In this document: piece after piece, positions 1 to 64,000 of the stretch | How positions within the stretch are numbered: the stretch's first letter is position 1 | Layout of the letters: the number at the start of each line of letters is the position of its first letter | Origin: Bacteroidia bacterium | GTDB taxonomy: Bacteria > Bacteroidota > Bacteroidia > JADZBD01 | DNA length: 64,000 bases | Reading direction: 5' to 3' | NCBI GenBank assembly: GCA_020054095.1 | Contig: JAGVMA010000031.1 | Span: 1 to 64,000 of the forward strand | Notes under the pieces: generated by a model | The model's input: the letters and a program-made list of their open reading frames with translations, nothing else | The model's database searches: none | Told to the model about the DNA's origin: nothing | Position numbers and translations under genes: made by a program

Positions 1-2016
1 GCCTGTGTGTGTTGCATTATAGTTTTTTACCAAAATGCTTATAAAGTTTTTGTTAAACTTGGTTTTGTTGGTAATGGTGTAAACACCACCGTTAACAGAC
101 ACCACTGCATTTTGTGCATCTTCTAATACACCTTTGTTTATTATAATGTTTTCATTAATGTTATCGGCATATATGCCATCCCACATGTAGTTGCATCCGG
201 CAGCTAATCTACTGTTTCCGCTAATTGTAAATGAAGTATTAACGAGCGATATTTTCGCCCCTCCACCCATTCTCACTTGCGACCCACTTATTGTTAATGG
301 TACATTTATATCAAAAAAACCGTTTATGTATAAAATGCCTTGAGTATTTGTATATGTATTTCCTGAAAAATATTGAGGATAATTTGCAATAAGTTGGCTT
401 GCCAAGTAGGGCGATTGCTGCGTGCCTGAAATTACAACATCATTTGGCCCGGGCGTACATGGACAACATGCATACCCTGAAACCGTAACTGATGTGGAGC
501 AAGCCGCTAAATTATTAAACGCACTAATAGTTACAGTGTAATTTATGCAAGAGGATGGATATTGAATTTGGAAAGTTCCATTATTGAAATTTGTAACAAT
601 AATATTTGGATTTGACAACACATAGCTATAGGTATATAAATTACTATACCCATTTAAAATATAGCTTACAATTGTGCCATTACATAAACTGTACGTTTGA
701 TTATTTATACTCAAAACAGGTGTTGCATACACCGTTACAATTGATGATGCAGTGTTTGAGCAGCCATTCGCATCAGTTATTATCAATGTAACATTATATG
801 TTCCAGCGGCCAAGTACGTGTGGTTGGGGCTAGAAAGTGATGATGAAGAATTATCACCAAAGTTCCATTGATAGGCATAAGGACCATTACCAGTAATATT
901 TGCAGAAAAATTTATTACATCTCCTAAACAAACAGAACTAGGTTGAGAAACTATAGAAACAATCGGCTTAGGGTTTACGGTAACCAAAACCGAAGTTTGA
1001 TCGAAGCACCCATTGACATCACTAACAGTAACCGTATATGCCGTAGTTATTGTCGGACTTGCAATAACAACCGCTCCGGTTGTTGTATTTAAACCAATAG
1101 AAGGAGACCAAGAGTAATTTGTGCCGCCACTTGCTGTTAACGTGGAACTACCACCTATACAATAGGCAGGAGGGAATGCAGTAGCAGAGGCATTAATTAC
1201 TGTTATTGTAACACTGGTAACTATCCAAGCTGTGTTGCAACTTCCCCCTTGGCAGCTAAGCGAAATCCATATACATCCACATAGATGGTAATCTACGCAT
1301 TTGTGCTCACAACACAAATCATGTTTGCAATCACACTCGCATTTACAATCAGATAAACCGAAACAAGCATTTCCAGAACAATTTTGGTCTTTAAATTCTG
1401 ATAGTGTTAAAACGCAGCATCCAATAATAACTGTTGATGTTGCCCCAGTTGAATTATATCCCGATGGGGGAACGCCAACTGCGCACTCAAAAGAACCAGT
1501 AGGAAGTGGGTGAGAAGCAAAAAAACTTAATAGATTAGCAACATTTGTATAGACATAATTACCATTTGTGAATTTTAATTTTACCCTGTAAGTTGTATTT
1601 ATCAGTATGTCTCGATTCACCTCTACTTCATTGTATATAAATCTCCCTGTGCCAAGTTCTGATGTGTAATTAATGTTATTAAAAAAAACAATCTGACTTA
1701 ATTGAGTGGAGTCAAGTGTATTAATATCTGTTAATGAATTAGACCTAATTGAGTCAATTGGAATATAATTTATTGAATCTATACTTTTTTCCAAAACATA
1801 AGTGTCTGCATTATACATAGTATCAATATCCCATATCACACGAATTTTGACACCTTGATAACAATCAGCTTGTATAAATATGTGATTTAATGTAGAGCCA
1901 GTTGGCATTGTTTGAGCTAAACTATAATTAGCTCCTGCTATACTTAAAAATGAGATTATTGCAAAAAGAAGAGAATAGGCATCAAAGTGAATACACTTTA
2001 AAAAATGTTTTTTCAT
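1..2016 (-). CDS. Secreted PKD-domain surface protein, 3' end beyond left edge
   Basis: The minus-strand frame stays open from an ATG at 2016 to the left edge (672 codons), so this is the N-terminal part of a larger protein. Residues 1-40 look like a signal peptide (KKH start, hydrophobic stretch, cut near SLAQ). About residues 200-260 form a cysteine-rich block, densest at 224-240. A beta-sandwich with a cysteine pair follows at 270-345, then a PKD-type domain at about 352-430 with the typical WNFGDN core (W384) and NGC end. From about 545 the sequence becomes a run of short strands (GGGAKISL, SGNSRLAAG) like a right-handed beta-helix. PKD domains in this phylum are common in exported adhesins and gliding-type proteins, often T9SS cargo; the sorting domain would lie outside the window. 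Function is inferred from architecture only. Confidence 0.85.
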   Translation of the reverse strand, partial: MKKHFLKCIHFDAYSLLFAIISFLSIAGANYSLAQTMPTGSTLNHIFIQADCYQGVKIRVIWDIDTMYNADTYVLEKSIDSINYIPIDSIRSNSLTDINTLDSTQLSQIVFFNNINYTSELGTGRFIYNEVEVNRDILINTTYRVKLKFTNGNYVYTNVANLLSFFASHPLPTGSFECAVGVPPSGYNSTGATSTVIIGCCVLTLSEFKDQNCSGNACFGLSDCKCECDCKHDLCCEHKCVDYHLCGCIWISLSCQGGSCNTAWIVTSVTITVINASATAFPPAYCIGGSSTLTASGGTNYSWSPSIGLNTTTGAVVIASPTITTAYTVTVSDVNGCFDQTSVLVTVNPKPIVSIVSQPSSVCLGDVINFSANITGNGPYAYQWNFGDNSSSSLSSPNHTYLAAGTYNVTLIITDANGCSNTASSIVTVYATPVLSINNQTYSLCNGTIVSYILNGYSNLYTYSYVLSNPNIIVTNFNNGTFQIQYPSSCINYTVTISAFNNLAACSTSVTVSGYACCPCTPGPNDVVISGTQQSPYLASQLIANYPQYFSGNTYTNTQGILYINGFFDINVPLTISGSQVRMGGGAKISLVNTSFTISGNSRLAAGCNYMWDGIYADNINENIIINKGVLEDAQNAVVSVNGGVYTITNKTKFNKNFISILVKNYNATHTG

Positions 2017-2159
2017 GGCATTCTTGTTTTTATTATTTCTGTATACAGAAATAAATGATTTTACTGTTTTACATTCTTAAAAACGAATATAATTAAAAAA
2101 TCAATAAATGCAAATAGTCATTATGTTTAGCCGTCAGCGTTGCTAATTATTGCAAAGCA

Positions 2160-2191
2160 AAAAAGCCACACTCCTTAGAGTATGGCTTTTT
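2160..2191 (-). terminator. Rho-independent terminator after the DUF4197 gene
   Basis: Inverted repeat AAAAGCCA-ACTC / GAGT-TGGCTTTT with a four-base loop lies just beyond the stop of the minus-strand DUF4197 gene; the A-run on the plus strand gives a U-run in the minus transcript. Confidence 0.7.
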
Positions 2192-2207
2192 ACAAATTAC
2201 TTCTCAA

Positions 2208-2942
2208 TTACTTCACCACGCTGCCAAATACCTTTTTCAAAATATCTGAAACGCGCGCTGCCGGGTTATCGCGTATTTTTTTCTCTTCGCCTTGTATCAG
2301 TGAAAACAAACCACCTATTGCTCGGTTGGTAGTATAGTCATCCAAATTAGGGTTTTGCTGTTGCACACCGGGTATTTTATTATAAGTGCTTATTACCGGA
2401 TTCCAGTATTGAGTAACTTTTACTGTGTTTAATGCATTTTTAACTACGGGCAAAAATTTAGTATAAAGTTGGCCGCTTGTTTTATCTTTTAAATAAGTGG
2501 TTGCAGCATTATCGGCTCCTTTTAAAATTGCAAAACCATCGCCTATGCTCATTCCTTTTATAGCATCCAAGAAAATAGGTGCAGCACTTTTCGATGCTTC
2601 TTCAGCACCTCTGTTCAGTGTCAATACAAATTTATCTACTTGGTCTTTCATTCCTAATTGCTCCACTTTTTCTTTCACTTTAATTGCCTCAGGCGGAAAC
2701 GGAATTTTAATAAGTGGGTTGCCAAAAAAGCCATCTACTTTTGATGCGCTCCCCGTTGAATTATTAGTGCCCACGTTTAATGCCTCGCGCAGTCCCTGTA
2801 TTACTTCTTCGTTGGTAAGTTTGTTTCCACCGCCACCACCCATGTTATTAATGTCTTTTGTCATTTGGTTAATTTGTGCAGTGGTGCATGCAATTAATCC
2901 TATTGCTATGGCAAGTGATATTCCGAAAATGTGCTTTTTCAT
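2208..2942 (-). CDS. DUF4197 lipoprotein
   Basis: 244-residue protein. I chose the ATG at 2942 rather than the upstream one at 2963, because the shorter form starts MKKHIFG, runs into a hydrophobic segment and ends in a lipobox (LIAC), and because a -7 promoter box lies at 2965-2972. The mature part shows the pattern of the DUF4197 family: an N-terminal LTNEEVIQGLREAL helix, a central NRGAEEASK segment and a C-terminal TTNRAIGGLF motif, over the full expected length. The molecular role of this family is not known. The protein is probably anchored in the periplasm or outer membrane. It is transcribed away from cinA, with about 80 bases between them. Confidence 0.85.
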   Translation of the reverse strand: MKKHIFGISLAIAIGLIACTTAQINQMTKDINNMGGGGGNKLTNEEVIQGLREALNVGTNNSTGSASKVDGFFGNPLIKIPFPPEAIKVKEKVEQLGMKDQVDKFVLTLNRGAEEASKSAAPIFLDAIKGMSIGDGFAILKGADNAATTYLKDKTSGQLYTKFLPVVKNALNTVKVTQYWNPVISTYNKIPGVQQQNPNLDDYTTNRAIGGLFSLIQGEEKKIRDNPAARVSDILKKVFGSVVK

Positions 2943-2964
2943 CTGTGTATTTTTTTGTTGCAAA

Positions 2965-2972
2965 CAAACTTA
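2965..2972 (-). promoter_or_regulatory. -7 box for the DUF4197 gene
   Basis: On the minus strand reads TAAGTTTG, matching TAnnTTTG, 22 bases before the ATG at 2942. Confidence 0.5.
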
Positions 2973-3025
2973 CAAATATTTTGCCACAATTATTTTGATT
3001 ACAATTGCAGCGTAATTCCATGTAA

Positions 3026-4291
3026 ATGATTGCAGAAATTATAACCATAGGCGATGAAATTTTAATAGGGCAGATAGTTGATACTAACTCTGCTTGGATG
3101 GGGCAGCAGCTAAACCTTGCCGGGATAACGGTGAAACAAATTACATCGGTATCTGATAATCGGGAGCATATTTTAGCAGCATTAGCCGATGCCGAAAAAC
3201 GTGCCGATATTATTTTAATTACAGGCGGATTGGGTCCCACAAAAGATGACATCACAAAAAAAACTTTGTGCGAATATTTTAAAACCAGTTTGGTGTTTAA
3301 CAGCATTGTTTTTAGCGATGTGAAAAAACTATTTGCTACTTATGGTAAAACCGTAACTCCGCTCAATAAGTTGCAAGCCGAATTGCCTGCCAATTGCACA
3401 CCCATCAGAAATTTTAACGGAACAGCTGCTGGCATGTGGTTCGAGCAGAATGGGAAAATTTATGTTTCGATGCCCGGTGTGCCTTACGAGATGAAAGCAA
3501 TGATGACTGAAAGTGTTATTCCGGAACTGCGTCAAAAATTTAATTTACCGGTTATAGTTCACAAAACAGTTTTAACACAGGGCATTGGCGAATCGTATTT
3601 ATCGGAAATGATTGCCGACTGGGAAAATAGCTTAGCCGAACACGAAATAAAATTAGCGTACTTGCCATCACCGGGCACGGTGCGCCTTCGGTTAAGTGTA
3701 AAAGGTAATGAAAAAGAAAAGTTAGAAACCATCACCGATAAAAAAATAACAGAATTGCTCACCATCATCGAGCCGTATTATTTTGGTATGGAAGAATTTG
3801 GCAAAGAGCGCGAATCGCATGCACAGATAATTGGCAAACTATTAAAAGCAAAAAATAAAACCATAGCTGTTGCCGAAAGTTGTACGGGCGGTTACATTGC
3901 ACATCAAATTACATTAGTGCCCGGCAGTTCGGCTTATTTTATGGGCAGCGTGGTGCCGTATCAAAATAATATCAAGCATAAAATTTTAAATGTAGATACT
4001 AAATTATTTACCACCGTGGGTGCTGTGAGTAAAGAATGTGTGGAGCAACTTGCCCAAGGCGCACTTCATTTATTTAATACAGATTATGCCATAGCTACAT
4101 CCGGTATTGCCGGCCCCGATGGCGCAACAGCCGAAAAACCGGTGGGCACTATTTGGATTGCAATTGCTACAAAAGCAGGTTTGGTTTCTGAAAAATATTT
4201 GTTTGGCAATAATCGCGAGCGAAATATTCAAAAGGCGGCTCAGGCAGCATTTAGTATGCTGCGTAAACAAATTGAAGCAGATTTAACGTAA
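3026..4291 (+). CDS. cinA: CinA-family nicotinamide-nucleotide amidohydrolase
   Basis: 421 residues, the usual length of full two-domain CinA. The N-terminal MoCF-like domain (about 1-170) starts AEIITIGDEILIG and contains ITGGLGPTKDD; members of this domain act as ADP-ribose or related pyrophosphatases in some bacteria. The C-terminal amidase domain (about 265-415) has the AVAESCTGG motif near residue 283 and TSGIAGPDGA near 355, typical of NMN deamidases that recycle nicotinamide mononucleotide to nicotinate mononucleotide. Both domains appear intact. No partner gene is adjacent: DUF4197 is divergent and the next gene downstream is an envelope protein 59 bases on. Confidence 0.95.
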   Translation: MIAEIITIGDEILIGQIVDTNSAWMGQQLNLAGITVKQITSVSDNREHILAALADAEKRADIILITGGLGPTKDDITKKTLCEYFKTSLVFNSIVFSDVKKLFATYGKTVTPLNKLQAELPANCTPIRNFNGTAAGMWFEQNGKIYVSMPGVPYEMKAMMTESVIPELRQKFNLPVIVHKTVLTQGIGESYLSEMIADWENSLAEHEIKLAYLPSPGTVRLRLSVKGNEKEKLETITDKKITELLTIIEPYYFGMEEFGKERESHAQIIGKLLKAKNKTIAVAESCTGGYIAHQITLVPGSSAYFMGSVVPYQNNIKHKILNVDTKLFTTVGAVSKECVEQLAQGALHLFNTDYAIATSGIAGPDGATAEKPVGTIWIAIATKAGLVSEKYLFGNNRERNIQKAAQAAFSMLRKQIEADLT

Positions 4292-4350
4292 TTTTGATGA
4301 GTAAATAATAGATAGGAACAGTTTTTGATTTTTACTTTTTAAATTTTATT

Positions 4351-6420
4351 ATGACCAAACGGATTTTAGCTTTCTTTGTTTTTTTCAACGCACTTTGTTT
4401 TAGTTCTTTTTCGCAAGATGAAGAACCAACTATCAAGAGCGAATGTCCGGAGTCGGAAAATACCAAAGCAGTTAAATTGTTCGGTAAATACCTCGATAAA
4501 AAAAAATATGATTATAACGAGCGCATGAAACACTTAACTGCCTGCCTCGAAGAAGACCCGGATTACCCGGCAGCTAATTTTGAAATGGCACGCCAACTGC
4601 TCATCATTTCGAAAAACAAAGGACAAACCAACTATAAACAAACCGAACCTTATTATTTAAAAGTAATTGACCAGTGCCCTAATTATCATTCCGACCCTTA
4701 TTACTATTTAGGAATTATTGCCTGGGAGGCAAACGATTATGATAAGTGCACAATATACATGCAGCAGTATTTGGATTTTAAAAGTGATGACGAAAAAAAA
4801 TTCAATAAAGATTTTACGCTCTTTCAGGTAGATGCTCAAAAACTGATTAAGCTCAGTAAAACAAAAAAGGAATTAGCCGATATGATGAAGAATCCTGTTC
4901 CTTTTGATCCACAAATTGTTCCAGGTTTAAGTTCTGCTACAAGTGAATATTTGCCAATAATTTCGCCCGATAATCAATTGGCATTTTATACACGGCAAGT
5001 AAAACCTAACTCGAAAAATTTTGTGGAAAGCGATAAGTTTTTAGAACTATTTATGATGAGCAAACGAACAGGCGAAGGGAAATGGGACAGCGGCAATAAA
5101 ATGGCACCACCTTTTAATAAAGGTTCTAACGAGGGTGGCGCTTGCGTAACTATTGATAACAAGCATTTGTATTTTACTATTTGCAAAGATGAAGGCGGCC
5201 CGCAAGTTAATTGCGATATATGGACATCCGATTTTGTGAATAACGAATGGACTGAGTTAAAAAAACTTGGTGGCGAAAAAGTGAACGATAAAAGCAGATG
5301 GGATTCGCAACCAACCATTTCTGCCGATGGAAAAACAATTTATTTTACCAGCGATAGGTCTGGCGGCTATGGAGGTGTTGATATTTGGAAAACAGAAAAA
5401 GATGCAACAGGCGAATGGGGCGCACCCATAAATTTAGGCCCAACTATTAATACCAATGGTGATGAAAAAGCACCTTTTATGCATTCCGATTCGCAAACCC
5501 TTTATTTTAGTTCGGGGCCGGGCTTAGCCGATCAAAAAGGTGGCTGGCCGGGTTTTGGTGGTTTTGATATTTTTTTCTCTAAAGCAGATGACAATGGAAA
5601 ATGGACTACACCAAAGAACATCGGCTACCCTATAAATAATAAAAGTGATGAAGTGGGTTTTTTTGTAAGCACTGATGGTAAAACTGCCTACTTCGCATCT
5701 GATAACCCTATGCAAACAAAAGGGAAAACACTTGGCGGCTACGATATTTACTCGTTTGAATTACACAAAGGAGCGCGCCCGGAAAAAGTAGTTTTTTTTG
5801 AAGGCGAACTTAAAAACGATAAGGGCGAAGTGATGAAAGATGTGAATGTGCAAATAAAAGATGTTGTTACCAATAAAACCATTGATGCAATGGTTGATAC
5901 CGTTTCCGGAAAATTTAGAGGAGTAATTGTAGACAAAGGAAACGATATACTTATTAAAGTAGAAAAAGAAGGTGTTTCATTCAGCTCTCAGTTAATTACG
6001 CCAAAAGATTCTGTGCCTAATCCCATAAAGCCAACGCTGAAAGTAAAATTAGAATCAAAAAAAATTGAAAAAGGTCAAACCTATACCATCAATAATATTT
6101 ATTACGAAACAGGTTCGGCCGATTTAAAAGGAAAATCGAAAGTGGTGATAAAAGAATTTGCAGAGTTTTTGAAGAAAAATCCACAGCTAAAAATAGAAAT
6201 AGAAAGTCATACGGATGATGTGGGGAATGATAACGATAACATGAATCTTTCTAAAGATCGTGCATTTACAGTTTACGAAATGCTTATTGAGTTGGGGGTC
6301 AATAAATCGCAGGTAGTTTCATTTAATGGATATGGCGAAACCAAACCAGTCGCTCCAAATACAAGTGAGCAGGGGCGTGCCAAAAACCGAAGAACCGATT
6401 TTGTGATTATCAGCCAATAG
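4351..6420 (+). CDS. PorE-like envelope protein: TPR, beta-propeller, CRD, OmpA
   Basis: 689 residues with a signal peptide (cut near FSQDEEP). Residues about 30-170 are TPR-like helices. Residues 190-480 are PD40/WD40-like blades with repeated SADGKTIYFTSDRSGGYGG-type motifs. About 485-565 is a carboxypeptidase-regulatory-like fold (EGELKNDKGEVMKDVNVQI). The end (about 575-689) is an OmpA peptidoglycan-binding domain with SHTDDVG and NRRTDF. This order is that of PorE (PG1058) of Porphyromonas gingivalis, a T9SS component that links the outer membrane machinery to peptidoglycan. A T9SS role here is inference from architecture; many Bacteroidota carry several paralogues. Unlike a lipoprotein, no cysteine is seen at the cleavage site. 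Confidence 0.9.
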   Translation: MTKRILAFFVFFNALCFSSFSQDEEPTIKSECPESENTKAVKLFGKYLDKKKYDYNERMKHLTACLEEDPDYPAANFEMARQLLIISKNKGQTNYKQTEPYYLKVIDQCPNYHSDPYYYLGIIAWEANDYDKCTIYMQQYLDFKSDDEKKFNKDFTLFQVDAQKLIKLSKTKKELADMMKNPVPFDPQIVPGLSSATSEYLPIISPDNQLAFYTRQVKPNSKNFVESDKFLELFMMSKRTGEGKWDSGNKMAPPFNKGSNEGGACVTIDNKHLYFTICKDEGGPQVNCDIWTSDFVNNEWTELKKLGGEKVNDKSRWDSQPTISADGKTIYFTSDRSGGYGGVDIWKTEKDATGEWGAPINLGPTINTNGDEKAPFMHSDSQTLYFSSGPGLADQKGGWPGFGGFDIFFSKADDNGKWTTPKNIGYPINNKSDEVGFFVSTDGKTAYFASDNPMQTKGKTLGGYDIYSFELHKGARPEKVVFFEGELKNDKGEVMKDVNVQIKDVVTNKTIDAMVDTVSGKFRGVIVDKGNDILIKVEKEGVSFSSQLITPKDSVPNPIKPTLKVKLESKKIEKGQTYTINNIYYETGSADLKGKSKVVIKEFAEFLKKNPQLKIEIESHTDDVGNDNDNMNLSKDRAFTVYEMLIELGVNKSQVVSFNGYGETKPVAPNTSEQGRAKNRRTDFVIISQ

Positions 6421-6517
6421 TTTTTGTCGGGCAATAAGCGCCATTTATCTAAAACCGATTAATAGTTTTTAACATTAATTAGCTGATTAAAACATTACTT
6501 CGTTTTTATCATAATGT

Positions 6518-6525
6518 TATCTTTG
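6518..6525 (+). promoter_or_regulatory. -7 box for the desaturase gene
   Basis: TATCTTTG, 18 bases before the ATG at 6544. Confidence 0.5.
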
Positions 6526-6543
6526 GGCAACAAAAATTAATTA

Positions 6544-7611
6544 ATGATTGCCCCAAAATTTGCACAAGCATCTAAATCGTTTCACGCTGAGTTGAATAAA
6601 CGCATTGCCGATTATTTTAAAAACTCGGGCGTAGCAATGACCGGAAATGCAAAGCTTTACACAAAAGCAGCCATTCTTATTACCGGCTTTATTGCTCTAT
6701 ATGTTCACCTTGTTTTTTTTACTCCCCTTTGGTATTTTGCTTTGGCGGAATGCGTTATTCTCGGGTTCTTTTTGGCAGGAATTGGCTTTAATGTAATGCA
6801 CGATGGCGCTCACGGCAGCTTTAGTAAAAGCACCTTTTGGAACGAAGCCGCAGCATATACCTTAAATGTTTTGGGCGGCAGCAGTTTTATGTGGAAAATG
6901 AAACACAATGTGGTGCACCACACTTTTACCAATATTGATGATATGGACGATGACATTGAAGCAAAACCTTTTTTGCGCTTAGGCCCTAATCAGAAACGAT
7001 TAAAGTTGCATCGCTTTCAGCACATTTACTTTTGGTTTTTTTACTCGCTTCTTTACATTTTCTGGATACTATTTACCGATTACAAAAAACTATTTTCGGG
7101 TAAGGTACTTAACACACCACTCAAAAAAATGAAACCATCTGACCACATTGTTTTTTGGTCGTTTAAAGTGCTTCATTACGGATTGTTTTTCGTTATGCCA
7201 ATAATTTTGCTTGGCTTTGTTAATTGGCTATTGGGTTTCTTAACTTTTGCTTTAACAGGTGGTCTTATTTTAAGTATTGTGTTTCAGTTGGCTCATACTG
7301 TAGAAGAAGCATCGTTTCCGCTGCCTAATGAGCATACCGGAAACATGGATGATGAATGGGCTATTCATCAAATAAAAACTACTGCAAATTTTGCCACAAA
7401 AAATAAAATAATTACTTGGTTTGTAGGCGGTTTAAATTTTCAGGTAGAGCATCATTTATTCCCTAAAGTATCACACATTCACTATCCTGAAATAAGCAAA
7501 ATTGTGAAACAAGTTTGCAGCGAATTTGAAATTAACTACATCGAATTTCCGAAAATGCGTTATGCGGTAGCATCGCATGTTAAATATTTAAAGCAGATGG
7601 GCAGAAGCTAA
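6544..7611 (+). CDS. Membrane fatty acid desaturase (acyl-CoA/acyl-lipid type)
   Basis: 355 residues. Three histidine boxes of the membrane di-iron desaturase family are complete: HDGAHG at residue 86, HNVVHH at about 121, and QVEHHLF at about 300. The Q in the third box is typical of front-end (delta-5/6-like) enzymes. Hydrophobic pairs at about 47-90 and 165-250 fit the usual four-helix membrane topology. There is no N-terminal cytochrome b5 domain, so electrons must come from a separate carrier. It would introduce a double bond into membrane or acyl-CoA fatty acids. It ends 6 bases from the convergent next gene. The exact bond position cannot be read from sequence. Confidence 0.9.
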   Translation: MIAPKFAQASKSFHAELNKRIADYFKNSGVAMTGNAKLYTKAAILITGFIALYVHLVFFTPLWYFALAECVILGFFLAGIGFNVMHDGAHGSFSKSTFWNEAAAYTLNVLGGSSFMWKMKHNVVHHTFTNIDDMDDDIEAKPFLRLGPNQKRLKLHRFQHIYFWFFYSLLYIFWILFTDYKKLFSGKVLNTPLKKMKPSDHIVFWSFKVLHYGLFFVMPIILLGFVNWLLGFLTFALTGGLILSIVFQLAHTVEEASFPLPNEHTGNMDDEWAIHQIKTTANFATKNKIITWFVGGLNFQVEHHLFPKVSHIHYPEISKIVKQVCSEFEINYIEFPKMRYAVASHVKYLKQMGRS

Positions 7612-7617
7612 AATCTG

Positions 7618-8283
7618 CTATTTCTTTTTCTTTTTGTAATCGCCCCTGCGCCAAGCTTCAATAAACTTTGCCCATGCAATTGGATTTAAAAGATTGTTTG
7701 GCGGGTATTGCCCTGCATAATAATTTTGATTGGCTTGCTGCTGAACCATTCCTGTATAGTTTGCGCCACCATCGTTAGGTATATTTCTGTACTGTTGTAT
7801 AATTGCCTGTAGTTCTAAATTTTTACGCGCAATTTCATATCTGTCATCAGCAATATCTAAATTCAAAAAAGCATCTTTAAACTCATCTTTGTTCGGCCAG
7901 GGGTAAATGGTTACTTCTTTCAAAAAAATAGTATCAGACAGCATTACCTGTATGTGCGAGTACCGGTTAGTAACAATAGTATCAGGAATTATGAATTTCA
8001 TTTTTTTATAGCCAATGGCCGAAAATTCAATTGTATCATTAGGACGAACAACTATGGAAAAGTATCCAAAATAATCGCTCACAGTACCGCGCCTGCTGCC
8101 TACAATCAGAACGGCTCCATAAGGAACTGGAGCCAAACTATCTCGATCAATCATTTTGCCCGTAAATTGTATTAAACTGCGAACACCTGCTTTTTTGCCA
8201 ATGGTTGTATTGTCATCTTGTGCTTGCAGCGCAAGTGATATAAATCCTAACAAAAAAAAGACTAAGCGATTTTTACAATTCAT
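7618..8283 (-). CDS. Exported CarboxypepD_reg-like domain protein
   Basis: 221 residues with a signal peptide (LLGFISLALQAQ, cut at AQDD). Residues 37-120 form one carboxypeptidase-regulatory-like beta-sandwich: FTGKMIDRDSLAPVPYGAV, then GTVSDYFGYFSI and the ATION-like strand FSAIGYKKM. The C-terminal half is polar and helical, with KNLELQAIIQQY, and ends in a basic tail. Proteins of this build are widespread in Bacteroidota, exported to the periplasm or cell surface, and mostly without assigned function. The gene is convergent with the desaturase and is the last gene before the accessory stretch. Confidence 0.8.
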   Translation of the reverse strand: MNCKNRLVFFLLGFISLALQAQDDNTTIGKKAGVRSLIQFTGKMIDRDSLAPVPYGAVLIVGSRRGTVSDYFGYFSIVVRPNDTIEFSAIGYKKMKFIIPDTIVTNRYSHIQVMLSDTIFLKEVTIYPWPNKDEFKDAFLNLDIADDRYEIARKNLELQAIIQQYRNIPNDGGANYTGMVQQQANQNYYAGQYPPNNLLNPIAWAKFIEAWRRGDYKKKKK

Positions 8284-8438
8284 GATGTAAAAATAGGGAT
8301 TAATTCAACGCGCTTTATCGCCATTTATTGTAACAATAAATAAGCATCCAATGCTCGCCAAAATTGTTAAAAGTACTTAAGTTGAATTTTTTAAATTAAA
8401 TTTAACCATAAAACCTACAAAACATGAAATGAGAATGA

Positions 8439-8529
8439 AGAACGTTTAACGTAGACTTCAAAGCCAAAATAGATTTAGAAGCGCTCAAAGCACAGAAAAC
8501 TATTGCCGAGATTACCGTGAGCAAGGGCT
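8439..8529 (+). mobile_element. IS3-family OrfA transposase remnant
   Basis: The stretch encodes RTFNVDFKAKIDLEALKAQK, then TIAEITVSKG and a stop. This matches the conserved start of IS3/IS911-type OrfA (RRTFSxEFKAKVALEALKGQKTIAEL) but is cut by stops on both sides (TGA just upstream and at 8527). No inverted repeats or OrfB remain. The rest of 8284-8656 contains no recognisable gene. Confidence 0.7.
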
Positions 8530-8615
8530 GAAGCCGATCATAATCGGTAAAACAGCACCTGCGAAATGTATTCAACATTCTGTAAAATGATTAAGTTGAA
8601 CAGAAAACGCTATTA

Positions 8616-8623
8616 TAATTTTG
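8616..8623 (+). promoter_or_regulatory. -7 box for the small membrane protein operon
   Basis: TAATTTTG, with a TTG 17 bases upstream (8596-8598), 33 bases before the ATG at 8657. Confidence 0.5.
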
Positions 8624-8656
8624 CAGTCATTAATAATCATTAAAAAAAGAAAAATT

Positions 8657-9070
8657 ATGACTGAAAAAAAGATTTGGAAAAAGGGACTATCAATTTTATT
8701 GATTTTCCAGATAGTTGTAGCACTATCGTTAGCCGTATTTTCATTTGTAAACTTCCCGAGTTTACTCGAACAATTTGGTATAAAGTATCAACCAGATATG
8801 GGTATTTTACAATTAATAATGACGTACAACTTAGTTTTGTCATTTAGCATTTGTCTTTGGAGTACAATATGGATTCGCAAAGGTAATTTAGCAGGAATTC
8901 AAGCAGGTACAACTGTGGGGCTGCTTATTTTCATTGTAAGCTTTACTGTATTTCTAAAATTTGACCGAATTGATATGTTATTATTTGATAGTTTGAGGGC
9001 ATTTTTGATGGTTGTATTTGGTATAATGGCACACATAGAACACAAAAAAATTCAATCTTCAATTTCTTAA
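8657..9070 (+). CDS. Small four-helix membrane protein, function unknown
   Basis: 137 residues. The ATG at 8657 follows a -7 box; a longer TTG-start form would begin inside that box and is rejected. Four hydrophobic segments are visible at about 12-32, 45-65, 78-98 and 105-125, with a basic N-terminus (TEKKIWKKG) and a polar tail. The layout resembles small integral membrane proteins of the DUF4345 kind, but I do not recognise the family with certainty. It is 14 bases ahead of an SDR gene in the same direction, so the two are probably co-transcribed. Confidence 0.7.
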   Translation: MTEKKIWKKGLSILLIFQIVVALSLAVFSFVNFPSLLEQFGIKYQPDMGILQLIMTYNLVLSFSICLWSTIWIRKGNLAGIQAGTTVGLLIFIVSFTVFLKFDRIDMLLFDSLRAFLMVVFGIMAHIEHKKIQSSIS

Positions 9071-9084
9071 CTTTAAATATAGCA

Positions 9085-9987
9085 ATGATGTCAAATAAAA
9101 AATGGAACACACAAGACATACCCGACCAAAAGGGTAAAGTAGTTATTATTACAGGAGCTACCAGTGGTTTAGGAAAGGAAGCAGTTAAGATTTTTGCCGA
9201 AAAAGGCGCAACTGTAATTATGCCTGTGCGTAATCTTGAAAAGGCCAAATTAGTTGTTGAAGAATTTTTAAAATTAAATCCTAATTCCAAAATAGTTATA
9301 AAAAGTTTAGATCTTACTAGTCTAAATTCAATCAAATTGTTTGCAGATGATTTTTTAAAATCTTTTAAACAGTTAAACATTTTGATAAACAATGCGGGTA
9401 TTATGTATTGCCCCTATTCCAAAACTCAAGATGGTTTTGAAATGCAAATGGGAACCAATCATTTTGGATCGTATGCTTTAACTGCTCAATTAATGCCTTT
9501 ATTAATGAAAACTGCTAACAGCAGAATTGTGAACACTGCTAGCCTTGCACATTTAACAGGAAATATTGACTTTGACGATATTAATTGGGAAAACAGAAAA
9601 TACAAAACAATGCAAGCTTATGCAGATAGTAAAATAGCAAATTTGTACTTCCATTATGAATTAGCAAAGAAACTTAAAGGGCAAAAGAATGCACCATTGG
9701 TAATAGCGGCACACCCCGGTTGGACAAAAACAGAATTGGATAGGCACATAGGAATAGTTGGTATAATCAGTTCTATCATAGGACAAAAAGTAATAAAGGG
9801 CGTTTTACCAACCTTACGAGCAGCCACAGACCCAGACGCTATTAGTGGCGATTATTTTGGCCCCGATGGTTTTAGAGAAATGAGAGGCAATCCTGTTAAA
9901 GTAAAATCGAATGCTATGTCGCTTAATGCTCAAAAAGCCGTACAACTTTGGGCACTTTCTGAAAAATTAACCGGTATAAAATATTAA
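9085..9987 (+). CDS. Short-chain dehydrogenase/reductase (retinol dehydrogenase-like)
   Basis: 300 residues, NAD(P)-dependent oxidoreductase. Visible: the Rossmann cofactor motif TGATSGLGKE at about 23-32, a basic MPVRN segment after the second strand that favours NADPH, the NNAGIM motif near 102, a serine in NTASLAHL, and the catalytic YADSK at about 178-182. A later AAHPGWTKTEL segment is typical of the retinol dehydrogenase/protochlorophyllide reductase-like branch. The substrate is unknown. It lies between two membrane genes, with an AraC regulator two genes downstream that could control it. Confidence 0.9.
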   Translation: MMSNKKWNTQDIPDQKGKVVIITGATSGLGKEAVKIFAEKGATVIMPVRNLEKAKLVVEEFLKLNPNSKIVIKSLDLTSLNSIKLFADDFLKSFKQLNILINNAGIMYCPYSKTQDGFEMQMGTNHFGSYALTAQLMPLLMKTANSRIVNTASLAHLTGNIDFDDINWENRKYKTMQAYADSKIANLYFHYELAKKLKGQKNAPLVIAAHPGWTKTELDRHIGIVGIISSIIGQKVIKGVLPTLRAATDPDAISGDYFGPDGFREMRGNPVKVKSNAMSLNAQKAVQLWALSEKLTGIKY

Positions 9988-9998
9988 GAAAACAGAAT

Positions 9999-10987
9999 AT
10001 GCTAACTAAGAATTTACCATTAAAAGGGATTATTCGATTTTCTATTGTTCCAGTTTTTATTGCAATTCTGTGGTCAGGCTGTGTGGTTTGTGCATTTTAT
10101 TTTTTCAATTTCAAGTGGCTCGCAATTCCATTTCTTCCAATTTCACTAATAGGCATTGCAGTATCTTTTTATTTGGGATTTAAAAATAATGCATCAAACG
10201 AAAGACAAAACGATGCTCGAAAAAATTGGGGTTCAATTACCAATGATGCAGATCCCTTATCGCTTTACTAAATTCCTATTTGGATGGCGAAACAGAAGAT
10301 ATTAAAATCATCAAGAGTAAAATCTTGAAAAGACACATTGCTTGGCTCTACGCTCATAAGTCTTTCTTACGCCACAAGAGAATGGATTGGGAGCATAACT
10401 TGAGAATAAATAATAGCTATCGCAAACTATTTCAGAAGAATTTTAGTATAAATATGGAGTTGGAGAAGGATATTAAAAATTATATTTCTTCAGAAGAAAT
10501 TAGAGAAATAGAATCTTTTCCTAATATTGCTTCAAAACTTCTGTTAAATCAGTCGTTAGCAATAAAGCAGTTGAGGGATCAAAACCTAATTGAAGATTTT
10601 AGACTTTTTGAACTTCAAAATCATATCACCAGATTATTTGAGCATCAGGGAAAAAATGAACGAATAAAAACATTTCCTATTCCTCGTCAATTTGCAAGTT
10701 ATTCGAGGTTATTTGTAAACATTTTTATCTTTTTGTTACCTTTAGGTTTGGTAAATGAAACGCAAACTGTTAATCCTTGGTTAACGATTCCTTTTTCAAC
10801 ATTAATATCCTGGGTGTTCTATCAAATGGAATTGGTAGGCGAATATAGCGAGCATCCATTTGAAGGGTTGTTGGGAGATATTCCTATTACATCAATAACA
10901 CGGAATATAGAGATAGAAATTCTATATTCATTAGGCGAAACCGATATTCCAAAGCCTATAACTGCGGTAGACGGAATCCTAATGTAA
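9999..10987 (+). pseudogene. Bestrophin-like chloride channel gene, frameshifted
   Basis: Two adjacent reading frames make one bestrophin/YneE-type protein. The first (90 codons, stop at 10271) has two membrane segments and the family landmark FKNNASNERQNDARKNWGSI. The second (from about 10250) continues SLIALLNSYLDGE and carries RHIAWLYAHK, the FPIPRQFASYSRLFV helix and the EHPFEG motif near the end. Reading AATGAT-GC-AGATCC with one base restored at about 10247 joins them as ND-x-RSLIALL, as in intact relatives. The usual aromatic residues in the N-terminal landmark (E/D-R-x-W-E-A-R) are also changed to NERQNDAR. Either a real one-base deletion in a decaying gene or a sequence error. Intact members form pentameric anion channels in the inner membrane. 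Confidence 0.8.
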
Positions 10988-11019
10988 GAAAATAAATATA
11001 CTTTTATAAGAAATAGAAC

Positions 11020-11922
11020 GTGAGTACCTTTTTTCATATCACAAGCATATCTGAAGTTCACCACTTTTTGGGTATCAAACCACCCGCTCATCCACTTATT
11101 ACGGTTATAAGAGAATGGCCGGTATTAGATTTTGATTTTACAAATACTAAAATAACCAGTGATTTATTTATTATTAGCATGAAGGGTGGAACAGGAACAA
11201 TTGGTTATGGAAGAAGTACATACGACTATGAGAATGGAACAATGGTCTTTACTGCACCTAAGCAAGCACTAACTTTTGATAGTAATATTGACTATAAAAA
11301 GCTTACAGGCTGGACAATTTTATTCCACTCTGATTTGATACGGAAATCTGTTTTAGGTAGCGAAATTTCTAAATACACCTTCTTTGGTTATGCCGTAAAT
11401 GAAGCGTTACATATCTCTGATAAAGAGCGAAACATTTTAAATGATTTTGTTCGACATATTGAAATTGAAATCAATCAAAATATCGATAAACATTCTCAGG
11501 AGCTAATTATCTCTAATGTACATTCAATACTCAAATATTGCGAACGATTTTACGACCGACAGTTTTTTACTCGAACCAATTTGAATAAAGATTATGTTGT
11601 GCTTTTTGAAAAATATTTAGAAAAATATTTCTCCTCTGAGAAGTTTGCAGAAAAAGGGATTCCAACTGTTGCTCATTGTGGCGAAGCGCTTAATATGTCA
11701 GCTCGTTATTTAAGTGATTTGCTAAAAGTAGAAACAGGAAGAAGTGCAAAAGACCATATTCACGATTTTATAATCGAAAAAGCCAAGACACTATTACTCG
11801 GAACGAATATCACAATAAGTGAAATTGCTTATACATTAAAATTTGAATACCCACAACATTTCAGTAAATTATTTAAGGCAAGGACAGGAACTAATCCTAC
11901 TGACTACAGAACACTGAACTGA
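11020..11922 (+). CDS. AraC-family transcriptional regulator
   Basis: 300 residues, starting at a GTG; the first residues (ISEVHHFLGI) match the usual N-terminus of this AraC subgroup, supporting that start. Residues 1-200 are a cupin-like effector domain with several short beta strands. Residues about 215-300 hold two helix-turn-helix units: VAHCGEALNMSARYLSDLLK, then TISEIAYTLKF and the PQHFSKLFKARTGTNPTDYR signature. In related loci such regulators often sit beside an SDR gene that they activate; here an SDR is two genes upstream. A hairpin terminator follows. Confidence 0.9.
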   Translation: MSTFFHITSISEVHHFLGIKPPAHPLITVIREWPVLDFDFTNTKITSDLFIISMKGGTGTIGYGRSTYDYENGTMVFTAPKQALTFDSNIDYKKLTGWTILFHSDLIRKSVLGSEISKYTFFGYAVNEALHISDKERNILNDFVRHIEIEINQNIDKHSQELIISNVHSILKYCERFYDRQFFTRTNLNKDYVVLFEKYLEKYFSSEKFAEKGIPTVAHCGEALNMSARYLSDLLKVETGRSAKDHIHDFIIEKAKTLLLGTNITISEIAYTLKFEYPQHFSKLFKARTGTNPTDYRTLN

Positions 11923-11997
11923 AAAGAACTGGCGATTACACCACTTATTTATCTTGCTGTTAATTGGACTAATAAGTTATTCACATTGGTATGATGC

Positions 11998-12035
11998 AAA
12001 AAGCCCTCATCGTTATTATCCCATGAGGACTTTTT
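11998..12035 (+). terminator. Terminator after the AraC gene
   Basis: AAAAAG-CCCTCAT / ATGAGG-A-CTTTTT inverted repeat, 76 bases after the AraC stop, with T-run. Confidence 0.65.
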
Positions 12036-12232
12036 CAAAATTCATTTCTCCACTTCCGGTTTCCCTATATAAAAATCTCTACTCGCTGTTTCTATATTGT
12101 ACTATGACACAATTCAATACCTTCAATCCATCAAACAATGTAATTAACACTGCCGCACTACAAGAACAAGCAACCAACCCTAAAACAGCAAATAAGATAT
12201 TAACAGTTTTTTAATTAGTTTAGTCATGAAAA
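12036..12232. other. Non-coding stretch between AraC and the methyltransferase remnant
   Basis: Together with 11923-11997 this is about 310 bases without a convincing gene. A 36-codon frame from 12104 (MTQFNTFNPSNNVIN start) ends at 12214. It has no recognisable features and may be the debris of a longer gene. Confidence 0.4.
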
Positions 12233-12838
12233 ATGAAAGTTAAATTATATCTACTTACTTTATTAGTGGCTGCCATCACTATGAATTTTAAATTGAAGTT
12301 TTCGTTTAAAACGCATGGAAATATTGCTAATTATTTTAAAAATGAAAATGAGTTTTGCAACTTTTTTGATTTTTAAACGGGTAACACAATTGCCGAAATT
12401 GGTGCCGGAAACTTAACTAATATGATTGGTTTTACGCAAATAGCAAGTAATACAACTTTTTATATGCAAGATATAGACTCAAACATATTGAGCAAAAAAG
12501 TATTTGATAAAAAAGTGAAACAATGTATCAAGCTAAACCAAGCAAACAAATTTAGAAGAGTGATTGGCGCAGTTAACTATACTAATCTGCCTGATAATAG
12601 TTTTGATAAAATAATTTTAGTCTCTACTCTCCACGAATTTACATACATGAAAGAAATTATACTCGATATATATAGTAAACTAAAACCTAACGGCAAACTA
12701 TACGTTTTAGAAACACATTGCCTAAGCCATAAAAACACAACTGTCGATGAGTCAGTTGATGTTATTACAAAACAAAACTTCACCCTTTTAAAAAAAGATG
12801 GTGCGATATTAATGGCTCCAAAGGACTATACCGACTAG
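12233..12838 (+). pseudogene. Exported SAM-dependent methyltransferase, in-frame stop
   Basis: From the ATG at 12233 a 201-codon frame is interrupted by one TAA at 12374-12376 and is otherwise open. The first part has a signal-like start (MKVKLYLLTLLVAAIT). Right after the stop comes TGNTIAEIGAGNLTN, which is motif I of class I methyltransferases (I-x-E-I-G-x-G). Further on are NYTNLPDNSFDKIILVSTLHE, a typical motif-IV region, and LKPNGKLYVLE (motif V/VI). The stop replaces a residue within the short lead-in to motif I, so translation from the downstream ATG at 12422 would lack the cofactor site. A single base change (for example AAA or GAA to TAA) would explain it. The substrate is unknown. 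Confidence 0.75.
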
Positions 12839-12856
12839 TATTCAAGAAAAACTAAA

Positions 12857-12882
12857 AATCCCCCGCATTATTGCGGAGGATT
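12857..12882 (-). terminator. Terminator after tRNA-Met
   Basis: AATCC-CCGC / GCGG-GGATT hairpin with one C-A mismatch, 3 bases beyond the tRNA 3' end; the flanking plus-strand A-run gives U's on the minus transcript. Confidence 0.6.
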
Positions 12883-12885
12883 ATG

Positions 12886-12959
12886 TAGCGAGAGAGAGAT
12901 TTGAACTCTCGACCTCAGGGTTATGAATCCTGCGCTCTCACCAACTGAGCTACCTCGCC
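12886..12959 (-). tRNA. tRNA-Met (anticodon CAT)
   Basis: 74-base cloverleaf on the minus strand: acceptor GGCGAGG pairing with TCTCGCT (two G-U pairs), D-stem GCTC/GAGC, anticodon loop TTCATAA with anticodon CAT, T-arm GAGAG-TTCAAAT-CTCTC, discriminator A; CCA is not encoded. The anticodon stem CAGGA/CCCTG has an A-C pair next to the loop. The lack of a strong G-C triplet beside the loop and the presence of a paired first base argue for elongator Met rather than initiator; a lysidine-modified tRNA-Ile (CAT) cannot be ruled out. Confidence 0.9.
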
Positions 12960-12973
12960 ATTTTTTAAGGGCG

Positions 12974-12981
12974 CAAATATA
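12974..12981 (-). promoter_or_regulatory. -7 box for tRNA-Met
   Basis: TATATTTG on the minus strand, 14 bases before the tRNA 5' end. Confidence 0.55.
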
Positions 12982-13062
12982 ATATTTTTTGACTTACTCG
13001 TTCATTAAGCCACAAACTATAAATATTTTTCAGACCTTGTAAAAGCTATCTGCTTTTTAGCA

Positions 13063-13070
13063 TAATTTTG
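13063..13070 (+). promoter_or_regulatory. Possible -7 box for the alpha-2-macroglobulin gene
   Basis: TAATTTTG, 128 bases before the ATG at 13199, which would leave a long leader. Confidence 0.35.
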
Positions 13071-13198
13071 GTGCATTAATCCACCACACCACCATGCTCA
13101 CTTAATTTAATTCCGCATACCGAAACACAAAGTGTTTTAGCGGATAGCCCCACCTTTTTTTCAATCCATCATTAAACCAACTTTCAAAAAACAAACAC

Positions 13199-16100
13199 AT
13201 GTCAAAACGCATGTTATTAATCACAGCAATTATTGTAACTGCGGTGCTATCAACAACTCTTCTTTTTAAATTTAATTCATCATCTGCATCAACCGATGGC
13301 AAAAAAATAAATCCGGCATTTAGCGGATACATTTCTGCATTCACTTCGGGTATGATTTCTAACCAGAGCTCTATTAGGATTGAACTCGCTAATGAATATA
13401 GTGATACCGCATTAGCAAAACAAGTTTTAGTAGATGAGCTTTTTGAATTTTCACCATCTATAAAAGGTAGCGCACAGTGGATAGATAGCCGCACTATTGA
13501 ATTTAAACCCGAAAGCAAATTGCCATCTGGCGAAGAATACAAAGCAACATTTCATTTAGGCAAATTAATGCAAGTGGCCGGTGATTTAGAGGAGTTTGTT
13601 TTTTCGTTTAATGTGATTACGCAAATGATTGAGGTAGACATAAAGGGAATGACCACTGTGGACAAACAAACATTAGTGTGGAACAGAGTAAATGGCAGCT
13701 TGCTTACATCCGATTTTGCGGAAACAGATTTACTTCAGAAGGTGATAACTGCGAAACAAAATGGAAAATCGCTACCTGTTTCGTGGACACATGAACCTAC
13801 ACAAAAAACAAGCTACTTTACTATTGATAGCGTACAGCGTGGTAAAAAAGCGAGTGAAGTTTTAATCGAATGGAACGGAGCGCCCATTGGCGTAACAACT
13901 ACCGACCAGCGCAAATATGAAATTCCGGCATTAGGCGATTTTAAAATTATGGATGTGCGTGTGATACAAGAACCCGATCAATACATTTCCATCATGTATT
14001 CTGATCCGCTTATGGAAAAACAAAACCTGATGGGATTGATTCAAATTACATCAGCAAAACTCACAAGCCCCTACAGTAATTTTACTTTTACAATTGAAGA
14101 TAATGAAATTCGAGCTTATCCATCAACCAACCAAACGGGCACTGTTACAGTAAATGTTGAGCAGGGCATAAAAAATATTTTAGGATATTCTTACAAGAAA
14201 AAAGAACTGTATGAAGTAATTTTTGAAGAAATAAAACCACAAATAAAACTGATGGGCAAAGGTGTTATTCTTCCTAATTCCGAAGGATTAATTTTTCCTT
14301 TTCAGTGCGTGAGTTTAAAAGCAGTGGATGTTAAAATTGTGAAGATTTACGAAAACAATATTGCGCAGTTTTTACAAGTTAATTCGCTTGATGGCAGCCG
14401 AGAGCTTAGAAGAGTAGGTCGCACCATTTTAAAAAAGAAAGTTGATTTGAAAGGAACGAGCGAACTTGAATATAACAAGTGGAATACTTATTCTATTGAT
14501 TTGACTGAGTTAATAAAAGCAGAGCCGGGCGCTATTTATAAAGTTATTTTAAGTTTTAAAAAATCGTATTCGGTTTACAGTTGCAGCGGTGGCAATACCG
14601 ATAGCGAAATGGAAGAGATAACAGATAACACAAATGAAGATGCCGGAGACGATGTGCCATCCGATTATTATTACGATGATTATTATTACGACTATGATTA
14701 CGATTACAATTATTCAGATAGAGATGACCCGTGCTCAAAATCGTATTACAGAAACCGTGAAGTGAGCCGAAACATTTTAGCCTCCGATTTAGGAATTATT
14801 GCCAAGCATTCGGAAAATAATAACATGACTTTTGCCGTTACCGATTTAAAAACGACAAAACCATTAAGCGGCATAACACTTGAGTTATATAACTATCAGC
14901 ATCAAGTAATAACTACTTGCAAAACCGATGCAAACGGAATGGTATCGGTTGAGATGAAGAAGAACCCATTTTTACTTGTTGCAAAAAATGGAAAACAACG
15001 CGGTTACTTGAAATTAGACGATGGCTCATCGCTTTCGTTGAGCATGTTTGATGTATCGGGCGACCAAGTGCAAAAAGGATTAAAAGGATTCATTTATGGC
15101 GAGCGTGGTGTGTGGCGTCCTGGCGATTCGTTATACCTCATGTTTGTGTTGGAAGATAAATTAAAAACATTGCCGCTAAATCACCCGGTGAGTTTTGAGT
15201 TAAGTAATCCGCAGGGGCAAGTGGTTAAAAAAATGACAAAATCGGGTGGCTTAAATGGTTTTTATAATTTTAGTACTTGTACCGAAACTACATCCGTAAC
15301 AGGAGATTACACGGCAACTGTTCGCGTAGGAGGTGCAGTATTTACAAAAAACATAAAAGTAGAAACCATAATGCCTAATCGTCTAAAGCTGAACTTGGAT
15401 TTTGGTGTAGAGCGTATTGTTGCCAATAAAAACCTGAAGGGTAAATTGAAAGTAAAATGGCTGCACGGTGCAGTTGCTAAAAATTTAGATGCTAAAGTGG
15501 AAGTATCGTTAAATAAAATGGCAACCACCTTTAAAGGATTTGACGAATATAATTTTGACGACCCTGCTCGTAATTTTAACACCGAAACACAACTTATATT
15601 TGACAGCAAACTAAATGAAAACGGTGAAGCTGAAGTATCGCCCGAATTAAATATGAAAGATGCCGCTCCCGGAATGTTAAAAGCAAGTTTTGTGGTGCGT
15701 GTATTTGAGCAAGGTGGCGCATTTAGTATTGATAGATTCAGTTTGCCTTATTCTCCGTTCGATAATTATGTGGGCATTAAAATGCCTAAAGGCAGCAGCT
15801 GGGGCAATATGCTGTTTACCGATACAAATAACATTGTGCAAATAGCAACAGTAGATGCAAACGGAAAACCAATATCTAAAAAGAAACTTACCGTGCAGGT
15901 TTATAAAGTAAACTGGCGCTGGTGGTGGGATTCGTACGAAGATGAACTTGCAAATTACCTTGGTGGAGATTACCACATGCCGATACAAACCGAAGAAATA
16001 TCAACTCAAAACGGAAAAGGAAAATTTGTACTTCGCATTAACAGACCCGATTGGGGACGCTTTTTTGTACGCATTACGGATGAAGAAAGCGGGCACTCTA

Positions 16101-18817
16101 CCGGACAAACCGTTTACATTGATTGGCCTTATTGGGCGGGCAAAAGCGATAAAGGAGATGACAAAGGTGCCACCATGTTATCGTTTAATGCCGATAAACA
16201 AAAATACAATGTGGGCGATGATATTAATTTAACCATCCCGTCAAGCGGAGAGGGCAGAGCATTAGTGAGTATTGAAAACGGCTCGAAGGTGATTAATGCT
16301 TTTTGGGTGCCCACACAACAAGGCGAAACCAAATACACTTTTAAAGCAACACCTGAAATGACACCGAATGTGTATGTAAACGTAACATTGGTGCAGCCGC
16401 ATGCGCAAACCAAAAACGATTTACCAATCCGCATGTATGGCATTATTCCGCTTTTGATAGACGACCCCAAAACACATCTTTATCCTGAATTAGTTACTGC
16501 CGATGTGTGGAAACCCGAACAAACAGCATCGTTAACCGTATCCGAAAAAAATGGCAACCCAATGACTTATTCCATTGCCATTGTTGACGAAGGTTTGCTC
16601 GACTTAACGCGCTTTAAAACCCCTGACCCTTGGAATCATTTTTATGCCCGCGAAGCATTAGGTGTAAAAACTTGGGATATGTACGACATGGTACTTGGCG
16701 CTTATGGCGGGAAATTGCAGCGCATATTATCAATAGGTGGTGATGGCGAAATAAATAAAGACGGTGGTAAAAAAGCAAATCGTTTTAAACCGATGGTTCG
16801 TTTTATAGGCCCATTTTATTTGAACAAAGGTGAAAAAGTAACACACAAAGTGAGCATACCGCAATATGTGGGTTCGGTGCGAGTAATGGTTGTAACCGGC
16901 CAAGATTTTTCTTACGGCTCGTGCGAAAAAACAGTGCCCGTGCGTACACCGCTTATGCTATTAGGCACACTGCCGCGTGTAGTTGGCCCTAACGAAACGG
17001 TAGAACTGCCTGTAAATGTATTTGCAATGGAGAAAAAAGTGAAAAATGTAACCGTGCAAGTATCACCTAATAATTTATTTACACTCGAAGATGCGCCTAC
17101 CAAACAAATCACATTTAAAGAGATAGGGGATGAAGTGGTTACATTTAAAATGAAAGTGAAACCAATGCTGGGTGTGGGCAAAGTAAAAATAACTGCCACC
17201 AGCGGCAACGAAAAGGCCACTTACGAAATTGAATTGGATGTGCGTAATCCTAATCCTAAAGTGGTGGATGTGATAGAAACCGTAATAGAACCCGGCCAAA
17301 ACTGGACAAGCAATTACACGCCTAACGGAATGGTGGGCACTAACAAAGGAACTATTGAACTATCGTCTATTCCGCCTATTGACTTAGAGCGTAGGTTGCG
17401 TTACCTCATTCAGTATCCGCATGGCTGTGTGGAGCAAACTACTTCTTCTGTTTTCCCGCAATTATATGTGGCCGATTTTTCTGACCTCACACCAACAATG
17501 AAAGCGAGTATTGAAAATAATGTGAAAGCAGGTATAAAGCGATTGCAAAATTTTCAAGTGTCATCTGGTGGCTTTAGCTATTGGCCCGAATACGATGATG
17601 GAGTAAGCAGTTGGGGAACAAACTATGCAGGTCATTTTTTAATTGAAGCGCAAAAGAAAGGATACACCGTTTCGCAAACAATGATGGACAACTGGAAACG
17701 CTACCAAAAAACCACTGCTAATAATTGGACAGCGAAAGCAAAAAACTCTTACTACTATTATTATAACGATGATTTGGAACAAGCCTACCGCCTTTATACA
17801 CTGGCGCTTGCAGGCGCACCCGAATTAGGCGCAATGAACAGATTGAAGGAATATCCTAACCTCACAAACGTAGCAAAGTGGAGATTAGTAGCAGCTTACC
17901 AAGTAGCAGGTTACAATGCCGAAGCAAAAAAATTGGCGTTCAATACACCAGTTACTGTTACAGATTATTCTGAGTTTTCGTACTCTTATGGCTCCGATGA
18001 GCGCGATGAAGCAATGATAGTGGAAGCACTAACGCTGATGGGCGAAAAAGGCAAAGCTGCTTTAATGGTAAAAGATTTATCGAAAGAACTGAGCAACCCT
18101 AATAGCTGGATGAGCACACAAACTACTGCTTATTGCTTACTCGCTATTTCTAAATTTAGCACCAATGCAAGCGGCAGTAAAGACATGAGCTTTTCTTACA
18201 CCATTAATGGCTCATCTGCACAAAGCAAAACAAGCAAGCTACCTGTAACGCAAATTGACATGGGCATAAAAAATACCAATGCTGGCAATGTAACTGTTAC
18301 CAATAAAGGCACAGGCATTTTGTATGCACGTATCGTTCTTGAAGGTATCCCTGAAACAGGCGACCAATCGAGTGCCGAAAACGGTTTAGCGATGAACATT
18401 AGTTACCATTTAATGGATGGCAAAGAAATTAGCCCCGAGAAACTAACGCAAGGCACCGATTTTTATGCCCAAGTGAAAATTACCAATAACGGCACACGCG
18501 GCTATTACAAAGAAATGGCACTTACACAAATATTTCCATCGGGCTGGGAAATACGCAATACCCGCATGGACGAATCGGCTACGGATGTAAAAAGCAGCGA
18601 TGCTACTTATCAAGATATTCGCGATGACCGTGTTTATACCTATTACAATATTTCACAATCCGAAACCAAAACGTATCGCATCATGCTTAATGCAACGTAC
18701 TTAGGTAAGTTTTATTTGCCCACCGTTTACACCGAAGCTATGTACGATAACACCATTAATGCCCGCAAGCCCGGCCAATGGATAGAAGTGGTGAAAGAGC
18801 AGGGTGGAGTGAATTAA
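13199..18817 (+). CDS. Bacterial alpha-2-macroglobulin with intact thioester
   Basis: 1872 residues, one membrane-anchoring helix at 5-25 and no lipobox cysteine. The order of domains is that of bacterial alpha-2-macroglobulins: MG-type beta-sandwiches (about 40-620), an MG2-like segment with YGERGVWRPGDSLYL near 640, a central SYSIAIVDEGLLDLTRFK-like motif near 1125, and the thioester domain with YPHGCVEQTTSS (Cys1410, Gln1413). The C-terminus has the beta-sandwich seen after the alpha-helical thioester domain. Such proteins trap proteases by suicide cleavage and covalent bonding in the periplasm. In many bacteria the gene is paired with pbpC; no PBP1C is adjacent here. A tyrosine/aspartate-rich run at about 489-510 (DYYYDDYYYDYDYDYNY) interrupts an early domain. 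A hairpin terminator follows. Confidence 0.95.
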   Translation: MSKRMLLITAIIVTAVLSTTLLFKFNSSSASTDGKKINPAFSGYISAFTSGMISNQSSIRIELANEYSDTALAKQVLVDELFEFSPSIKGSAQWIDSRTIEFKPESKLPSGEEYKATFHLGKLMQVAGDLEEFVFSFNVITQMIEVDIKGMTTVDKQTLVWNRVNGSLLTSDFAETDLLQKVITAKQNGKSLPVSWTHEPTQKTSYFTIDSVQRGKKASEVLIEWNGAPIGVTTTDQRKYEIPALGDFKIMDVRVIQEPDQYISIMYSDPLMEKQNLMGLIQITSAKLTSPYSNFTFTIEDNEIRAYPSTNQTGTVTVNVEQGIKNILGYSYKKKELYEVIFEEIKPQIKLMGKGVILPNSEGLIFPFQCVSLKAVDVKIVKIYENNIAQFLQVNSLDGSRELRRVGRTILKKKVDLKGTSELEYNKWNTYSIDLTELIKAEPGAIYKVILSFKKSYSVYSCSGGNTDSEMEEITDNTNEDAGDDVPSDYYYDDYYYDYDYDYNYSDRDDPCSKSYYRNREVSRNILASDLGIIAKHSENNNMTFAVTDLKTTKPLSGITLELYNYQHQVITTCKTDANGMVSVEMKKNPFLLVAKNGKQRGYLKLDDGSSLSLSMFDVSGDQVQKGLKGFIYGERGVWRPGDSLYLMFVLEDKLKTLPLNHPVSFELSNPQGQVVKKMTKSGGLNGFYNFSTCTETTSVTGDYTATVRVGGAVFTKNIKVETIMPNRLKLNLDFGVERIVANKNLKGKLKVKWLHGAVAKNLDAKVEVSLNKMATTFKGFDEYNFDDPARNFNTETQLIFDSKLNENGEAEVSPELNMKDAAPGMLKASFVVRVFEQGGAFSIDRFSLPYSPFDNYVGIKMPKGSSWGNMLFTDTNNIVQIATVDANGKPISKKKLTVQVYKVNWRWWWDSYEDELANYLGGDYHMPIQTEEISTQNGKGKFVLRINRPDWGRFFVRITDEESGHSTGQTVYIDWPYWAGKSDKGDDKGATMLSFNADKQKYNVGDDINLTIPSSGEGRALVSIENGSKVINAFWVPTQQGETKYTFKATPEMTPNVYVNVTLVQPHAQTKNDLPIRMYGIIPLLIDDPKTHLYPELVTADVWKPEQTASLTVSEKNGNPMTYSIAIVDEGLLDLTRFKTPDPWNHFYAREALGVKTWDMYDMVLGAYGGKLQRILSIGGDGEINKDGGKKANRFKPMVRFIGPFYLNKGEKVTHKVSIPQYVGSVRVMVVTGQDFSYGSCEKTVPVRTPLMLLGTLPRVVGPNETVELPVNVFAMEKKVKNVTVQVSPNNLFTLEDAPTKQITFKEIGDEVVTFKMKVKPMLGVGKVKITATSGNEKATYEIELDVRNPNPKVVDVIETVIEPGQNWTSNYTPNGMVGTNKGTIELSSIPPIDLERRLRYLIQYPHGCVEQTTSSVFPQLYVADFSDLTPTMKASIENNVKAGIKRLQNFQVSSGGFSYWPEYDDGVSSWGTNYAGHFLIEAQKKGYTVSQTMMDNWKRYQKTTANNWTAKAKNSYYYYYNDDLEQAYRLYTLALAGAPELGAMNRLKEYPNLTNVAKWRLVAAYQVAGYNAEAKKLAFNTPVTVTDYSEFSYSYGSDERDEAMIVEALTLMGEKGKAALMVKDLSKELSNPNSWMSTQTTAYCLLAISKFSTNASGSKDMSFSYTINGSSAQSKTSKLPVTQIDMGIKNTNAGNVTVTNKGTGILYARIVLEGIPETGDQSSAENGLAMNISYHLMDGKEISPEKLTQGTDFYAQVKITNNGTRGYYKEMALTQIFPSGWEIRNTRMDESATDVKSSDATYQDIRDDRVYTYYNISQSETKTYRIMLNATYLGKFYLPTVYTEAMYDNTINARKPGQWIEVVKEQGGVN

Positions 18818-18823
18818 AAAAAC

Positions 18824-18870
18824 AACGAACTGCAAGCAGTAATATTTTTTTCCACTGTTTGCAGTTCGTT
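18824..18870 (+). terminator. Terminator after the alpha-2-macroglobulin gene
   Basis: AACGAACTGCAA / TTGCAGTTCGTT perfect 12-base inverted repeat, 7 bases after the stop codon. The loop is about 22 bases. It may serve both convergent genes. Confidence 0.75.
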
Positions 18871-18893
18871 TATTATACAACCGAATAAATAAA

Positions 18894-19382
18894 TTACTTT
18901 TTTGCTTTCGCTTTTGCCGTTTTCAAATTTGATTTAAATGCCGATTCGTATTTTTCTATCCATTGGCTAACGGTTATTTTTTTCATCAGCTCGCCAATAA
19001 GTTTGTACGGAATATCATCCGGTTTTTTAAACCTGATGCAGCTTTTGCCCATGTCTAATTTTTGTTTGCAGTGTTTTGGGTATTCGGCTACAAACCATTT
19101 CAGTAATTTTTTATCGGCATAAATGCCCATGTGGTAAAAATTTATCGATCCTTTTTGTGATGCAATACCTGCAAATGGCAGCGGTTCGCTGGGTTTGCAA
19201 TGATAGCCGGCCGGATAAATTTTATGCGGCACCACATAACCCAAGCCGCCATAACTTATAGCCGCCTCAAAACCTTTGGGCATGTTTTTCACAATCACAT
19301 CGTGCAGTTTGTTAAATGGCTCTGCTCTATCCTCAGGCAGATTAGTAAGTATTTCCATTACTGTTTTTCCGGTTGCTTTCAT
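18894..19382 (-). CDS. DUF1801 (YdhG-like) protein
   Basis: 162 residues. The sequence has the pattern of the DUF1801/YdhG fold: an N-terminal helix with LPEDRAEPFNKLHDVI, then FEAAISYGGLGYVVP, the core MGIYADKKLLKWF, and the basic KLDMGKSCIRFKKPDDIP motif. The C-terminus is lysine/alanine-rich (KTAKAKAKK), as in several relatives. The family is cytosolic and structurally related to iron-chaperone frataxin folds; no catalytic role is established. Its ATG overlaps the stop of the broken dinD upstream (ATGA), so the two were one transcription unit and translation of this gene may have depended on dinD. Confidence 0.85.
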   Translation of the reverse strand: MKATGKTVMEILTNLPEDRAEPFNKLHDVIVKNMPKGFEAAISYGGLGYVVPHKIYPAGYHCKPSEPLPFAGIASQKGSINFYHMGIYADKKLLKWFVAEYPKHCKQKLDMGKSCIRFKKPDDIPYKLIGELMKKITVSQWIEKYESAFKSNLKTAKAKAKK

Positions 19383-20111
19383 TTTCGGTTTTCGGTTTCC
19401 AATTCTTTTCTTGCATTGCCGGCAACTGTTCCTGCTTGCTTTGCTGCTCTTTTGTTCTGTAAAAAACCTTTTGGGTTTTGTGATTTTACAATAGCCGTTG
19501 TAGATGCTTCGCCCAACATAGAAAAAATCAATTCAAGGTCGGTCATGTGGTCGCGTAGGTTCTGATTTTTTAAGCCCTTCACTTTTTTGTATTCTGATGG
19601 TGTTAACCCGGATGTAGCCTTTGATATTTCCGCAGTAATAATCGAACATTCAATTTGTTTTTTCACACCTCTATTTTTCCATTCGTCAGTCAGCTCTTCA
19701 CGAATTGCAATACTCCTCATTCGTTTTTCAATCCAATCGTCAGAATACCCTTTTAATTTGTAGAGTTCTCTTGTTCGTTGAGTTGCCAATTCAGGGTTTT
19801 CTATTTCATCTAATCTATCTGAGCAACTTGTGCTAACCAAAGTTTAAAAGGTTCTGCTTTAGGTGAGGGAATAGATTGAATTATTCGCAACAAACCTTTT
19901 GCATTTGCACATCCCATCTTCTGCTTTCCTCCGGCTGTACCCACCCTTTCGCAAGTTCAGCATCTCGCTGCATGCGTTTTATATACTACTTTGGGTCATT
20001 GCTACCAGTTAAAACAAAAATAACATCTTTAACCACAAAATACCATTTTTGCTCTGCCTCGTTCCAAACAGTTCTTACTTTCTTGTTTTCAAATAATTTA
20101 ATTGTACTCAT
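19379..20111 (-). pseudogene. dinD: DinD-like (BRO-N family) DNA-damage protein, broken
   Basis: Three frames on the minus strand make one DinD-like protein. From the ATG at 20111: MSTIKLFENKKVRTVWNEAE and FVVKDVIFVLTGSNDPK, then a TAG, then YIKRMQRDAELAKGWVQ (BRO-N domain). A second frame continues with CANAKGLLRIIQSIPSPKAE and FKLWLAQVA. The third frame is an open 153-codon C-terminal part with TRELYKLKGYSDDWIEKRM and LRDHMTDLELIFSMLGEAST. Compared with E. coli DinD, the segment after GWVQ is shortened and the GYERIDEIENP region is damaged. At least one nonsense change and two frame changes make this a true pseudogene rather than a sequencing slip. Intact DinD is an SOS-induced inhibitor of RecA activities. 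Confidence 0.85.
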
Positions 20112-20114
20112 TTT

Positions 20115-20122
20115 CAAAAGTA
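20115..20122 (-). promoter_or_regulatory. -7 box for the dinD remnant and DUF1801
   Basis: TACTTTTG on the minus strand, 3 bases before the former dinD ATG, which would give a very short leader. Confidence 0.35.
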
Positions 20123-20180
20123 AAAAATTCATTTGCTGTTTAGCAAAATTCATCATTTTGTTAAATAATTACCTCGGTTG

Positions 20181-20280
20181 CGGTTTCTTGTTTAATTCTA
20201 TCGCAAATTCAGCCAATCTATCACAGATTTAATTAATCTATGGCAAATTCAGTTAATCTATTGTAAAATTAAACCACTGA
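20181..20280. repeat. 20-bp tandem repeat array, about 4-5 diverged units
   Basis: Units of exactly 20 bases begin at 20181, 20201, 20221, 20241 and 20261; the middle three are clearest, for example TGGCAAATTCAGTTAATCTA. Shared core: AAATTcAgTT-AATCTA. The array fills the divergent gap between dinD and plsY. A related core is found in the 21-bp array at 43258-43446. Confidence 0.7.
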
Positions 20281-20363
20281 AAAACAATAATTTACGCGCC
20301 TTGTAGTTTAGTTAACTTATAACTGTGCATAAAATAAATGCTTGTTTTATGTAGCTGTTGTAC

Positions 20364-20371
20364 TATATTTG
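20364..20371 (+). promoter_or_regulatory. -7 box for plsY
   Basis: TATATTTG, 9 bases before the ATG at 20381; it supports that ATG over an in-frame TTG at 20342. Confidence 0.5.
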
Positions 20372-20380
20372 CTTTTCATA

Positions 20381-21037
20381 ATGATTAGCCCAATATACTT
20401 TTTTGCCATACTCATGGCTTATTTACTTGGTTCAATACCAAGTGCCGTGTGGATAGGAAAATGGCTTTATAATGTGGATGTGCGCGAGCACGGCAGCGGC
20501 AATGCAGGCGCCACCAATACATTTAGGGTGCTTGGCAAACGTGCCGGTTTTCCGGTACTTATTATTGATATTTTTAAGGGTTGGGCAGCCGTTAATTTGG
20601 CCTATTTTGTTTCGGTAAAAGAGCCCGCCAGCTCCGATTTTTTAGAAATGCAAATGGTTTTCGGTGTGGCGGCTTTGTTTGGTCATATTTTCCCCATTTT
20701 AGCATCGTTCAGAGGAGGCAAAGGCATTGCCACCATGTTTGGCGTTATTATAGCATTGCATCCGGGTGCTGCTTTGGTGGCACTATTGGTTTTTGTGGCG
20801 GTGTTTTTTGCATTTAATTATGTTTCGTTGGCATCTATTTGTGCGGCATCATCGTTTCCGCTCACCTTTATATTTATTTATCCTGCCAAAGTGCCTACGC
20901 TGGTGCTGTTTGGCTTTTTAATTTTGTTGCTTGTGCTTATCACGCACCAAAAAAACATCGAGCGCCTTGTTCGCAGGCAAGAATCTAAAATTAAGTTCAG
21001 CAAAAAACAGGCAGCTGCCACCGAGCAAAATAATTAA
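20381..21037 (+). CDS. plsY: Acyl-phosphate:glycerol-3-phosphate acyltransferase
   Basis: 218 residues from the ATG at 20381, an inner-membrane enzyme with about five to seven hydrophobic helices. It transfers an acyl group from acyl-phosphate to glycerol-3-phosphate, the first step of phospholipid synthesis. Conserved motifs are visible: LLGSIPSAVWIGK near the start, then REHGSGNAGATNTFRVLGK, and GHIFPILASFRGGKGIATMFG in the middle. The C-terminal tail is basic and polar (KIKFSKKQAAATEQNN), longer than in many homologues. No plsX is nearby. Confidence 0.95.
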   Translation: MISPIYFFAILMAYLLGSIPSAVWIGKWLYNVDVREHGSGNAGATNTFRVLGKRAGFPVLIIDIFKGWAAVNLAYFVSVKEPASSDFLEMQMVFGVAALFGHIFPILASFRGGKGIATMFGVIIALHPGAALVALLVFVAVFFAFNYVSLASICAASSFPLTFIFIYPAKVPTLVLFGFLILLLVLITHQKNIERLVRRQESKIKFSKKQAAATEQNN

Positions 21038-21091
21038 CATCGGCAGGTTAAAAGCTTGTAGCTCACCATTTCGGTTTTAAACTAAATCCCC

Positions 21092-21099
21092 TAAATTTG
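21092..21099 (+). promoter_or_regulatory. -7 box for the SPOR-repeat protein gene
   Basis: TAAATTTG, 58 bases before the ATG at 21158. Confidence 0.5.
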
Positions 21100-21157
21100 T
21101 AAGCATTGTTTATGGAAAAATGTCAATAAAGGCATCGTTTCTGTAGCAAAAAGCTAT

Positions 21158-24100
21158 ATGTTATTGATCGGTTTTAAAACGATATGTATAAAACTTTCCC
21201 CACCAAAATTTATCGGCAATTTTGCGTTTTTATTTTGCCTCTTGTTTTTGATGGCTTTGGTGCATCCGGCAAATGCCCAAACCAATTACGGTTCAGAGGA
21301 AGAAGTAAAAAAACAAGCCGACAAACTTTTTGAAGACGCAGAGTTTATAAAAGCATATCCGCTTTACTCGCAGCTACTTTCCATTTACCCTAACAATTTA
21401 GATTACAATTATCGCTTTGGTGTGTGCATGCTTTTTTCCGTTGCCGATAAAGAGCAGGCAATAGGTTATATAGAAAAAGCAGCCAAAGACCCAAAAATTG
21501 ACCCTTTGCTTTATTACTACTTGGGTCGCGCCTATCATTTAAATTACAGGTTTAAAGATGCCATTACGGCTTACGTTACGTTTAAGCAGAAAGCATCATC
21601 GAAAGTTTCGGCACGCCTGCAAGTTGATAGACAAATAGAAATGTGTAACAATGGCAAAAAGCTTTTAAAAAACCTCACCGAAATATTGGTGATGGACAAG
21701 AAAGAGTTAAAGCGCGAAGATTTTTTTTACTCCTATAAGTTAGATGAGTTTAACGCGAAGCTTATAAAAAAGCCCGATGATTTTAAAACTTCGTACGATA
21801 ACAAGAAGAAAGAAAATTCTATCATGTGCATTCAGCAAGGTAAAGACGTGCTTTACTTCTCGAGCTATGGCGAAGATGGAAAAAGCGGCAAAGATATTTT
21901 TGTGAAACGCAAGTTGCCGAATGGCGACTGGAGCAAGCCGCTAAATGTGGGTTATCCTGTAAACACCGAATTTGATGAAGACTTTCCTTTTCTGCATCCT
22001 AACGGTAAAATATTGTATTTCTGCTCAAAAGGCCATAATAGCATGGGTGGCTTGGATGTGTTTAAATCAGAACTAAACGAAGAGACCGGAACATGGACCA
22101 AACCGGTAAACATGGATTTTGCTATTAACACGCCCGATGATGATTACATGTTTGTTTCTGATGAGAACGATAAAATAGGATACTTTGCATCTACCCGCGC
22201 CAGCAATGGCGATATGGTAATAGTTTATAAAATTGTGATTGACCGCAAGCCGGTTGATATTGCCATTGTAAAAGGAAAAGTAAAACGCCTGGATGGCGGC
22301 ACCGGATTAAGCGCCAAAATTACGGTTAAGAATATTGATAACGGACAGATAGTAGGCATTTACAACTCCAAAGAAAAAAATGGTGATTACCTTTTAAATT
22401 TACCAAATGGTGGTAAGTTTTTATTTACCGTAAAAGCCGATGGCTATAACGAGTACTCAGAATTAGTAGAGGTACCAACCCTATACGAGCTAAAACCACT
22501 GGGGCAAGAAATTATTTTAACAAAAGAAAACGGTACCGATAAAATTAAAATAGTAAACAAGTTTGACGAAAACCTGAGCGATGAAGATTACATGAACGTG
22601 ATGGACTTTATTAAAAAGAAAGCAAACTTAGAAGTAAACTACGGACAAGATTCGCTTAACAATGAAATTACGCAGTTGCTGAATGAAACCGACAATCAAA
22701 CAAAAAACACCAACGAAGTAAAAGACAATAAAAATTATACAAATGAAGATTTGGTGAACATGGCCTATCAGGATGCGAAAGATGGCCAGAAAGATGCCAA
22801 TGAATTTAGAAAAGATGCCGATAACGCACTTTACCTCTCGAATCAAAAAAATAAAGATTTAGAACAAAGCAATAAGGATATTGAAGAGCAACAAAAAATA
22901 GTTGATAATGCCACCGACCCATCCATTAAGCAAGACGAGCAGAATAAGTTGAACGAAATGAAAAAGCAAAACGAATTGCTTAATCAACAAACAGTGATAG
23001 TAAATAACTTATCTCAAATATTGAACAAGGATGCCGATAAGAAACAAAAGGATGCCGATTTCTCATTAAAATACGCCAAAGATTTAGAGCGTGCGTTAAC
23101 TAACGGAAATAACCAAGATGCGATAAAAGAGCTAAACGATGCCAAAAAAATATTAGACGAAAAAAACCAACAAGACAAAAACACTACCGAAGAGTTTTAT
23201 GCCGACTTGAAAAAGAAATACGAAGACAAGCAATTAGAAATAGTGAAATACGATGTTAAAATTAAAGACATACAAGATGAAATACAAAAAACCAAAAGCG
23301 AACAAGAGCGCATAAGAACCGAAGCGGATAAAACCAAGGATGTATCGTTAAAGCAATCGTTACTCGACCAAGTGGATGAAATGGATGCCGATGTGCAGGA
23401 CAAGCAAAAAGAATTGCAGGTGGTGCAAAATAAATCTAACCAATCGAAACAAGATGCCAATAATTTAAAAACCCAAACCGAATACACAGGCGATTTAATA
23501 AACCAAATAAATTCCGGAACCTACTCAAGTATTACAAGCACTAATGTGGATGATAATAAATACAAACCTAACACTACTAATACAAGCACCGGTACACAAA
23601 CAACTACTACAGCACCACCGCTTGTTTTAAATAATAGCCAAACGCTAAAAGATAAATACGAAAAACAATTAACCGATGCTAACGCTATAACTGACGAATA
23701 CCAAAAAGAAATTAAGAAACAGCAGATATATGCCAACTGGACTAATGATGCACAAAAAGAGCAAGATGATTTAAAGAAAAAACTGGCAAACACTACTAAT
23801 CCTAACGACAAAAAAACAATTCAGGATCAATTGACTAAGCTGAATGATGCCAAAGTAACATCAACAACCAATGCCAACAATAGTAAAAAAGCTGCTGATG
23901 ATTTTAAGCAACAACAAATTATTGCTGCCAACAAACAGAAAGAAGATTCGATCAAACAAATTACAGCAAATAACAATACACAACCCGTAATCAGTAACCA
24001 GCAACCCGTAACTAATAACCAGCAGCAGGTAAACACAAGCAACCAGCAAACCATTACTGCCATAAATACGGATATAAAACAAACACAGGTAACATCGCAA

Positions 24101-27100
24101 GAAATAAACAACAGCTACCAAAATAAACTTACTGATACCGAAAACATAAGCGACCCAGTACAGAAAGAAAAAAAGAAAGAAGAGGTTTATAAAGAATGGG
24201 CTAATGAATTGAAAAAACAAACCGATGCGTTGCAGGTTAAATTAGATTCGGCTAAGGAGATTAATATGAATGACAAAATTTTTGCTCAGCAAGAAATAAA
24301 TAAAATTAAAGAGCAAGAAAAAGACATCAACAAAAAAGCTACTAACAGTGCAAAAAAAGTGGATGAACTTATTGTTGCAAGCAACACCCCGAAAGATACT
24401 GTTCTAGAAAACAATGTAACCACCACTACAGTTACTAAAAATGAAAACGATTTGATAGTGATGAAAGGTGGCGATTACCAAAAATATTATGATGATAAAT
24501 TAACGGATGCCGATACAATTAAGAGCGAACAAGAAAAGCAAAAAATAAAAGCTCAGATTTATGAAAACTGGGCAGCAAGCATTCAGCACGATAGAGATAG
24601 TGTGATAAATCTGCAAGCAAATACTAAAAACAAGAAAAAGAAAGAAGCATTTAATCAGATTATAACAGATTTAGATGCTCAAATGCAAGAGAAGAAAAAG
24701 CAATCGGAAGAAGTTTTGACAGCAAATACAACTGTTGTAACTAATAACACAACGACCAATGAAACAAGTAACACAACAAACAACACGATTAACAATACGG
24801 CAGTAAACTTTAATTATTCTGATGCGAATGCAAAAAAGAATTTTGATGAAAGTGTAAAGCTTACACAGCAATCAACCAATGAAAAGCGCAAAGCAGATTC
24901 GCTGAAAACTGTTGCCAATAACACAACTGATCCTGATAAAAAAGTAGAGATACTTTCAAATTCATCGGATGCACTAAAAAAATCGGAGCAACTTACAGAT
25001 GATGCAAATAGTGCAGTAGCTGATGCAAACAAAAATGAGTTTAACAAAAACAAACAAGAGTTAACTATTTTATCGAACAAAACAAGCAACAGCACTAATG
25101 ACGAATTAATAAAAGCTAATTTACTAACCGATGATGCAAAAGCACTGTTTAATAAAGCACAGCAAGAGCGAGATGCTGCAAATAACTTAACCGGAAATGA
25201 TAAAGAAATTGCAATTAACAATGCAGGTAAAATGGAATTTGATGCATTGAAAAAACAAGAAGAAGCAAAAAATATTTATGCCAAAAACAATATAACTACC
25301 GCAAGCGACCCTGTTGTTACTAATAACACGCAACCAGTAACGAATAACACTCAATCAGTAACTAACAACAATCTACCCGTAACCAACAATCAACCCGTAA
25401 CCAACAATCAACCCGTAACCAACAATACGCCCGAATACCTAAAATACGAATTGATAAAGCAAGAATATACTTTGCAAAAAGATGAAGCGACTAAGGAATA
25501 TGCAAAGGCCGATGAATTAAAAAAACAGGCGCAGAAGAAAAATGATGAATCGCAGCAATTGATAGAAAACACAGTTACCGTTACTGACGAAAACAAAAAG
25601 CAACAAATGCTTGACGATGCCGAGAAATTAGACAACGAAGCATTGACATTGCTTTCTAAATCAGATTCGATAAGAACCGGTGCAGATGACAAAATGAAAT
25701 CGGCTGATATGAAAAATATTGAGTCGGAAAATTATGTGAAAAATTTAGATGGAAAACAAGGCGATGATATTGTAAATCTGTACAAGAAAAATAATCCAGA
25801 AACTATAATCACTGCAACCAACACACAACCAGTAACTAGCAACCAGCCAATAAATAACAACCAACCCGTAACCAGCAACACACAACCAGTAACTAACAAC
25901 ACCGAGAGCATTGTAGATAAAATTAACATCACAAATACTACCGTTTATTCTAATGCAAAACCAATACCCGTTGACAAGCCACTGCCTGAAGGATTAGTTT
26001 TTAAAGTACAAATAGGAGCGTTTCGCAATCCAATAAAACCCGAAACATTCAAAGGTATTTCTCCTCTAACAGGCGAAACAACTAATACAGGACTAACGCG
26101 TTACATGGCCGGCTTGTTTACCAAACCCGAAAATGCAATTTCGGCACGCAACCAGATTAGAACAATGGGCTATGCCGATGCTTTTGTAGTTGCTTTCTTA
26201 AACGGCAAGCGAATAACCTACGAAGAAGCAATGAAGCTTATAAATGGCGACCAACAACCCTTAACCAGCAACCCGCAACCCTTAACCAGCAACCCGCAAC
26301 CAGTAACCAATAACCCGCAACCAGTAACCAGCAACCAACAACCAACAACCCGTAACCAGCAACCCGTAACCAACACACAACCAACAACTGTAACCAACAC
26401 ACAACCAACAACTGTAACCAACAACGATGTTACATCAACAGATGTGAAAACAGTTAGCGGATTATTTTACACTGTGCAGGTGGGAGTTTATTCTAAAAAA
26501 GTAACATCGGCACAACTTTTCGGAATACAGCCGCTTAACAGTGAGAATATTCAAAACGGCCTAATACGTTACACTTCGGGAACATTTACTGATGTTAACA
26601 GCGCTAATTCATCTAAAAATAAAATTGTTCAGCGCGGAGTTGCCGATGCTTTTGTAGTGGCATATTATAATGGCAAAAAAATTACGTTAGAAGAAGCCGC
26701 ATTAATTCTTTCTGAAAAAGGAAACCAAATTTTAATCAACTCGAATAACCAACAACCCGTAACCAGCAACGAACAATCAGTAAACAATAACCAACAACCA
26801 ACAACTAATAACAATCAACCCGTAACCAATAACTTCACCCCAGTTACAAACACAGCTGATTCGGATACAGGTGTGGTTTATAAAGTGCAAATAGGAGCAT
26901 ATAACAATGAAGTGCCTATTGGCGATGCAAATAAGTTTTTAAGAATTTCAAAACAAGGCATTAAAAATTTTAAAGATGAAAATGGCTTGAAAATATATAC
27001 TGTGGGCGCCTTTGCAACTTATGAAGAGGCGCAAACAGCAAAAAACAGAGTAGTAGAGCAGGGCATTCCCGATGCGTTTATTATAGCGCTTAAAAACGGC

Positions 27101-27124
27101 AAAAAAATTGAGATTCCTAAATAG
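21158..27124 (+). CDS. Giant modular envelope protein: TPR, propeller, CRD, coiled coils, three SPOR domains
   Basis: 1988 residues. A signal peptide ends near NAQTNYG (about 40). Residues 40-150 are TPR-like; 220-370 are PD40-like blades (FPFLHPNGKILYFCSKGHN); 375-455 is a carboxypeptidase-regulatory-like domain. A long, highly charged coiled-coil region follows (500-790). Three related modules begin near 828, 983 and 1103, each with Y-x-x-K/D-K/Q-LTDA/T-x-x-I and an IY/VY-x-x-W motif. More coils lie at 1223-1370 and 1426-1560. Three SPOR-type domains (about 1611-1690, 1766-1850, 1905-1988) have VQIGAF/VQVGVY/VQIGAY starts and DAFVVA/DAFIIA ends. SPOR domains bind denuded peptidoglycan. Asn/Gln/Pro/Val/Thr linkers (NQQPVTNNQP-like) separate the modules. 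The front half has PorE-like order with SPOR in place of OmpA. Confidence 0.9.
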   Translation: MLLIGFKTICIKLSPPKFIGNFAFLFCLLFLMALVHPANAQTNYGSEEEVKKQADKLFEDAEFIKAYPLYSQLLSIYPNNLDYNYRFGVCMLFSVADKEQAIGYIEKAAKDPKIDPLLYYYLGRAYHLNYRFKDAITAYVTFKQKASSKVSARLQVDRQIEMCNNGKKLLKNLTEILVMDKKELKREDFFYSYKLDEFNAKLIKKPDDFKTSYDNKKKENSIMCIQQGKDVLYFSSYGEDGKSGKDIFVKRKLPNGDWSKPLNVGYPVNTEFDEDFPFLHPNGKILYFCSKGHNSMGGLDVFKSELNEETGTWTKPVNMDFAINTPDDDYMFVSDENDKIGYFASTRASNGDMVIVYKIVIDRKPVDIAIVKGKVKRLDGGTGLSAKITVKNIDNGQIVGIYNSKEKNGDYLLNLPNGGKFLFTVKADGYNEYSELVEVPTLYELKPLGQEIILTKENGTDKIKIVNKFDENLSDEDYMNVMDFIKKKANLEVNYGQDSLNNEITQLLNETDNQTKNTNEVKDNKNYTNEDLVNMAYQDAKDGQKDANEFRKDADNALYLSNQKNKDLEQSNKDIEEQQKIVDNATDPSIKQDEQNKLNEMKKQNELLNQQTVIVNNLSQILNKDADKKQKDADFSLKYAKDLERALTNGNNQDAIKELNDAKKILDEKNQQDKNTTEEFYADLKKKYEDKQLEIVKYDVKIKDIQDEIQKTKSEQERIRTEADKTKDVSLKQSLLDQVDEMDADVQDKQKELQVVQNKSNQSKQDANNLKTQTEYTGDLINQINSGTYSSITSTNVDDNKYKPNTTNTSTGTQTTTTAPPLVLNNSQTLKDKYEKQLTDANAITDEYQKEIKKQQIYANWTNDAQKEQDDLKKKLANTTNPNDKKTIQDQLTKLNDAKVTSTTNANNSKKAADDFKQQQIIAANKQKEDSIKQITANNNTQPVISNQQPVTNNQQQVNTSNQQTITAINTDIKQTQVTSQEINNSYQNKLTDTENISDPVQKEKKKEEVYKEWANELKKQTDALQVKLDSAKEINMNDKIFAQQEINKIKEQEKDINKKATNSAKKVDELIVASNTPKDTVLENNVTTTTVTKNENDLIVMKGGDYQKYYDDKLTDADTIKSEQEKQKIKAQIYENWAASIQHDRDSVINLQANTKNKKKKEAFNQIITDLDAQMQEKKKQSEEVLTANTTVVTNNTTTNETSNTTNNTINNTAVNFNYSDANAKKNFDESVKLTQQSTNEKRKADSLKTVANNTTDPDKKVEILSNSSDALKKSEQLTDDANSAVADANKNEFNKNKQELTILSNKTSNSTNDELIKANLLTDDAKALFNKAQQERDAANNLTGNDKEIAINNAGKMEFDALKKQEEAKNIYAKNNITTASDPVVTNNTQPVTNNTQSVTNNNLPVTNNQPVTNNQPVTNNTPEYLKYELIKQEYTLQKDEATKEYAKADELKKQAQKKNDESQQLIENTVTVTDENKKQQMLDDAEKLDNEALTLLSKSDSIRTGADDKMKSADMKNIESENYVKNLDGKQGDDIVNLYKKNNPETIITATNTQPVTSNQPINNNQPVTSNTQPVTNNTESIVDKINITNTTVYSNAKPIPVDKPLPEGLVFKVQIGAFRNPIKPETFKGISPLTGETTNTGLTRYMAGLFTKPENAISARNQIRTMGYADAFVVAFLNGKRITYEEAMKLINGDQQPLTSNPQPLTSNPQPVTNNPQPVTSNQQPTTRNQQPVTNTQPTTVTNTQPTTVTNNDVTSTDVKTVSGLFYTVQVGVYSKKVTSAQLFGIQPLNSENIQNGLIRYTSGTFTDVNSANSSKNKIVQRGVADAFVVAYYNGKKITLEEAALILSEKGNQILINSNNQQPVTSNEQSVNNNQQPTTNNNQPVTNNFTPVTNTADSDTGVVYKVQIGAYNNEVPIGDANKFLRISKQGIKNFKDENGLKIYTVGAFATYEEAQTAKNRVVEQGIPDAFIIALKNGKKIEIPK
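25306..25434 (+). repeat. Coding minisatellite (QPVTNN linker)
   Basis: Tandem, imperfect units of about 15-24 bases, for example AACCAACAATCAACCCGT, encoding repeated N-Q-P-V-T-N. The same unit type recurs at about 23977-24060, 25819-25905, 26248-26430 and 26745-26845 in the same gene. Confidence 0.75.
26248..26430 (+). repeat. Coding minisatellite between SPOR domains 1 and 2
   Basis: About 180 bases of imperfect tandem units built on AACCCGCAACCAGTAACC-like words, including two identical copies of the word AACACACAACCAACAACTGT. Encodes a QPLTSN/QPVTNN/TTVTNT linker. Confidence 0.75.
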
Positions 27125-27166
27125 AAGAACTTAATTTCTCAATTATCAACCTTTAGTTATAATCAT

Positions 27167-27174
27167 TAAATTTG
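27167..27174 (+). promoter_or_regulatory. -7 box for clpS
   Basis: TAAATTTG, 16 bases before the ATG at 27191. Confidence 0.55.
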
Positions 27175-27190
27175 CGCTCATACTAATTAC

Positions 27191-27466
27191 ATGGGCACAT
27201 TAATCGAAACAGAAGAATTTATTGAACGAAAAGAAAAACTCGTTGATATTAAAGATTTAATTCTTTATAACGATGATGTAAATACGTTTCAGCATGTGAT
27301 AGAATCATTAATTGAAATATGCGACCACCAAGCCGAACAAGCCGAGCAATGCGCTTATATTGTGCATTATGTTGGCAAATGCTCGGTTAAACGTGGCGAG
27401 TTTAAAAAATTAAAACCACTATGTGTGGCTCTGCTCGATAGAGGTTTATCAGCAACTATAGAATAA
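27191..27466 (+). CDS. clpS: ClpS adaptor of the ClpAP/ClpCP protease
   Basis: 91 residues, the normal ClpS length. The LYNDDVNTFQHVIESL segment is the conserved N-degron binding region (the D/N-D-x-x-T pattern), followed by the AEQCAYIVHYVGKCSVKRG helix-turn and a C-terminal strand ending in LLDRGLSATIE. ClpS delivers N-end-rule substrates to Clp AAA+ proteases in the cytosol. It is 2 bases upstream of an M48 protease gene, suggesting co-transcription, though the two proteins act in different compartments. Confidence 0.95.
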   Translation: MGTLIETEEFIERKEKLVDIKDLILYNDDVNTFQHVIESLIEICDHQAEQAEQCAYIVHYVGKCSVKRGEFKKLKPLCVALLDRGLSATIE

Positions 27467-27468
27467 TT

Positions 27469-28269
27469 ATGACGAACAAAATACTTTCCATTTTCGCTGC
27501 TTTAGTACTCATTACTAATTCGTGCACAAAAGTTCCTGTTACAGGCCGCAGGCAATTATCAACCTATCCGGAAACGGATATGATAAAATTGAGTTCGGTA
27601 GAATATGTTAAATTTTTGGCTGCTAACCCACCATTACCCGCTACCGATGAGCGTGTGAAAATGGTTCGCACCATAGGCGATAGTATTCGCATGGCGGTGG
27701 AACAATATTTTAAAGAAAAGAAAAAAACATCGTGGCTTGCCGGTTATAAATGGGAGTTTAATGTGGTGGATAGCAAAACGGTAAATGCATGGTGTATGCC
27801 GGGAGGGAAAGTGGTTGTTTATACCGGATTGTTACCCGTTACTCTCAATAAAAATGCACTTGCCGTGGTAATGGGACACGAGATTGCACACGCAATAGCC
27901 CGCCATGGTAACGAGCGCATGAGCCAAGCCATGATTGCACAGATGGGTGCCAAGGCACTTTCGGTTGGTTTGTCAGGAACTTCATCTGCTACGCAAAATT
28001 TATTTTTACAATCGTATGGTATCGGAAGTAACTTAGGGCTACTAAAATATTCGCGCAAGCACGAAAGCGAAGCTGACAAAATAGGGTTGGTATTTATGGC
28101 CATGGCCGGATATAATCCGCAAGAGGCAATTGCATTTTGGCAGCGCATGAGTAAATTAGGTGGTGGCGGTGGATTAGAAATGCTAAGCACTCACCCAAGC
28201 GATGAAACACGCGTAAAGGATTTGCAAAAATTTATGCCTACAGCACTTAAGTATTATAAAAAGAAATAA
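27469..28269 (+). CDS. M48-family metalloprotease lipoprotein
   Basis: 266 residues. The N-terminus has a lipobox (ITNSC at about 15-19), followed by the family start VPVTGRRQLS. The zinc site GHEIAHAIARHG begins near residue 136 (H137, H141), with the third ligand in the HESEAD motif at about 199-204, and a GxxP-like MPGGKVVVYTG segment before it. This matches the LoiP/YcaL/BepA-like periplasmic branch of M48, which degrades or assembles outer-membrane proteins. The short C-terminus lacks a TPR domain, so it is closer to LoiP than BepA. A hairpin terminator overlaps the stop codon. Confidence 0.92.
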   Translation: MTNKILSIFAALVLITNSCTKVPVTGRRQLSTYPETDMIKLSSVEYVKFLAANPPLPATDERVKMVRTIGDSIRMAVEQYFKEKKKTSWLAGYKWEFNVVDSKTVNAWCMPGGKVVVYTGLLPVTLNKNALAVVMGHEIAHAIARHGNERMSQAMIAQMGAKALSVGLSGTSSATQNLFLQSYGIGSNLGLLKYSRKHESEADKIGLVFMAMAGYNPQEAIAFWQRMSKLGGGGGLEMLSTHPSDETRVKDLQKFMPTALKYYKKK

Positions 28270-28283
28270 AGTGAAACTTTATT
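28265..28283. terminator. Bidirectional terminator between convergent genes
   Basis: AATAAAGT-GAA-ACTTTATT, spanning the stop codon of the M48 gene and of the DUF6580-like gene. Confidence 0.5.
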
Positions 28284-28800
28284 TTACTTCTACTATTTTT
28301 AGTTTAGAAACTGCAAAGTGTAACGAGCCAAACAGCACACCGTTAAATAATAATGTGCCTATTATTTCGTTTCTGAAAAATGGTAAACCCAATTCATAAG
28401 TAGTTAGCAAAGATTGTGGAAATCCCGCGCTGTTAGATGCCACCCACACACCAAAATTGGTAATCAAGAAAAACAAAACCGATGAAACTAACGAACCGGC
28501 AATTACCGTTTTATAATTCACATTATTACGAATTAATAAACCAATTATTGAAGTAATTATAAAACTAACATAAACGTAAATAATTGTATTGTGAAAGCCG
28601 ATAACTAAATCGCTTAAAAACATAGCTGCCAATGGCAGAATTAACGCCAAGCGTTTATTGCTAAAACTTGCAGCGCCAAACAAAGCAATAGCAGCAATGG
28701 GTGTTACATTTGATGGGTGAGGCAGCAAGCGAGTAATGGCCGCAACCACAATTACAGTTAAAATAAAAAGACTACGTTTGTTAAAGAATGTTAAAAGCAT
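28279..28800 (-). CDS. DUF6580-like integral membrane protein
   Basis: 173 residues from the ATG at 28800; a longer upstream form is rejected because a -7 box sits at 28825-28832. About five hydrophobic helices. Motifs include RLLPHPSNVTPIAAIALFGA and AAMFLSDLVIGFH near the first helices, and TNFGVWVASN in the middle. These are typical of a Bacteroidota membrane family now called DUF6580, distantly like ECF-type substrate components (vitamin or metal uptake). No energising ATPase genes are nearby. The substrate is unknown. Confidence 0.8.
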   Translation of the reverse strand: MLLTFFNKRSLFILTVIVVAAITRLLPHPSNVTPIAAIALFGAASFSNKRLALILPLAAMFLSDLVIGFHNTIIYVYVSFIITSIIGLLIRNNVNYKTVIAGSLVSSVLFFLITNFGVWVASNSAGFPQSLLTTYELGLPFFRNEIIGTLLFNGVLFGSLHFAVSKLKIVEVK

Positions 28801-28824
28801 AACTTTTTTTTGTTTTATACGTTG

Positions 28825-28832
28825 CAAACTTA
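28825..28832 (-). promoter_or_regulatory. -7 box for the DUF6580-like gene
   Basis: TAAGTTTG on the minus strand, 24 bases before the ATG at 28800. Confidence 0.5.
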
Positions 28833-28878
28833 CAGCATTTTTTAATATTTGAAACAATTAATCTAAAACCTAAAATTT

Positions 28879-29094
28879 ATGTTCAGAAAAGTATCGGCCA
28901 TCTTATTATCAGTAATGGTTTTGTTAGTTACCGTTATTTCAATTTTAGCAATATGGGATATTATTGAAGTAGAGCGTATTTTAAGCAAATCGCTAGGCAC
29001 TTTGGTAATTATTTTTGTTGCTTCCACCATCGTATTGTTTATTTACTCGGTGGTTTACAGAGATGAAAATAACGGCAACAACAAAATTCAGTAA
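28879..29094 (+). CDS. Small two-helix membrane protein
   Basis: 71 residues, two hydrophobic helices (about 5-27 and 38-60) joined by a short polar loop (DIIEVERILSKS) and ending in a polar tail rich in asparagine. I do not recognise a family. The gene stands alone in an interval between a divergent membrane-protein gene and a convergent thioredoxin-like gene. It starts at an ATG 21 bases beyond a run of T and A bases with no clear -7 box. Confidence 0.6.
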   Translation: MFRKVSAILLSVMVLLVTVISILAIWDIIEVERILSKSLGTLVIIFVASTIVLFIYSVVYRDENNGNNKIQ

Positions 29095-29095
29095 A

Positions 29096-30517
29096 TTATT
29101 TCTTTTTCAGCTTTAGCTGATTTACAAAGTAACCTTCTAATTGCTCGGCATCAATTCGCTTGGCAATTATTTTCTTTTTTTCATCGAGGATATATATTAC
29201 CGGTGTGCTATACACATCGTAATAGGTTTTTAGATTGTAATATACTTTTCCATTACCCGCGCCATTGCTGCAATTAATCCATTTTAAATTATTGTCGCGA
29301 AGGTATTTCTTCCAAGCATCTTTATTGTCTTCAATATCTACAGCAAAAACTTCTACGCCTTGGTCTTTGTACTTTTCGTAAAACTCTTTTAACTTGGGAG
29401 TTGATTTTTTGCAATGCCCACATTCCGGATCCCAAAAAAACAAGACCGTATATTTAGCGTTTGCGTTATAGAGTTGATTAAATGCTCCGGTGCTATCAGG
29501 AACAGTAAGCGGTGGAGCCTGTAAACCAATGAGCAGTTTTTCTAAAATGCGCACCTTCCCCATAATTTTGGCGCGGCTAACCGAATCTACCCAAGGCGAT
29601 TGTTCTTTCTTATAATAATAGCTATTACCCATGTGCACAAATACGGCATCCATTCCCATGTATTTTGAAGTTTCATACGTAAACGTAACATAATACACTA
29701 TGTATTTATAAATCTCTTTTCCGCTTGCCTTTTTTGCTAAAGCATCCACTTCTTTAATTATTGTATCGGGCGACTGTAAAATCATTTTTTCAAAATAAAA
29801 CTTCACCTTATTGTGTATAACAGGGCTTCGCATCAAGCGGTCGTCATTTAAATCCACATTGTCCCAGTAGTGTGCTTTGTTGTAGCGATAAGGGAAAGTC
29901 GAATCTTTTCTTCCGTTTGGCAATGAAGGCGTTTCAGGTATCTCTACTTCGGCCGAGGCATTAAATATCTTAGACAGAAAACTTTGCGGATTATTTTTTA
30001 CATAGTCTTTTTTGTATTGCTTCACTTCTTTTTCAATATCGGCAAGTTGTTTTTGCATTGATTTTATCGAGTCTTGATTTTTTGTTTTTGACAGCGATTT
30101 GCTAAGTGGACCCGCAATGGCACTTTTGTTCTCTATAAACAGAAGGTATTCGTAAAATTTTTCATTGTCCTGAGAACCTTTTATTTTCATTGATTTTACC
30201 ATATTGATAGTATCACACTGTAAACTAAAAAACTGCTCGCGGTCAATTATCAGTTCAAAATATTTTTTGCTGGGGAATGCCAACAAATACATACCGCCAT
30301 CAAGTGTTTTACTTCCTTTAAATACAGCGTTTCCTTTTGCATCAATATGGGCAGTATCTTTTATCATCTGTTTTTCTCCATAATGGTGCATTAAAATACA
30401 AGTGGTGTCTTTCACATTGGTGAACTTCATTTTTAGCTCATAGCCCTGTTTGTTTGTTTGCGCTATACAAAAGATGCTTCCGTTAATTAATAATGAAATA
30501 AAAAATAATTTTCTCAT
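29096..30517 (-). CDS. Thiol-disulfide oxidoreductase, TlpA/ResA-like, with DUF4369-type N-terminus
   Basis: 473 residues from the ATG at 30517 (the longer form would begin before a -7 box at 30536). A signal peptide (FFISLLINGSIFCIAQ) is followed by a beta-rich domain with FKGSKTLDGGMYLLAF, typical of the DUF4369 front end in this phylum, a middle helical DUF5106-like part, and a C-terminal thioredoxin fold. The active site is DPECGHCKKS (CxxC at about 362-366), followed by a cis-proline region STPVIYILD. Such proteins reduce disulfides in the periplasm, for example for cytochrome c maturation or secreted-protein quality control. The redox partner is not visible here. Confidence 0.9.
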   Translation of the reverse strand: MRKLFFISLLINGSIFCIAQTNKQGYELKMKFTNVKDTTCILMHHYGEKQMIKDTAHIDAKGNAVFKGSKTLDGGMYLLAFPSKKYFELIIDREQFFSLQCDTINMVKSMKIKGSQDNEKFYEYLLFIENKSAIAGPLSKSLSKTKNQDSIKSMQKQLADIEKEVKQYKKDYVKNNPQSFLSKIFNASAEVEIPETPSLPNGRKDSTFPYRYNKAHYWDNVDLNDDRLMRSPVIHNKVKFYFEKMILQSPDTIIKEVDALAKKASGKEIYKYIVYYVTFTYETSKYMGMDAVFVHMGNSYYYKKEQSPWVDSVSRAKIMGKVRILEKLLIGLQAPPLTVPDSTGAFNQLYNANAKYTVLFFWDPECGHCKKSTPKLKEFYEKYKDQGVEVFAVDIEDNKDAWKKYLRDNNLKWINCSNGAGNGKVYYNLKTYYDVYSTPVIYILDEKKKIIAKRIDAEQLEGYFVNQLKLKKK

Positions 30518-30535
30518 GGTTTTTAGTCTGAACAT

Positions 30536-30543
30536 CAAAGTTA
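30536..30543 (-). promoter_or_regulatory. -7 box for the TlpA-like gene
   Basis: TAACTTTG on the minus strand, 18 bases before the ATG at 30517. Confidence 0.5.
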
Positions 30544-30633
30544 ACATTTGCAATCAAAAATCGAACCTGGTTTATGCTCCTAAATTGTTTAAAAACTTTT
30601 ATTATTTATTTTTACGTACTATAAAATGAATTA

Positions 30634-30641
30634 TACATTTG
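30634..30641 (+). promoter_or_regulatory. -7 box for the Pmp3-domain lipoprotein gene
   Basis: TACATTTG, 23 bases before the ATG at 30665. Confidence 0.5.
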
Positions 30642-30664
30642 CTAAAACAAAAAAATAAACAACT

Positions 30665-31222
30665 ATGAAATTAAACATGAAATCAATTTTGGGAATTTCT
30701 TTGGCATGCTTGTTCTTGGCATCGTGTTCATCTTTTAAAGATGGCTTTAATAAGCAACGCTACACTAATTTTAAAAACAATTACAAGCACACGCAAAAAA
30801 CAGAAACAAGTGCACGCGCTAATCAAGAGAAAGAAACAGTTTCAATCAAATCAACTGAAACGAGTTCAAATAATAATTCGGTTTCTACTACTGAAAACAC
30901 AATTAACTATACGCCACTTTCTCTTACAAAAAACATAATTACCGTTTCTAAAAATACAGTGGTGGAAAATACTGTAGTAACGCACGAGGTGAACAAGCAA
31001 GAGATTAAAAAATCTAAACGCCACGGCTATTTTTATAAATTACTAACCAAAGAAAATAAATCAGCAGCCGACAAAGTATTGGTGATTATACTTTGTATAT
31101 TTATTCCACCGCTCGCAGTGTGGTTAGTGCATGGCATTAGCGATAAATTTTGGATTGATTTGATTTTGACACTCTTGTTTTTTTTACCAGGTATTATTTA
31201 TGCGCTAATTGTTTGCCTTTAA
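30665..31222 (+). CDS. Lipoprotein with C-terminal YqaE/Pmp3 membrane domain
   Basis: 185 residues. The N-terminus has a lipoprotein signal with lipobox LASC (Cys21). A serine/threonine/lysine-rich region follows (about 25-130). The last 55 residues carry two hydrophobic helices in the YqaE/Pmp3 pattern: KVLVIILCIFIPPLAVWLVHG, then FWIDLILTLLFFLPGIIYAL. Pmp3-type domains are normally 50-60-residue stand-alone proteins of the plasma membrane, linked to salt and ion stress. Their pairing with a lipobox gives a protein that should be held in the membrane at both ends. Similar fusions occur in other Bacteroidota. A bidirectional terminator follows. Confidence 0.85.
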   Translation: MKLNMKSILGISLACLFLASCSSFKDGFNKQRYTNFKNNYKHTQKTETSARANQEKETVSIKSTETSSNNNSVSTTENTINYTPLSLTKNIITVSKNTVVENTVVTHEVNKQEIKKSKRHGYFYKLLTKENKSAADKVLVIILCIFIPPLAVWLVHGISDKFWIDLILTLLFFLPGIIYALIVCL

Positions 31223-31242
31223 ATAAAACACAATAAGTTGAT

Positions 31243-31275
31243 AAGCCCCGATGCTTCTATGAAGTTTCGGGGCTT
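31243..31275. terminator. Bidirectional terminator
   Basis: AAGCCCCGA / TTTCGGGGCTT hairpin in the short gap between convergent genes. Confidence 0.8.
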
Positions 31276-31280
31276 AAATT

Positions 31281-31928
31281 TTAAAATGAATAGCCAATAT
31301 TAAAACCGGCACATACTTTAAGATGTGATAAAATAATTCTGTCAATCTCATTGTCAAAACTGTAACTTGTTTTTTTGCCGTTCCAATAGTTTATGTTCAA
31401 ATTACTGTTTTTATAGCCAATACCACAATACATATCATAAGTTACAGCATTTAGCCATTTGCGCTGCTTGCCTACAACCCAACAAAGTGATGTGCTCACG
31501 ATTCTGAAATCAGTTCCTTTTAAATGCAAACGGTAGGGCGCATATTTTACATCGTGGTGCGAAAAAAGAAAGCCCGTGTATTTGCCCTGTGCAGTAGTAG
31601 CATGTTTCCCGAAATAATATTTTTTCATCACCTGAAAACGAAAACCACCGATATACCAGTTTTCATTTGCAGTTCCTTTTGGCTCTTCGTTCCATCTTAA
31701 AAAAGGTGTAGTGCGATAATACGAAAAAGAAAGCATTAAAGTTTCGGTTTTTCCTAATTCAAATTCATACATCAATCTGGTTTCGGAAGTGAAAGGCATA
31801 CTGCCCCATAGCAGCAAAAGCGGATTGGTTTTTAATATATTTACGTTTGGTCTCTTCGTTTTGGGTTGTGCAATAGCAGTAATGCCAATAAGTAAAAATA
31901 AAAACAGATATGTACTTTTTTTAACCAA
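31281..31928 (-). CDS. Putative outer-membrane beta-barrel protein (DUF3575-like)
   Basis: 215 residues with a signal peptide (LFLFLLIGITAIAQ). The mature part alternates hydrophobic and polar residues over many short segments and ends in an aromatic residue (CAGFNIGYSF), which is the mark of outer-membrane barrels. The early motif NILKTNPLLLLWGSMPFTSE recalls DUF3575 proteins of this phylum. The function is unknown. Its ATG lies 4 bases after the stop of tsaD, so it is likely read from the tsaD promoter. Confidence 0.7.
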   Translation of the reverse strand: MVKKSTYLFLFLLIGITAIAQPKTKRPNVNILKTNPLLLLWGSMPFTSETRLMYEFELGKTETLMLSFSYYRTTPFLRWNEEPKGTANENWYIGGFRFQVMKKYYFGKHATTAQGKYTGFLFSHHDVKYAPYRLHLKGTDFRIVSTSLCWVVGKQRKWLNAVTYDMYCGIGYKNSNLNINYWNGKKTSYSFDNEIDRIILSHLKVCAGFNIGYSF

Positions 31929-31932
31929 CTTG

Positions 31933-32934
31933 TCAGATATTATATTTTGCAGTTGCAGTTAAATTTTGAGCAGAAAACTCGTTGTTCAAAAATTTATGAT
32001 ATCCCGTAATTGCAATCATGGCTGCATTATCAGTACAATATTCAAATGCAGGAATGTGTAATTGCCATCTTTTATCTGCAGCCAAATTTTGCAATTGTTT
32101 TCGCAGATAGCTATTAGCCGATACACCTCCGGCAATTGCAATTTCGCTAATTCCAAGTTCCTCAGCAGCTTTTATTAGTTTGTTTAATAAGCATATTATA
32201 ATTGTGTGTTGTATGGATGCACAAATGTCGTTTTTGTTTTGTTCTATAAATTCGGGCGTTTGTTCTTGAATGAAATACAGAAACGAAGTTTTAATTCCGC
32301 TAAAGCTGAAATTATAAGCAGGCACATTGGGCCGCGAAAATTTAAAAGCGTCTTTGTTTCCCGCTGCGCCAAATTTATCTATCAGCGGCCCGCCCGGATA
32401 TGGCAGGTTCATTATTTTGGCAGCTTTGTCAAATGCCTCTCCGGCAGCATCATCTATAGTTTCACCCACCAATTCCATTTCAAAATAATTTTTAACTACC
32501 ACTAATTGTGTGTGCCCACCCGAAACCGTGAGGCACAAAAACGGAAACTTTGGGTGATTGTCAATAAAATGTGCAAGAATATGCGCTTGCATGTGGTTAA
32601 CCTCAATTAGCGGAACATCCAGCGCAAGCGACATGGCTTTTGCAAACGATGAACCCACTAAAAGCGAACCCATAAGTCCCGGCCCACGAGTATATGCAAT
32701 GGCTGAAATTTCATTTTTTGCAATTCCGCTTTTTTTAAGTGCGGCATCCACAGTAGGTAAAATATTTATTAGGTGGGCTCTTGATGCCAATTCAGGAACT
32801 ACACCACCATATTGCTCGTGTATTTTTTGATTGGCAATAATATTGGCAAGAACTTTGCCGTTAACTATAACGGCTGCCGATGTATCATCACACGATGATT
32901 CAATGCCAAGAATAACAACGGGCTTGCTGCTCAT
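31933..32934 (-). CDS. tsaD: tRNA N6-adenosine threonylcarbamoyltransferase
   Basis: 333 residues, the normal length. TsaD transfers threonylcarbamoyl to A37 of ANN-decoding tRNAs, working with TsaB, TsaC and TsaE. Visible motifs: ILGIESSCDDTSAAV at the start, the metal-binding VNHMQAHILAHF near residue 110, the ASKH/ROK-type CLTVSGGHTQLV, and EIAIAGGVSANSYLR near the end with YCTDNAAMIAITG. All key residues appear intact. A -7 box lies 28 bases upstream. The gene is divergent from tamB, with a gap of about 70 bases. Confidence 0.97.
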   Translation of the reverse strand: MSSKPVVILGIESSCDDTSAAVIVNGKVLANIIANQKIHEQYGGVVPELASRAHLINILPTVDAALKKSGIAKNEISAIAYTRGPGLMGSLLVGSSFAKAMSLALDVPLIEVNHMQAHILAHFIDNHPKFPFLCLTVSGGHTQLVVVKNYFEMELVGETIDDAAGEAFDKAAKIMNLPYPGGPLIDKFGAAGNKDAFKFSRPNVPAYNFSFSGIKTSFLYFIQEQTPEFIEQNKNDICASIQHTIIICLLNKLIKAAEELGISEIAIAGGVSANSYLRKQLQNLAADKRWQLHIPAFEYCTDNAAMIAITGYHKFLNNEFSAQNLTATAKYNI

Positions 32935-32962
32935 AAATTGTTTAATTTTACAGTATTAAATT

Positions 32963-32970
32963 CAAAGTTA
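32963..32970 (-). promoter_or_regulatory. -7 box for tsaD
   Basis: TAACTTTG on the minus strand. The same bases lie inside the reading frame that extends tamB upstream. Confidence 0.5.
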
Positions 32971-33005
32971 TCAAAAAACTGGGCAAAATACTCTTAAAGC
33001 TTTTA

Positions 33006-36000
33006 GTGTTTTTATTTACACTGATGGTGGTTTTGTATTTTTTATTTACCACGCCTGCGGTTCAAACTTGGATATGCCGCAAGTTAACCGATAATTTAGC
33101 GGCACAACTAAAAACAAAAGTCGAGATAAAAGGAGTTGAAATTAAGTTTTTTACGCAAGTAGTCATTGATGGAATTTATGTGGAAGATTTTCATAAAGAC
33201 ACCGTTTTTTATGCACGTAAATTGCAAGTTGATATTGGTATATGGAGCTACAAAGAGCAATACATAGAGTTGCCCGATATAACCATGCAAGATGCACATA
33301 TAAATGTGGTGTATTATAAAAATGATACCGATTTAAATATCCGATACTTAGCTGCTATGCTTGAGGATAATGATACTACACCATCAACCGACAGTACTAA
33401 ATGGAGCATAATTTTTGGCGATATTAATTTAGTAAATGTAGAGGTAATTTATTGCGATAAGCGCGACTCAGCACAATCCAAAGTAATGGATTTCGAAGAT
33501 TTACACATCACAAAAATATTTGGTAAGTTTTCTAATATGACTATTCTTGACGATACCATTTATGTGGATATAACTGATTTGGCAGCTCGAGAGAGAAGCG
33601 GTTTCAGGTTAAGTAAATTAACAGCCAAGGCTACATTTTGCCCCGTTTTTACTAAACTTGACAACTTGCATATTTTAACTAACGAGAGTGATATACGCAC
33701 CAATTTGCGTTTCGATTATACTGAGTATAATGATTATAACCGATTTGTGCGAAAAGTAAAAATGCATGCCGAGTTTGATTCATCGCTGGTGCAGCTTGGC
33801 GATATTGGATATTTCGCAAGCGAACTTTTTGGCATGCGCAGAACGATTATGCTATCGGGTGATATCAACGGAAAGGTTACCAATTTGAAAGGTCAAAATA
33901 TGGATATTGTTTTAGCCGAAAATACGCGCTTTAAAGGTCATTTTAGTTTCACCGGTTTGCCCGATATAGATGAAACATACATGCACTTTGATATAAAAGA
34001 ACTTACCACCACAAAAAAAGATGTAGAGGCATTTCCGTTACCACCTTTCGATTCGTTGCATTATGTAAAACTGTCCGACAATATGGACTTGCTCGGTAAA
34101 ATTAAATACAAAGGAAAACTTAATGGTTATTACTACGATTTAGTGAGTGATGGACAAATAACTACAGCACTCGGAAAAATAGTAACAAACGTAAATCTGA
34201 AAAAAAATCCGGAGACCGGCTTGGTGAGTTATATCGGAAATGTAAAGTCATATAATTTTGATGTAGGAAAACTTATAGCTGTTCCTGAACTTGGTGAAGT
34301 AACGCTTAATGCCGATGTAGATGGCAGTGGGTTAAAACTTTCAACCTTGCGTGCAAACCTCAGTAATTGTAACATACAAAGTATGTGGTTTAATGGATAC
34401 AATTATACTAATGTGGTAGCAAACGGATTGCTCGCCAAAAAAATATTTAATGGCAACATTAAGGTGAAAGACGATAATGTGGATTTAAGTTTTTTCGGTG
34501 ATGTGAATTTAGGCGAGAGCCCGGTGAAAATTGATTTTATGACATATATTAATCGAGCCGATCTGGCGGCACTAAACTTTGTTAAATCAAACGAACATAT
34601 TTCTGTGGCTACTACTGCCGAAGTACATATACAAGGCGACAACCTCGATAACATAATAGGCCGTATAATACTTAAAAACACCGATTACATTCAAGGGAAA
34701 AAGTTTTACGAAGTGAAAAATATTGACCTGAGCGCCAATACAATTAACGGAAAAAGGATAATTAAACTTCAATCGGATTTGGCAGATGGGGCAATTGAAG
34801 GACGATTTAAAATTAATGATGTGTATCTTGCATTTAAAAAAACAATGGAATTTTATTTGCCGGCTACCACACCTCAGGATAGAAAATCAAAACGAAAATT
34901 AGATGCACAGGATATTTATTTCGAGTTTGAATTTAAAGATACCGACCCGCTAACCAATTTACTTGCACCGGAAATTAATATCTCAAAAGGCAGCAAAGTG
35001 AACGGTAAATTCGATTCTGAAAAAAGCGATTTGGTGATAAAAGCAAGTTTCCCGTTTTTGAAACTAAGCGGCACTGAAATGAAAAAATTATATGTAGATG
35101 CAGCATCGCAAAACGGAAAATATAAATTCAAATCGGGTTGCGACAGGTATGTTATCTCCGATACAATTTGGGCAGATAGCTTGGCTTTAGTTACAAGCAC
35201 AGCAACCGATTCGATTAATTTTAAAATTAACTGGAACAACAAAGGCAAAGTGCAAAACATGGGCGACCTAAAAGGCTTTTTTGATTTTAATGCTTATCCG
35301 CAAGTTTATTTGAAATTCACTAAAGCTAATATGCTCCTAAACGATTCGGTATGGGCGATGAGCAATATTAACGAAGTTATGTTCGATACCAATTCTATAC
35401 TTATTCGCGATTTGGCCTTCACCAATAAAATTCAGCAAATAAAATTTGATGGAGTAATTTCCAACAAAAAGAGTGATCAGCTATACGTGTTGCTCAATAA
35501 CTTTAACGTAGCAAATCTTAACTATTTCACAGCGCCCGATAATCTCGCTTTTAAAGGAACTGTTTCTGGTAGCGGCACCTTATCCAATGTTTACAAAATG
35601 GAAGACATAATTTTCAGTAGTAGTTTTGATTTTAAAAATTTATGGGTAAACAAAGAAGAAGTTGGCAGTGGTGGTGTGGTAAGTATTTTCGATAAAAAGA
35701 AAAACGCTATTAAACTAAATGGTTCTTTTTCCAAAGGTGGCTCTATTCCTAATTTTGAATTTGCAGGAGAGTATTTTCCGGGCAAGGAAAAAGAAAACAT
35801 TAATATGGATGTGAGTGTGCAAAATTTTGGGCTTAAATTTTTTGAACCTTACATAAAAGATGTTTGTGATTTGTTCAGGGGATTTGTTTCCGTAAATGTG
35901 AAAATTACAGGCGAAGTAAAAAAGCCAATATTAACGGGCGAAGCAAATTTGCAAGCCCAAAACATACATCTAAATTACCTTAATACAAATTACAGTGTAA

Positions 36001-37445
36001 CTAATGGCATAATAAAAATTGAAGAAAATTCGTTTGCGGTAGATGGATTAGTTTTAAATGATATGAACGGAAAAGCAGCTACTCTTACTGGGCACGTTTA
36101 TCACAATAACTTTAAAAATACCCAGCTCGACTTAGATATAAAAACAGAAAAATTTATGGTACTTAATACCAACCAAGCCGACAATAATTTGTACTACGGC
36201 AAGGCATATGTAACAGGCATTGCCAATATGTTTGGCTATTTAGATAATATTCAAATAGATGCTGCCGTGAAAACCGATAAGGTGAAAACTGCCAACGGAA
36301 TGGAGTACACTAAATTTAACGTGCCGCTATCAGGCCCGGTTGAAGCATCAAACAGCGATTTTATAACATTTTTGAAAAAAGACACAATAAAAAAACAAGA
36401 CGACTATAAAGTAGATTTAAATGGTCTCACCCTTAATTTACAGTTAGAAGCAACGCCCGATGCCGAAGTGAAATTAATATTTGATGAAAAAGTGGGCGAT
36501 GAAATCAAAGCGCGTGGTAGCGGCAATATTGTGATGAACATTAATACAAATGGAGCTTTCTCCATGTTCGGTGATTTTGAAGTAGAGGAAGGCGATTACT
36601 TGTTCACGCTACAGAACTTAATTAACAAAAAATTTAAAATTGATAAAGGCGGAACTATTAAATGGTCGGGCGACCCTTATAACGCTGAAATAAACATGAG
36701 TGCAACTTATCAAGTGAGAACCAATTTGGCACCCTTTTTTCCTGATGACTCAAGTGGACTTTATAAGAAGCGTGTGCCTACCGATTGTGTGCTGCTCTTA
36801 ACAGGTGCACTTATGAGTCCGGATATTGGCTTTGATTTTAACCTGCCTACTGTGGACGCTAATACGCTTCAAACTGTAAAAAGCTATGTGAGTACTCAGC
36901 AAGAAATGAATCAGCAAATTTTCACGCTACTCGTGTTGAATAGTTTTACTACACCTGATGCATTAAAATCACAAGGGTTTCAAGACCAAAATACAAATGG
37001 CACGGGCACTGCACTTGGCGCAACCGGCAGCGAACTGTTAAGTAACCAGCTAAGTAATTGGCTTTCGCAAATAAGCAACGATTTTGATTTAGGAGTGCGT
37101 TATCGCCCGGGCGATTTTATTTCAAAAGACGAAGTAGAAGTAGCACTGTCAACACAACTGTTTAACGATAAACTATCTATAGATGGATCGGTTTCAAACA
37201 ACACCAACACTACTAATACACAAAATACAAGCACCATTGTGGGCGATGTTAACATAGAATATAAAATTACTGATGATGGCAAGGTGCGTGTTAAAGCATA
37301 TAATAAAACTAACGACAATATAATTTTAAACCCCAATGCCACCTACACGCAAGGCGTGGGTGTTTTTTATCGCGAAGAGTTTGATTCACTTGCCGAACTA
37401 TACCGCAAATATCAAGAAAAAACAAAGAATAAAAAGAAAAAGTAG
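33006..37445 (+). CDS. tamB: TamB-family translocation/assembly protein (DUF490)
   Basis: 1479 residues as read from a GTG at 33006. One hydrophobic helix at the very start, with TPAVQTWICRKLTDNLAAQL following, is the typical TamB/AsmA-like anchor. The long middle is made of repeated beta strands, as in the bridge-like hydrophobic groove proteins that connect inner and outer membranes and move lipids or barrel proteins. The C-terminal about 400 residues carry the DUF490 signature, with GDFEVEEGDYLFTLQNLINK and KFKIDKGGTIKWSGDPYNAEI. The frame is open upstream to 32946 with a basic IKFKVIKKLGK segment, so translation may start earlier, possibly at an ATT at 32955; no ATG is available there. 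tamA is not in the window. Confidence 0.93.
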   Translation: MFLFTLMVVLYFLFTTPAVQTWICRKLTDNLAAQLKTKVEIKGVEIKFFTQVVIDGIYVEDFHKDTVFYARKLQVDIGIWSYKEQYIELPDITMQDAHINVVYYKNDTDLNIRYLAAMLEDNDTTPSTDSTKWSIIFGDINLVNVEVIYCDKRDSAQSKVMDFEDLHITKIFGKFSNMTILDDTIYVDITDLAARERSGFRLSKLTAKATFCPVFTKLDNLHILTNESDIRTNLRFDYTEYNDYNRFVRKVKMHAEFDSSLVQLGDIGYFASELFGMRRTIMLSGDINGKVTNLKGQNMDIVLAENTRFKGHFSFTGLPDIDETYMHFDIKELTTTKKDVEAFPLPPFDSLHYVKLSDNMDLLGKIKYKGKLNGYYYDLVSDGQITTALGKIVTNVNLKKNPETGLVSYIGNVKSYNFDVGKLIAVPELGEVTLNADVDGSGLKLSTLRANLSNCNIQSMWFNGYNYTNVVANGLLAKKIFNGNIKVKDDNVDLSFFGDVNLGESPVKIDFMTYINRADLAALNFVKSNEHISVATTAEVHIQGDNLDNIIGRIILKNTDYIQGKKFYEVKNIDLSANTINGKRIIKLQSDLADGAIEGRFKINDVYLAFKKTMEFYLPATTPQDRKSKRKLDAQDIYFEFEFKDTDPLTNLLAPEINISKGSKVNGKFDSEKSDLVIKASFPFLKLSGTEMKKLYVDAASQNGKYKFKSGCDRYVISDTIWADSLALVTSTATDSINFKINWNNKGKVQNMGDLKGFFDFNAYPQVYLKFTKANMLLNDSVWAMSNINEVMFDTNSILIRDLAFTNKIQQIKFDGVISNKKSDQLYVLLNNFNVANLNYFTAPDNLAFKGTVSGSGTLSNVYKMEDIIFSSSFDFKNLWVNKEEVGSGGVVSIFDKKKNAIKLNGSFSKGGSIPNFEFAGEYFPGKEKENINMDVSVQNFGLKFFEPYIKDVCDLFRGFVSVNVKITGEVKKPILTGEANLQAQNIHLNYLNTNYSVTNGIIKIEENSFAVDGLVLNDMNGKAATLTGHVYHNNFKNTQLDLDIKTEKFMVLNTNQADNNLYYGKAYVTGIANMFGYLDNIQIDAAVKTDKVKTANGMEYTKFNVPLSGPVEASNSDFITFLKKDTIKKQDDYKVDLNGLTLNLQLEATPDAEVKLIFDEKVGDEIKARGSGNIVMNINTNGAFSMFGDFEVEEGDYLFTLQNLINKKFKIDKGGTIKWSGDPYNAEINMSATYQVRTNLAPFFPDDSSGLYKKRVPTDCVLLLTGALMSPDIGFDFNLPTVDANTLQTVKSYVSTQQEMNQQIFTLLVLNSFTTPDALKSQGFQDQNTNGTGTALGATGSELLSNQLSNWLSQISNDFDLGVRYRPGDFISKDEVEVALSTQLFNDKLSIDGSVSNNTNTTNTQNTSTIVGDVNIEYKITDDGKVRVKAYNKTNDNIILNPNATYTQGVGVFYREEFDSLAELYRKYQEKTKNKKKK

Positions 37446-37514
37446 CTCTCTTTTCAATCGAGTGTTTTGGCTATTTGTTCAAAAAAATAAAGCCCTATCA
37501 TTAGTGTTAAAAGT

Positions 37515-37522
37515 TAAATTTG
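37515..37522 (+). promoter_or_regulatory. -7 box for purL
   Basis: TAAATTTG, 22 bases before the ATG at 37545. Confidence 0.55.
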
Positions 37523-37544
37523 CTCTACTTAAATTAAAAAAATA

Positions 37545-39773
37545 ATGAGCGCAACATTAAACGAAACATTACCCACTGCAGATACCGCAAAAGAACTTGG
37601 CCTGTTACCCGATGAGTTTGATAAAATAAAACAAATACTTGGCCGCACACCTAATTTTACTGAGCTAAGTATTTACTCCGTTATGTGGAGCGAACATTGC
37701 TCTTACAAAAACTCAATTGTATGGTTAAAAACGCTACCCAAAGATGGGCCACACATGCTTGCAAAAGCAGGTGAAGAAAATGCCGGTTTAGTAGATATTG
37801 GCGATGGACTTGCTTGTGCGTTTAAAATAGAATCGCATAATCACCCATCGGCATTGGAGCCATACCAAGGTGCAGCTACCGGTGTGGGCGGCATTAACCG
37901 CGATATATTCACCATGGGTGCACGCCCTATAGCACAGTTAAATTCTCTTCGCTTTGGCGATATTAATTTGCCGAAAACAAAATGGTTAGTTAAAGGCGTG
38001 GTAAAAGGCATTGGCGATTATGGCAATGCATTTGGCATACCCACTGTGGGTGGCGAAGTATATTTTGATGATTGTTATAACGTGAACCCTTTGGTTAATG
38101 CAATGAGTGCAGGTATTGTAAAAGTAGGCGAAACTGTTTCAGCTACCTCTTATGGCAAAGGAAATCCTGTTTTTATAGTTGGCTCATCTACCGGAAAAGA
38201 CGGAATACACGGTGCCGCATTTGCATCTAAAGATATTACAGAAGCTTCGGCTAAAGATTTGCCGGCAGTACAAGTAGGCGATCCGTTTCAGGAAAAATTA
38301 TTGCTCGAAGCATCGCTCGAAGTAATTAAAACAGGTGCCGTTATAGGAATGCAAGATATGGGCGCAGCCGGCATCACATGTTCTACTTCCGAAATGAGTG
38401 CAAAAGGAAAACACGGCATGAAAATTTGGCTCGATAAAGTACCCACTCGCCAAGCTGAAATGAAAGCATGGGAAATTCTATTGTCCGAATCGCAAGAACG
38501 AATGTTGATTGTGGTGAAAAAAGGAATGGAGAAAAAAGTAAATGCAGTATTTGAAAAATGGGATTTGAATTGTGTGCAAATTGGCGAAGTAACCGATGGC
38601 GACAGATTGCAATATTTTATGGGAAATGATTTGGTTGCGGATGTGCCTGCCGAATCGTTGGTGTTAGGTGGTGGTGCACCAGTGTATAAGCGCGATTACA
38701 AAGAGCCGGCCTATTATGCCCAAGCCCAACTTTACAAAATTGAACAAACCGAAGAGCCAAAAGATTTAAAACCCGCTGCAAAACATTTGCTTTCACATCC
38801 TAACATTGCTTCTAAAAGATGGGTTTATAATCAATACGATTCGATGGTGGGAACTGTAAACATGAGCACCAATGCACCAAGCGATGCTGCTGTGGTAAAT
38901 ATAAAAGGAACCAACAAAGCCATTGCATTAAAAGTAGATTGCAACTCTCGATACATAAATGCTAACCCCGAAGTAGGCTGTTCTATTGCTGTATCCGAGT
39001 CTGCGCGAAACATAGTTTGCACCGGTGGCGAACCAAGCGCAATTACCAATTGTTTAAATTTTGGTAATCCCTATAATCCAGAAGTGTATTGGCAATTTGT
39101 GGGTTCGATAAAGGGAATGGGCGCAGCTTGCTTAAAATTTAAAACTCCGGTAACGGGTGGCAATGTTAGTTTTTATAATCAATCGTCTTATGAAGGTCCT
39201 GTTTTTCCTACACCAACAATAGGTATGCTTGGCGTAATTGAAAATAAAGAAAACATAATGACACTTGATTTTAAAACCGAAGGCGACATCATTTACCTCA
39301 TAGGCGAATCGCAAAACGATATTTCATCGTCAGAATATTTATACTCATTCCATAAAGTGAAAAACACGCCTGCTCCTTATTTTAATTTAGATACTGAATA
39401 CTTGGTACAGCATGCTGTGAAATCGGTAATTAAAAATAAATTGATTCAAAGCGCACACGATGTTTCGGATGGTGGATTGTTCATTACGTTAGCTGAGTCG
39501 TGTTTCAACAAAGGATTCGGATTTGAAATAAATGCCGATAAAAACATTCGCAAAGATGCTTTCCTTTTTGGCGAAGCACAGAGCAGAGTAGTGGTAAGCG
39601 TTAAAAAAGAAAACGAAGTGCAATTAGTTGACGAACTTAAAAAGCACGATGTGAAATTTACCAAACTTGGTTTTGTGAAAGGAAAAGACATGCGCGTGGA
39701 CGAAGATATTTTTGTTTCCGTTACTGATGCGCTTGAGCTTTATAGCACATCAATAGAAAAGTTGCTTACTTAA
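37545..39773 (+). CDS. purL: Phosphoribosylformylglycinamidine synthase subunit PurL
   Basis: 742 residues, the small-PurL type that lacks a fused glutaminase and needs separate PurS and PurQ. It converts FGAR to FGAM with ATP in purine synthesis. Conserved features: [14 protein letters not shown] near the start, [23 protein letters not shown] (the nucleotide and metal site), [15 protein letters not shown], and a second AIRS-like half with [16 protein letters not shown] near 620. Both halves are complete. The other pur genes are not nearby, so purL stands alone here under its own -7 box. Confidence 0.97.
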
Positions 39774-39776
39774 AAA

Positions 39777-39863
39777 ATGAAAAAACTACTGATAGCACTC
39801 GCAGTTTTTTTATGCAATGCAAAGGCGCAAAAGTTTTGTTGCACAATATCAAAAAAGAAATAA
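39777..39863 (+). pseudogene. Signal-peptide remnant of an exported protein
   Basis: A 28-codon frame starting 4 bases after the purL stop: KKLLIALAVFLCNAKAQ is a clean signal peptide ending AKAQ, then only KFCCTISKKK and a stop. The rest of the gap to 40027 holds no open frame that continues it. It is most simply the start of a lost exported-protein gene; a very short secreted peptide is possible but unsupported. Confidence 0.4.
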
Positions 39864-40027
39864 ATTGTATGCCTATAGTAATTTATCGGCTGTTTCCGAC
39901 ATTCGGATATTATACTTTCCAAGTCTCCACGGTTTGATAGCGCACTATACCTAAATGGAGTTATTAGATTTAAGCAAAACAATTTTAAATATGCCGAATA
40001 CCTAATATCATTTTTCAGTATTATAGT

Positions 40028-40756
40028 TTGAAACAAAAAGCAAAAAATATTCTAAAAAAAATGTGGCGCTTTTGCTGGAAAGCAGCCATGTGGTTTTTTA
40101 TCATCAGTATTGCATCGGTGATATTATTTAAGTGGGTGCCGGTGCCATTTACACCGCTAATGCTGATACGCTGCGTGGAGCAAAAATGGGATGGCAAAGA
40201 AATGAAACTTAAAAAAGATTGGGTATCGTTTGATGAAATACCCAACAGTTTGCAATTAGCAGTGGTGTGTTCAGAAGATCAAAACTTTATAAAGCACAGC
40301 GGTTTTGATTTTGATGCCATTGATAAAGCAATAGAGCATAATAAAACACACAAGCGCAAGCGCGGAGCAAGCACCATAAGCCAGCAAGTGGCAAAAAATT
40401 TATTTCTGTGGCAAGGGCGCAATTGGTTCCGAAAAGGACTGGAAGTGTATTTTACTTTTCTGATAGAATTATTTTGGAGCAAAGAACGTATCATGGAAGT
40501 GTATCTCAATATCATTGAAATGGGCGATGGCGTGTATGGTGCAGAAGCAGCATCGCAAGAATTTTTTAAAATACCTGCCGTTAAAATGAGCAAACAAAAT
40601 GCTGCAATAATAGCTGCCGTGCTGCCTAGTCCTATTAGGTTTTCGGCAAAAATGCCAAGCGCATATATTAAAAACCGCCAGGCATGGATTTTAAATCAAA
40701 TGTATTTGTGGGGCGGCACGCTTAATTATAGTATCCCTGACGAAAAAGGGAAATAA
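40028..40756 (+). CDS. mtgA: Monofunctional peptidoglycan glycosyltransferase
   Basis: 242 residues from a TTG at 40028 (an ATG at 40061 is the alternative; both precede the membrane helix). A single N-terminal transmembrane helix is followed by a complete family GT51 domain. Motif 1 carries the catalytic glutamate: CSEDQNFIKHSGFD. Motif 2 is RGASTISQQVAKNLFLW. Motif 3 is KERIMEVYLNIIEMGDGVYG, with EAASQEFF after it. There is no transpeptidase domain. It polymerises lipid II into glycan strands in the periplasm. A strong terminator follows about 150 bases on. Confidence 0.95.
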   Translation: MKQKAKNILKKMWRFCWKAAMWFFIISIASVILFKWVPVPFTPLMLIRCVEQKWDGKEMKLKKDWVSFDEIPNSLQLAVVCSEDQNFIKHSGFDFDAIDKAIEHNKTHKRKRGASTISQQVAKNLFLWQGRNWFRKGLEVYFTFLIELFWSKERIMEVYLNIIEMGDGVYGAEAASQEFFKIPAVKMSKQNAAIIAAVLPSPIRFSAKMPSAYIKNRQAWILNQMYLWGGTLNYSIPDEKGK

Positions 40757-40783
40757 TCTTTGATTTTATTTGCGCATAAAACC

Positions 40784-40863
40784 TCTGCGCTAACAAGCGC
40801 TTAAAATCAGCGGATATCAGCGAGAAATGTGTAATAAAAGTTTCACGCAGATTTACGCAGAAA
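40784..40863. repeat. Possible dispersed intergenic repeat fragments
   Basis: Contains AAAATCAGCGGATATCAGCGAG (40803-40824) and TTTCACGCAGATTTACGCAG (40841-40860), each an imperfect internal repeat (ATCAGCG twice, ACGCAG twice). Words of this sort are commonly seen as dispersed non-coding repeats in environmental genomes; copy number here cannot be judged from one window. Confidence 0.35.
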
Positions 40864-40908
40864 AAAACACGCTGAGCCTGTCGGCCTGTAGAAGAATAAA
40901 TGATAAAA

Positions 40909-40939
40909 AAAACCCCGCCTCTGTGATGAAGCGGGGTTT
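40909..40939. terminator. Bidirectional terminator between mtgA and the SPFH gene
   Basis: AAACCCCGC / GCGGGGTTT hairpin with an 11-12-base loop between two convergent genes. Confidence 0.8.
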
Positions 40940-40960
40940 GAAGAAATTAAATTAAATAAA

Positions 40961-41902
40961 TTATTTCTTACCTTTTATATTATCCATCTGCATCATGCCC
41001 ATCATTTGGCTCAAGCTTTTTGTCATCCCTTCGGTGCTACCGTCTAAGAAAATAACATTGCCTTTTCCGTTTTCGGCAAAGTGCTTAACGGCTTCGGTCC
41101 ACATGGTAAATAATATCATGCTGTTATCTAAATTGGCTTGTTGCATTTCATGAGCAGCTAAGCTCATCCCTTTTGCAACTTCTTGGCGGAAAAGCGCCAC
41201 ACCTTGTCCACGTAGCTGAGCAGCTTCGCGCTCGGCAGTAGCGGCAATTTTTATGGCATTACCTTCGGCTTCGGCAGCTTTGGTTTTTGTGATTAGCAAT
41301 GCTTGTCCTTCGTTTTCGGCAGCGGCTTTTAAATTGCTCGATGCCACCACTTGGCTCATTGATTTCATAATTGCTTCATCAAACGTAATGTCGTTTAATT
41401 GTAAATCTTGTAAATGATAACCCCATTCTTCCAATATTTTATCAATCTGCTCTTTTACGTGTTCGGTAATGTCTTTGCGTAAGCCCAATACTTCGGCTTG
41501 TTTTTTAATGGCCACAAAACCGCGTATTGAACCTTCGATGGTGCGTATTAATGCTTGCATAAAGTTTCTGTCATCTACAAACTTAAACGCCACGTTTTGT
41601 ATTGTTTTTTCTTGTTGGTCGAGTACAGAATAAAGCAACATGGCTTTAAAATACACATTAGCTTGGTCAACCGTTATGGCTTGGAATTCTAATTCCACCG
41701 ATCGGTTTTGAATGGATACACGCTTATATATTTTTTCGATAAGCGGAATTTTCATGTTTAAGCCGGGTGTTAAAATTCTGCGGTATTTGCCGAATATGGT
41801 AATAACGGCAATGGTGCCCTGCTGCACGGTAACAAAACTCGAAAACAAAATAATGATACCTAATGCTACAGCTACATACATGGGAATATTTACTTCTTCC
41901 AT
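40961..41902 (-). CDS. SPFH/band-7 (stomatin/QmcA-like) membrane protein
   Basis: 313 residues. One N-terminal membrane helix (about 5-27) is followed by the SPFH domain: VTVQQGTIAVITIFGKYRRIL, PGLNMKIPLIEKIYKR, then SVELEFQAITVDQANV. The middle is a long alanine/glutamate-rich coiled coil (EAEGNAIKIAATAEREAAQL). The C-terminus is methionine-rich (KSLSQMMGMMQMD). Such proteins form large membrane-bound rings or cages that organise microdomains or regulate proteases. No partner NfeD or protease gene is adjacent. It is transcribed alone toward the mtgA terminator. Confidence 0.92.
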   Translation of the reverse strand: MEEVNIPMYVAVALGIIILFSSFVTVQQGTIAVITIFGKYRRILTPGLNMKIPLIEKIYKRVSIQNRSVELEFQAITVDQANVYFKAMLLYSVLDQQEKTIQNVAFKFVDDRNFMQALIRTIEGSIRGFVAIKKQAEVLGLRKDITEHVKEQIDKILEEWGYHLQDLQLNDITFDEAIMKSMSQVVASSNLKAAAENEGQALLITKTKAAEAEGNAIKIAATAEREAAQLRGQGVALFRQEVAKGMSLAAHEMQQANLDNSMILFTMWTEAVKHFAENGKGNVIFLDGSTEGMTKSLSQMMGMMQMDNIKGKK

Positions 41903-41990
41903 TTTTTTTTGGTTTTAAATTGTGAGTGGCTAAATTAAATATTAAACCAATCCGCTGCATTATAAATGAAAATAATTACGTAAGTGCATA

Positions 41991-42024
41991 CTGAGTGTTC
42001 TATAAGCGCATCGGGAGCACTCAG
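41991..42024. other. Hairpin upstream of tRNA-Arg
   Basis: CTGAGTG / CACTCAG inverted repeat with a 20-base loop and no T-run. It lies between the SPFH gene and the tRNA promoter. Role unknown. Confidence 0.35.
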
Positions 42025-42075
42025 CGCACAACAACAAATAATCAAATCAAATATTTCGGGTTTCAATTATTTAAT

Positions 42076-42083
42076 TAAATTTG
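42076..42083 (+). promoter_or_regulatory. -7 box for tRNA-Arg
   Basis: TAAATTTG, 63 bases before the tRNA 5' end, so the precursor would have a leader of about 55 bases. Confidence 0.5.
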
Positions 42084-42092
42084 CGCCCTTAT

Positions 42093-42105
42093 TAAGGACT
42101 CGTAG
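42093..42105 (+). repeat. Partial copy of the tRNA-Arg 5' end
   Basis: TAAGGACTCGTAG here is repeated at 42144-42156, where it forms the first ten bases of tRNA-Arg plus three before it. The copy lies inside the predicted tRNA leader. Confidence 0.6.
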
Positions 42106-42146
42106 TAGCGCCTTTCGCCACACTCGGGTTATAATATAAATAATAA

Positions 42147-42220
42147 GGACTCGTAGCTCAACTGAATAGAGCATCTGACTACGGATCAGAAGGTTTGGGG
42201 TTTGAATCCCTACGAGTCCA
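42147..42220 (+). tRNA. tRNA-Arg (anticodon ACG)
   Basis: 74-base cloverleaf: acceptor GGACTCG/CGAGTCC (7 perfect pairs), D-stem GCTC/GAGC, anticodon stem TCTGA/TCAGA with loop CTACGGA (anticodon ACG, read as ICG), T-arm TGGGG-TTTGAAT-CCCTA, discriminator A, no encoded CCA. A terminator follows. Confidence 0.95.
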
Positions 42221-42230
42221 CTAAACGAAA

Positions 42231-42258
42231 AGCAGCTCATTGGAGTTGCTTTTTTTTT
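42231..42258 (+). terminator. Terminator after tRNA-Arg
   Basis: AGCAGCTC / GAGTTGCT hairpin (one G-U pair) followed by eight more T's, starting 11 bases after the tRNA. Confidence 0.85.
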
Positions 42259-42275
42259 ACAAAAACAAATAAAAA

Positions 42276-42310
42276 AAGCGGGCAATTCTACTAGTAAGAA
42301 TTGCCCGCTT
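42276..42310 (-). terminator. Terminator of the gene at 42322-43023
   Basis: Perfect 14-base inverted repeat AAGCGGGCAATTCT / AGAATTGCCCGCTT with a 7-base loop; the A-run to its left gives U's in the minus transcript. Confidence 0.9.
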
Positions 42311-42321
42311 TGCTATTTTAA

Positions 42322-43023
42322 TTAGCCACCAAATAATACCGAAACGATATCGCTGTTTAAGCCCACTTCGGCATCGTTTACTACTCCACGCACCATGTAT
42401 TCGCGTGTTTCGGGTACATCATCGTTTAGCGGTCGGCTATCGTTATAAGGCGATAATGTGGCGGTTGATAAAAACACCCATATACTTTGCCCTTTAAAGC
42501 GAGTGTAAATATTTACTCTATCAATAGCCACATCTTGCTTCACAAATGCTATGCGCACATAGCCGTTAAAAGCTTTGGCTTTAATGATGGGCTTGTAGGT
42601 ATCGGCATTAAAACTATCAACCGGACCTATTATTCCCATGTCTTCGCCAATGGCAGTGGTGTAATTAGGGCTGCCTTTTATGCGTTTCACATCTTGGCTC
42701 ACGCGCAGAAAAATATCTGCCGGCACCAGTGTGGGCACCACCGCACCACTTGTGCTTGTGAATGATGGGAAAGCGCCCAATGGCGTTCCTCTTGGCCCAT
42801 CGCGCAGCAGGTCTTTGTATTTTACTATTTCCTGCATGTCGCGTTTTAGTTCGTTAATGGTGTTAACCAAGAAACTGAACATGAGCGCATCGTTTTCCGT
42901 TGCTGTTACCTCGGCATTGCTAAAACCGAGCGTGGTTTTGTGAACTGCTTTTTTAAGTGCAAAGTTGTTCAGGAAAAGCACTCTGTCTTCATCCGATGAA
43001 GGAAGATACCATTTGTGTTTCAT
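42322..43023 (-). CDS. Conserved hypothetical protein
   Basis: 233 residues, no signal peptide and no membrane helix. N-terminal half is helical (DEDRVLFLNNFALKKAVHK; then LKRDMQEIVKYKDLL). The C-terminal half (about 150-233) is beta-rich with FNGYVRIAFVKQDVAIDRVN and ends REYMVRGVVNDAEVGLNSDI, which looks like a fibronectin-type sandwich that ends in VSV. I have seen this arrangement in uncharacterised Bacteroidota proteins but cannot assign a function. The gene is monocistronic: it has its own strong terminator, and three 21-base-spaced AACTGGTA boxes lie 134-183 bases upstream of its start. Confidence 0.75.
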   Translation of the reverse strand: MKHKWYLPSSDEDRVLFLNNFALKKAVHKTTLGFSNAEVTATENDALMFSFLVNTINELKRDMQEIVKYKDLLRDGPRGTPLGAFPSFTSTSGAVVPTLVPADIFLRVSQDVKRIKGSPNYTTAIGEDMGIIGPVDSFNADTYKPIIKAKAFNGYVRIAFVKQDVAIDRVNIYTRFKGQSIWVFLSTATLSPYNDSRPLNDDVPETREYMVRGVVNDAEVGLNSDIVSVLFGG

Positions 43024-43156
43024 TTTTTTGTTTTTAAATTGTTAATTGATATTTGTATTAATCGGGGGCATATCGCGAATTGCCCTTGTAACAAGGGATG
43101 CAAGGGGCGTGCCAAACTTTAACTGTTAAAAAATGTTAACTGCACATTTTTCTAAT

Positions 43157-43206
43157 AACTGGTAGCTATTATCTAACAACTGGTAGGTTTTGGCACATAA
43201 CTGGTA
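43157..43206. promoter_or_regulatory. Three phased AACTGGTA boxes
   Basis: Identical octamers at 43157-43164, 43178-43185 and 43199-43206, each 21 bases apart (two helical turns). The bases between them differ, so this looks more like a row of binding sites than a simple tandem repeat. It lies in the divergent gap between the hypothetical gene (ATG at 43023) and vsr. Confidence 0.5.
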
Positions 43207-43257
43207 AAAATTTATTTTATTAACAAGCGGTTAATAGCCGAAAAACGAGCATTGCAA

Positions 43258-43446
43258 ACCGAATTTTGGGTCTTATAGATTGAATTTACAATCTCGTAAA
43301 TTGAATTTATAATCTCATAAATTGAATTTATAATCTCATAGATTCAATCTACAATCTCCTAAATTTGATTTACAATCTTATGGATTGAATCTATAATCTC
43401 CTAAATTGGATTTATAATCTCCAAGATTGAATTTACAAGATTGTAA
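43258..43446. repeat. 21-bp tandem repeat array, 8 clear units plus one diverged
   Basis: Units start at 43279, 43300, 43321, 43342, 43363, 43384, 43405 and 43426; a diverged unit precedes at 43258. A clear example is the unit at 43300, ATTGAATTTATAATCTCATAA minus its last base in quotation: ATTGAATTTATAATCTCATA. Unit boundaries create the dyad TAAATTGAATTTA. There are no spacers, so it is not a CRISPR. The rest of 43024-43558 contains the AACTGGTA boxes and the vsr promoter; no gene is seen. Confidence 0.85.
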
Positions 43447-43545
43447 ATTACATCCTCAGCACTGTGCTAATGATGCAAAGGCCTTAAAAACCTTGCTTTT
43501 AGCTTGTTTTTGCAGTTTTTGGTGGTGGTTTATTGGGCAGTAAGT

Positions 43546-43553
43546 TAAATTTG
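43546..43553 (+). promoter_or_regulatory. -7 box of the restriction-modification operon
   Basis: TAAATTTG, ending only 5 bases before the GTG start of vsr. Confidence 0.55.
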
Positions 43554-43558
43554 TAATC

Positions 43559-43990
43559 GTGGACAAGCTGAAAAATGAACAAATAACAAAAAACATGAAG
43601 GCGGTTAGAGCAACCGGCTCAAAAATCGAAACTGCATTAGCAAAAGCATTATATGCTCGCGGACATCGTTATCGTAAAAATGACAAGACTGTTTATGGGA
43701 AGCCCGACTTGACTTTTAAAAAATTGAAAATTGCAGTATTTGTTGATAGTGAATTTTGGCATGGGAAGGATTGGCAGACCAGAAAGTTCGACCACAAGAG
43801 CAATATCTCCTTTTGGCATAAAAAAATAGAAAGGAATATTGAGCGTGATAAAGAAGTAAATAAACAATTGTTGAAAGAAAGGTGGATAATTTTAAGATTC
43901 TGGGGAGCTGATATTCAGAAAAATTTAGAAACTTGTATCACGAAAGTTGAAAGGAAAATAAATGGAGCTAAAAGAAAAAATAAGCATTGA
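43559..43990 (+). CDS. vsr: Vsr-family very-short-patch repair endonuclease
   Basis: 143 residues from a GTG. I keep that start because residues ITKNMKAVRATGSKIETALA align with the conserved Vsr N-terminus (RSKNMRAIxxxDTxIE); the next ATG at 43595 would cut into it. The catalytic core has YGKPDLTF (the metal-binding aspartate), then FVDSEFWHG, FWHKKIERNIERD and RWIILRFWGADI. Vsr nicks 5' of the T in T:G mismatches that arise when 5-methylcytosine deaminates. The gene overlaps the following C5 methyltransferase by 29 bases, which fits that role. The -7 box ends just before the start, so the mRNA may be leaderless. Confidence 0.93.
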   Translation: MDKLKNEQITKNMKAVRATGSKIETALAKALYARGHRYRKNDKTVYGKPDLTFKKLKIAVFVDSEFWHGKDWQTRKFDHKSNISFWHKKIERNIERDKEVNKQLLKERWIILRFWGADIQKNLETCITKVERKINGAKRKNKH

Positions 43991-45230
43991 TGAATTTGAT
44001 GGTAAACGCTTTCAAATCAGACTTGTTGAACCAACGGAAAACGAGAAAGCTGTTTTAACTCATTATCTTCACAATATTCATAATGGGGTTTCAAAGCATT
44101 ACAAAAAGGATGCTTTGAAGGTACTTAAGGAATATGTTACATACAAAACGGATGAAGAAAATTTACCTCTTGTAACTGAAGATGCTTTACAAAAACTTTT
44201 ATTTGAAGTTGAAAATGTTCCGTTTCCAACTCCAGACAATTACACTTTTAAATTTATAGACTTGTTTGCCGGAATTGGTGGCTTTAGACTTGCTATGCAA
44301 AGTCTTGGCGGAAAATGTGTTTTTACAAGTGAGTGGGATAAGGAAGCAAAAAAAACATATCGCGCTAACTTCGGTGAGGTTCCATTTGGTGATATAACTA
44401 AAGAGCAAGTTAAAAATTACATACCCAATCACTTTGATGTTTTATGTGCAGGTTTTCCATGTCAAGCATTTTCTATTGCCGGCAAACGTGGCGGATTTGA
44501 TGATACAAGGGGAACATTATTTTTTGATGTTGCTGAAATTATCAAACGTAAAAAACCGAAAGCAATTTTTCTTGAAAATGTAAAGGGTTTAAGAAGTCAT
44601 GATAAAGGCAAAACATTAGAGACCATTTTAAATGTGTTACGAAATGATTTAGGCTATTACGTTCCAGAGCCTCAAATTATTAATGCTAAAAACTTTGGTG
44701 TTCCACAAAACAGAGAACGAATTTATATTGTAGGATTTCGTAAGGATTTAAAAATTACAAAATTTGAATATCCAAAGCCCTCAAAGAAAAAAGTGACATT
44801 TGCAAAAGTGAAAGAAAAAAAAGTTGTCCCTACGCGCTACTATCTTTCTACACGGTACTTGCAAACATTACATAATCACAAAAACAGACACGCGAGTAAA
44901 GGAAACGGATTTGGATTTGAAATTATTCCTGATAATGGAATATCTAACGCAGTTGTTTGTGGTGGAATGGGGCGAGAAAGGAATTTAGTAATAGACAATA
45001 GGATTACGGACTTTACACCAGAAACAAAAATTAAAGGCGTTGTAAATCGAGAAGGTGTTCGCAAAATGACTCCAAGAGAATGGGCTAGACTTCAAGGCTT
45101 TCCAGACAAATATGTTATTCCGGTTGCTGACGCTTCCGCATACAAACAATTCGGCAACTCCGTTGCCGTACCTGCAATTAAAGCAACGGCAAATAAAATT
45201 TTAGAAACAATCGGAATCGAAAAAATATGA
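43962..45230 (+). CDS. DNA (cytosine-5) methyltransferase, Dcm-like
   Basis: 422 residues. An N-terminal extension of about 90 residues precedes the catalytic domain, as in E. coli Dcm. All main C5 motifs are present: FAGIGGFRLAMQSLGG (I), GFPCQAFSIAGKRGGF (IV, catalytic Cys), ENVKGL (VI), QNRERIYIVGFR (VIII), ARLQGFPDKY (IX) and YKQFGNSVAVP (X). The target-recognition region contains YYLSTRYLQTL and HASKGNGFGFE, which closely resembles the HxxRGNGFGYG segment of Dcm and M.EcoRII. The target is therefore probably CCWGG or a close variant (inference). It overlaps vsr by 29 bases and the endonuclease by 4 bases. Confidence 0.95.
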   Translation: MELKEKISIDEFDGKRFQIRLVEPTENEKAVLTHYLHNIHNGVSKHYKKDALKVLKEYVTYKTDEENLPLVTEDALQKLLFEVENVPFPTPDNYTFKFIDLFAGIGGFRLAMQSLGGKCVFTSEWDKEAKKTYRANFGEVPFGDITKEQVKNYIPNHFDVLCAGFPCQAFSIAGKRGGFDDTRGTLFFDVAEIIKRKKPKAIFLENVKGLRSHDKGKTLETILNVLRNDLGYYVPEPQIINAKNFGVPQNRERIYIVGFRKDLKITKFEYPKPSKKKVTFAKVKEKKVVPTRYYLSTRYLQTLHNHKNRHASKGNGFGFEIIPDNGISNAVVCGGMGRERNLVIDNRITDFTPETKIKGVVNREGVRKMTPREWARLQGFPDKYVIPVADASAYKQFGNSVAVPAIKATANKILETIGIEKI

Positions 45231-45850
45231 ACTTATTAAATCAATTAGGAATAGCAATCGGTGAAGGGAAAAAAGCCGCAACAATTTTTGATAATTTATT
45301 TCCTTCGTTTCTTAAAGTCAGTTATTCCAAATCATCAGATTATATTAAAAAGTATTGGACAGCTTACGAAAAGCATCCTGATAGAAATAATAATTTGAAC
45401 GGAAAAGTATTTGAATATATTCTTGCTACACTTTTTGTTCGTGAAGGAATTATGCCTTTATATTTAAGTGCAAAAGTTGCTTTTGTTCCAAATGTCATTT
45501 ACGACTTAATGTTTTACACAACGGAGCGCGGACCGATTTGTATTTCAGCAAAAACAAGTTTAAGAGAGCGTTACAAACAAGCAGACTTAGAAGCAATTGC
45601 ATTAAAATATGTTCATCGCAAAGCATTAAGTTATTTGGTGACGCTCGAAGAAAATGAAGCAAAAAGTGTGAAAGCAAAAATAAAATCGGGTGATGTAATC
45701 GGACTTGACAATGTTGTTGTTGCAACTAGCAAAGACTTTGATGAATTAGTAGCGGAGCTTAAAACCTACCAAGCTTCTGAACCTCCAACAGTGAAAGTAA
45801 TTACAAGCAATCAAATTATTACAAAAGAAAAAGTTTCAAATCTAAAATGA
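45227..45850 (+). CDS. Type II restriction endonuclease, PD-(D/E)xK-like
   Basis: 207 residues, start overlapping the methyltransferase stop (ATGA). A helix with NGKVFEYILATLF (Glu63) is followed by strands with VIYDLMFY (Asp93) and CISAKTSLRERYKQADLE. In the last motif Lys109, Arg115 and Glu122 are spaced K-x5-R-x6-E; from memory this K-to-E distance of 13 is that of the EcoRII/PspGI group, which cut at CCWGG. That agrees with the Dcm-like target region of the preceding gene. No other domain is present. Cleavage specificity and activity are inferred from position and motif only. Confidence 0.8.
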   Translation: MNLLNQLGIAIGEGKKAATIFDNLFPSFLKVSYSKSSDYIKKYWTAYEKHPDRNNNLNGKVFEYILATLFVREGIMPLYLSAKVAFVPNVIYDLMFYTTERGPICISAKTSLRERYKQADLEAIALKYVHRKALSYLVTLEENEAKSVKAKIKSGDVIGLDNVVVATSKDFDELVAELKTYQASEPPTVKVITSNQIITKEKVSNLK

Positions 45851-45862
45851 TGCATTACTACC

Positions 45863-47488
45863 ATGAGCGACAAAAAATTAGTAATGACATTCGAGGCAAA
45901 CACCATAAAACATCTTGGTGTAAAAATGTATTCTACAATACCACCAGCCTTAGCCGAACTTATTGCTAACGCTTACGATGCATGTGCTACTGAAGTTCAC
46001 ATAAAATTATATGATGGTGAAAAGAAAATGGTTATCGTTGAAGATAACGGAACCGGTATGTCCTTTGATCAAGTGAACGATTATTTTTTAAGAATTGGAA
46101 GAAACCGAAGAGAAGAAAAACAACCATCAGCTTGTAATAGAATTCCAACTGGCAAGAAGGGTCTTGGAAAATTGGCTCTATTTGGTATCGGAGACACGAT
46201 AGACATTACAACTTGTCAAGGTGAAGAAGTTGTTAGTTTTATTCTTGACTGGGAAACAATTTTAAATTGGAAGGGAAAAGACTACACTCCAGAATTTAAG
46301 ATTTCACCTAAAGGAAAATCGAAAAATGGAACAACAATTACGTTAACAAATTTAAAACGCAAAACTGGCTTTCCTATTGACGAATATGCAGAAAGCATTG
46401 CCAAGCTTTTTAATTTCAATGATTTTATTGTTTATTTATCTTTAAATGATGGCAAGCCAATTAAAATCGACAACAAATTAAAATATGAAAATATAGTTCC
46501 AGAATTTAAGTGGGACATTGCTGAAATAAATAAAGAAAACGAATTTGATTATAAAGAAAAAAATGAAATAACGGGTTTTATAGTTACTACAGAAAAACCA
46601 TTGAAACCAAACTTAAGAGGTGTAACACTTTTTGCTAATGGCAGAATGGTAAACTCTCCGGAATTTTTTGGTCAATCAGAATCCAGTCACTTTTATTCTT
46701 ATGCAACCGGGTGGTTAAATATTGATTTCATTGACAATTGGGCTGAGGATGTAATATCCACAAACCGACAATCTATAGATTGGGAAAACGCATTAACATC
46801 TGAGTTAAGAATATACCTAGCAAGTTGTTTATCTATGTTAGAAAAAAAATGGAGAGACCTTAGGAAAATTAAAAAACGCAAGACAATTTCCGATAGAGCA
46901 AAAATTGATGTTGGAGGTTGGCTCAACACTCTTTCAGGAGAAGTTCAAAACGATGTAGACTCACTTCTTAATATTTTAGGGGACACACCTGAAATATCAG
47001 AAGAAACCCAACAAAAGTCAATAGAAATTTTACACAAATTAATTCCTGAATACCCTAATCTTCATTGGCGTCACATACATCCTGAATTAAGAAAAGTCTC
47101 TGAAAAATATTACGTTAATCAGGATTTCTATAGTGCTTTTATTGAAGCGCTCAAAAGATATGTTACTGAAGTAAAGAAAAAATCTGGAAAAGCCAATATT
47201 GACGAAAGAGCTTTAATGCAAGCGGTATTTAATAAACGTATTTTAAGTGTTACAAAAAAGTATAAGAAAACTGACGGATCTTCTTTCGACAATAGAACAA
47301 TTGACAATATCGAAGCTGGACAACAAATGCTATCAGAAGGAATTGTTGTTGGTGGCAGACATCCACTTCAGCACGAAGAAATAACAGAACTAAGTGCGAC
47401 TGGTTTGTTTTCCGAAAAGGACTGCTTAGATTTTTTGAGCTTATTATCTCACCTTTTTAAAAGACTTAACGATGCAGAATTGGTATAA
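45863..47488 (+). CDS. GHKL (MORC/MutL-like) ATPase in restriction operon
   Basis: 541 residues, 12 bases after the endonuclease. The first 200 residues form a Bergerat-fold ATPase: LAELIANAYDACATEVHI (N-box, metal Asn), VEDNGTGMSFDQV (G1), PTGKKGLGKLALFGIGD (G2) and a TTITLTNLKR strand. The next part resembles the S5-like transducer region of MutL/Hsp90/MORC proteins (FATGRMV-like LFANGRMVNSP). The C-terminal 250 residues are helical with no recognised nuclease motif. MutL/MORC-like ATPases encoded in restriction-modification operons have been described in comparative work by Iyer, Abhiman and Aravind (2008). Its action in this operon is unknown; it could load or regulate the endonuclease or Vsr. 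Confidence 0.9.
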   Translation: MSDKKLVMTFEANTIKHLGVKMYSTIPPALAELIANAYDACATEVHIKLYDGEKKMVIVEDNGTGMSFDQVNDYFLRIGRNRREEKQPSACNRIPTGKKGLGKLALFGIGDTIDITTCQGEEVVSFILDWETILNWKGKDYTPEFKISPKGKSKNGTTITLTNLKRKTGFPIDEYAESIAKLFNFNDFIVYLSLNDGKPIKIDNKLKYENIVPEFKWDIAEINKENEFDYKEKNEITGFIVTTEKPLKPNLRGVTLFANGRMVNSPEFFGQSESSHFYSYATGWLNIDFIDNWAEDVISTNRQSIDWENALTSELRIYLASCLSMLEKKWRDLRKIKKRKTISDRAKIDVGGWLNTLSGEVQNDVDSLLNILGDTPEISEETQQKSIEILHKLIPEYPNLHWRHIHPELRKVSEKYYVNQDFYSAFIEALKRYVTEVKKKSGKANIDERALMQAVFNKRILSVTKKYKKTDGSSFDNRTIDNIEAGQQMLSEGIVVGGRHPLQHEEITELSATGLFSEKDCLDFLSLLSHLFKRLNDAELV

Positions 47489-47589
47489 CCACCCTTCGCA
47501 GTCATACACATTTGCAAGCCACACAAATCAACGCACAACCAAAGCTTACAAATAAGTATACCTGCCTATCCGCACAGATGAACAGAAAA

Positions 47590-47632
47590 GCACTGGCTAT
47601 AACAGCGGTTTTCCGTTATGGGAACAAAGCGC
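47590..47632. other. Imperfect palindrome at right end of restriction island
   Basis: ATAAC at 47599-47603 and GTTAT at 47615-47619 flank GCGGTTTTCC. GCACTGGCT and GGAACAAAGCGC lie outside. It sits between the last gene of the island and the chromosomal nth gene. An attC-like or recombination-site origin is possible but unproven; it lacks a T-run on the plus strand to act as a terminator. Confidence 0.35.
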
Positions 47633-47649
47633 ACAGCGCCTGCCAAAAA

Positions 47650-48294
47650 TCACCCTTTCTTTTTCTTACTAAAATAAGCACACCATTTGGTAATGCCGCA
47701 GTTTTCGCAAAGCGGTGTTTGGGCTTTGCAGGTGTAGCGCCCATGCAAAATAAGCCAATGGTGGGCTATGGCAACTTTATTGGTAGGTATGTATTTCATC
47801 AGTTGCTTTTCGGTTTCTAAAACTGTTTTGGCTTTTAAAGTAAGCCCTATGCGGGCAGATACTCTAAAAACATGCGTATCTACTGCCAATGCGGGTTTGT
47901 TATAAACTACCGATGCTATTACGTTAGCCGTTTTGCGCCCCACACCGGGCATTTTTTGTAGCTCGTCCACATCGGCAGGTATGATATTGTTAAAATTATG
48001 AACCAGCATTTTAGCCATGCCCACCAGCGCTTTTGCTTTTTGGTTGGGGTAGCTTATGCTTTTAATGTAAGTAAAAACATCTTGGGGCAAGGCAAGTGCT
48101 AAAAATTCGGCAGTGGGGAATTGCTTAAAAAGGGCAGGGGTAACTTGGTTCACACGCTTATCGGTACACTGTGCCGATAAAATTACGGCCACCAGCAGTT
48201 CAAGCGGGTTAGTGTAACGCAGCTCAGTTTCGGCCACCGGCATTTGCTTTTCGAAATAAGATAATACGCCCCGGAATCGTTCTTGCCTTGTCAT
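47650..48294 (-). CDS. nth: Endonuclease III
   Basis: 214 residues from the ATG at 48294; the longer frame begins upstream of a -7 box and is rejected. It is a DNA glycosylase/AP lyase for oxidised pyrimidines. Visible: LELLVAVILSAQCTDKRVN at the start, the helix-hairpin-helix MPGVGRKTANV with the catalytic Lys, the VDTHVFRVSARIGL segment with the catalytic Asp, and the [4Fe-4S] loop with cysteines spaced C-x6-C-x2-C-x5-C (HGRYTCKAQTPLCENCG...WC). All catalytic and cluster residues are present. It is a chromosomal gene that marks the right boundary of the restriction island. Confidence 0.96.
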   Translation of the reverse strand: MTRQERFRGVLSYFEKQMPVAETELRYTNPLELLVAVILSAQCTDKRVNQVTPALFKQFPTAEFLALALPQDVFTYIKSISYPNQKAKALVGMAKMLVHNFNNIIPADVDELQKMPGVGRKTANVIASVVYNKPALAVDTHVFRVSARIGLTLKAKTVLETEKQLMKYIPTNKVAIAHHWLILHGRYTCKAQTPLCENCGITKWCAYFSKKKKG

Positions 48295-48305
48295 CTTTTT
48301 TTTAA

Positions 48306-48313
48306 CAAAAGTA
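48306..48313 (-). promoter_or_regulatory. -7 box for nth
   Basis: TACTTTTG on the minus strand, 11 bases before the ATG at 48294. Confidence 0.45.
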
Positions 48314-48390
48314 CCATTGTTAAAAAAATACAAACCAAGCGGGCATAAATTTTTTAAAATTTACGGTTACTAAATTAAATCTCACACATC

Positions 48391-48735
48391 ATGGAAAACA
48401 TCATCCTCGCATCGCACATGGGCTATTGTATTAAAATGAACAATATTAAAATGATACAACTGTGTAATAATACCGGCAATTTTAACCTGGGGCATGCCGT
48501 AAAAATTACTTATAAAAACAATGCTGCTAATGCCAATGATGATAATGAACTTACCATGCTATTTGACGACCAGCAGTGGGCCGAACTTGCCTATAACGAC
48601 TGGATAAAACTGTGGCAAAAATACCTTGGCGGCTTTGATGAATTGCTTACATACGATAAAATAGCTGAAGCTGAAGCAGAATGTGAGGATGTGAAAATAA
48701 TGAGGTATGGCATAAAGTCGGTAAAAATTGCCTGA
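48391..48735 (+). CDS. Hypothetical protein, 114 residues
   Basis: Cytosolic-looking, acidic, no signal peptide or membrane segment. It starts IILASHMGYCIKMNNIKMIQ and has LTMLFDDQQWAELAYNDWIK in the centre, with a tail of acidic EAEAECEDVK followed by a short strand. I recognise no family. The codon use matches the neighbouring chromosomal genes, and the frame begins 58 bases beyond the nth promoter box, so it is probably a real gene. Confidence 0.6.
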   Translation: MENIILASHMGYCIKMNNIKMIQLCNNTGNFNLGHAVKITYKNNAANANDDNELTMLFDDQQWAELAYNDWIKLWQKYLGGFDELLTYDKIAEAEAECEDVKIMRYGIKSVKIA

Positions 48736-48864
48736 TTTTTAACTATCGTTGGCGGAAAATAGTCTTGCAGATAAGCGTAGTTTGCCTATAAATTTTTTAG
48801 GTATATCGAAATATTTTATACTTTAGCCGCTCAATAAAAACCAGAAAAGACTAACCCTAAAAAC

Positions 48865-49737
48865 ATGAAAAAAATCTCAATTCTGCTGGCTGCTGCTGTA
48901 CTAAGTACGGGCTTGTGGTCGTGCGGTGGCGATGAAAACCACGATCACGATGGTAAAGACACTACTGCAACAACTAACGATACGATGAGTGTAGAGGACG
49001 AAACAGGCCCTACCGATAGCTACTTGCTGCCATCACCGTTACAAATTGCCTATATCTTTAAAAAATCGGGTTTAAAATACCAAGCCGGTATTGCAAACGA
49101 TGTTAAGAAAGAAGCATCCTATTCAGGCAGCTACGAACAATCGTTAGGATTGGGTATTTACAGTTCGGATTTAGCGTATTGCGTTCTTAACAAACAAAAG
49201 CAAGAAGCAATCAGTTACATGAACGCAGTAAAAGCATTGTCAGATAAATTAGGCATGTCAACCGTATTCGATTCAGAATCGTTACTAAAACGCTTTGAAG
49301 CAAATGTGGTAAACGAAGATTCAGTAATGTTTATCTTGTCGGATATCCAAAGCAGATCGGATGAGTTTTTCAGCAGCAACGACCGTCAAATGTCGGCAGC
49401 AGTTGTATTCTCAGGCGCATGGGTCGAGAGCATGTACATTGCCTCAAAAATATTACCTAAAACCAAAGACAGCAAAATGGCCGACCAACTTGCAGACCAA
49501 TTAGGCATATTAGAAAACCTATTAAAAGAATTAGCGAACCACAAAGACAAAGAACCTGCAATTGCCAATTTAATTACTCAATTAGAAACAGTGCAAGGCA
49601 TCATTACATCTATACCAGGTGTGAAAGAAATGATGGAAAGCGAAAAACCGCAAGATGTTAAAATCAGCGCAAGCGAAGAGCAGCTAAAAACTTTGGCAGC
49701 AAAATTGGAAGAGATTAGAACAGCAATGGTTAAATAA
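48865..49737 (+). CDS. Lipoprotein of unknown function
   Basis: 290 residues. Signal peptide with lipobox LWSC (about 16-20), then a spacer rich in His/Asp/Thr (ENHDHDGKDTTATTND). The rest is helical, with ESLLKRFEANVVNEDSVMF and MSAAVVFSGAWVESMYIASK in the middle and an SEEQLKTLAAKLEEIRTA C-terminal coil. I recall no assigned function for this layout, though similar lipoproteins are common in the phylum. The HDHDG-type spacer could bind metal but is short. It is 28 bases upstream of another exported protein. Confidence 0.8.
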   Translation: MKKISILLAAAVLSTGLWSCGGDENHDHDGKDTTATTNDTMSVEDETGPTDSYLLPSPLQIAYIFKKSGLKYQAGIANDVKKEASYSGSYEQSLGLGIYSSDLAYCVLNKQKQEAISYMNAVKALSDKLGMSTVFDSESLLKRFEANVVNEDSVMFILSDIQSRSDEFFSSNDRQMSAAVVFSGAWVESMYIASKILPKTKDSKMADQLADQLGILENLLKELANHKDKEPAIANLITQLETVQGIITSIPGVKEMMESEKPQDVKISASEEQLKTLAAKLEEIRTAMVK

Positions 49738-49765
49738 ATTGTGTAACGAGATAAAAAAAACTAAT

Positions 49766-50239
49766 ATGAACAGATACAATATATTCTTAACCCTTTTACT
49801 AGCAGCGGTAGTTGCTACAGGGTTTGCGTTTATTCAAAAATCAAAAGACTTGTGTAACCCGGTTGATTTAAAAAAGAAAACCGAGCCGGCTATGAAACCT
49901 TACACTTACGATTCGGCAAAAATGTCGCGTTTGCAATTCATGAAAAAAGGACAAAAATTTTCAACTGAAGTGCCTTTATCATTGTTTGGCCAATACAAAA
50001 TTGTGTTTAACACAAGCGGTATGCCTAAAAAAGTAGGTATCAATGTTTACGATAAAGATAAATCATCATCAAAACGTAAATTACTTTTCTCTAATGCCGA
50101 TTCGTTAGAAACAGATCCAGTCTTGGTTTTTAACCCGGAGAAACACACACGTAAAGTTTTTGTTGATTACGATGTGCCTGCTGATACATTAGGACTTAAA
50201 ATTAAAGGTTGCCTTTACTTTATGCTGGGCTACAAATAA
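49766..50239 (+). CDS. Exported protein of unknown function
   Basis: 157 residues from the ATG at 49766; the frame also extends upstream to a TTG but the ATG begins a clean signal segment (NRYNIFLTLLLAAVVATGFAF). The mature part has strands with KIVFNTSGMPKKVGINVYDK, NPEKHTRKVFVDYDVPADT and ends KIKGCLYFMLGYK, suggesting a small beta-sandwich. Two cysteines could pair. It is probably co-transcribed with the lipoprotein before it; a strong terminator follows. Confidence 0.75.
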   Translation: MNRYNIFLTLLLAAVVATGFAFIQKSKDLCNPVDLKKKTEPAMKPYTYDSAKMSRLQFMKKGQKFSTEVPLSLFGQYKIVFNTSGMPKKVGINVYDKDKSSSKRKLLFSNADSLETDPVLVFNPEKHTRKVFVDYDVPADTLGLKIKGCLYFMLGYK

Positions 50240-50261
50240 GCATTTTAAGTTTTTATGATAT

Positions 50262-50295
50262 AACCGCCACGCTTTTTAGCGTGGCGGTTTTTTTT
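50262..50295 (+). terminator. Strong terminator
   Basis: AACCGCCACGC / GCGTGGCGGTT perfect 11-base stem with a short T/A loop and a run of eight T's. Confidence 0.9.
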
Positions 50296-50363
50296 ATAAC
50301 AATTCCATCACTTAAAATAGTTTGCAGCATAAGCATTATAAAGTTAATTTTACTCACTCGCTT

Positions 50364-53300
50364 ATGAAACGGCTAAAGCAAAAACTACTTATTACGTTTA
50401 GTTTCATTTCTTTCCTTGCAGGTTATGCACAGCAAGCCGAAATAAAGTTTCAGCAAATTTTATCGAAACATGGCCTGTCGCAATCAAGCGTTTATGCTAT
50501 TATAAAAGATAGTAAAGGTTTCATGTGGTTTGGCACACAAGATGGCTTAAATAAATACAACGGCTATCAGATGGAAGTATATAAGCATATTCCTGACGAT
50601 AGCACATCACTTTCGGATAATTACATACAATCATTAATAGAAGATAACAGTGGTAATATTTGGGTAGGAACCAATGGCGGAGGTATAGATATACTTAATC
50701 CGCAAACGCTTGCCATCACACACTTAGTAGCCGGAGACAAGTCACTTAGCAATAACAACATCAATACGCTTTTTAAAGATAAAGACGGTAATATATGGGC
50801 GGGCACATTGCGTGGGCTTAATCACATTGATGCAAAAACGAAAAAGATTACACGGTTTAATGTGCAGGTAGATTCTATATGCAATATGGATGAAATAAAC
50901 ATACGTGCTATTAAGCAAACCGATGATGGCGAACTGTGCATAGGCACACATGGTTACGGCCTTGTGAGGTATAAAAGCAATAAATTTTTACGCATTGATA
51001 TCAAATCACTTAACAATAGCGTGGAAAATGTTGCCGCAAAATCTAACACCATTCGTGTAATTTATTTTGATAAACAAAACAATTTGTGGCTCGGCTCCGA
51101 TGGCGGTGGCTTAATATTATTTGATACAAAAACCAATACAATTAAAAGCAATATTTATAATACCGGTGCCGATGTGAAAGGCGAAATAAGTGGCAACAGA
51201 ATTTACTCCATTACCGAAGACGATGCCGGAAATTTGTGGTGTGCCACTTGGGGTAATGGAATTTCTATTTTGGATAAAAAAACCAAACAGTTTAACATAC
51301 TTAAATATAATGCCACGCTACAAACATCCATCCGCAGTAACATAGTGCTTAATGTGTATAAAGATAACTTGGGAAATATTTGGGCCGGAACTTACGATGC
51401 AGGTGTATGTCCGTATTTCCCGGCAGCATCTAAATTCCAACATTTTATACCTGCTAACTTTTTCAATTTTGGTTTCTTAAATAATTCCATCACATCTATC
51501 ATTGAAGATAACGAAGGCGTGATATGGTTTAGCTCCGTTAGTTCGGGCATTACATCGTGCAATATTCATACAGGCGAAATAGCTAATTACCAAGATATAA
51601 TTTACAGAGGCACTACCACCGCTATGGCTATTTATCAAGATGTGGATAGTATTATTTGGGTGGGCGCTTATGGTTCGGGATTATCTAATTTTAATAAACG
51701 AACAGGCGATATACAATATTTTGTTGATGATGGAGCAAGCCGTTATACACCGGATAACAGCCCCATTAAAAACGGAACAATACTTTGCATAACTGGCGAT
51801 AAAAAAGGCCGAATATGGATTGCAACATTAGGAGCAGGAGTTTATGTGTACGATAAAAAAACAAAAAATTTTACCAATTACACTACTAAAAATGGCCTTA
51901 CCAGCGATTATATATTTACATTAAAAGTGGATAAGAACGATAACGTGTGGGTAGGCACACAAAATGGCGGAGCCAGTTATATGGATGGTAATACAGGCAA
52001 AGTGTTAAAAACATATCAGCAAGCACGAAAAGATGCGACTGGCTATAATTTTTTAAGTTCCAATAAAGTAAATCACTTTTACATTGATAGAGACGAAAAT
52101 ATATGGATAGCAACATCCATCGGACTTAATAAAATAGATGCTAAAACAGGCAAGCTAAAATATTATTACGAAAAAGACGGACTACCCAATGATTACGTGT
52201 ATTGCGTGCTGCCCGATAACGATGGCAACCTGTGGATGACAACCAATAAAGGAGTGGCAAAACTAAATCCTAATTTAGAGAATATAGATGGCAGCGCATT
52301 TAGAAATTACGATAAAAACGATGGCTTACAAGACGATGAGTTTTCGCAAGGTGCATTTTATGTGAATCCAACAAACGGAACCATATTTATTGGAGGACTT
52401 AATGGCTTTAACACTTTTAACTCCTCAACTATTTCAAATAATAAAAACATACCGCCCATTTACATCACTGCATTTAAGCGTTTCGGTAAAGATGTTCCGC
52501 TTGATACAAATATCATCAGCAAAAAATTTATTGAACTTTCATATAAAGACAATTTCTTTTCGTTTGAATTTGTATCGTTAGATTATGTTTTTCCTGAGAA
52601 AAATAAATTCATGTATAAGATGGAAGGTCTTGATGCCGATTGGTCGGCACCCGGAACAAGCAGAATAGCAAGTTATACCAACCTTAGCGGGGGCGATTAT
52701 GTTTTTAGAGTAAAAGGATGCAATAACGATGGAACTTGGAACGAAGAAGGCGTGGCAATTCATATCCGTGTAATTCCACCATTCTGGAAAACAAATGCTT
52801 TTTACATTATTTGCGCCTTGCTAATTGCAGGTTCGGTATTTGGCTACACTCGCTGGCGCACAGCATCTATAGAAAAAGAAAAGAAAGTACTTGAACAAAA
52901 AGTAGCAGAGCGCACCGAAGAGTTAGCAGAAAAAAACAGAGATATAACCAGCAGTATTCAATATGCCGAGCGAATACAGTTAGCCATTTTGCCGCCTGTG
53001 AGCGAAATAAAACAAAACCTGAAACAATGCTTTGTTCTGTATAAACCAAAAGATATAGTAAGCGGAGACTTTTATTGGTACGGACAAAAAAACGGTAAAG
53101 AAATTATTGCTGCCGTAGATTGCACGGGGCACGGAGTTCCGGGCGCATTTATGAGTATGATAGGAAGTAACTTGCTTAGCGCCATTATTATGGAAAAGGG
53201 CATCACTAAGCCATCGGAAATATTAAACTTATTGCACAATGGTGTGCAATCTGCACTAAAACAAGGCAGCAACGAAATAGAAACTTCAGACGGAATGGAC

Positions 53301-53696
53301 TTGGCATTGTGCACCATTGACTTAAGCACTAATAGTCTGGAATATGCAGGTGCATACCGTTCGTTGGTTATTGTGCGCAATGGCAAAATAATAAAAATTG
53401 ATAGTACTAAATTTCCGATAGGCGGAAAACAAATGGATACCGAACGCAATTTCACAAATAATAATGTGCAATTAAGCAAAGGCGATACTGTTTATATGTT
53501 TTCGGATGGCTATGCCGATCAATTTGGCGGTGAAAAAGGCAAGAAGTTTATGGTTAAGCGGATGGATCAGTTGCTACTCGAAATACAAACAAAAACAATG
53601 GACGAGCAAGGCGCAATATTGGATAAAACCATTGAAACCTGGAAAGGCAACCACCAGCAAGTGGACGATATATTGGTTATAGGTATCCGTTTTTAG
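50364..53696 (+). CDS. Propeller sensor with PP2C/SpoIIE phosphatase output (SiaA-like role)
   Basis: 1110 residues from the ATG at 50364. A signal peptide (LITFSFISFLAGYAQ) leads to a periplasmic two-component-type propeller: about fourteen blades with motifs such as SVYAIIKDSKGFMWFGTQDG and IWVGTNGGGIDIL. A Y_Y_Y-like sandwich (about 735-805) has FSFEFVSLDYVFPEKN. One transmembrane helix lies near 812-832, a coiled coil at 835-870 (KEKKVLEQKVAERTEEL), and a SpoIIE-type PP2C domain at 890-1110: SGDFYWYG, VDCTGHGVPGAFMS, DGMDLAL, FSDGYADQFGG and QVDDILVIGI. All metal-binding aspartates look intact. This fold usually ends in a histidine kinase; here the output is a phosphatase. It is likely to act on the SiaC-type protein encoded downstream. 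Confidence 0.93.
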   Translation: MKRLKQKLLITFSFISFLAGYAQQAEIKFQQILSKHGLSQSSVYAIIKDSKGFMWFGTQDGLNKYNGYQMEVYKHIPDDSTSLSDNYIQSLIEDNSGNIWVGTNGGGIDILNPQTLAITHLVAGDKSLSNNNINTLFKDKDGNIWAGTLRGLNHIDAKTKKITRFNVQVDSICNMDEINIRAIKQTDDGELCIGTHGYGLVRYKSNKFLRIDIKSLNNSVENVAAKSNTIRVIYFDKQNNLWLGSDGGGLILFDTKTNTIKSNIYNTGADVKGEISGNRIYSITEDDAGNLWCATWGNGISILDKKTKQFNILKYNATLQTSIRSNIVLNVYKDNLGNIWAGTYDAGVCPYFPAASKFQHFIPANFFNFGFLNNSITSIIEDNEGVIWFSSVSSGITSCNIHTGEIANYQDIIYRGTTTAMAIYQDVDSIIWVGAYGSGLSNFNKRTGDIQYFVDDGASRYTPDNSPIKNGTILCITGDKKGRIWIATLGAGVYVYDKKTKNFTNYTTKNGLTSDYIFTLKVDKNDNVWVGTQNGGASYMDGNTGKVLKTYQQARKDATGYNFLSSNKVNHFYIDRDENIWIATSIGLNKIDAKTGKLKYYYEKDGLPNDYVYCVLPDNDGNLWMTTNKGVAKLNPNLENIDGSAFRNYDKNDGLQDDEFSQGAFYVNPTNGTIFIGGLNGFNTFNSSTISNNKNIPPIYITAFKRFGKDVPLDTNIISKKFIELSYKDNFFSFEFVSLDYVFPEKNKFMYKMEGLDADWSAPGTSRIASYTNLSGGDYVFRVKGCNNDGTWNEEGVAIHIRVIPPFWKTNAFYIICALLIAGSVFGYTRWRTASIEKEKKVLEQKVAERTEELAEKNRDITSSIQYAERIQLAILPPVSEIKQNLKQCFVLYKPKDIVSGDFYWYGQKNGKEIIAAVDCTGHGVPGAFMSMIGSNLLSAIIMEKGITKPSEILNLLHNGVQSALKQGSNEIETSDGMDLALCTIDLSTNSLEYAGAYRSLVIVRNGKIIKIDSTKFPIGGKQMDTERNFTNNNVQLSKGDTVYMFSDGYADQFGGEKGKKFMVKRMDQLLLEIQTKTMDEQGAILDKTIETWKGNHQQVDDILVIGIRF

Positions 53697-53783
53697 AAAT
53701 TTTTGTAATTAAACCTTTTAATTACCTTTACCGTCATAAAGGCAACCCCACTAATTTTTATAAGTCTTTAAAACAAAACACCT

Positions 53784-54620
53784 ATGATGAACAAAAAAAT
53801 AGCACTCACTTGTTTAACAATAGCTGCGGCAGCCGTTGTTACAATTATATCGTGTAAAAAAGAAGAAGTAGATACCGAAACGGTATCCGCTACCGATAAC
53901 TCACTCTGCGAAGGTGAGTTTTTACGCATACTTCCGGCAACCAATGGCGTTGCTGTGGATGAGCCCGGAGTAATTGACAATCGCTGGGCCGGAAACAATA
54001 ATATTTTCAATGCTTGCCCACACGATTCAATTGACCCTGCCGACACATTAAATGGCTTTCCGGTAACACTTTATTTAGATTACGGAACAACCGGCTGCGT
54101 GGGCGATGATGGCAAAACCCGGAAAGGAATGATACGTGCAGTATTTGATTCTGCATGGAACTCACCAAACGCTCGTGCTACTTTCTATTTAGAAAACTAC
54201 TATGTAAATGGCGTTCGCTTTGAAGGCACTGTACAAGTGCAAAAAAATGGCAATACTATAACACAAACTATTACCGATGGCAAATGCAGCAAAACTTCGG
54301 GCAATCCATGGGAAATTCTTTGGAACTGCACACGCACGGTTCGTCAAGTATCAGGCGCTAACTCGGCAACCGACCCTACGGATGATGAATTTGAATTTAC
54401 GGGAACAGCCAATGGCACTAATCGCGAAGGAAAAACTTTTGACGTAAATATCACATCGCCAATGGTAAAAACCGCACAATGCCGTTACATTACCAAAGGC
54501 ACTATGGAATTAACACCCGAAGGCCGCGAAACACGCACTGTAAACTTTGGTGATGGCACTTGCGATGACAAAGCCACGCTCACAATTAAAGGCAACACAT
54601 TTCAATTCACATTACAATAA
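53784..54620 (+). CDS. Lipoprotein between sensor phosphatase and Sia genes
   Basis: 278 residues, or 277 from a second ATG at 53787. Lipobox TIISC at about 20-24, followed by KKEEVDTETVSATDNS. The mature part is beta-rich with alternating YYVNGVRFEGTVQVQKNG, TITQTITDGK, FTGTANGTNREGKTF and ends in FGDGTCDDKATLTIKGN. Six or so cysteines are spread through it. I recognise no family. Its placement between the sensor phosphatase and siaB-like genes may be accidental, since terminators lie on the downstream side. Confidence 0.75.
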   Translation: MMNKKIALTCLTIAAAAVVTIISCKKEEVDTETVSATDNSLCEGEFLRILPATNGVAVDEPGVIDNRWAGNNNIFNACPHDSIDPADTLNGFPVTLYLDYGTTGCVGDDGKTRKGMIRAVFDSAWNSPNARATFYLENYYVNGVRFEGTVQVQKNGNTITQTITDGKCSKTSGNPWEILWNCTRTVRQVSGANSATDPTDDEFEFTGTANGTNREGKTFDVNITSPMVKTAQCRYITKGTMELTPEGRETRTVNFGDGTCDDKATLTIKGNTFQFTLQ

Positions 54621-54641
54621 TAATAGCTCATTTACCTATGA

Positions 54642-54671
54642 AAAGCCCTGCCATAAAGTCGGGGCTTTTTT
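54642..54671 (+). terminator. Terminator after the lipoprotein gene
   Basis: AAGCCC / GGGCTT hairpin followed by a T-run. Confidence 0.75.
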
Positions 54672-54749
54672 TATTAACTATTTGTGTATTTAATTGAATT
54701 AATGTATGTTTGGATGCTTAAAAAAAGACAGTAGTTCAGATAAAAATTA

Positions 54750-54757
54750 TATTTTTG
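54750..54757 (+). promoter_or_regulatory. -7 box for the siaB-like gene
   Basis: TATTTTTG, 16 bases before the ATG at 54774. It gives the siaB-siaC pair its own promoter. Confidence 0.5.
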
Positions 54758-54773
54758 CCGTAACGCAAAGTTT

Positions 54774-55319
54774 ATGTTAGATATTTACGATTTTTATGAT
54801 AAGATGGAGCGCAACAACATTATGTTGTCATTCAAAGGTGATATAACGTCCGAGTTGCTCACTTCAATCTTACAAATAATGGAATCGAAGCTTGATAACT
54901 TACAGGAAGAACCTAAGATTAAGAAAAAGGTTTACAATGTATTGGTTGAATGTTTGCAAAACCTTTATCACCACATGGACGAAGTAGATTGGGTTGGCCC
55001 GAATGACAAAGCGAGAGCAGCCATTTTTATGATAGGCAGAGTAGATAATGCTTACAATATTATTACAGGTAACTACATAAAAGGCGACAATGTTAATGGC
55101 TTAAAAAGCAGATTAGACGAAATAAACAAATTAGATAAAGAACAATTAAAAGAATATTACAAGCAAGTATTAAACAACGGAGAAATGTCGCAAAAAGGTG
55201 GTGGCGGATTAGGGATGATAGACATAGCTCGCAAATCAGGTCAGAAATTAAATTATAGTTTTTTACCTGTTGATGATAAATACCAATTCTTTAGTTTAAA
55301 TATTAAAATTGCCCAATAA
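54774..55319 (+). CDS. siaB: SiaB-family protein kinase
   Basis: 181 residues, the usual length. It has a degenerate histidine-kinase-like ATPase fold: the N-box lies in NVLVECLQNLYHHMDE (Glu59, Asn63) and the glycine loop is KGGGGLGMIDIARKSG (142-155). In Pseudomonas aeruginosa SiaB phosphorylates SiaC on a threonine, and the PP2C phosphatase SiaA reverses this. The next gene encodes a SiaC-type protein 18 bases on. A matching membrane phosphatase lies upstream at 50364. No SiaD-type diguanylate cyclase is in the window, so the downstream target is not known. Confidence 0.92.
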   Translation: MLDIYDFYDKMERNNIMLSFKGDITSELLTSILQIMESKLDNLQEEPKIKKKVYNVLVECLQNLYHHMDEVDWVGPNDKARAAIFMIGRVDNAYNIITGNYIKGDNVNGLKSRLDEINKLDKEQLKEYYKQVLNNGEMSQKGGGGLGMIDIARKSGQKLNYSFLPVDDKYQFFSLNIKIAQ

Positions 55320-55337
55320 ATAAAAATAAAAAACAGT

Positions 55338-55718
55338 ATGGAAAAACTTACCATTGAAGGAACACCCAAAACGCCAACCATTAACTTTGATAATGCATCA
55401 GGCACTTTATTGATTAAAGGAAGATCAATTCCTGAAAACTCAATTGAGTTTTACAAACCTCTTGTAGAAGCGCTTGAAAAATACGCTTCAAAACCATTAG
55501 GTGCTACTAATGTAAATATTCAATTAGAATATTTTAACACTAGCTCATCAAAATGCATTTTAGATGTTTTCAAAAAATTAGAAGGCATCCACAAAGGCGG
55601 AAGCGCTACTACCATTAACTGGTATTACGAGCAAGATGACGAAGATATGTTAGAGGCAGGCGAAGATTATCAAGCAATCATCAGTGTGCCGTTCAAAATG
55701 ATAGAAATCGAAGAGTAA
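55338..55718 (+). CDS. siaC: SiaC-family regulatory phosphoprotein
   Basis: 126 residues (former DUF1987). It starts IEGTPKTPTINFDNASGTLL and has QLEYFNTSSSKCILDVF; the threonine of FNTSS is residue 68, the same position as the phosphorylated Thr68 of P. aeruginosa SiaC. It ends YQAIISVPFKMIEIEE. In the known system unphosphorylated SiaC binds and activates the diguanylate cyclase SiaD, leading to aggregation. Here the kinase gene is directly upstream, and a terminator directly downstream, so the partner protein must be encoded elsewhere. Confidence 0.93.
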   Translation: MEKLTIEGTPKTPTINFDNASGTLLIKGRSIPENSIEFYKPLVEALEKYASKPLGATNVNIQLEYFNTSSSKCILDVFKKLEGIHKGGSATTINWYYEQDDEDMLEAGEDYQAIISVPFKMIEIEE

Positions 55719-55740
55719 TACTCTTTGTGTAAAATATAAC

Positions 55741-55783
55741 AGGCGAAAGAACCCAATGTTCGGGATTCTTTCGCCTTTTTTTT
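55741..55783 (+). terminator. Terminator after siaC
   Basis: AGGCGAAAGAA / TTCTTTCGCCT perfect 11-base stem, extended by CCC/GGG, then eight or more T's. Confidence 0.9.
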
Positions 55784-55803
55784 AGCTGTAAAATTTAAGT
55801 TAA

Positions 55804-56751
55804 ATGGATACAATACTTAAGTCGGAAAACATAGTAAAGAAGTACCACAATCATCTTGCTTTAAACGATGTTTCTATAAGAGTTCCCACCCAATGCATTT
55901 ACGGATTACTTGGCCCCAATGGAGCCGGAAAAACATCGCTCATTCGTATCATAAACCAAATTACTGCTCCTGATGCCGGCAAAATTATATTTAACGGAAA
56001 AGAAATAACACCTGCCGATACCGATAAAATTGGTTATTTGCCAGAGGAAAAAGGATTGTACAAAAAGATGAGAGTAGGGGAGTTGTCGCTTTATTTAGCG
56101 CAACTGAAAGGTTTAAGCAAAGCAGAAGCGATGAAACGCTTAAAAAATTGGTTCGAGAAGTTTGAGATGACTAGTTGGTGGAATAAAAAAGTGGAAGAGC
56201 TATCAAAAGGCATGCAACAGAAAGTGCAGTTTGTAGTAACTGTTTTGCACGAACCACCGTTGCTAATTTTAGATGAACCATTTAGCGGCTTCGATCCCAT
56301 TAATGCCAATTTAATCAAAGAAGAAATATTTCGCTTGAAGGCGCAGGGAACTACCATTGTACTCTCTACTCACAACATGAGTTCGGTTGAAGAACTTTGC
56401 GACCAAATTGCGCTCATTAATAATTCTAAAAAAATAATGGAAGGTGCTGTGCGCGATATTAGAAAAACCTACAGAACCAATGTGTATGAGATAGCGTTTA
56501 GCGGCAGCGCAATAGCTTTTGCTAATGCCCTATGGACTAATTTTGAAATTATAACCAAGAACGATGAGGAAGGCGTAAATAAAGTGCGTGTAAAATTGCT
56601 GAACAATAAAACAGTTAATGATTTGCTCCAAGCAATAATTCCAGCAGTTAATGTGCTTGCTTTAAACGAAGTGGTGCCGAGCATGAACGATATTTTTATC
56701 TCTAAAGTAAAAGAAACCGAACTTACACTATCATCAAACCTTACGGAATAA
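55804..56751 (+). CDS. ABC transporter ATP-binding protein (NatA-like)
   Basis: 315 residues. Walker A GLLGPNGAGKTSLIRI (about 35-50), Q-loop region with GYLPEEKGLYKKMRVGE, signature LSKGMQQKVQF and Walker B LLILDEPFSGFDPINA, H-loop STHNMSSVEE. The last about 90 residues form a DUF4162-type extension. The Leu-Ser-Lys-Gly signature and the long C-terminus are typical of the NatA/CcmA-like ATPases that pair with a two-part permease. The partner permease is 89 bases downstream. The export substrate is not known. Confidence 0.94.
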   Translation: MDTILKSENIVKKYHNHLALNDVSIRVPTQCIYGLLGPNGAGKTSLIRIINQITAPDAGKIIFNGKEITPADTDKIGYLPEEKGLYKKMRVGELSLYLAQLKGLSKAEAMKRLKNWFEKFEMTSWWNKKVEELSKGMQQKVQFVVTVLHEPPLLILDEPFSGFDPINANLIKEEIFRLKAQGTTIVLSTHNMSSVEELCDQIALINNSKKIMEGAVRDIRKTYRTNVYEIAFSGSAIAFANALWTNFEIITKNDEEGVNKVRVKLLNNKTVNDLLQAIIPAVNVLALNEVVPSMNDIFISKVKETELTLSSNLTE

Positions 56752-56840
56752 CAGCAGATGAAATAGCCATATACCATAGATGTACAACCCGGAAATGAAT
56801 ACATGGCGTATTCCATGTGATCTCTAAAAATAATATACAC

Positions 56841-58190
56841 ATGAATAAAATATTTTTAATAATTCGAAGAGAGTATTGGGAGCGAGTGCGCAAACCAAGT
56901 TTTATTGTGATGACGCTATTAGGCCCTATTTTAATGGCAGCGGTTTTCGTTGTTCCTGTGTGGATTGCCATGCAAGATAAGTCTAAGCACATAGTTTTAG
57001 TAGTTGACGAATCCGGAATAACCGATTTTAAAAAAATGGCAGCTTATAACCAAATTGAAAAATACGATTATGTGAATATGAGCGAACCCGAAGCGCTGAC
57101 ACAATTTCCAAAATCGGATTACACGATAATGCTGTGGATACCTAAAAACATTGTTTCTAAAGGGCAAATAAACTTGTACTATAAAAAATCAGCAGGACTA
57201 ATTTTAGAAGAGCGACTGCGAACAAATGTGGAGCAATTGTTCTATCAAAAATCGCTTGAGGATAATAATATTGATTTGAAAAAAATAGAATCGTTTAAGC
57301 CGCGCTATAAATTAGTTACGCAAAAGCTTGACGAGAAAACCGGCAAAGCTGTAAAAACAAGCACGCAAGTGAGCACTGCCATTGGGTTGGGTGGAGCAAT
57401 TATTATGTACATGTTTATTTTTCTTTACGGTGCACAAGTTATGCGCGGAGTAATGGAAGAAAAAACGAGTAGGATAGTAGAGGTAATTGTGTCATCGGTA
57501 AAACCATTTCAATTAATGATGGGAAAAATTGTGGGAGTAGCAATGGTGGGATTAACGCAATTTGTTTTATGGATTATTTTAACAGCAGTTTTTGTAAGCA
57601 TTGCGCAAGCAACCGTTTTTAAAGGAATGGACAATATTCCGGTGCAAAACAATCCAATGCAAATGATGCACCAAGGTGCAAATGTTACACAGATGAATAA
57701 CGAAGCAGCACAGCTTCAAAAACAGATGTCAAACCTTCCGGAGATATATAATGATATAATGAACAGAAATTATTTTTTGATAATTGGCACATTTGTTTTT
57801 TACTTTTTGGGTGGCTATTTATTATATAGTGCATTGTTTGCAGCCATTGGCTCAGCAGTTGATAGCGAAGCTGACACCCAACAATTTATGTTTCCGGTAA
57901 CGATACCCATCATACTTAGTTTTGTAGTCGCCACTTCAGTTATCGAAGATCCGGAAGGACCATTGGCATTTTGGTTTTCAATAATTCCGTTTACATCGCC
58001 TGTAGTGATGATGGTAAGAGTTCCATTTGTTAACCCCGGTTGGGAATTAGCACTATCTATGATAATGTTAGTGTTAGGTTTCATTTTTACTACATGGTTA
58101 GCTGCGCGCATTTACCGAGTAGGTATTTTAATGTATGGCAAAAAAGTAACATGGCGCGAATTAGGCAAATGGCTTTTTTATAAAAGGTAA
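56841..58190 (+). CDS. ABC-2 type transporter permease (NatB-like)
   Basis: 449 residues from the ATG at 56841, which begins NKIFLIIRREYWERVRKPSF, the usual start of this family; a GTG at 56817 is less likely. One helix follows at about 25-47, then a large extracellular loop, and four or five helices toward the C-terminus with MRGVMEEKTSRIVEVIVSSV between them. The loop includes a glutamine/methionine-rich part (NPMQMMHQGANVTQMNN). It forms a permease with the ATPase upstream. Sodium export (NatAB) is one known role of the family; others include antibiotic or lipid export. Confidence 0.92.
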   Translation: MNKIFLIIRREYWERVRKPSFIVMTLLGPILMAAVFVVPVWIAMQDKSKHIVLVVDESGITDFKKMAAYNQIEKYDYVNMSEPEALTQFPKSDYTIMLWIPKNIVSKGQINLYYKKSAGLILEERLRTNVEQLFYQKSLEDNNIDLKKIESFKPRYKLVTQKLDEKTGKAVKTSTQVSTAIGLGGAIIMYMFIFLYGAQVMRGVMEEKTSRIVEVIVSSVKPFQLMMGKIVGVAMVGLTQFVLWIILTAVFVSIAQATVFKGMDNIPVQNNPMQMMHQGANVTQMNNEAAQLQKQMSNLPEIYNDIMNRNYFLIIGTFVFYFLGGYLLYSALFAAIGSAVDSEADTQQFMFPVTIPIILSFVVATSVIEDPEGPLAFWFSIIPFTSPVVMMVRVPFVNPGWELALSMIMLVLGFIFTTWLAARIYRVGILMYGKKVTWRELGKWLFYKR

Positions 58191-58194
58191 TTTT

Positions 58195-59121
58195 ATGCGT
58201 CTTGCAGTAATTGATATTGGTACCAACACATTTAATTTATTGATAGTGGATGCGACTACTAAACCGCATAAGGTTTTACACGATTCAAAAATGGCCGTTA
58301 TGCTTGGCGAAGGCGGCATTACTGACAATGTTATAAAACCTGCCGCATTTAAACGGGGTATAAATACGCTGAAAGTTTTTGCAGTAGAATTAAAAAAATG
58401 GGAAGTGAAAAGCTACTCTGCAATTGCAACATCAGCAATAAGAAGCGCAACTAATGGCGCAGAATTTTGCAGCACATCATTAAGAGAAGCTGGCATAGAA
58501 ATACTCACGATCACCGGTGAAAGAGAAGCAGAGTTAATTTACAACGGGGTAAAAGCTGCAATGAATATAGGGCTGGAGCCTGTTTTGATTTTAGATATAG
58601 GTGGTGGTAGCAATGAATTTATCATCGCAAACCAAAATGAAATTTTTTGGAAACGAAGTTTTAATATGGGAATTGCACGCTTACTCGAAAAGTTTTCACC
58701 AGGTAATCCTATTACAGAAAATCAAATTAAACAAGTAGAAAAATATTTTACACTTGAATTACAGCCTTTATTTGATGAATTAAAAAACTATACTATTCAA
58801 ACATTGGTAGGCTCTTCCGGCTCGTTCGATACGTTTGCCGATATGGTATCTCATCGGTTTTATGGTTACGATGTGCTAAAGAATAAAACCGAATTTACTT
58901 TTGATTTAAAGCACTATGGGCAAGTTCATCAATTTCTCGTAGTATCCACAAAAGAGCAACGTGCTGCCGATAAAGGGATTATTGCAATGCGCCTTGAAAT
59001 GATTGTATTGGCATCTATGCTTGTGAATTTTATTGTTAAAAATGCAAGTATCACAAAATTAAGAATGTCAACCTATGCTCTAAAAGAAGGTGCATTGCAA
59101 GGATTGATTTCTAAAGGTTAA
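58195..59121 (+). CDS. Ppx/GppA-family phosphatase
   Basis: 308 residues, the short form with only the two ASKHA-fold domains. N-terminal phosphate loop AVIDIGTNTFNLLIVD, ATSAIRSATNG, TGEREAELIYNGV near 105, and the second phosphate loop LILDIGGGSNEFI near 140. It lacks the HD domain of long exopolyphosphatases. It would hydrolyse polyphosphate or the pentaphosphate alarmone pppGpp; which one cannot be told from the sequence. The ATG lies 4 bases after the permease stop. Confidence 0.92.
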   Translation: MRLAVIDIGTNTFNLLIVDATTKPHKVLHDSKMAVMLGEGGITDNVIKPAAFKRGINTLKVFAVELKKWEVKSYSAIATSAIRSATNGAEFCSTSLREAGIEILTITGEREAELIYNGVKAAMNIGLEPVLILDIGGGSNEFIIANQNEIFWKRSFNMGIARLLEKFSPGNPITENQIKQVEKYFTLELQPLFDELKNYTIQTLVGSSGSFDTFADMVSHRFYGYDVLKNKTEFTFDLKHYGQVHQFLVVSTKEQRAADKGIIAMRLEMIVLASMLVNFIVKNASITKLRMSTYALKEGALQGLISKG

Positions 59122-59125
59122 TTTG

Positions 59126-59133
59126 TATTTTTG
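59126..59133 (+). promoter_or_regulatory. -7 box just before the deacetylase GTG
   Basis: TATTTTTG ends 4 bases before the proposed GTG start at 59138 and begins 4 bases after the ppx-like stop. Confidence 0.45.
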
Positions 59134-59137
59134 CTTG

Positions 59138-61234
59138 GTGTTTAAAGCAGTAAAAATATTTCTCCTCTGTTTTCTTTCCTTTTCTTTACAGGCGCAAACA
59201 GTTAATAATCGTACAATAGCAATACTTGATTTAACAGCTCGCAATACCGAAACAAATGATGCTGAGCTTTATTCAATAAAACATATTTTAAAAGTATCGG
59301 GTTTACCATTCGTGGTTACCCAAAATGTGGACAGCGCAAAACTTTTTGGACTTGTAATTGCTTCTTCCAAACTTGACGTAACAACTAATTTCACATCGGC
59401 CGAAAAGGACAGTATAGTTTCCTATGTAAATAATGGCGGTGTGTTTGTCGCTTCGCATGTTAAAGATTCTGTATTTAACAATTTGTTTGGCATAAGTGGA
59501 TACAGTTATTCAACACAGCGTTACGCTGTAAAATTTAATATGCTGCTTAACGATGGCTCTTTTCGTTGGCTTAACGACAGTATGGAACAAACAATTAGCT
59601 TGGGCGATACATCTTATTCCTCAGTTTTTGGAACAAGAAGTTACACAACAAGTGGGGCACTTTCACTTGCTTATTTTGATGATACTTCTGTAGCGGTTTC
59701 TAAAAATACTTATGGACAAGGCAAGGCGTATGCACTTGGTTTTTCATTTAAAAATTTAGTAGTTACTAACCAAACTAATAATGATTACGATGCACAGCGT
59801 CTTTATTCTAATGGTTTTGAACCAACATCAGATGCTGTTACGCTATTGATAAAAGCAATATGCACCTCAAACATTACACGAACAGTTTGGCTTCACACAA
59901 GTCCCTACAACAGTAGAAATACATTAATGGTAACGCACGATGTGGATGCAACAACCGCATTTGACACTATGCATTATTATGCCGATTATGAAAACAGCAT
60001 CGGCTTAAAAACTACTTATTTGATTACAACACACTATATAAACGATGGTGTACTATCAGATTTTTACAACATTTTTACAATTCCTAAAGTTCAGTATCTG
60101 CTAGATGAAGGGCATTTTTTGGGAAGCCACTCAGTTGGCCATTTTGTAGATTTTTGTGATGAAGCTGTCTTCCCAATAGGCACTTTGGGAAATACAGCCA
60201 TAAATTATTTGCCGTATAACGCAGGTAACAGCACACCAACAACAGGCGGCACTATTTTTGGCGAAACCGAAACCTCTAAACTTTTACTCGAAAATGATTT
60301 TGGAATTAACTGTAGAACATTCCGCGCTGGGTATTTATGTTTTCCGGATAAATTAGTGAACGCACTTGATACACTTGGTTACGAATACAACACCAATACT
60401 GCTGCGGGTGATGTACTCACCACTTTTCCTTACAGAAGTAAGAAAAATGCTAATACTGATGGCTTGCTTACAAATGTTTGGGAAATTCCTGTTACAATCT
60501 CCGATGTTTTTTACAATGACCCAATTAACACTTCTAACTACCCACAAAAAGTGGCAATATGGCTTGATGTTATTCAGCGTGAACAGCAGAATTATGCACC
60601 CGTTAATTTATTAATACACCCAACCCGTTATTATAAATTAACAGCACAACAAGATTTATTTAACAATCTGCCCTCGGGCGTTTTAGTAACTGACTTAGAA
60701 ACCTTTGCTGATTATTGGCGCAGCCGCGACACAGTAAAGTTTTCATCCTCTATTGAAAACAATATTTTAACTATTACTATTAACTCAAACTATTTGCCTT
60801 TGCATAATGGTATTAGCTTTATAGTAGATAGTGGTCAGACATTTACTCAAATTGTAGTGCAAGATGAAAATGCTAATCCTATTTCATTTATGCAATCTAA
60901 CTGGGAGCAAATTGATATTATTCTCCATTTTGGAAACTATCCTGTTTTGTCTAACAATTGGATTAAAGCACCTGATGATTTATTCACCAATTGCTTCCCA
61001 AATCCATTTACAGATAAAACCACAATTAAATTCCGGCTTGATTACGATGCATTGGTTACAATAAACGTACATAATGTTTTTGGCGATTTAATTCACACAT
61101 CGGGCAAAATGCAACTTAATGCTTATGATTACGAATATGAGTTCGATGCTTCTGAGCTTTCGGCCGGAACATATTTTTATACACTACACATCAATAATAA
61201 AAGCACAGCTCGCAAAATGATAATAATTAAATAA
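59138..61234 (+). CDS. Secreted NodB-like polysaccharide deacetylase with T9SS sorting domain
   Basis: About 698 residues from a GTG at 59138 (a TTG at 59123 or 59135 is possible; there is no ATG). The start FKAVKIFLLCFLSFSLQAQ is a signal peptide. The N-terminal third is an alpha/beta domain resembling GATase-like trimming domains. The middle has NodB-type motifs: MVTHDVDATTAFDTMHYY, GHFLGSHSVGHF (His pair), FRAGYLCFPDKL and LIHPTRYY. The C-terminal 80 residues are a type A T9SS sorting domain: NCFPNPFTDKTTIKFRL ... LSAGTYFYTLHINNKSTARK. It would be sent through T9SS to the surface or medium and may remove acetyl groups from a polysaccharide; a bacterial exopolysaccharide or peptidoglycan is the likely substrate. 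Confidence 0.9.
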   Translation: MFKAVKIFLLCFLSFSLQAQTVNNRTIAILDLTARNTETNDAELYSIKHILKVSGLPFVVTQNVDSAKLFGLVIASSKLDVTTNFTSAEKDSIVSYVNNGGVFVASHVKDSVFNNLFGISGYSYSTQRYAVKFNMLLNDGSFRWLNDSMEQTISLGDTSYSSVFGTRSYTTSGALSLAYFDDTSVAVSKNTYGQGKAYALGFSFKNLVVTNQTNNDYDAQRLYSNGFEPTSDAVTLLIKAICTSNITRTVWLHTSPYNSRNTLMVTHDVDATTAFDTMHYYADYENSIGLKTTYLITTHYINDGVLSDFYNIFTIPKVQYLLDEGHFLGSHSVGHFVDFCDEAVFPIGTLGNTAINYLPYNAGNSTPTTGGTIFGETETSKLLLENDFGINCRTFRAGYLCFPDKLVNALDTLGYEYNTNTAAGDVLTTFPYRSKKNANTDGLLTNVWEIPVTISDVFYNDPINTSNYPQKVAIWLDVIQREQQNYAPVNLLIHPTRYYKLTAQQDLFNNLPSGVLVTDLETFADYWRSRDTVKFSSSIENNILTITINSNYLPLHNGISFIVDSGQTFTQIVVQDENANPISFMQSNWEQIDIILHFGNYPVLSNNWIKAPDDLFTNCFPNPFTDKTTIKFRLDYDALVTINVHNVFGDLIHTSGKMQLNAYDYEYEFDASELSAGTYFYTLHINNKSTARKMIIIK

Positions 61235-61252
61235 CCGCACCAATTTTTAAAT

Positions 61253-61260
61253 TATATTTG
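61253..61260 (+). promoter_or_regulatory. -7 box for the TPR lipoprotein gene
   Basis: TATATTTG, 54 bases before the ATG at 61315. Confidence 0.45.
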
Positions 61261-61314
61261 TGTAGGTCATTTTTTCTAATCATAATCATCCCGTTTACAT
61301 CTAACTAATTTTTT

Positions 61315-62333
61315 ATGAAGATTTTATTTAAATCTCTTTCGTTGCCATTTGCGTTTACATTTCTTTTTTCGTGTGGCTCAGTAACCGACAATTCAGATAA
61401 GACAAAAAAAATAAGCGATTCGCTACCGGCAGATTTAGCGGCTTTAAATGCAAAAATCGGAACCGATACAAAAAATGCAGCACTTTATGCCGAGCGCGCG
61501 GAGTATTATTTTAGCAGAAAACAAATTAATCCGGCAATAGAAGATTTAACCCGCGCTATTAAATTAGAACCTACAAATTCCACTTACTATGCGCGCCTGT
61601 CTGATTTTCATTTTGCGAGAAACGAAACGCGCTTCACTCGCGATTTATTATACCAGGCAATAAAAATTAACCCTAATAATAATGACGCACTTTTAAAACT
61701 TGGCGAGCTTTTTTACCTTGTGAAATCGTATGACTCTGCGGTTTTTTATATCAATCGCTCCATTGCTATTCAGCCCGATAATGCAAATCATATTTCCAAA
61801 AAGGAATGGCTCTAAAAGAAGCAGGTGATACACTAAATGCAATAAAAGCATTGCAATCGTGCGTGGAAGTAGATGCAAATTACTACGATGCTCATTTGAT
61901 TATTGCTAATTTATTTTCAGTAAAAAGAAATAAATTTGCGATTGAATATTATTCAAATGCCATAAACTTACAGCCATTAAATATTGACGGGCTTTATGGC
62001 TTGGGAATGTTTTATCAGAACACAAAACAATTAGATAAAGCAGGAGAAGTTTATGAGCAGATACTAAAGATTGATTCGAACCATGTGTTCACAATATACA
62101 ATAAGGGTTATATCCAGTTAGTTGAAAACAATAATCCTAAAAATGCAATTCGTTTTTTCATCCGTGCCTCACAATTAGATCCTGACTATTCAAGTGCTAT
62201 TTATATGCGCGGCTTGTGTTACGAAAAATTGGGCGATAAAAAATTAGCCGCAACTGATTATAATGCAACGCTAATCATAGAGCCAAGTAATTCACTTGCT
62301 TTAGAAGGACTTAAGCGGCTGTCAAAAAAATAG
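61315..62333 (+). pseudogene. TPR lipoprotein gene split by a frameshift
   Basis: Two frames overlap and together make one protein of about 339 residues. The first (166 codons to 61815) has a lipobox (FLFSC) and TPR repeats with EYYFSRKQINPAIEDLTRAI and LLKLGELFYLVKSYDSAV. It loses sense after NANH at about 61790 and stops at 61813-61815. The second frame continues as FQKGMALKEAGDTLNAIKAL, so NANH-y-FQKGMAL is the expected joint, and contains five more TPR-like repeats to 62333. A deleted base at about 61791 explains it. The stretch CCAAAAAGG could also let a -1 ribosomal slip restore the frame without loss of length. Either a disrupted gene, a sequence error, or recoding. Confidence 0.8.
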
Positions 62334-62373
62334 TGTGTAGTTGTTAAATCTTATTTGATATAACAATAAAAAT

Positions 62374-62381
62374 TACCTTTG
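62374..62381 (+). promoter_or_regulatory. -7 box for the ABC exporter gene
   Basis: TACCTTTG, 18 bases before the ATG at 62400; TTTG at 62354-62357 could be the -33 element. Confidence 0.45.
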
Positions 62382-62399
62382 CCAGTCAAAATTAATTAG

Positions 62400-64000
62400 A
62401 TGGCAAAACGCAATACCGATCATTTACCAAATGCAAAGATTACAGGCAGTACATTAAAAAAAGCTGCACGTGTTTTTGAATTTACAGGCAAGCATAAATG
62501 GAAATTATATTTAGGATTATTTTTTCTTTTGCTCACTGGCGGTACCGCTTTGCTTTTTCCTATGTTGTTAGGCGGATTGGTTAAAACCATCGAACAAAAA
62601 GATTTTAGCCAAATTGACCAAATAGGATTTTTCTTAATTGTTGTACTATCTCTCCAGTCCGTATTTTCATATTTCAGAATTTACTTGTTTGTAAATTATA
62701 CTGAAAATACCTTAGCTTCACTTAGGCAAGCGGTATATGCGCACATGATAAGATTACCAATGTCGTTTTTTGTTCAAAAGCGTGTGGGCGATTTAAACAG
62801 CATGATGTCGTCAGATATTTCGCAAATACAAGACACACTAACAACTACTATCGCAGAATTTTTGCGGCAAATTATTTTAATTATCGGTGGAATTATACTG
62901 CTGCTGTTTCTTTCTCCAAAACTCACGCTGCTCATGTTGGCTATTGTTCCGGTGGTAGCAGTAGCGGCAGTTGTATTTGGCAGATTTATTCGTAAAACAT
63001 CGAGGCAAATACAGGATAAAATTGCTGAGTCGAATACAATTGTGGAAGAAACTTTGCAAGGTATTGCTAATGTAAAAGCATTTGCAAATGAAATTTATGA
63101 GAACATGCGTTACAGAAAAAGTACCGAAGAAATTGTTCGCAATGCAATTAGAGGTGGAGTTTACCGTGGCGCTTTTGCATCGTTTATTATTTTTTGTTTG
63201 TTTGGTGCTATTGTGGCTGTTATTTGGTTTGGTGTTAACCTCGCTTCAAAAAACCAGCTTTATATTGGCGATTTAATTTCTTTTATTTTATACTCTGCAT
63301 TTGTGGGCGCTTCGTTTGGAGGTGTAGCCGAGTTGTATGCACAGATACAAAAAGCAGTAGGTGCCACTGAACGAGTTTTTGAAATCTTAAATGAGCAAAC
63401 CGAAAATTTAGAATTTAAGAAGTTAGACGAAAGTATTCGGATAAACGGAGAAGTAGAGTTCAGAAACATTGCATTTAGTTACCCTTCCAGAAAAGAATAC
63501 GAAGTTTTAAAACAAATTAGTTTCATTGCTAAAAAAGGCGAAACAATTGCAATCGTTGGCCCAAGTGGTTCAGGTAAGTCAACCATCGCTTCGTTGCTTC
63601 TCCGTTTTTACGATGTAAACGAAGGGGCTATTATTATTGATGGTAAAGAATCGCAACTGTATTCGCTTACCGATTTAAGAAATAACATGGCAATAGTTCC
63701 GCAAGATGTTTTGTTGTTTGGCGGATCTATTAAAGAAAATATTGCTTACGGGAAGCCCGATGCCACAATGGAAGATATAATTAATGCTGCAAAGCAAGCA
63801 AATGCATTTGATTTCATTAACAGTTTTCCCGAAAAATTTGAAACAATAGTAGGCGAACGTGGAGTAAAATTATCGGGCGGACAGCGCCAGCGAGTAGCTA
63901 TTGCAAGAGCAGTATTAAAAAATCCATCTATACTTATATTGGATGAGGCAACAAGTTCGCTCGATTCTGAATCAGAACGAGTGGTGCAAGAAGCGCTTGA
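62400..64000 (+). CDS. ABC exporter with fused membrane and ATPase domains, 3' end beyond right edge
   Basis: Open from the ATG at 62400 to the right edge (533 codons). Six hydrophobic helices (about 40-310) form an ABC_membrane type 1 domain, with LGLFFLLLTGGTALLFPMLL and the coupling region ASLRQAVYAHMIRLPMSFF. The ATPase domain follows at about 345: EFRNIAFSYPSRKEYEVLKQ, Walker A IVGPSGSGKSTIASLLLRFY, signature LSGGQRQRVAIARAVL, Walker B SILILDEATSSLDSESE. The remaining C-terminal part is outside the window. It is an MsbA/LmrA-like homodimer exporter of lipids or small hydrophobic molecules. Confidence 0.94.
   Translation, partial: MAKRNTDHLPNAKITGSTLKKAARVFEFTGKHKWKLYLGLFFLLLTGGTALLFPMLLGGLVKTIEQKDFSQIDQIGFFLIVVLSLQSVFSYFRIYLFVNYTENTLASLRQAVYAHMIRLPMSFFVQKRVGDLNSMMSSDISQIQDTLTTTIAEFLRQIILIIGGIILLLFLSPKLTLLMLAIVPVVAVAAVVFGRFIRKTSRQIQDKIAESNTIVEETLQGIANVKAFANEIYENMRYRKSTEEIVRNAIRGGVYRGAFASFIIFCLFGAIVAVIWFGVNLASKNQLYIGDLISFILYSAFVGASFGGVAELYAQIQKAVGATERVFEILNEQTENLEFKKLDESIRINGEVEFRNIAFSYPSRKEYEVLKQISFIAKKGETIAIVGPSGSGKSTIASLLLRFYDVNEGAIIIDGKESQLYSLTDLRNNMAIVPQDVLLFGGSIKENIAYGKPDATMEDIINAAKQANAFDFINSFPEKFETIVGERGVKLSGGQRQRVAIARAVLKNPSILILDEATSSLDSESERVVQEAL

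Follow-up and report, generated by a model that had tools for sequence, protein, structure and literature searches.

Organization of the Locus

The analyzed stretch of DNA, referred to as the window, comprises 64,000 nucleotides from a Bacteroidia genome. Its positions 50364–55718 are predicted to constitute one four-gene transcription unit on the plus strand, which is bounded by two intrinsic terminators and encodes a propeller sensor phosphatase, a lipoprotein (c4), a SiaB-family kinase, and a SiaC-type phosphoprotein, in this order and with intergenic spacings of 87, 153, and 18 bases. The upstream terminator (50262–50289, plus strand) is strong and consists of a 12-bp stem followed by a T run; the downstream one (about 55741–55784) directly follows siaC and has a stem of about 14 bp and a T run, its plus-strand reading being visible in the sequence.

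The first gene (50364–53696) codes for 1110 amino acids from the ATG at 50364, and a SiaA-like output was assigned to its product based on Pfam, a PDB profile match, and the PP2C tree described below. The protein is composed of a signal-peptide-like start, Reg_prop repeats (187 bits), a Y_Y_Y domain (60 bits), a hydrophobic stretch (FYIICALLIAGSVFGYT), a coiled linker, and a SpoIIE/PP2C domain (74 bits). All three scores exceed the Pfam cut-offs, which confirms the combination of propeller and PP2C output in a single protein that a first-pass annotation had noticed. The hydrophobic stretch scored below the transmembrane cut-off used; judging from its architecture, the protein is likely inserted into the membrane.

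The first-pass annotation had also described a distance of 1.1 kb between the phosphatase gene and siaB. The kinase gene does lie downstream, but the interval is not empty and holds c4 (53784–54620), a gene for a 278-amino-acid lipoprotein recognized by its lipobox and its conserved place, which that annotation lacked. The lipobox cysteine and other residues are invariant in 29 homologues. Its AF2 model (pLDDT 86.8) had no confident structural match in the PDB, where only weak OSBP-like matches (E at least 0.008) were obtained. The c4 family is less specific overall, with paralogues also in SiaC-negative genomes. The unit is completed by siaB (54774–55319; DUF6272, Pfam 150 bits) and siaC (55338–55718; Pfam SiaC, 146 bits).

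A separate transcription unit just upstream contains, also on the plus strand, a gene for a 290-amino-acid lipoprotein (48865–49737) and, paired with it, one for a small exported protein (49739–50239). The former is a paralogue of the c3 lipoprotein of a transporter module described below (profile match 311.8 bits), and the latter resembles the c6 family of the same module (hhalign 94.7%).

Relation to the Sia Partner Switch of Pseudomonas aeruginosa

The Sia switch of Pseudomonas controls a signaling enzyme that drives biofilm formation. The window SiaB and SiaC matched the P. aeruginosa structures 6kko_A (E 1.5e-17) and 6kko_C (E 2.3e-19), respectively, and the SiaA PP2C structure 6k4e (E 2e-35) was the sole PDB match of the PP2C domain, whose acidic motifs, containing the metal-binding Asp residues, align with it over the whole domain. 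The window SiaC carries T68 within the NTSS motif (YFNTSSSK), and this residue is invariant among 23 homologues. Likewise, E59 and N63 of the window SiaB are invariant in the homologue alignment; in P. aeruginosa SiaB, Glu61 is the catalytic residue (PMC7647112). The P. aeruginosa row of this alignment was taken from the 6kko_A alignment with three leading residues added, on which nothing rests. The open reading frames and the identification of a SiaB-type kinase and a SiaC-type phosphoprotein with T68 in the first-pass annotation thus held.

With 174 bits, the window SiaB surpasses the cut-off (85) of the SiaB family model NF038262, but none of the three proteins reaches the NCBIfam equivalog models of P. 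aeruginosa (SiaA 201.8 of 700 bits, SiaB 102.3 of 225, SiaC 96.6 of 150). By sequence they are therefore homologues of SiaA, SiaB, and SiaC, and the unit is not the same operon as that of P. aeruginosa. It shares with SiaABCD (PMC7647112, PMC8457831) a PP2C phosphatase, the SiaB kinase, and SiaC with T68, aligned metal and catalytic residues, and phosphatase, siaB, and siaC genes that are kept together. It differs in its periplasmic propeller, where P. aeruginosa SiaA has a HAMP sensor, in the extra lipoprotein gene c4, and in the output, since the genome lacks SiaD, the diguanylate cyclase of P. aeruginosa, and any other GGDEF protein. The BgrSTUWV and HptB-HptR-HsbA partner switches, as far as they are presented where PMC8457831 cites them, likewise combine a phosphatase, a kinase, and a STAS-like protein that acts on its partner by contact, but they use STAS in place of SiaC (DUF1987) and target a cyclase. 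As a SiaB-type kinase, SiaC with T68, and a PP2C encoded together with siaBC are all present, the unit is to be classed by homology with the Sia partner switches, and leaving its output aside we consider it highly probable that it operates as one.

Conservation of the Gene Cluster

A first sample contained 40 genomes (the genome under study and 39 relatives), almost all of different families and most of them metagenome-assembled; SiaC was present in 25 of them. Around the best siaC of each genome, the order of a PP2C protein of ~1100 amino acids, c4, siaB, and siaC recurs in about ten other families, a count that includes one phosphatase truncated where its contig stops and a pair of loci without a recognized c4. 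A set of 80 named loci, which stem almost entirely from uncultured Bacteroidota, has siaB as the gene immediately upstream of siaC in 76 cases; siaB is immediately preceded by c4 in 30 of the loci, and c4 in turn by a PP2C gene in 21, the latter two counts being affected by the many contigs that stop too early to tell. Shared descent inflates all counts across genomes. In a tree of PP2C domains, the window domain clusters with siaBC-linked domains and apart from the 22 other phosphatases of its genome, with modest support within the group.

Given this recurrence across families and named loci, the propeller phosphatase, c4, siaB, and siaC can be regarded, from comparative sequence data, as a real cassette. 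The gene-order survey of related genomes that had been proposed with the first-pass annotation thus bears out its link between the propeller phosphatase and siaBC, as does the grouping in the PP2C tree. No description of this arrangement was found in the literature searched, which did not extend to subscription papers.

Absence of Diguanylate Cyclases and Exchangeable Outputs

A GGDEF profile had no match in any of the 40 genomes, as compared to 8 of 14 control genomes, and the first-pass statement that no cyclase is present can be extended from the locus to the sampled genomes of the class. Since the genome contains no GGDEF protein, SiaC requires a target other than a cyclase, as that annotation had surmised with respect to SiaD. 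SiaC-type proteins are widespread, and in the literature searched a target was found described only for the Pseudomonas cyclase; a class whose sampled genomes contain no diguanylate cyclase retains and expands the switch, so its output must differ.

In another class of the phylum, genes for a Reg_prop-Y_Y_Y-SpoIIE protein, SiaB, SiaC, and a GGDEF protein form one run (L246, L248), and the matches of the L246 GGDEF protein include, besides other cyclases, the structure of P. aeruginosa SiaD (7e6g). As the propeller phosphatase, siaB, and siaC are followed outside the class by a GGDEF gene, and siaC in other genomes by an AAA+ ATPase gene, the propeller phosphatase belongs, judging from gene order, with siaBC whatever the output, and the output is exchangeable. 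The ATPase loci, also from outside the class, are L253 (4896–9345) and L257 (5682–9244), where siaC precedes a same-strand gene for a large multi-domain AAA+ ATPase; this protein is possibly another SiaC output.

A TerB-ABCG Transporter as Candidate Output

Gene linkage yields a concrete candidate target. The protein c5 (~1025 amino acids; AF2 pLDDT 78) consists of a TerB-like N-terminus (in the genome under study, its copy scores 28.1 bits; cut-off 24.4) and an ABCG-type transporter body. Its nucleotide-binding and membrane domains match ABCG half-transporters (ABCG1, 2, 5/8, 16, 25) by sequence and fold, from which it is set apart by some 250 residues at its N-terminus, with a TerB-like bundle and a large insert of helices. 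A small beta domain of the model looked FHA-like, but searches of the N-terminus yielded neither an FHA nor a PDB match. In many genomes c5 adjoins siaC, usually with c6 and c3 alongside; in the genome under study, c5, c6, and c3 are located on contig C40 (G000:C40), not on the contig of the window. This transporter module had not been mentioned in the first-pass annotation.

In the first sample, SiaC and c5 were both present in 24 genomes and both absent from 14 (Fisher p 9e-9, a value that is overstated because it is uncorrected for kinship and co-occurrence follows descent). The two discordant genomes were G024, fragmented and 91% complete, with SiaC only, and G023 with c5 only. A second sample comprised 198 genomes from the phylum; here, c5 occurred in exactly the five genomes of the same class that contain SiaC (two of which, the genome under study and G015, also belong to the first sample) and was absent from eight SiaC genomes of other classes. 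The c3 family was found in all 25 SiaC-positive genomes and in 1 of 15 others, which has c5.

In total, a siaC gene adjoins 14 of the 33 c5 genes, compared to a rough chance rate of 1.2%, the cases not being independent. Same-strand PP2C-siaB-siaC-c5 runs occur in L085, L255, and L256, which represent one family, and in L114, L115, and L116, and L100 has the order siaC-c3-c5-PP2C. The phosphatases of L085, L114, and L256 possess PAS and GAF sensors (two also HAMP) and no propellers; thus, different sensors are combined with a constant siaBC-c5 part. The adjacency is in part convergent and inherited, as Bacteroidales-type loci also share housekeeping neighbors. Genes for a methyltransferase, GuaA, CtpA, and S1 beside these loci were set aside as SiaC partners, being housekeeping genes that reflect descent, and those for BshC, a glutamate synthase, a FadL-like protein, and an aminotransferase beside siaC in the genome under study and a family mate were housekeeping-like and too little conserved. 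In L115 and L116, one siaC and c5 are accompanied by a row of siaB and PP2C genes, two or three of each kind.

We infer the following course of events, taking the direction of regulation over from P. aeruginosa (PMC7647112, PMC8457831). SiaB would phosphorylate SiaC on T68 and keep it inactive until a signal at the periplasmic propeller causes the cytoplasmic PP2C domain of the phosphatase to dephosphorylate it. Free SiaC would then bind and alter an effector, which in this class would not be a diguanylate cyclase and is most likely c5 with c3 and c6, perhaps contacted via the cytoplasmic N-terminal part of c5, which contains TerB. The small set of SiaC proteins in the genome is probably acted on by many further sensor phosphatases as well. 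The assignment of c5 and c3 as output, taken from gene linkage and co-occurrence, is tentative and falls a little short of an even chance. The scheme as a whole, with a Sia switch set by a propeller signal, c5, c3, and c6 as effector, and shared SiaC, is the best explanation, for and against which we see the balance as even.

The main competing explanation is that the principal target of SiaC is another, unlinked protein and that c5 and c3 are merely inherited along with the switch as parts of the same cell-envelope program, for example as genes regulated downstream, and never touch SiaC. The fact that c5 is unlinked both in the genome under study and in roughly every second other genome would fit this explanation, as would the fact that most of the 1–15 SiaC paralogues per genome lie away from c5 and the variable partners beside siaC outside the class (GGDEF or AAA+ ATPase genes). 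It accounts less well for the matching presence and absence of SiaC and c5 and for the repeated same-strand siaC-c5 runs, and we regard it as a serious possibility of less than even probability.

Phosphatase Repertoire

The genome encodes 23 SpoIIE proteins, 5 SiaC, and 4 SiaB, a repertoire whose size was not apparent from the first-pass annotation; the SpoIIE proteins examined have TPR, GAF, HAMP, Cache, 7TM, or propeller sensors. The number of SpoIIE proteins per genome differed between SiaC-positive (median 17, range 2–42) and SiaC-negative genomes (median 0, range 0–3), and the few SpoIIE proteins of the latter all exceeded 100 bits, a score that hardly any of the sensor-type proteins reached, although this threshold was set after seeing the data. 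The difference in counts suggests that the SpoIIE repertoire shares SiaC as its substrate and that SiaC is a hub for many sensors; SiaC may be a substrate for many orphan SpoIIE phosphatases of the class. The stronger proposal that dozens of sensor phosphatases converge on few SiaC proteins and that unphosphorylated SiaC directly gates the TerB-ABCG transporter is rather unlikely; if true, a partner switch would control export through a membrane pump in a class without diguanylate cyclases in the genomes searched.

The excess of phosphatases over SiaC proteins would also fit a reading in which the propeller phosphatase acts on another substrate and siaBC relies on one of the genome's 22 remaining PP2Cs, such as the HAMP-PP2C on contig C79, their adjacency being neutral; an unlinked HAMP-PP2C does have a close catalytic domain. 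This reading is very improbable, as the gene order is kept over many families, on the same strand and between terminators, linked PP2C domains cluster together, and the propeller-PP2C-siaB-siaC order also exists outside the class. Separate phosphatases of the kind that the first-pass annotation had named as a potential objection, a second PP2C-siaB-siaC triad and unlinked HAMP-PP2Cs, were found, yet the neighborhood is conserved, and the reading is not refuted in the way which that annotation had set out.

The second triad is located on contig C32 (L088, 8865–12938); its propeller phosphatase gene is split into frames of 403 and 580 amino acids, and in its SiaC a Ser takes the place of T68 (YFDSSSK). 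On contig C31 of the same genome (L092, 8320–10413), a gene for a tandem double SiaB (379 amino acids) lies right behind a Ser/Thr protein kinase gene, without an adjoining siaC. L252 (8777–11039) encodes a Response_reg-SpoIIE-DUF6272 fusion beside siaC, with phosphatase and SiaB-type kinase in one chain, which also speaks for the scheme set out above.

Sensor Domain and Other Genes in the Window

The Reg_prop propeller and Y_Y_Y domain resemble the periplasmic sensors of the hybrid two-component systems of Bacteroides, which differ by carrying a histidine kinase and a DNA-binding domain in one chain where the window protein has only SpoIIE/PP2C as output. The glycan sensing proposed initially is not supported, and the reading of the unit as an analogous glycan sensor with a phosphatase in place of the kinase is very improbable, as SusD of family PF07980, the one SusD family searched for, is absent from the genome, no polysaccharide-utilization genes occur beside the unit in the window or among its conserved neighbors, and PorZ of type IX secretion is likewise matched by the sensor, with a score under the PorZ cut-off. 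A Reg_prop/Y_Y_Y sensor does not by itself demonstrate that the ligand is a glycan.

The NatAB-like ABC genes that follow siaC in the window were not considered further since they lie behind the terminator and are not conserved neighbors. At positions 43962–47488, the window also contains a restriction-modification-like cluster, which encodes a C5 DNA methylase, a 207-amino-acid protein that weakly matches a BsaWI-type endonuclease, and a GHKL ATPase that has a Hypoth_Ymh domain and matches a model of a type II restriction enzyme.
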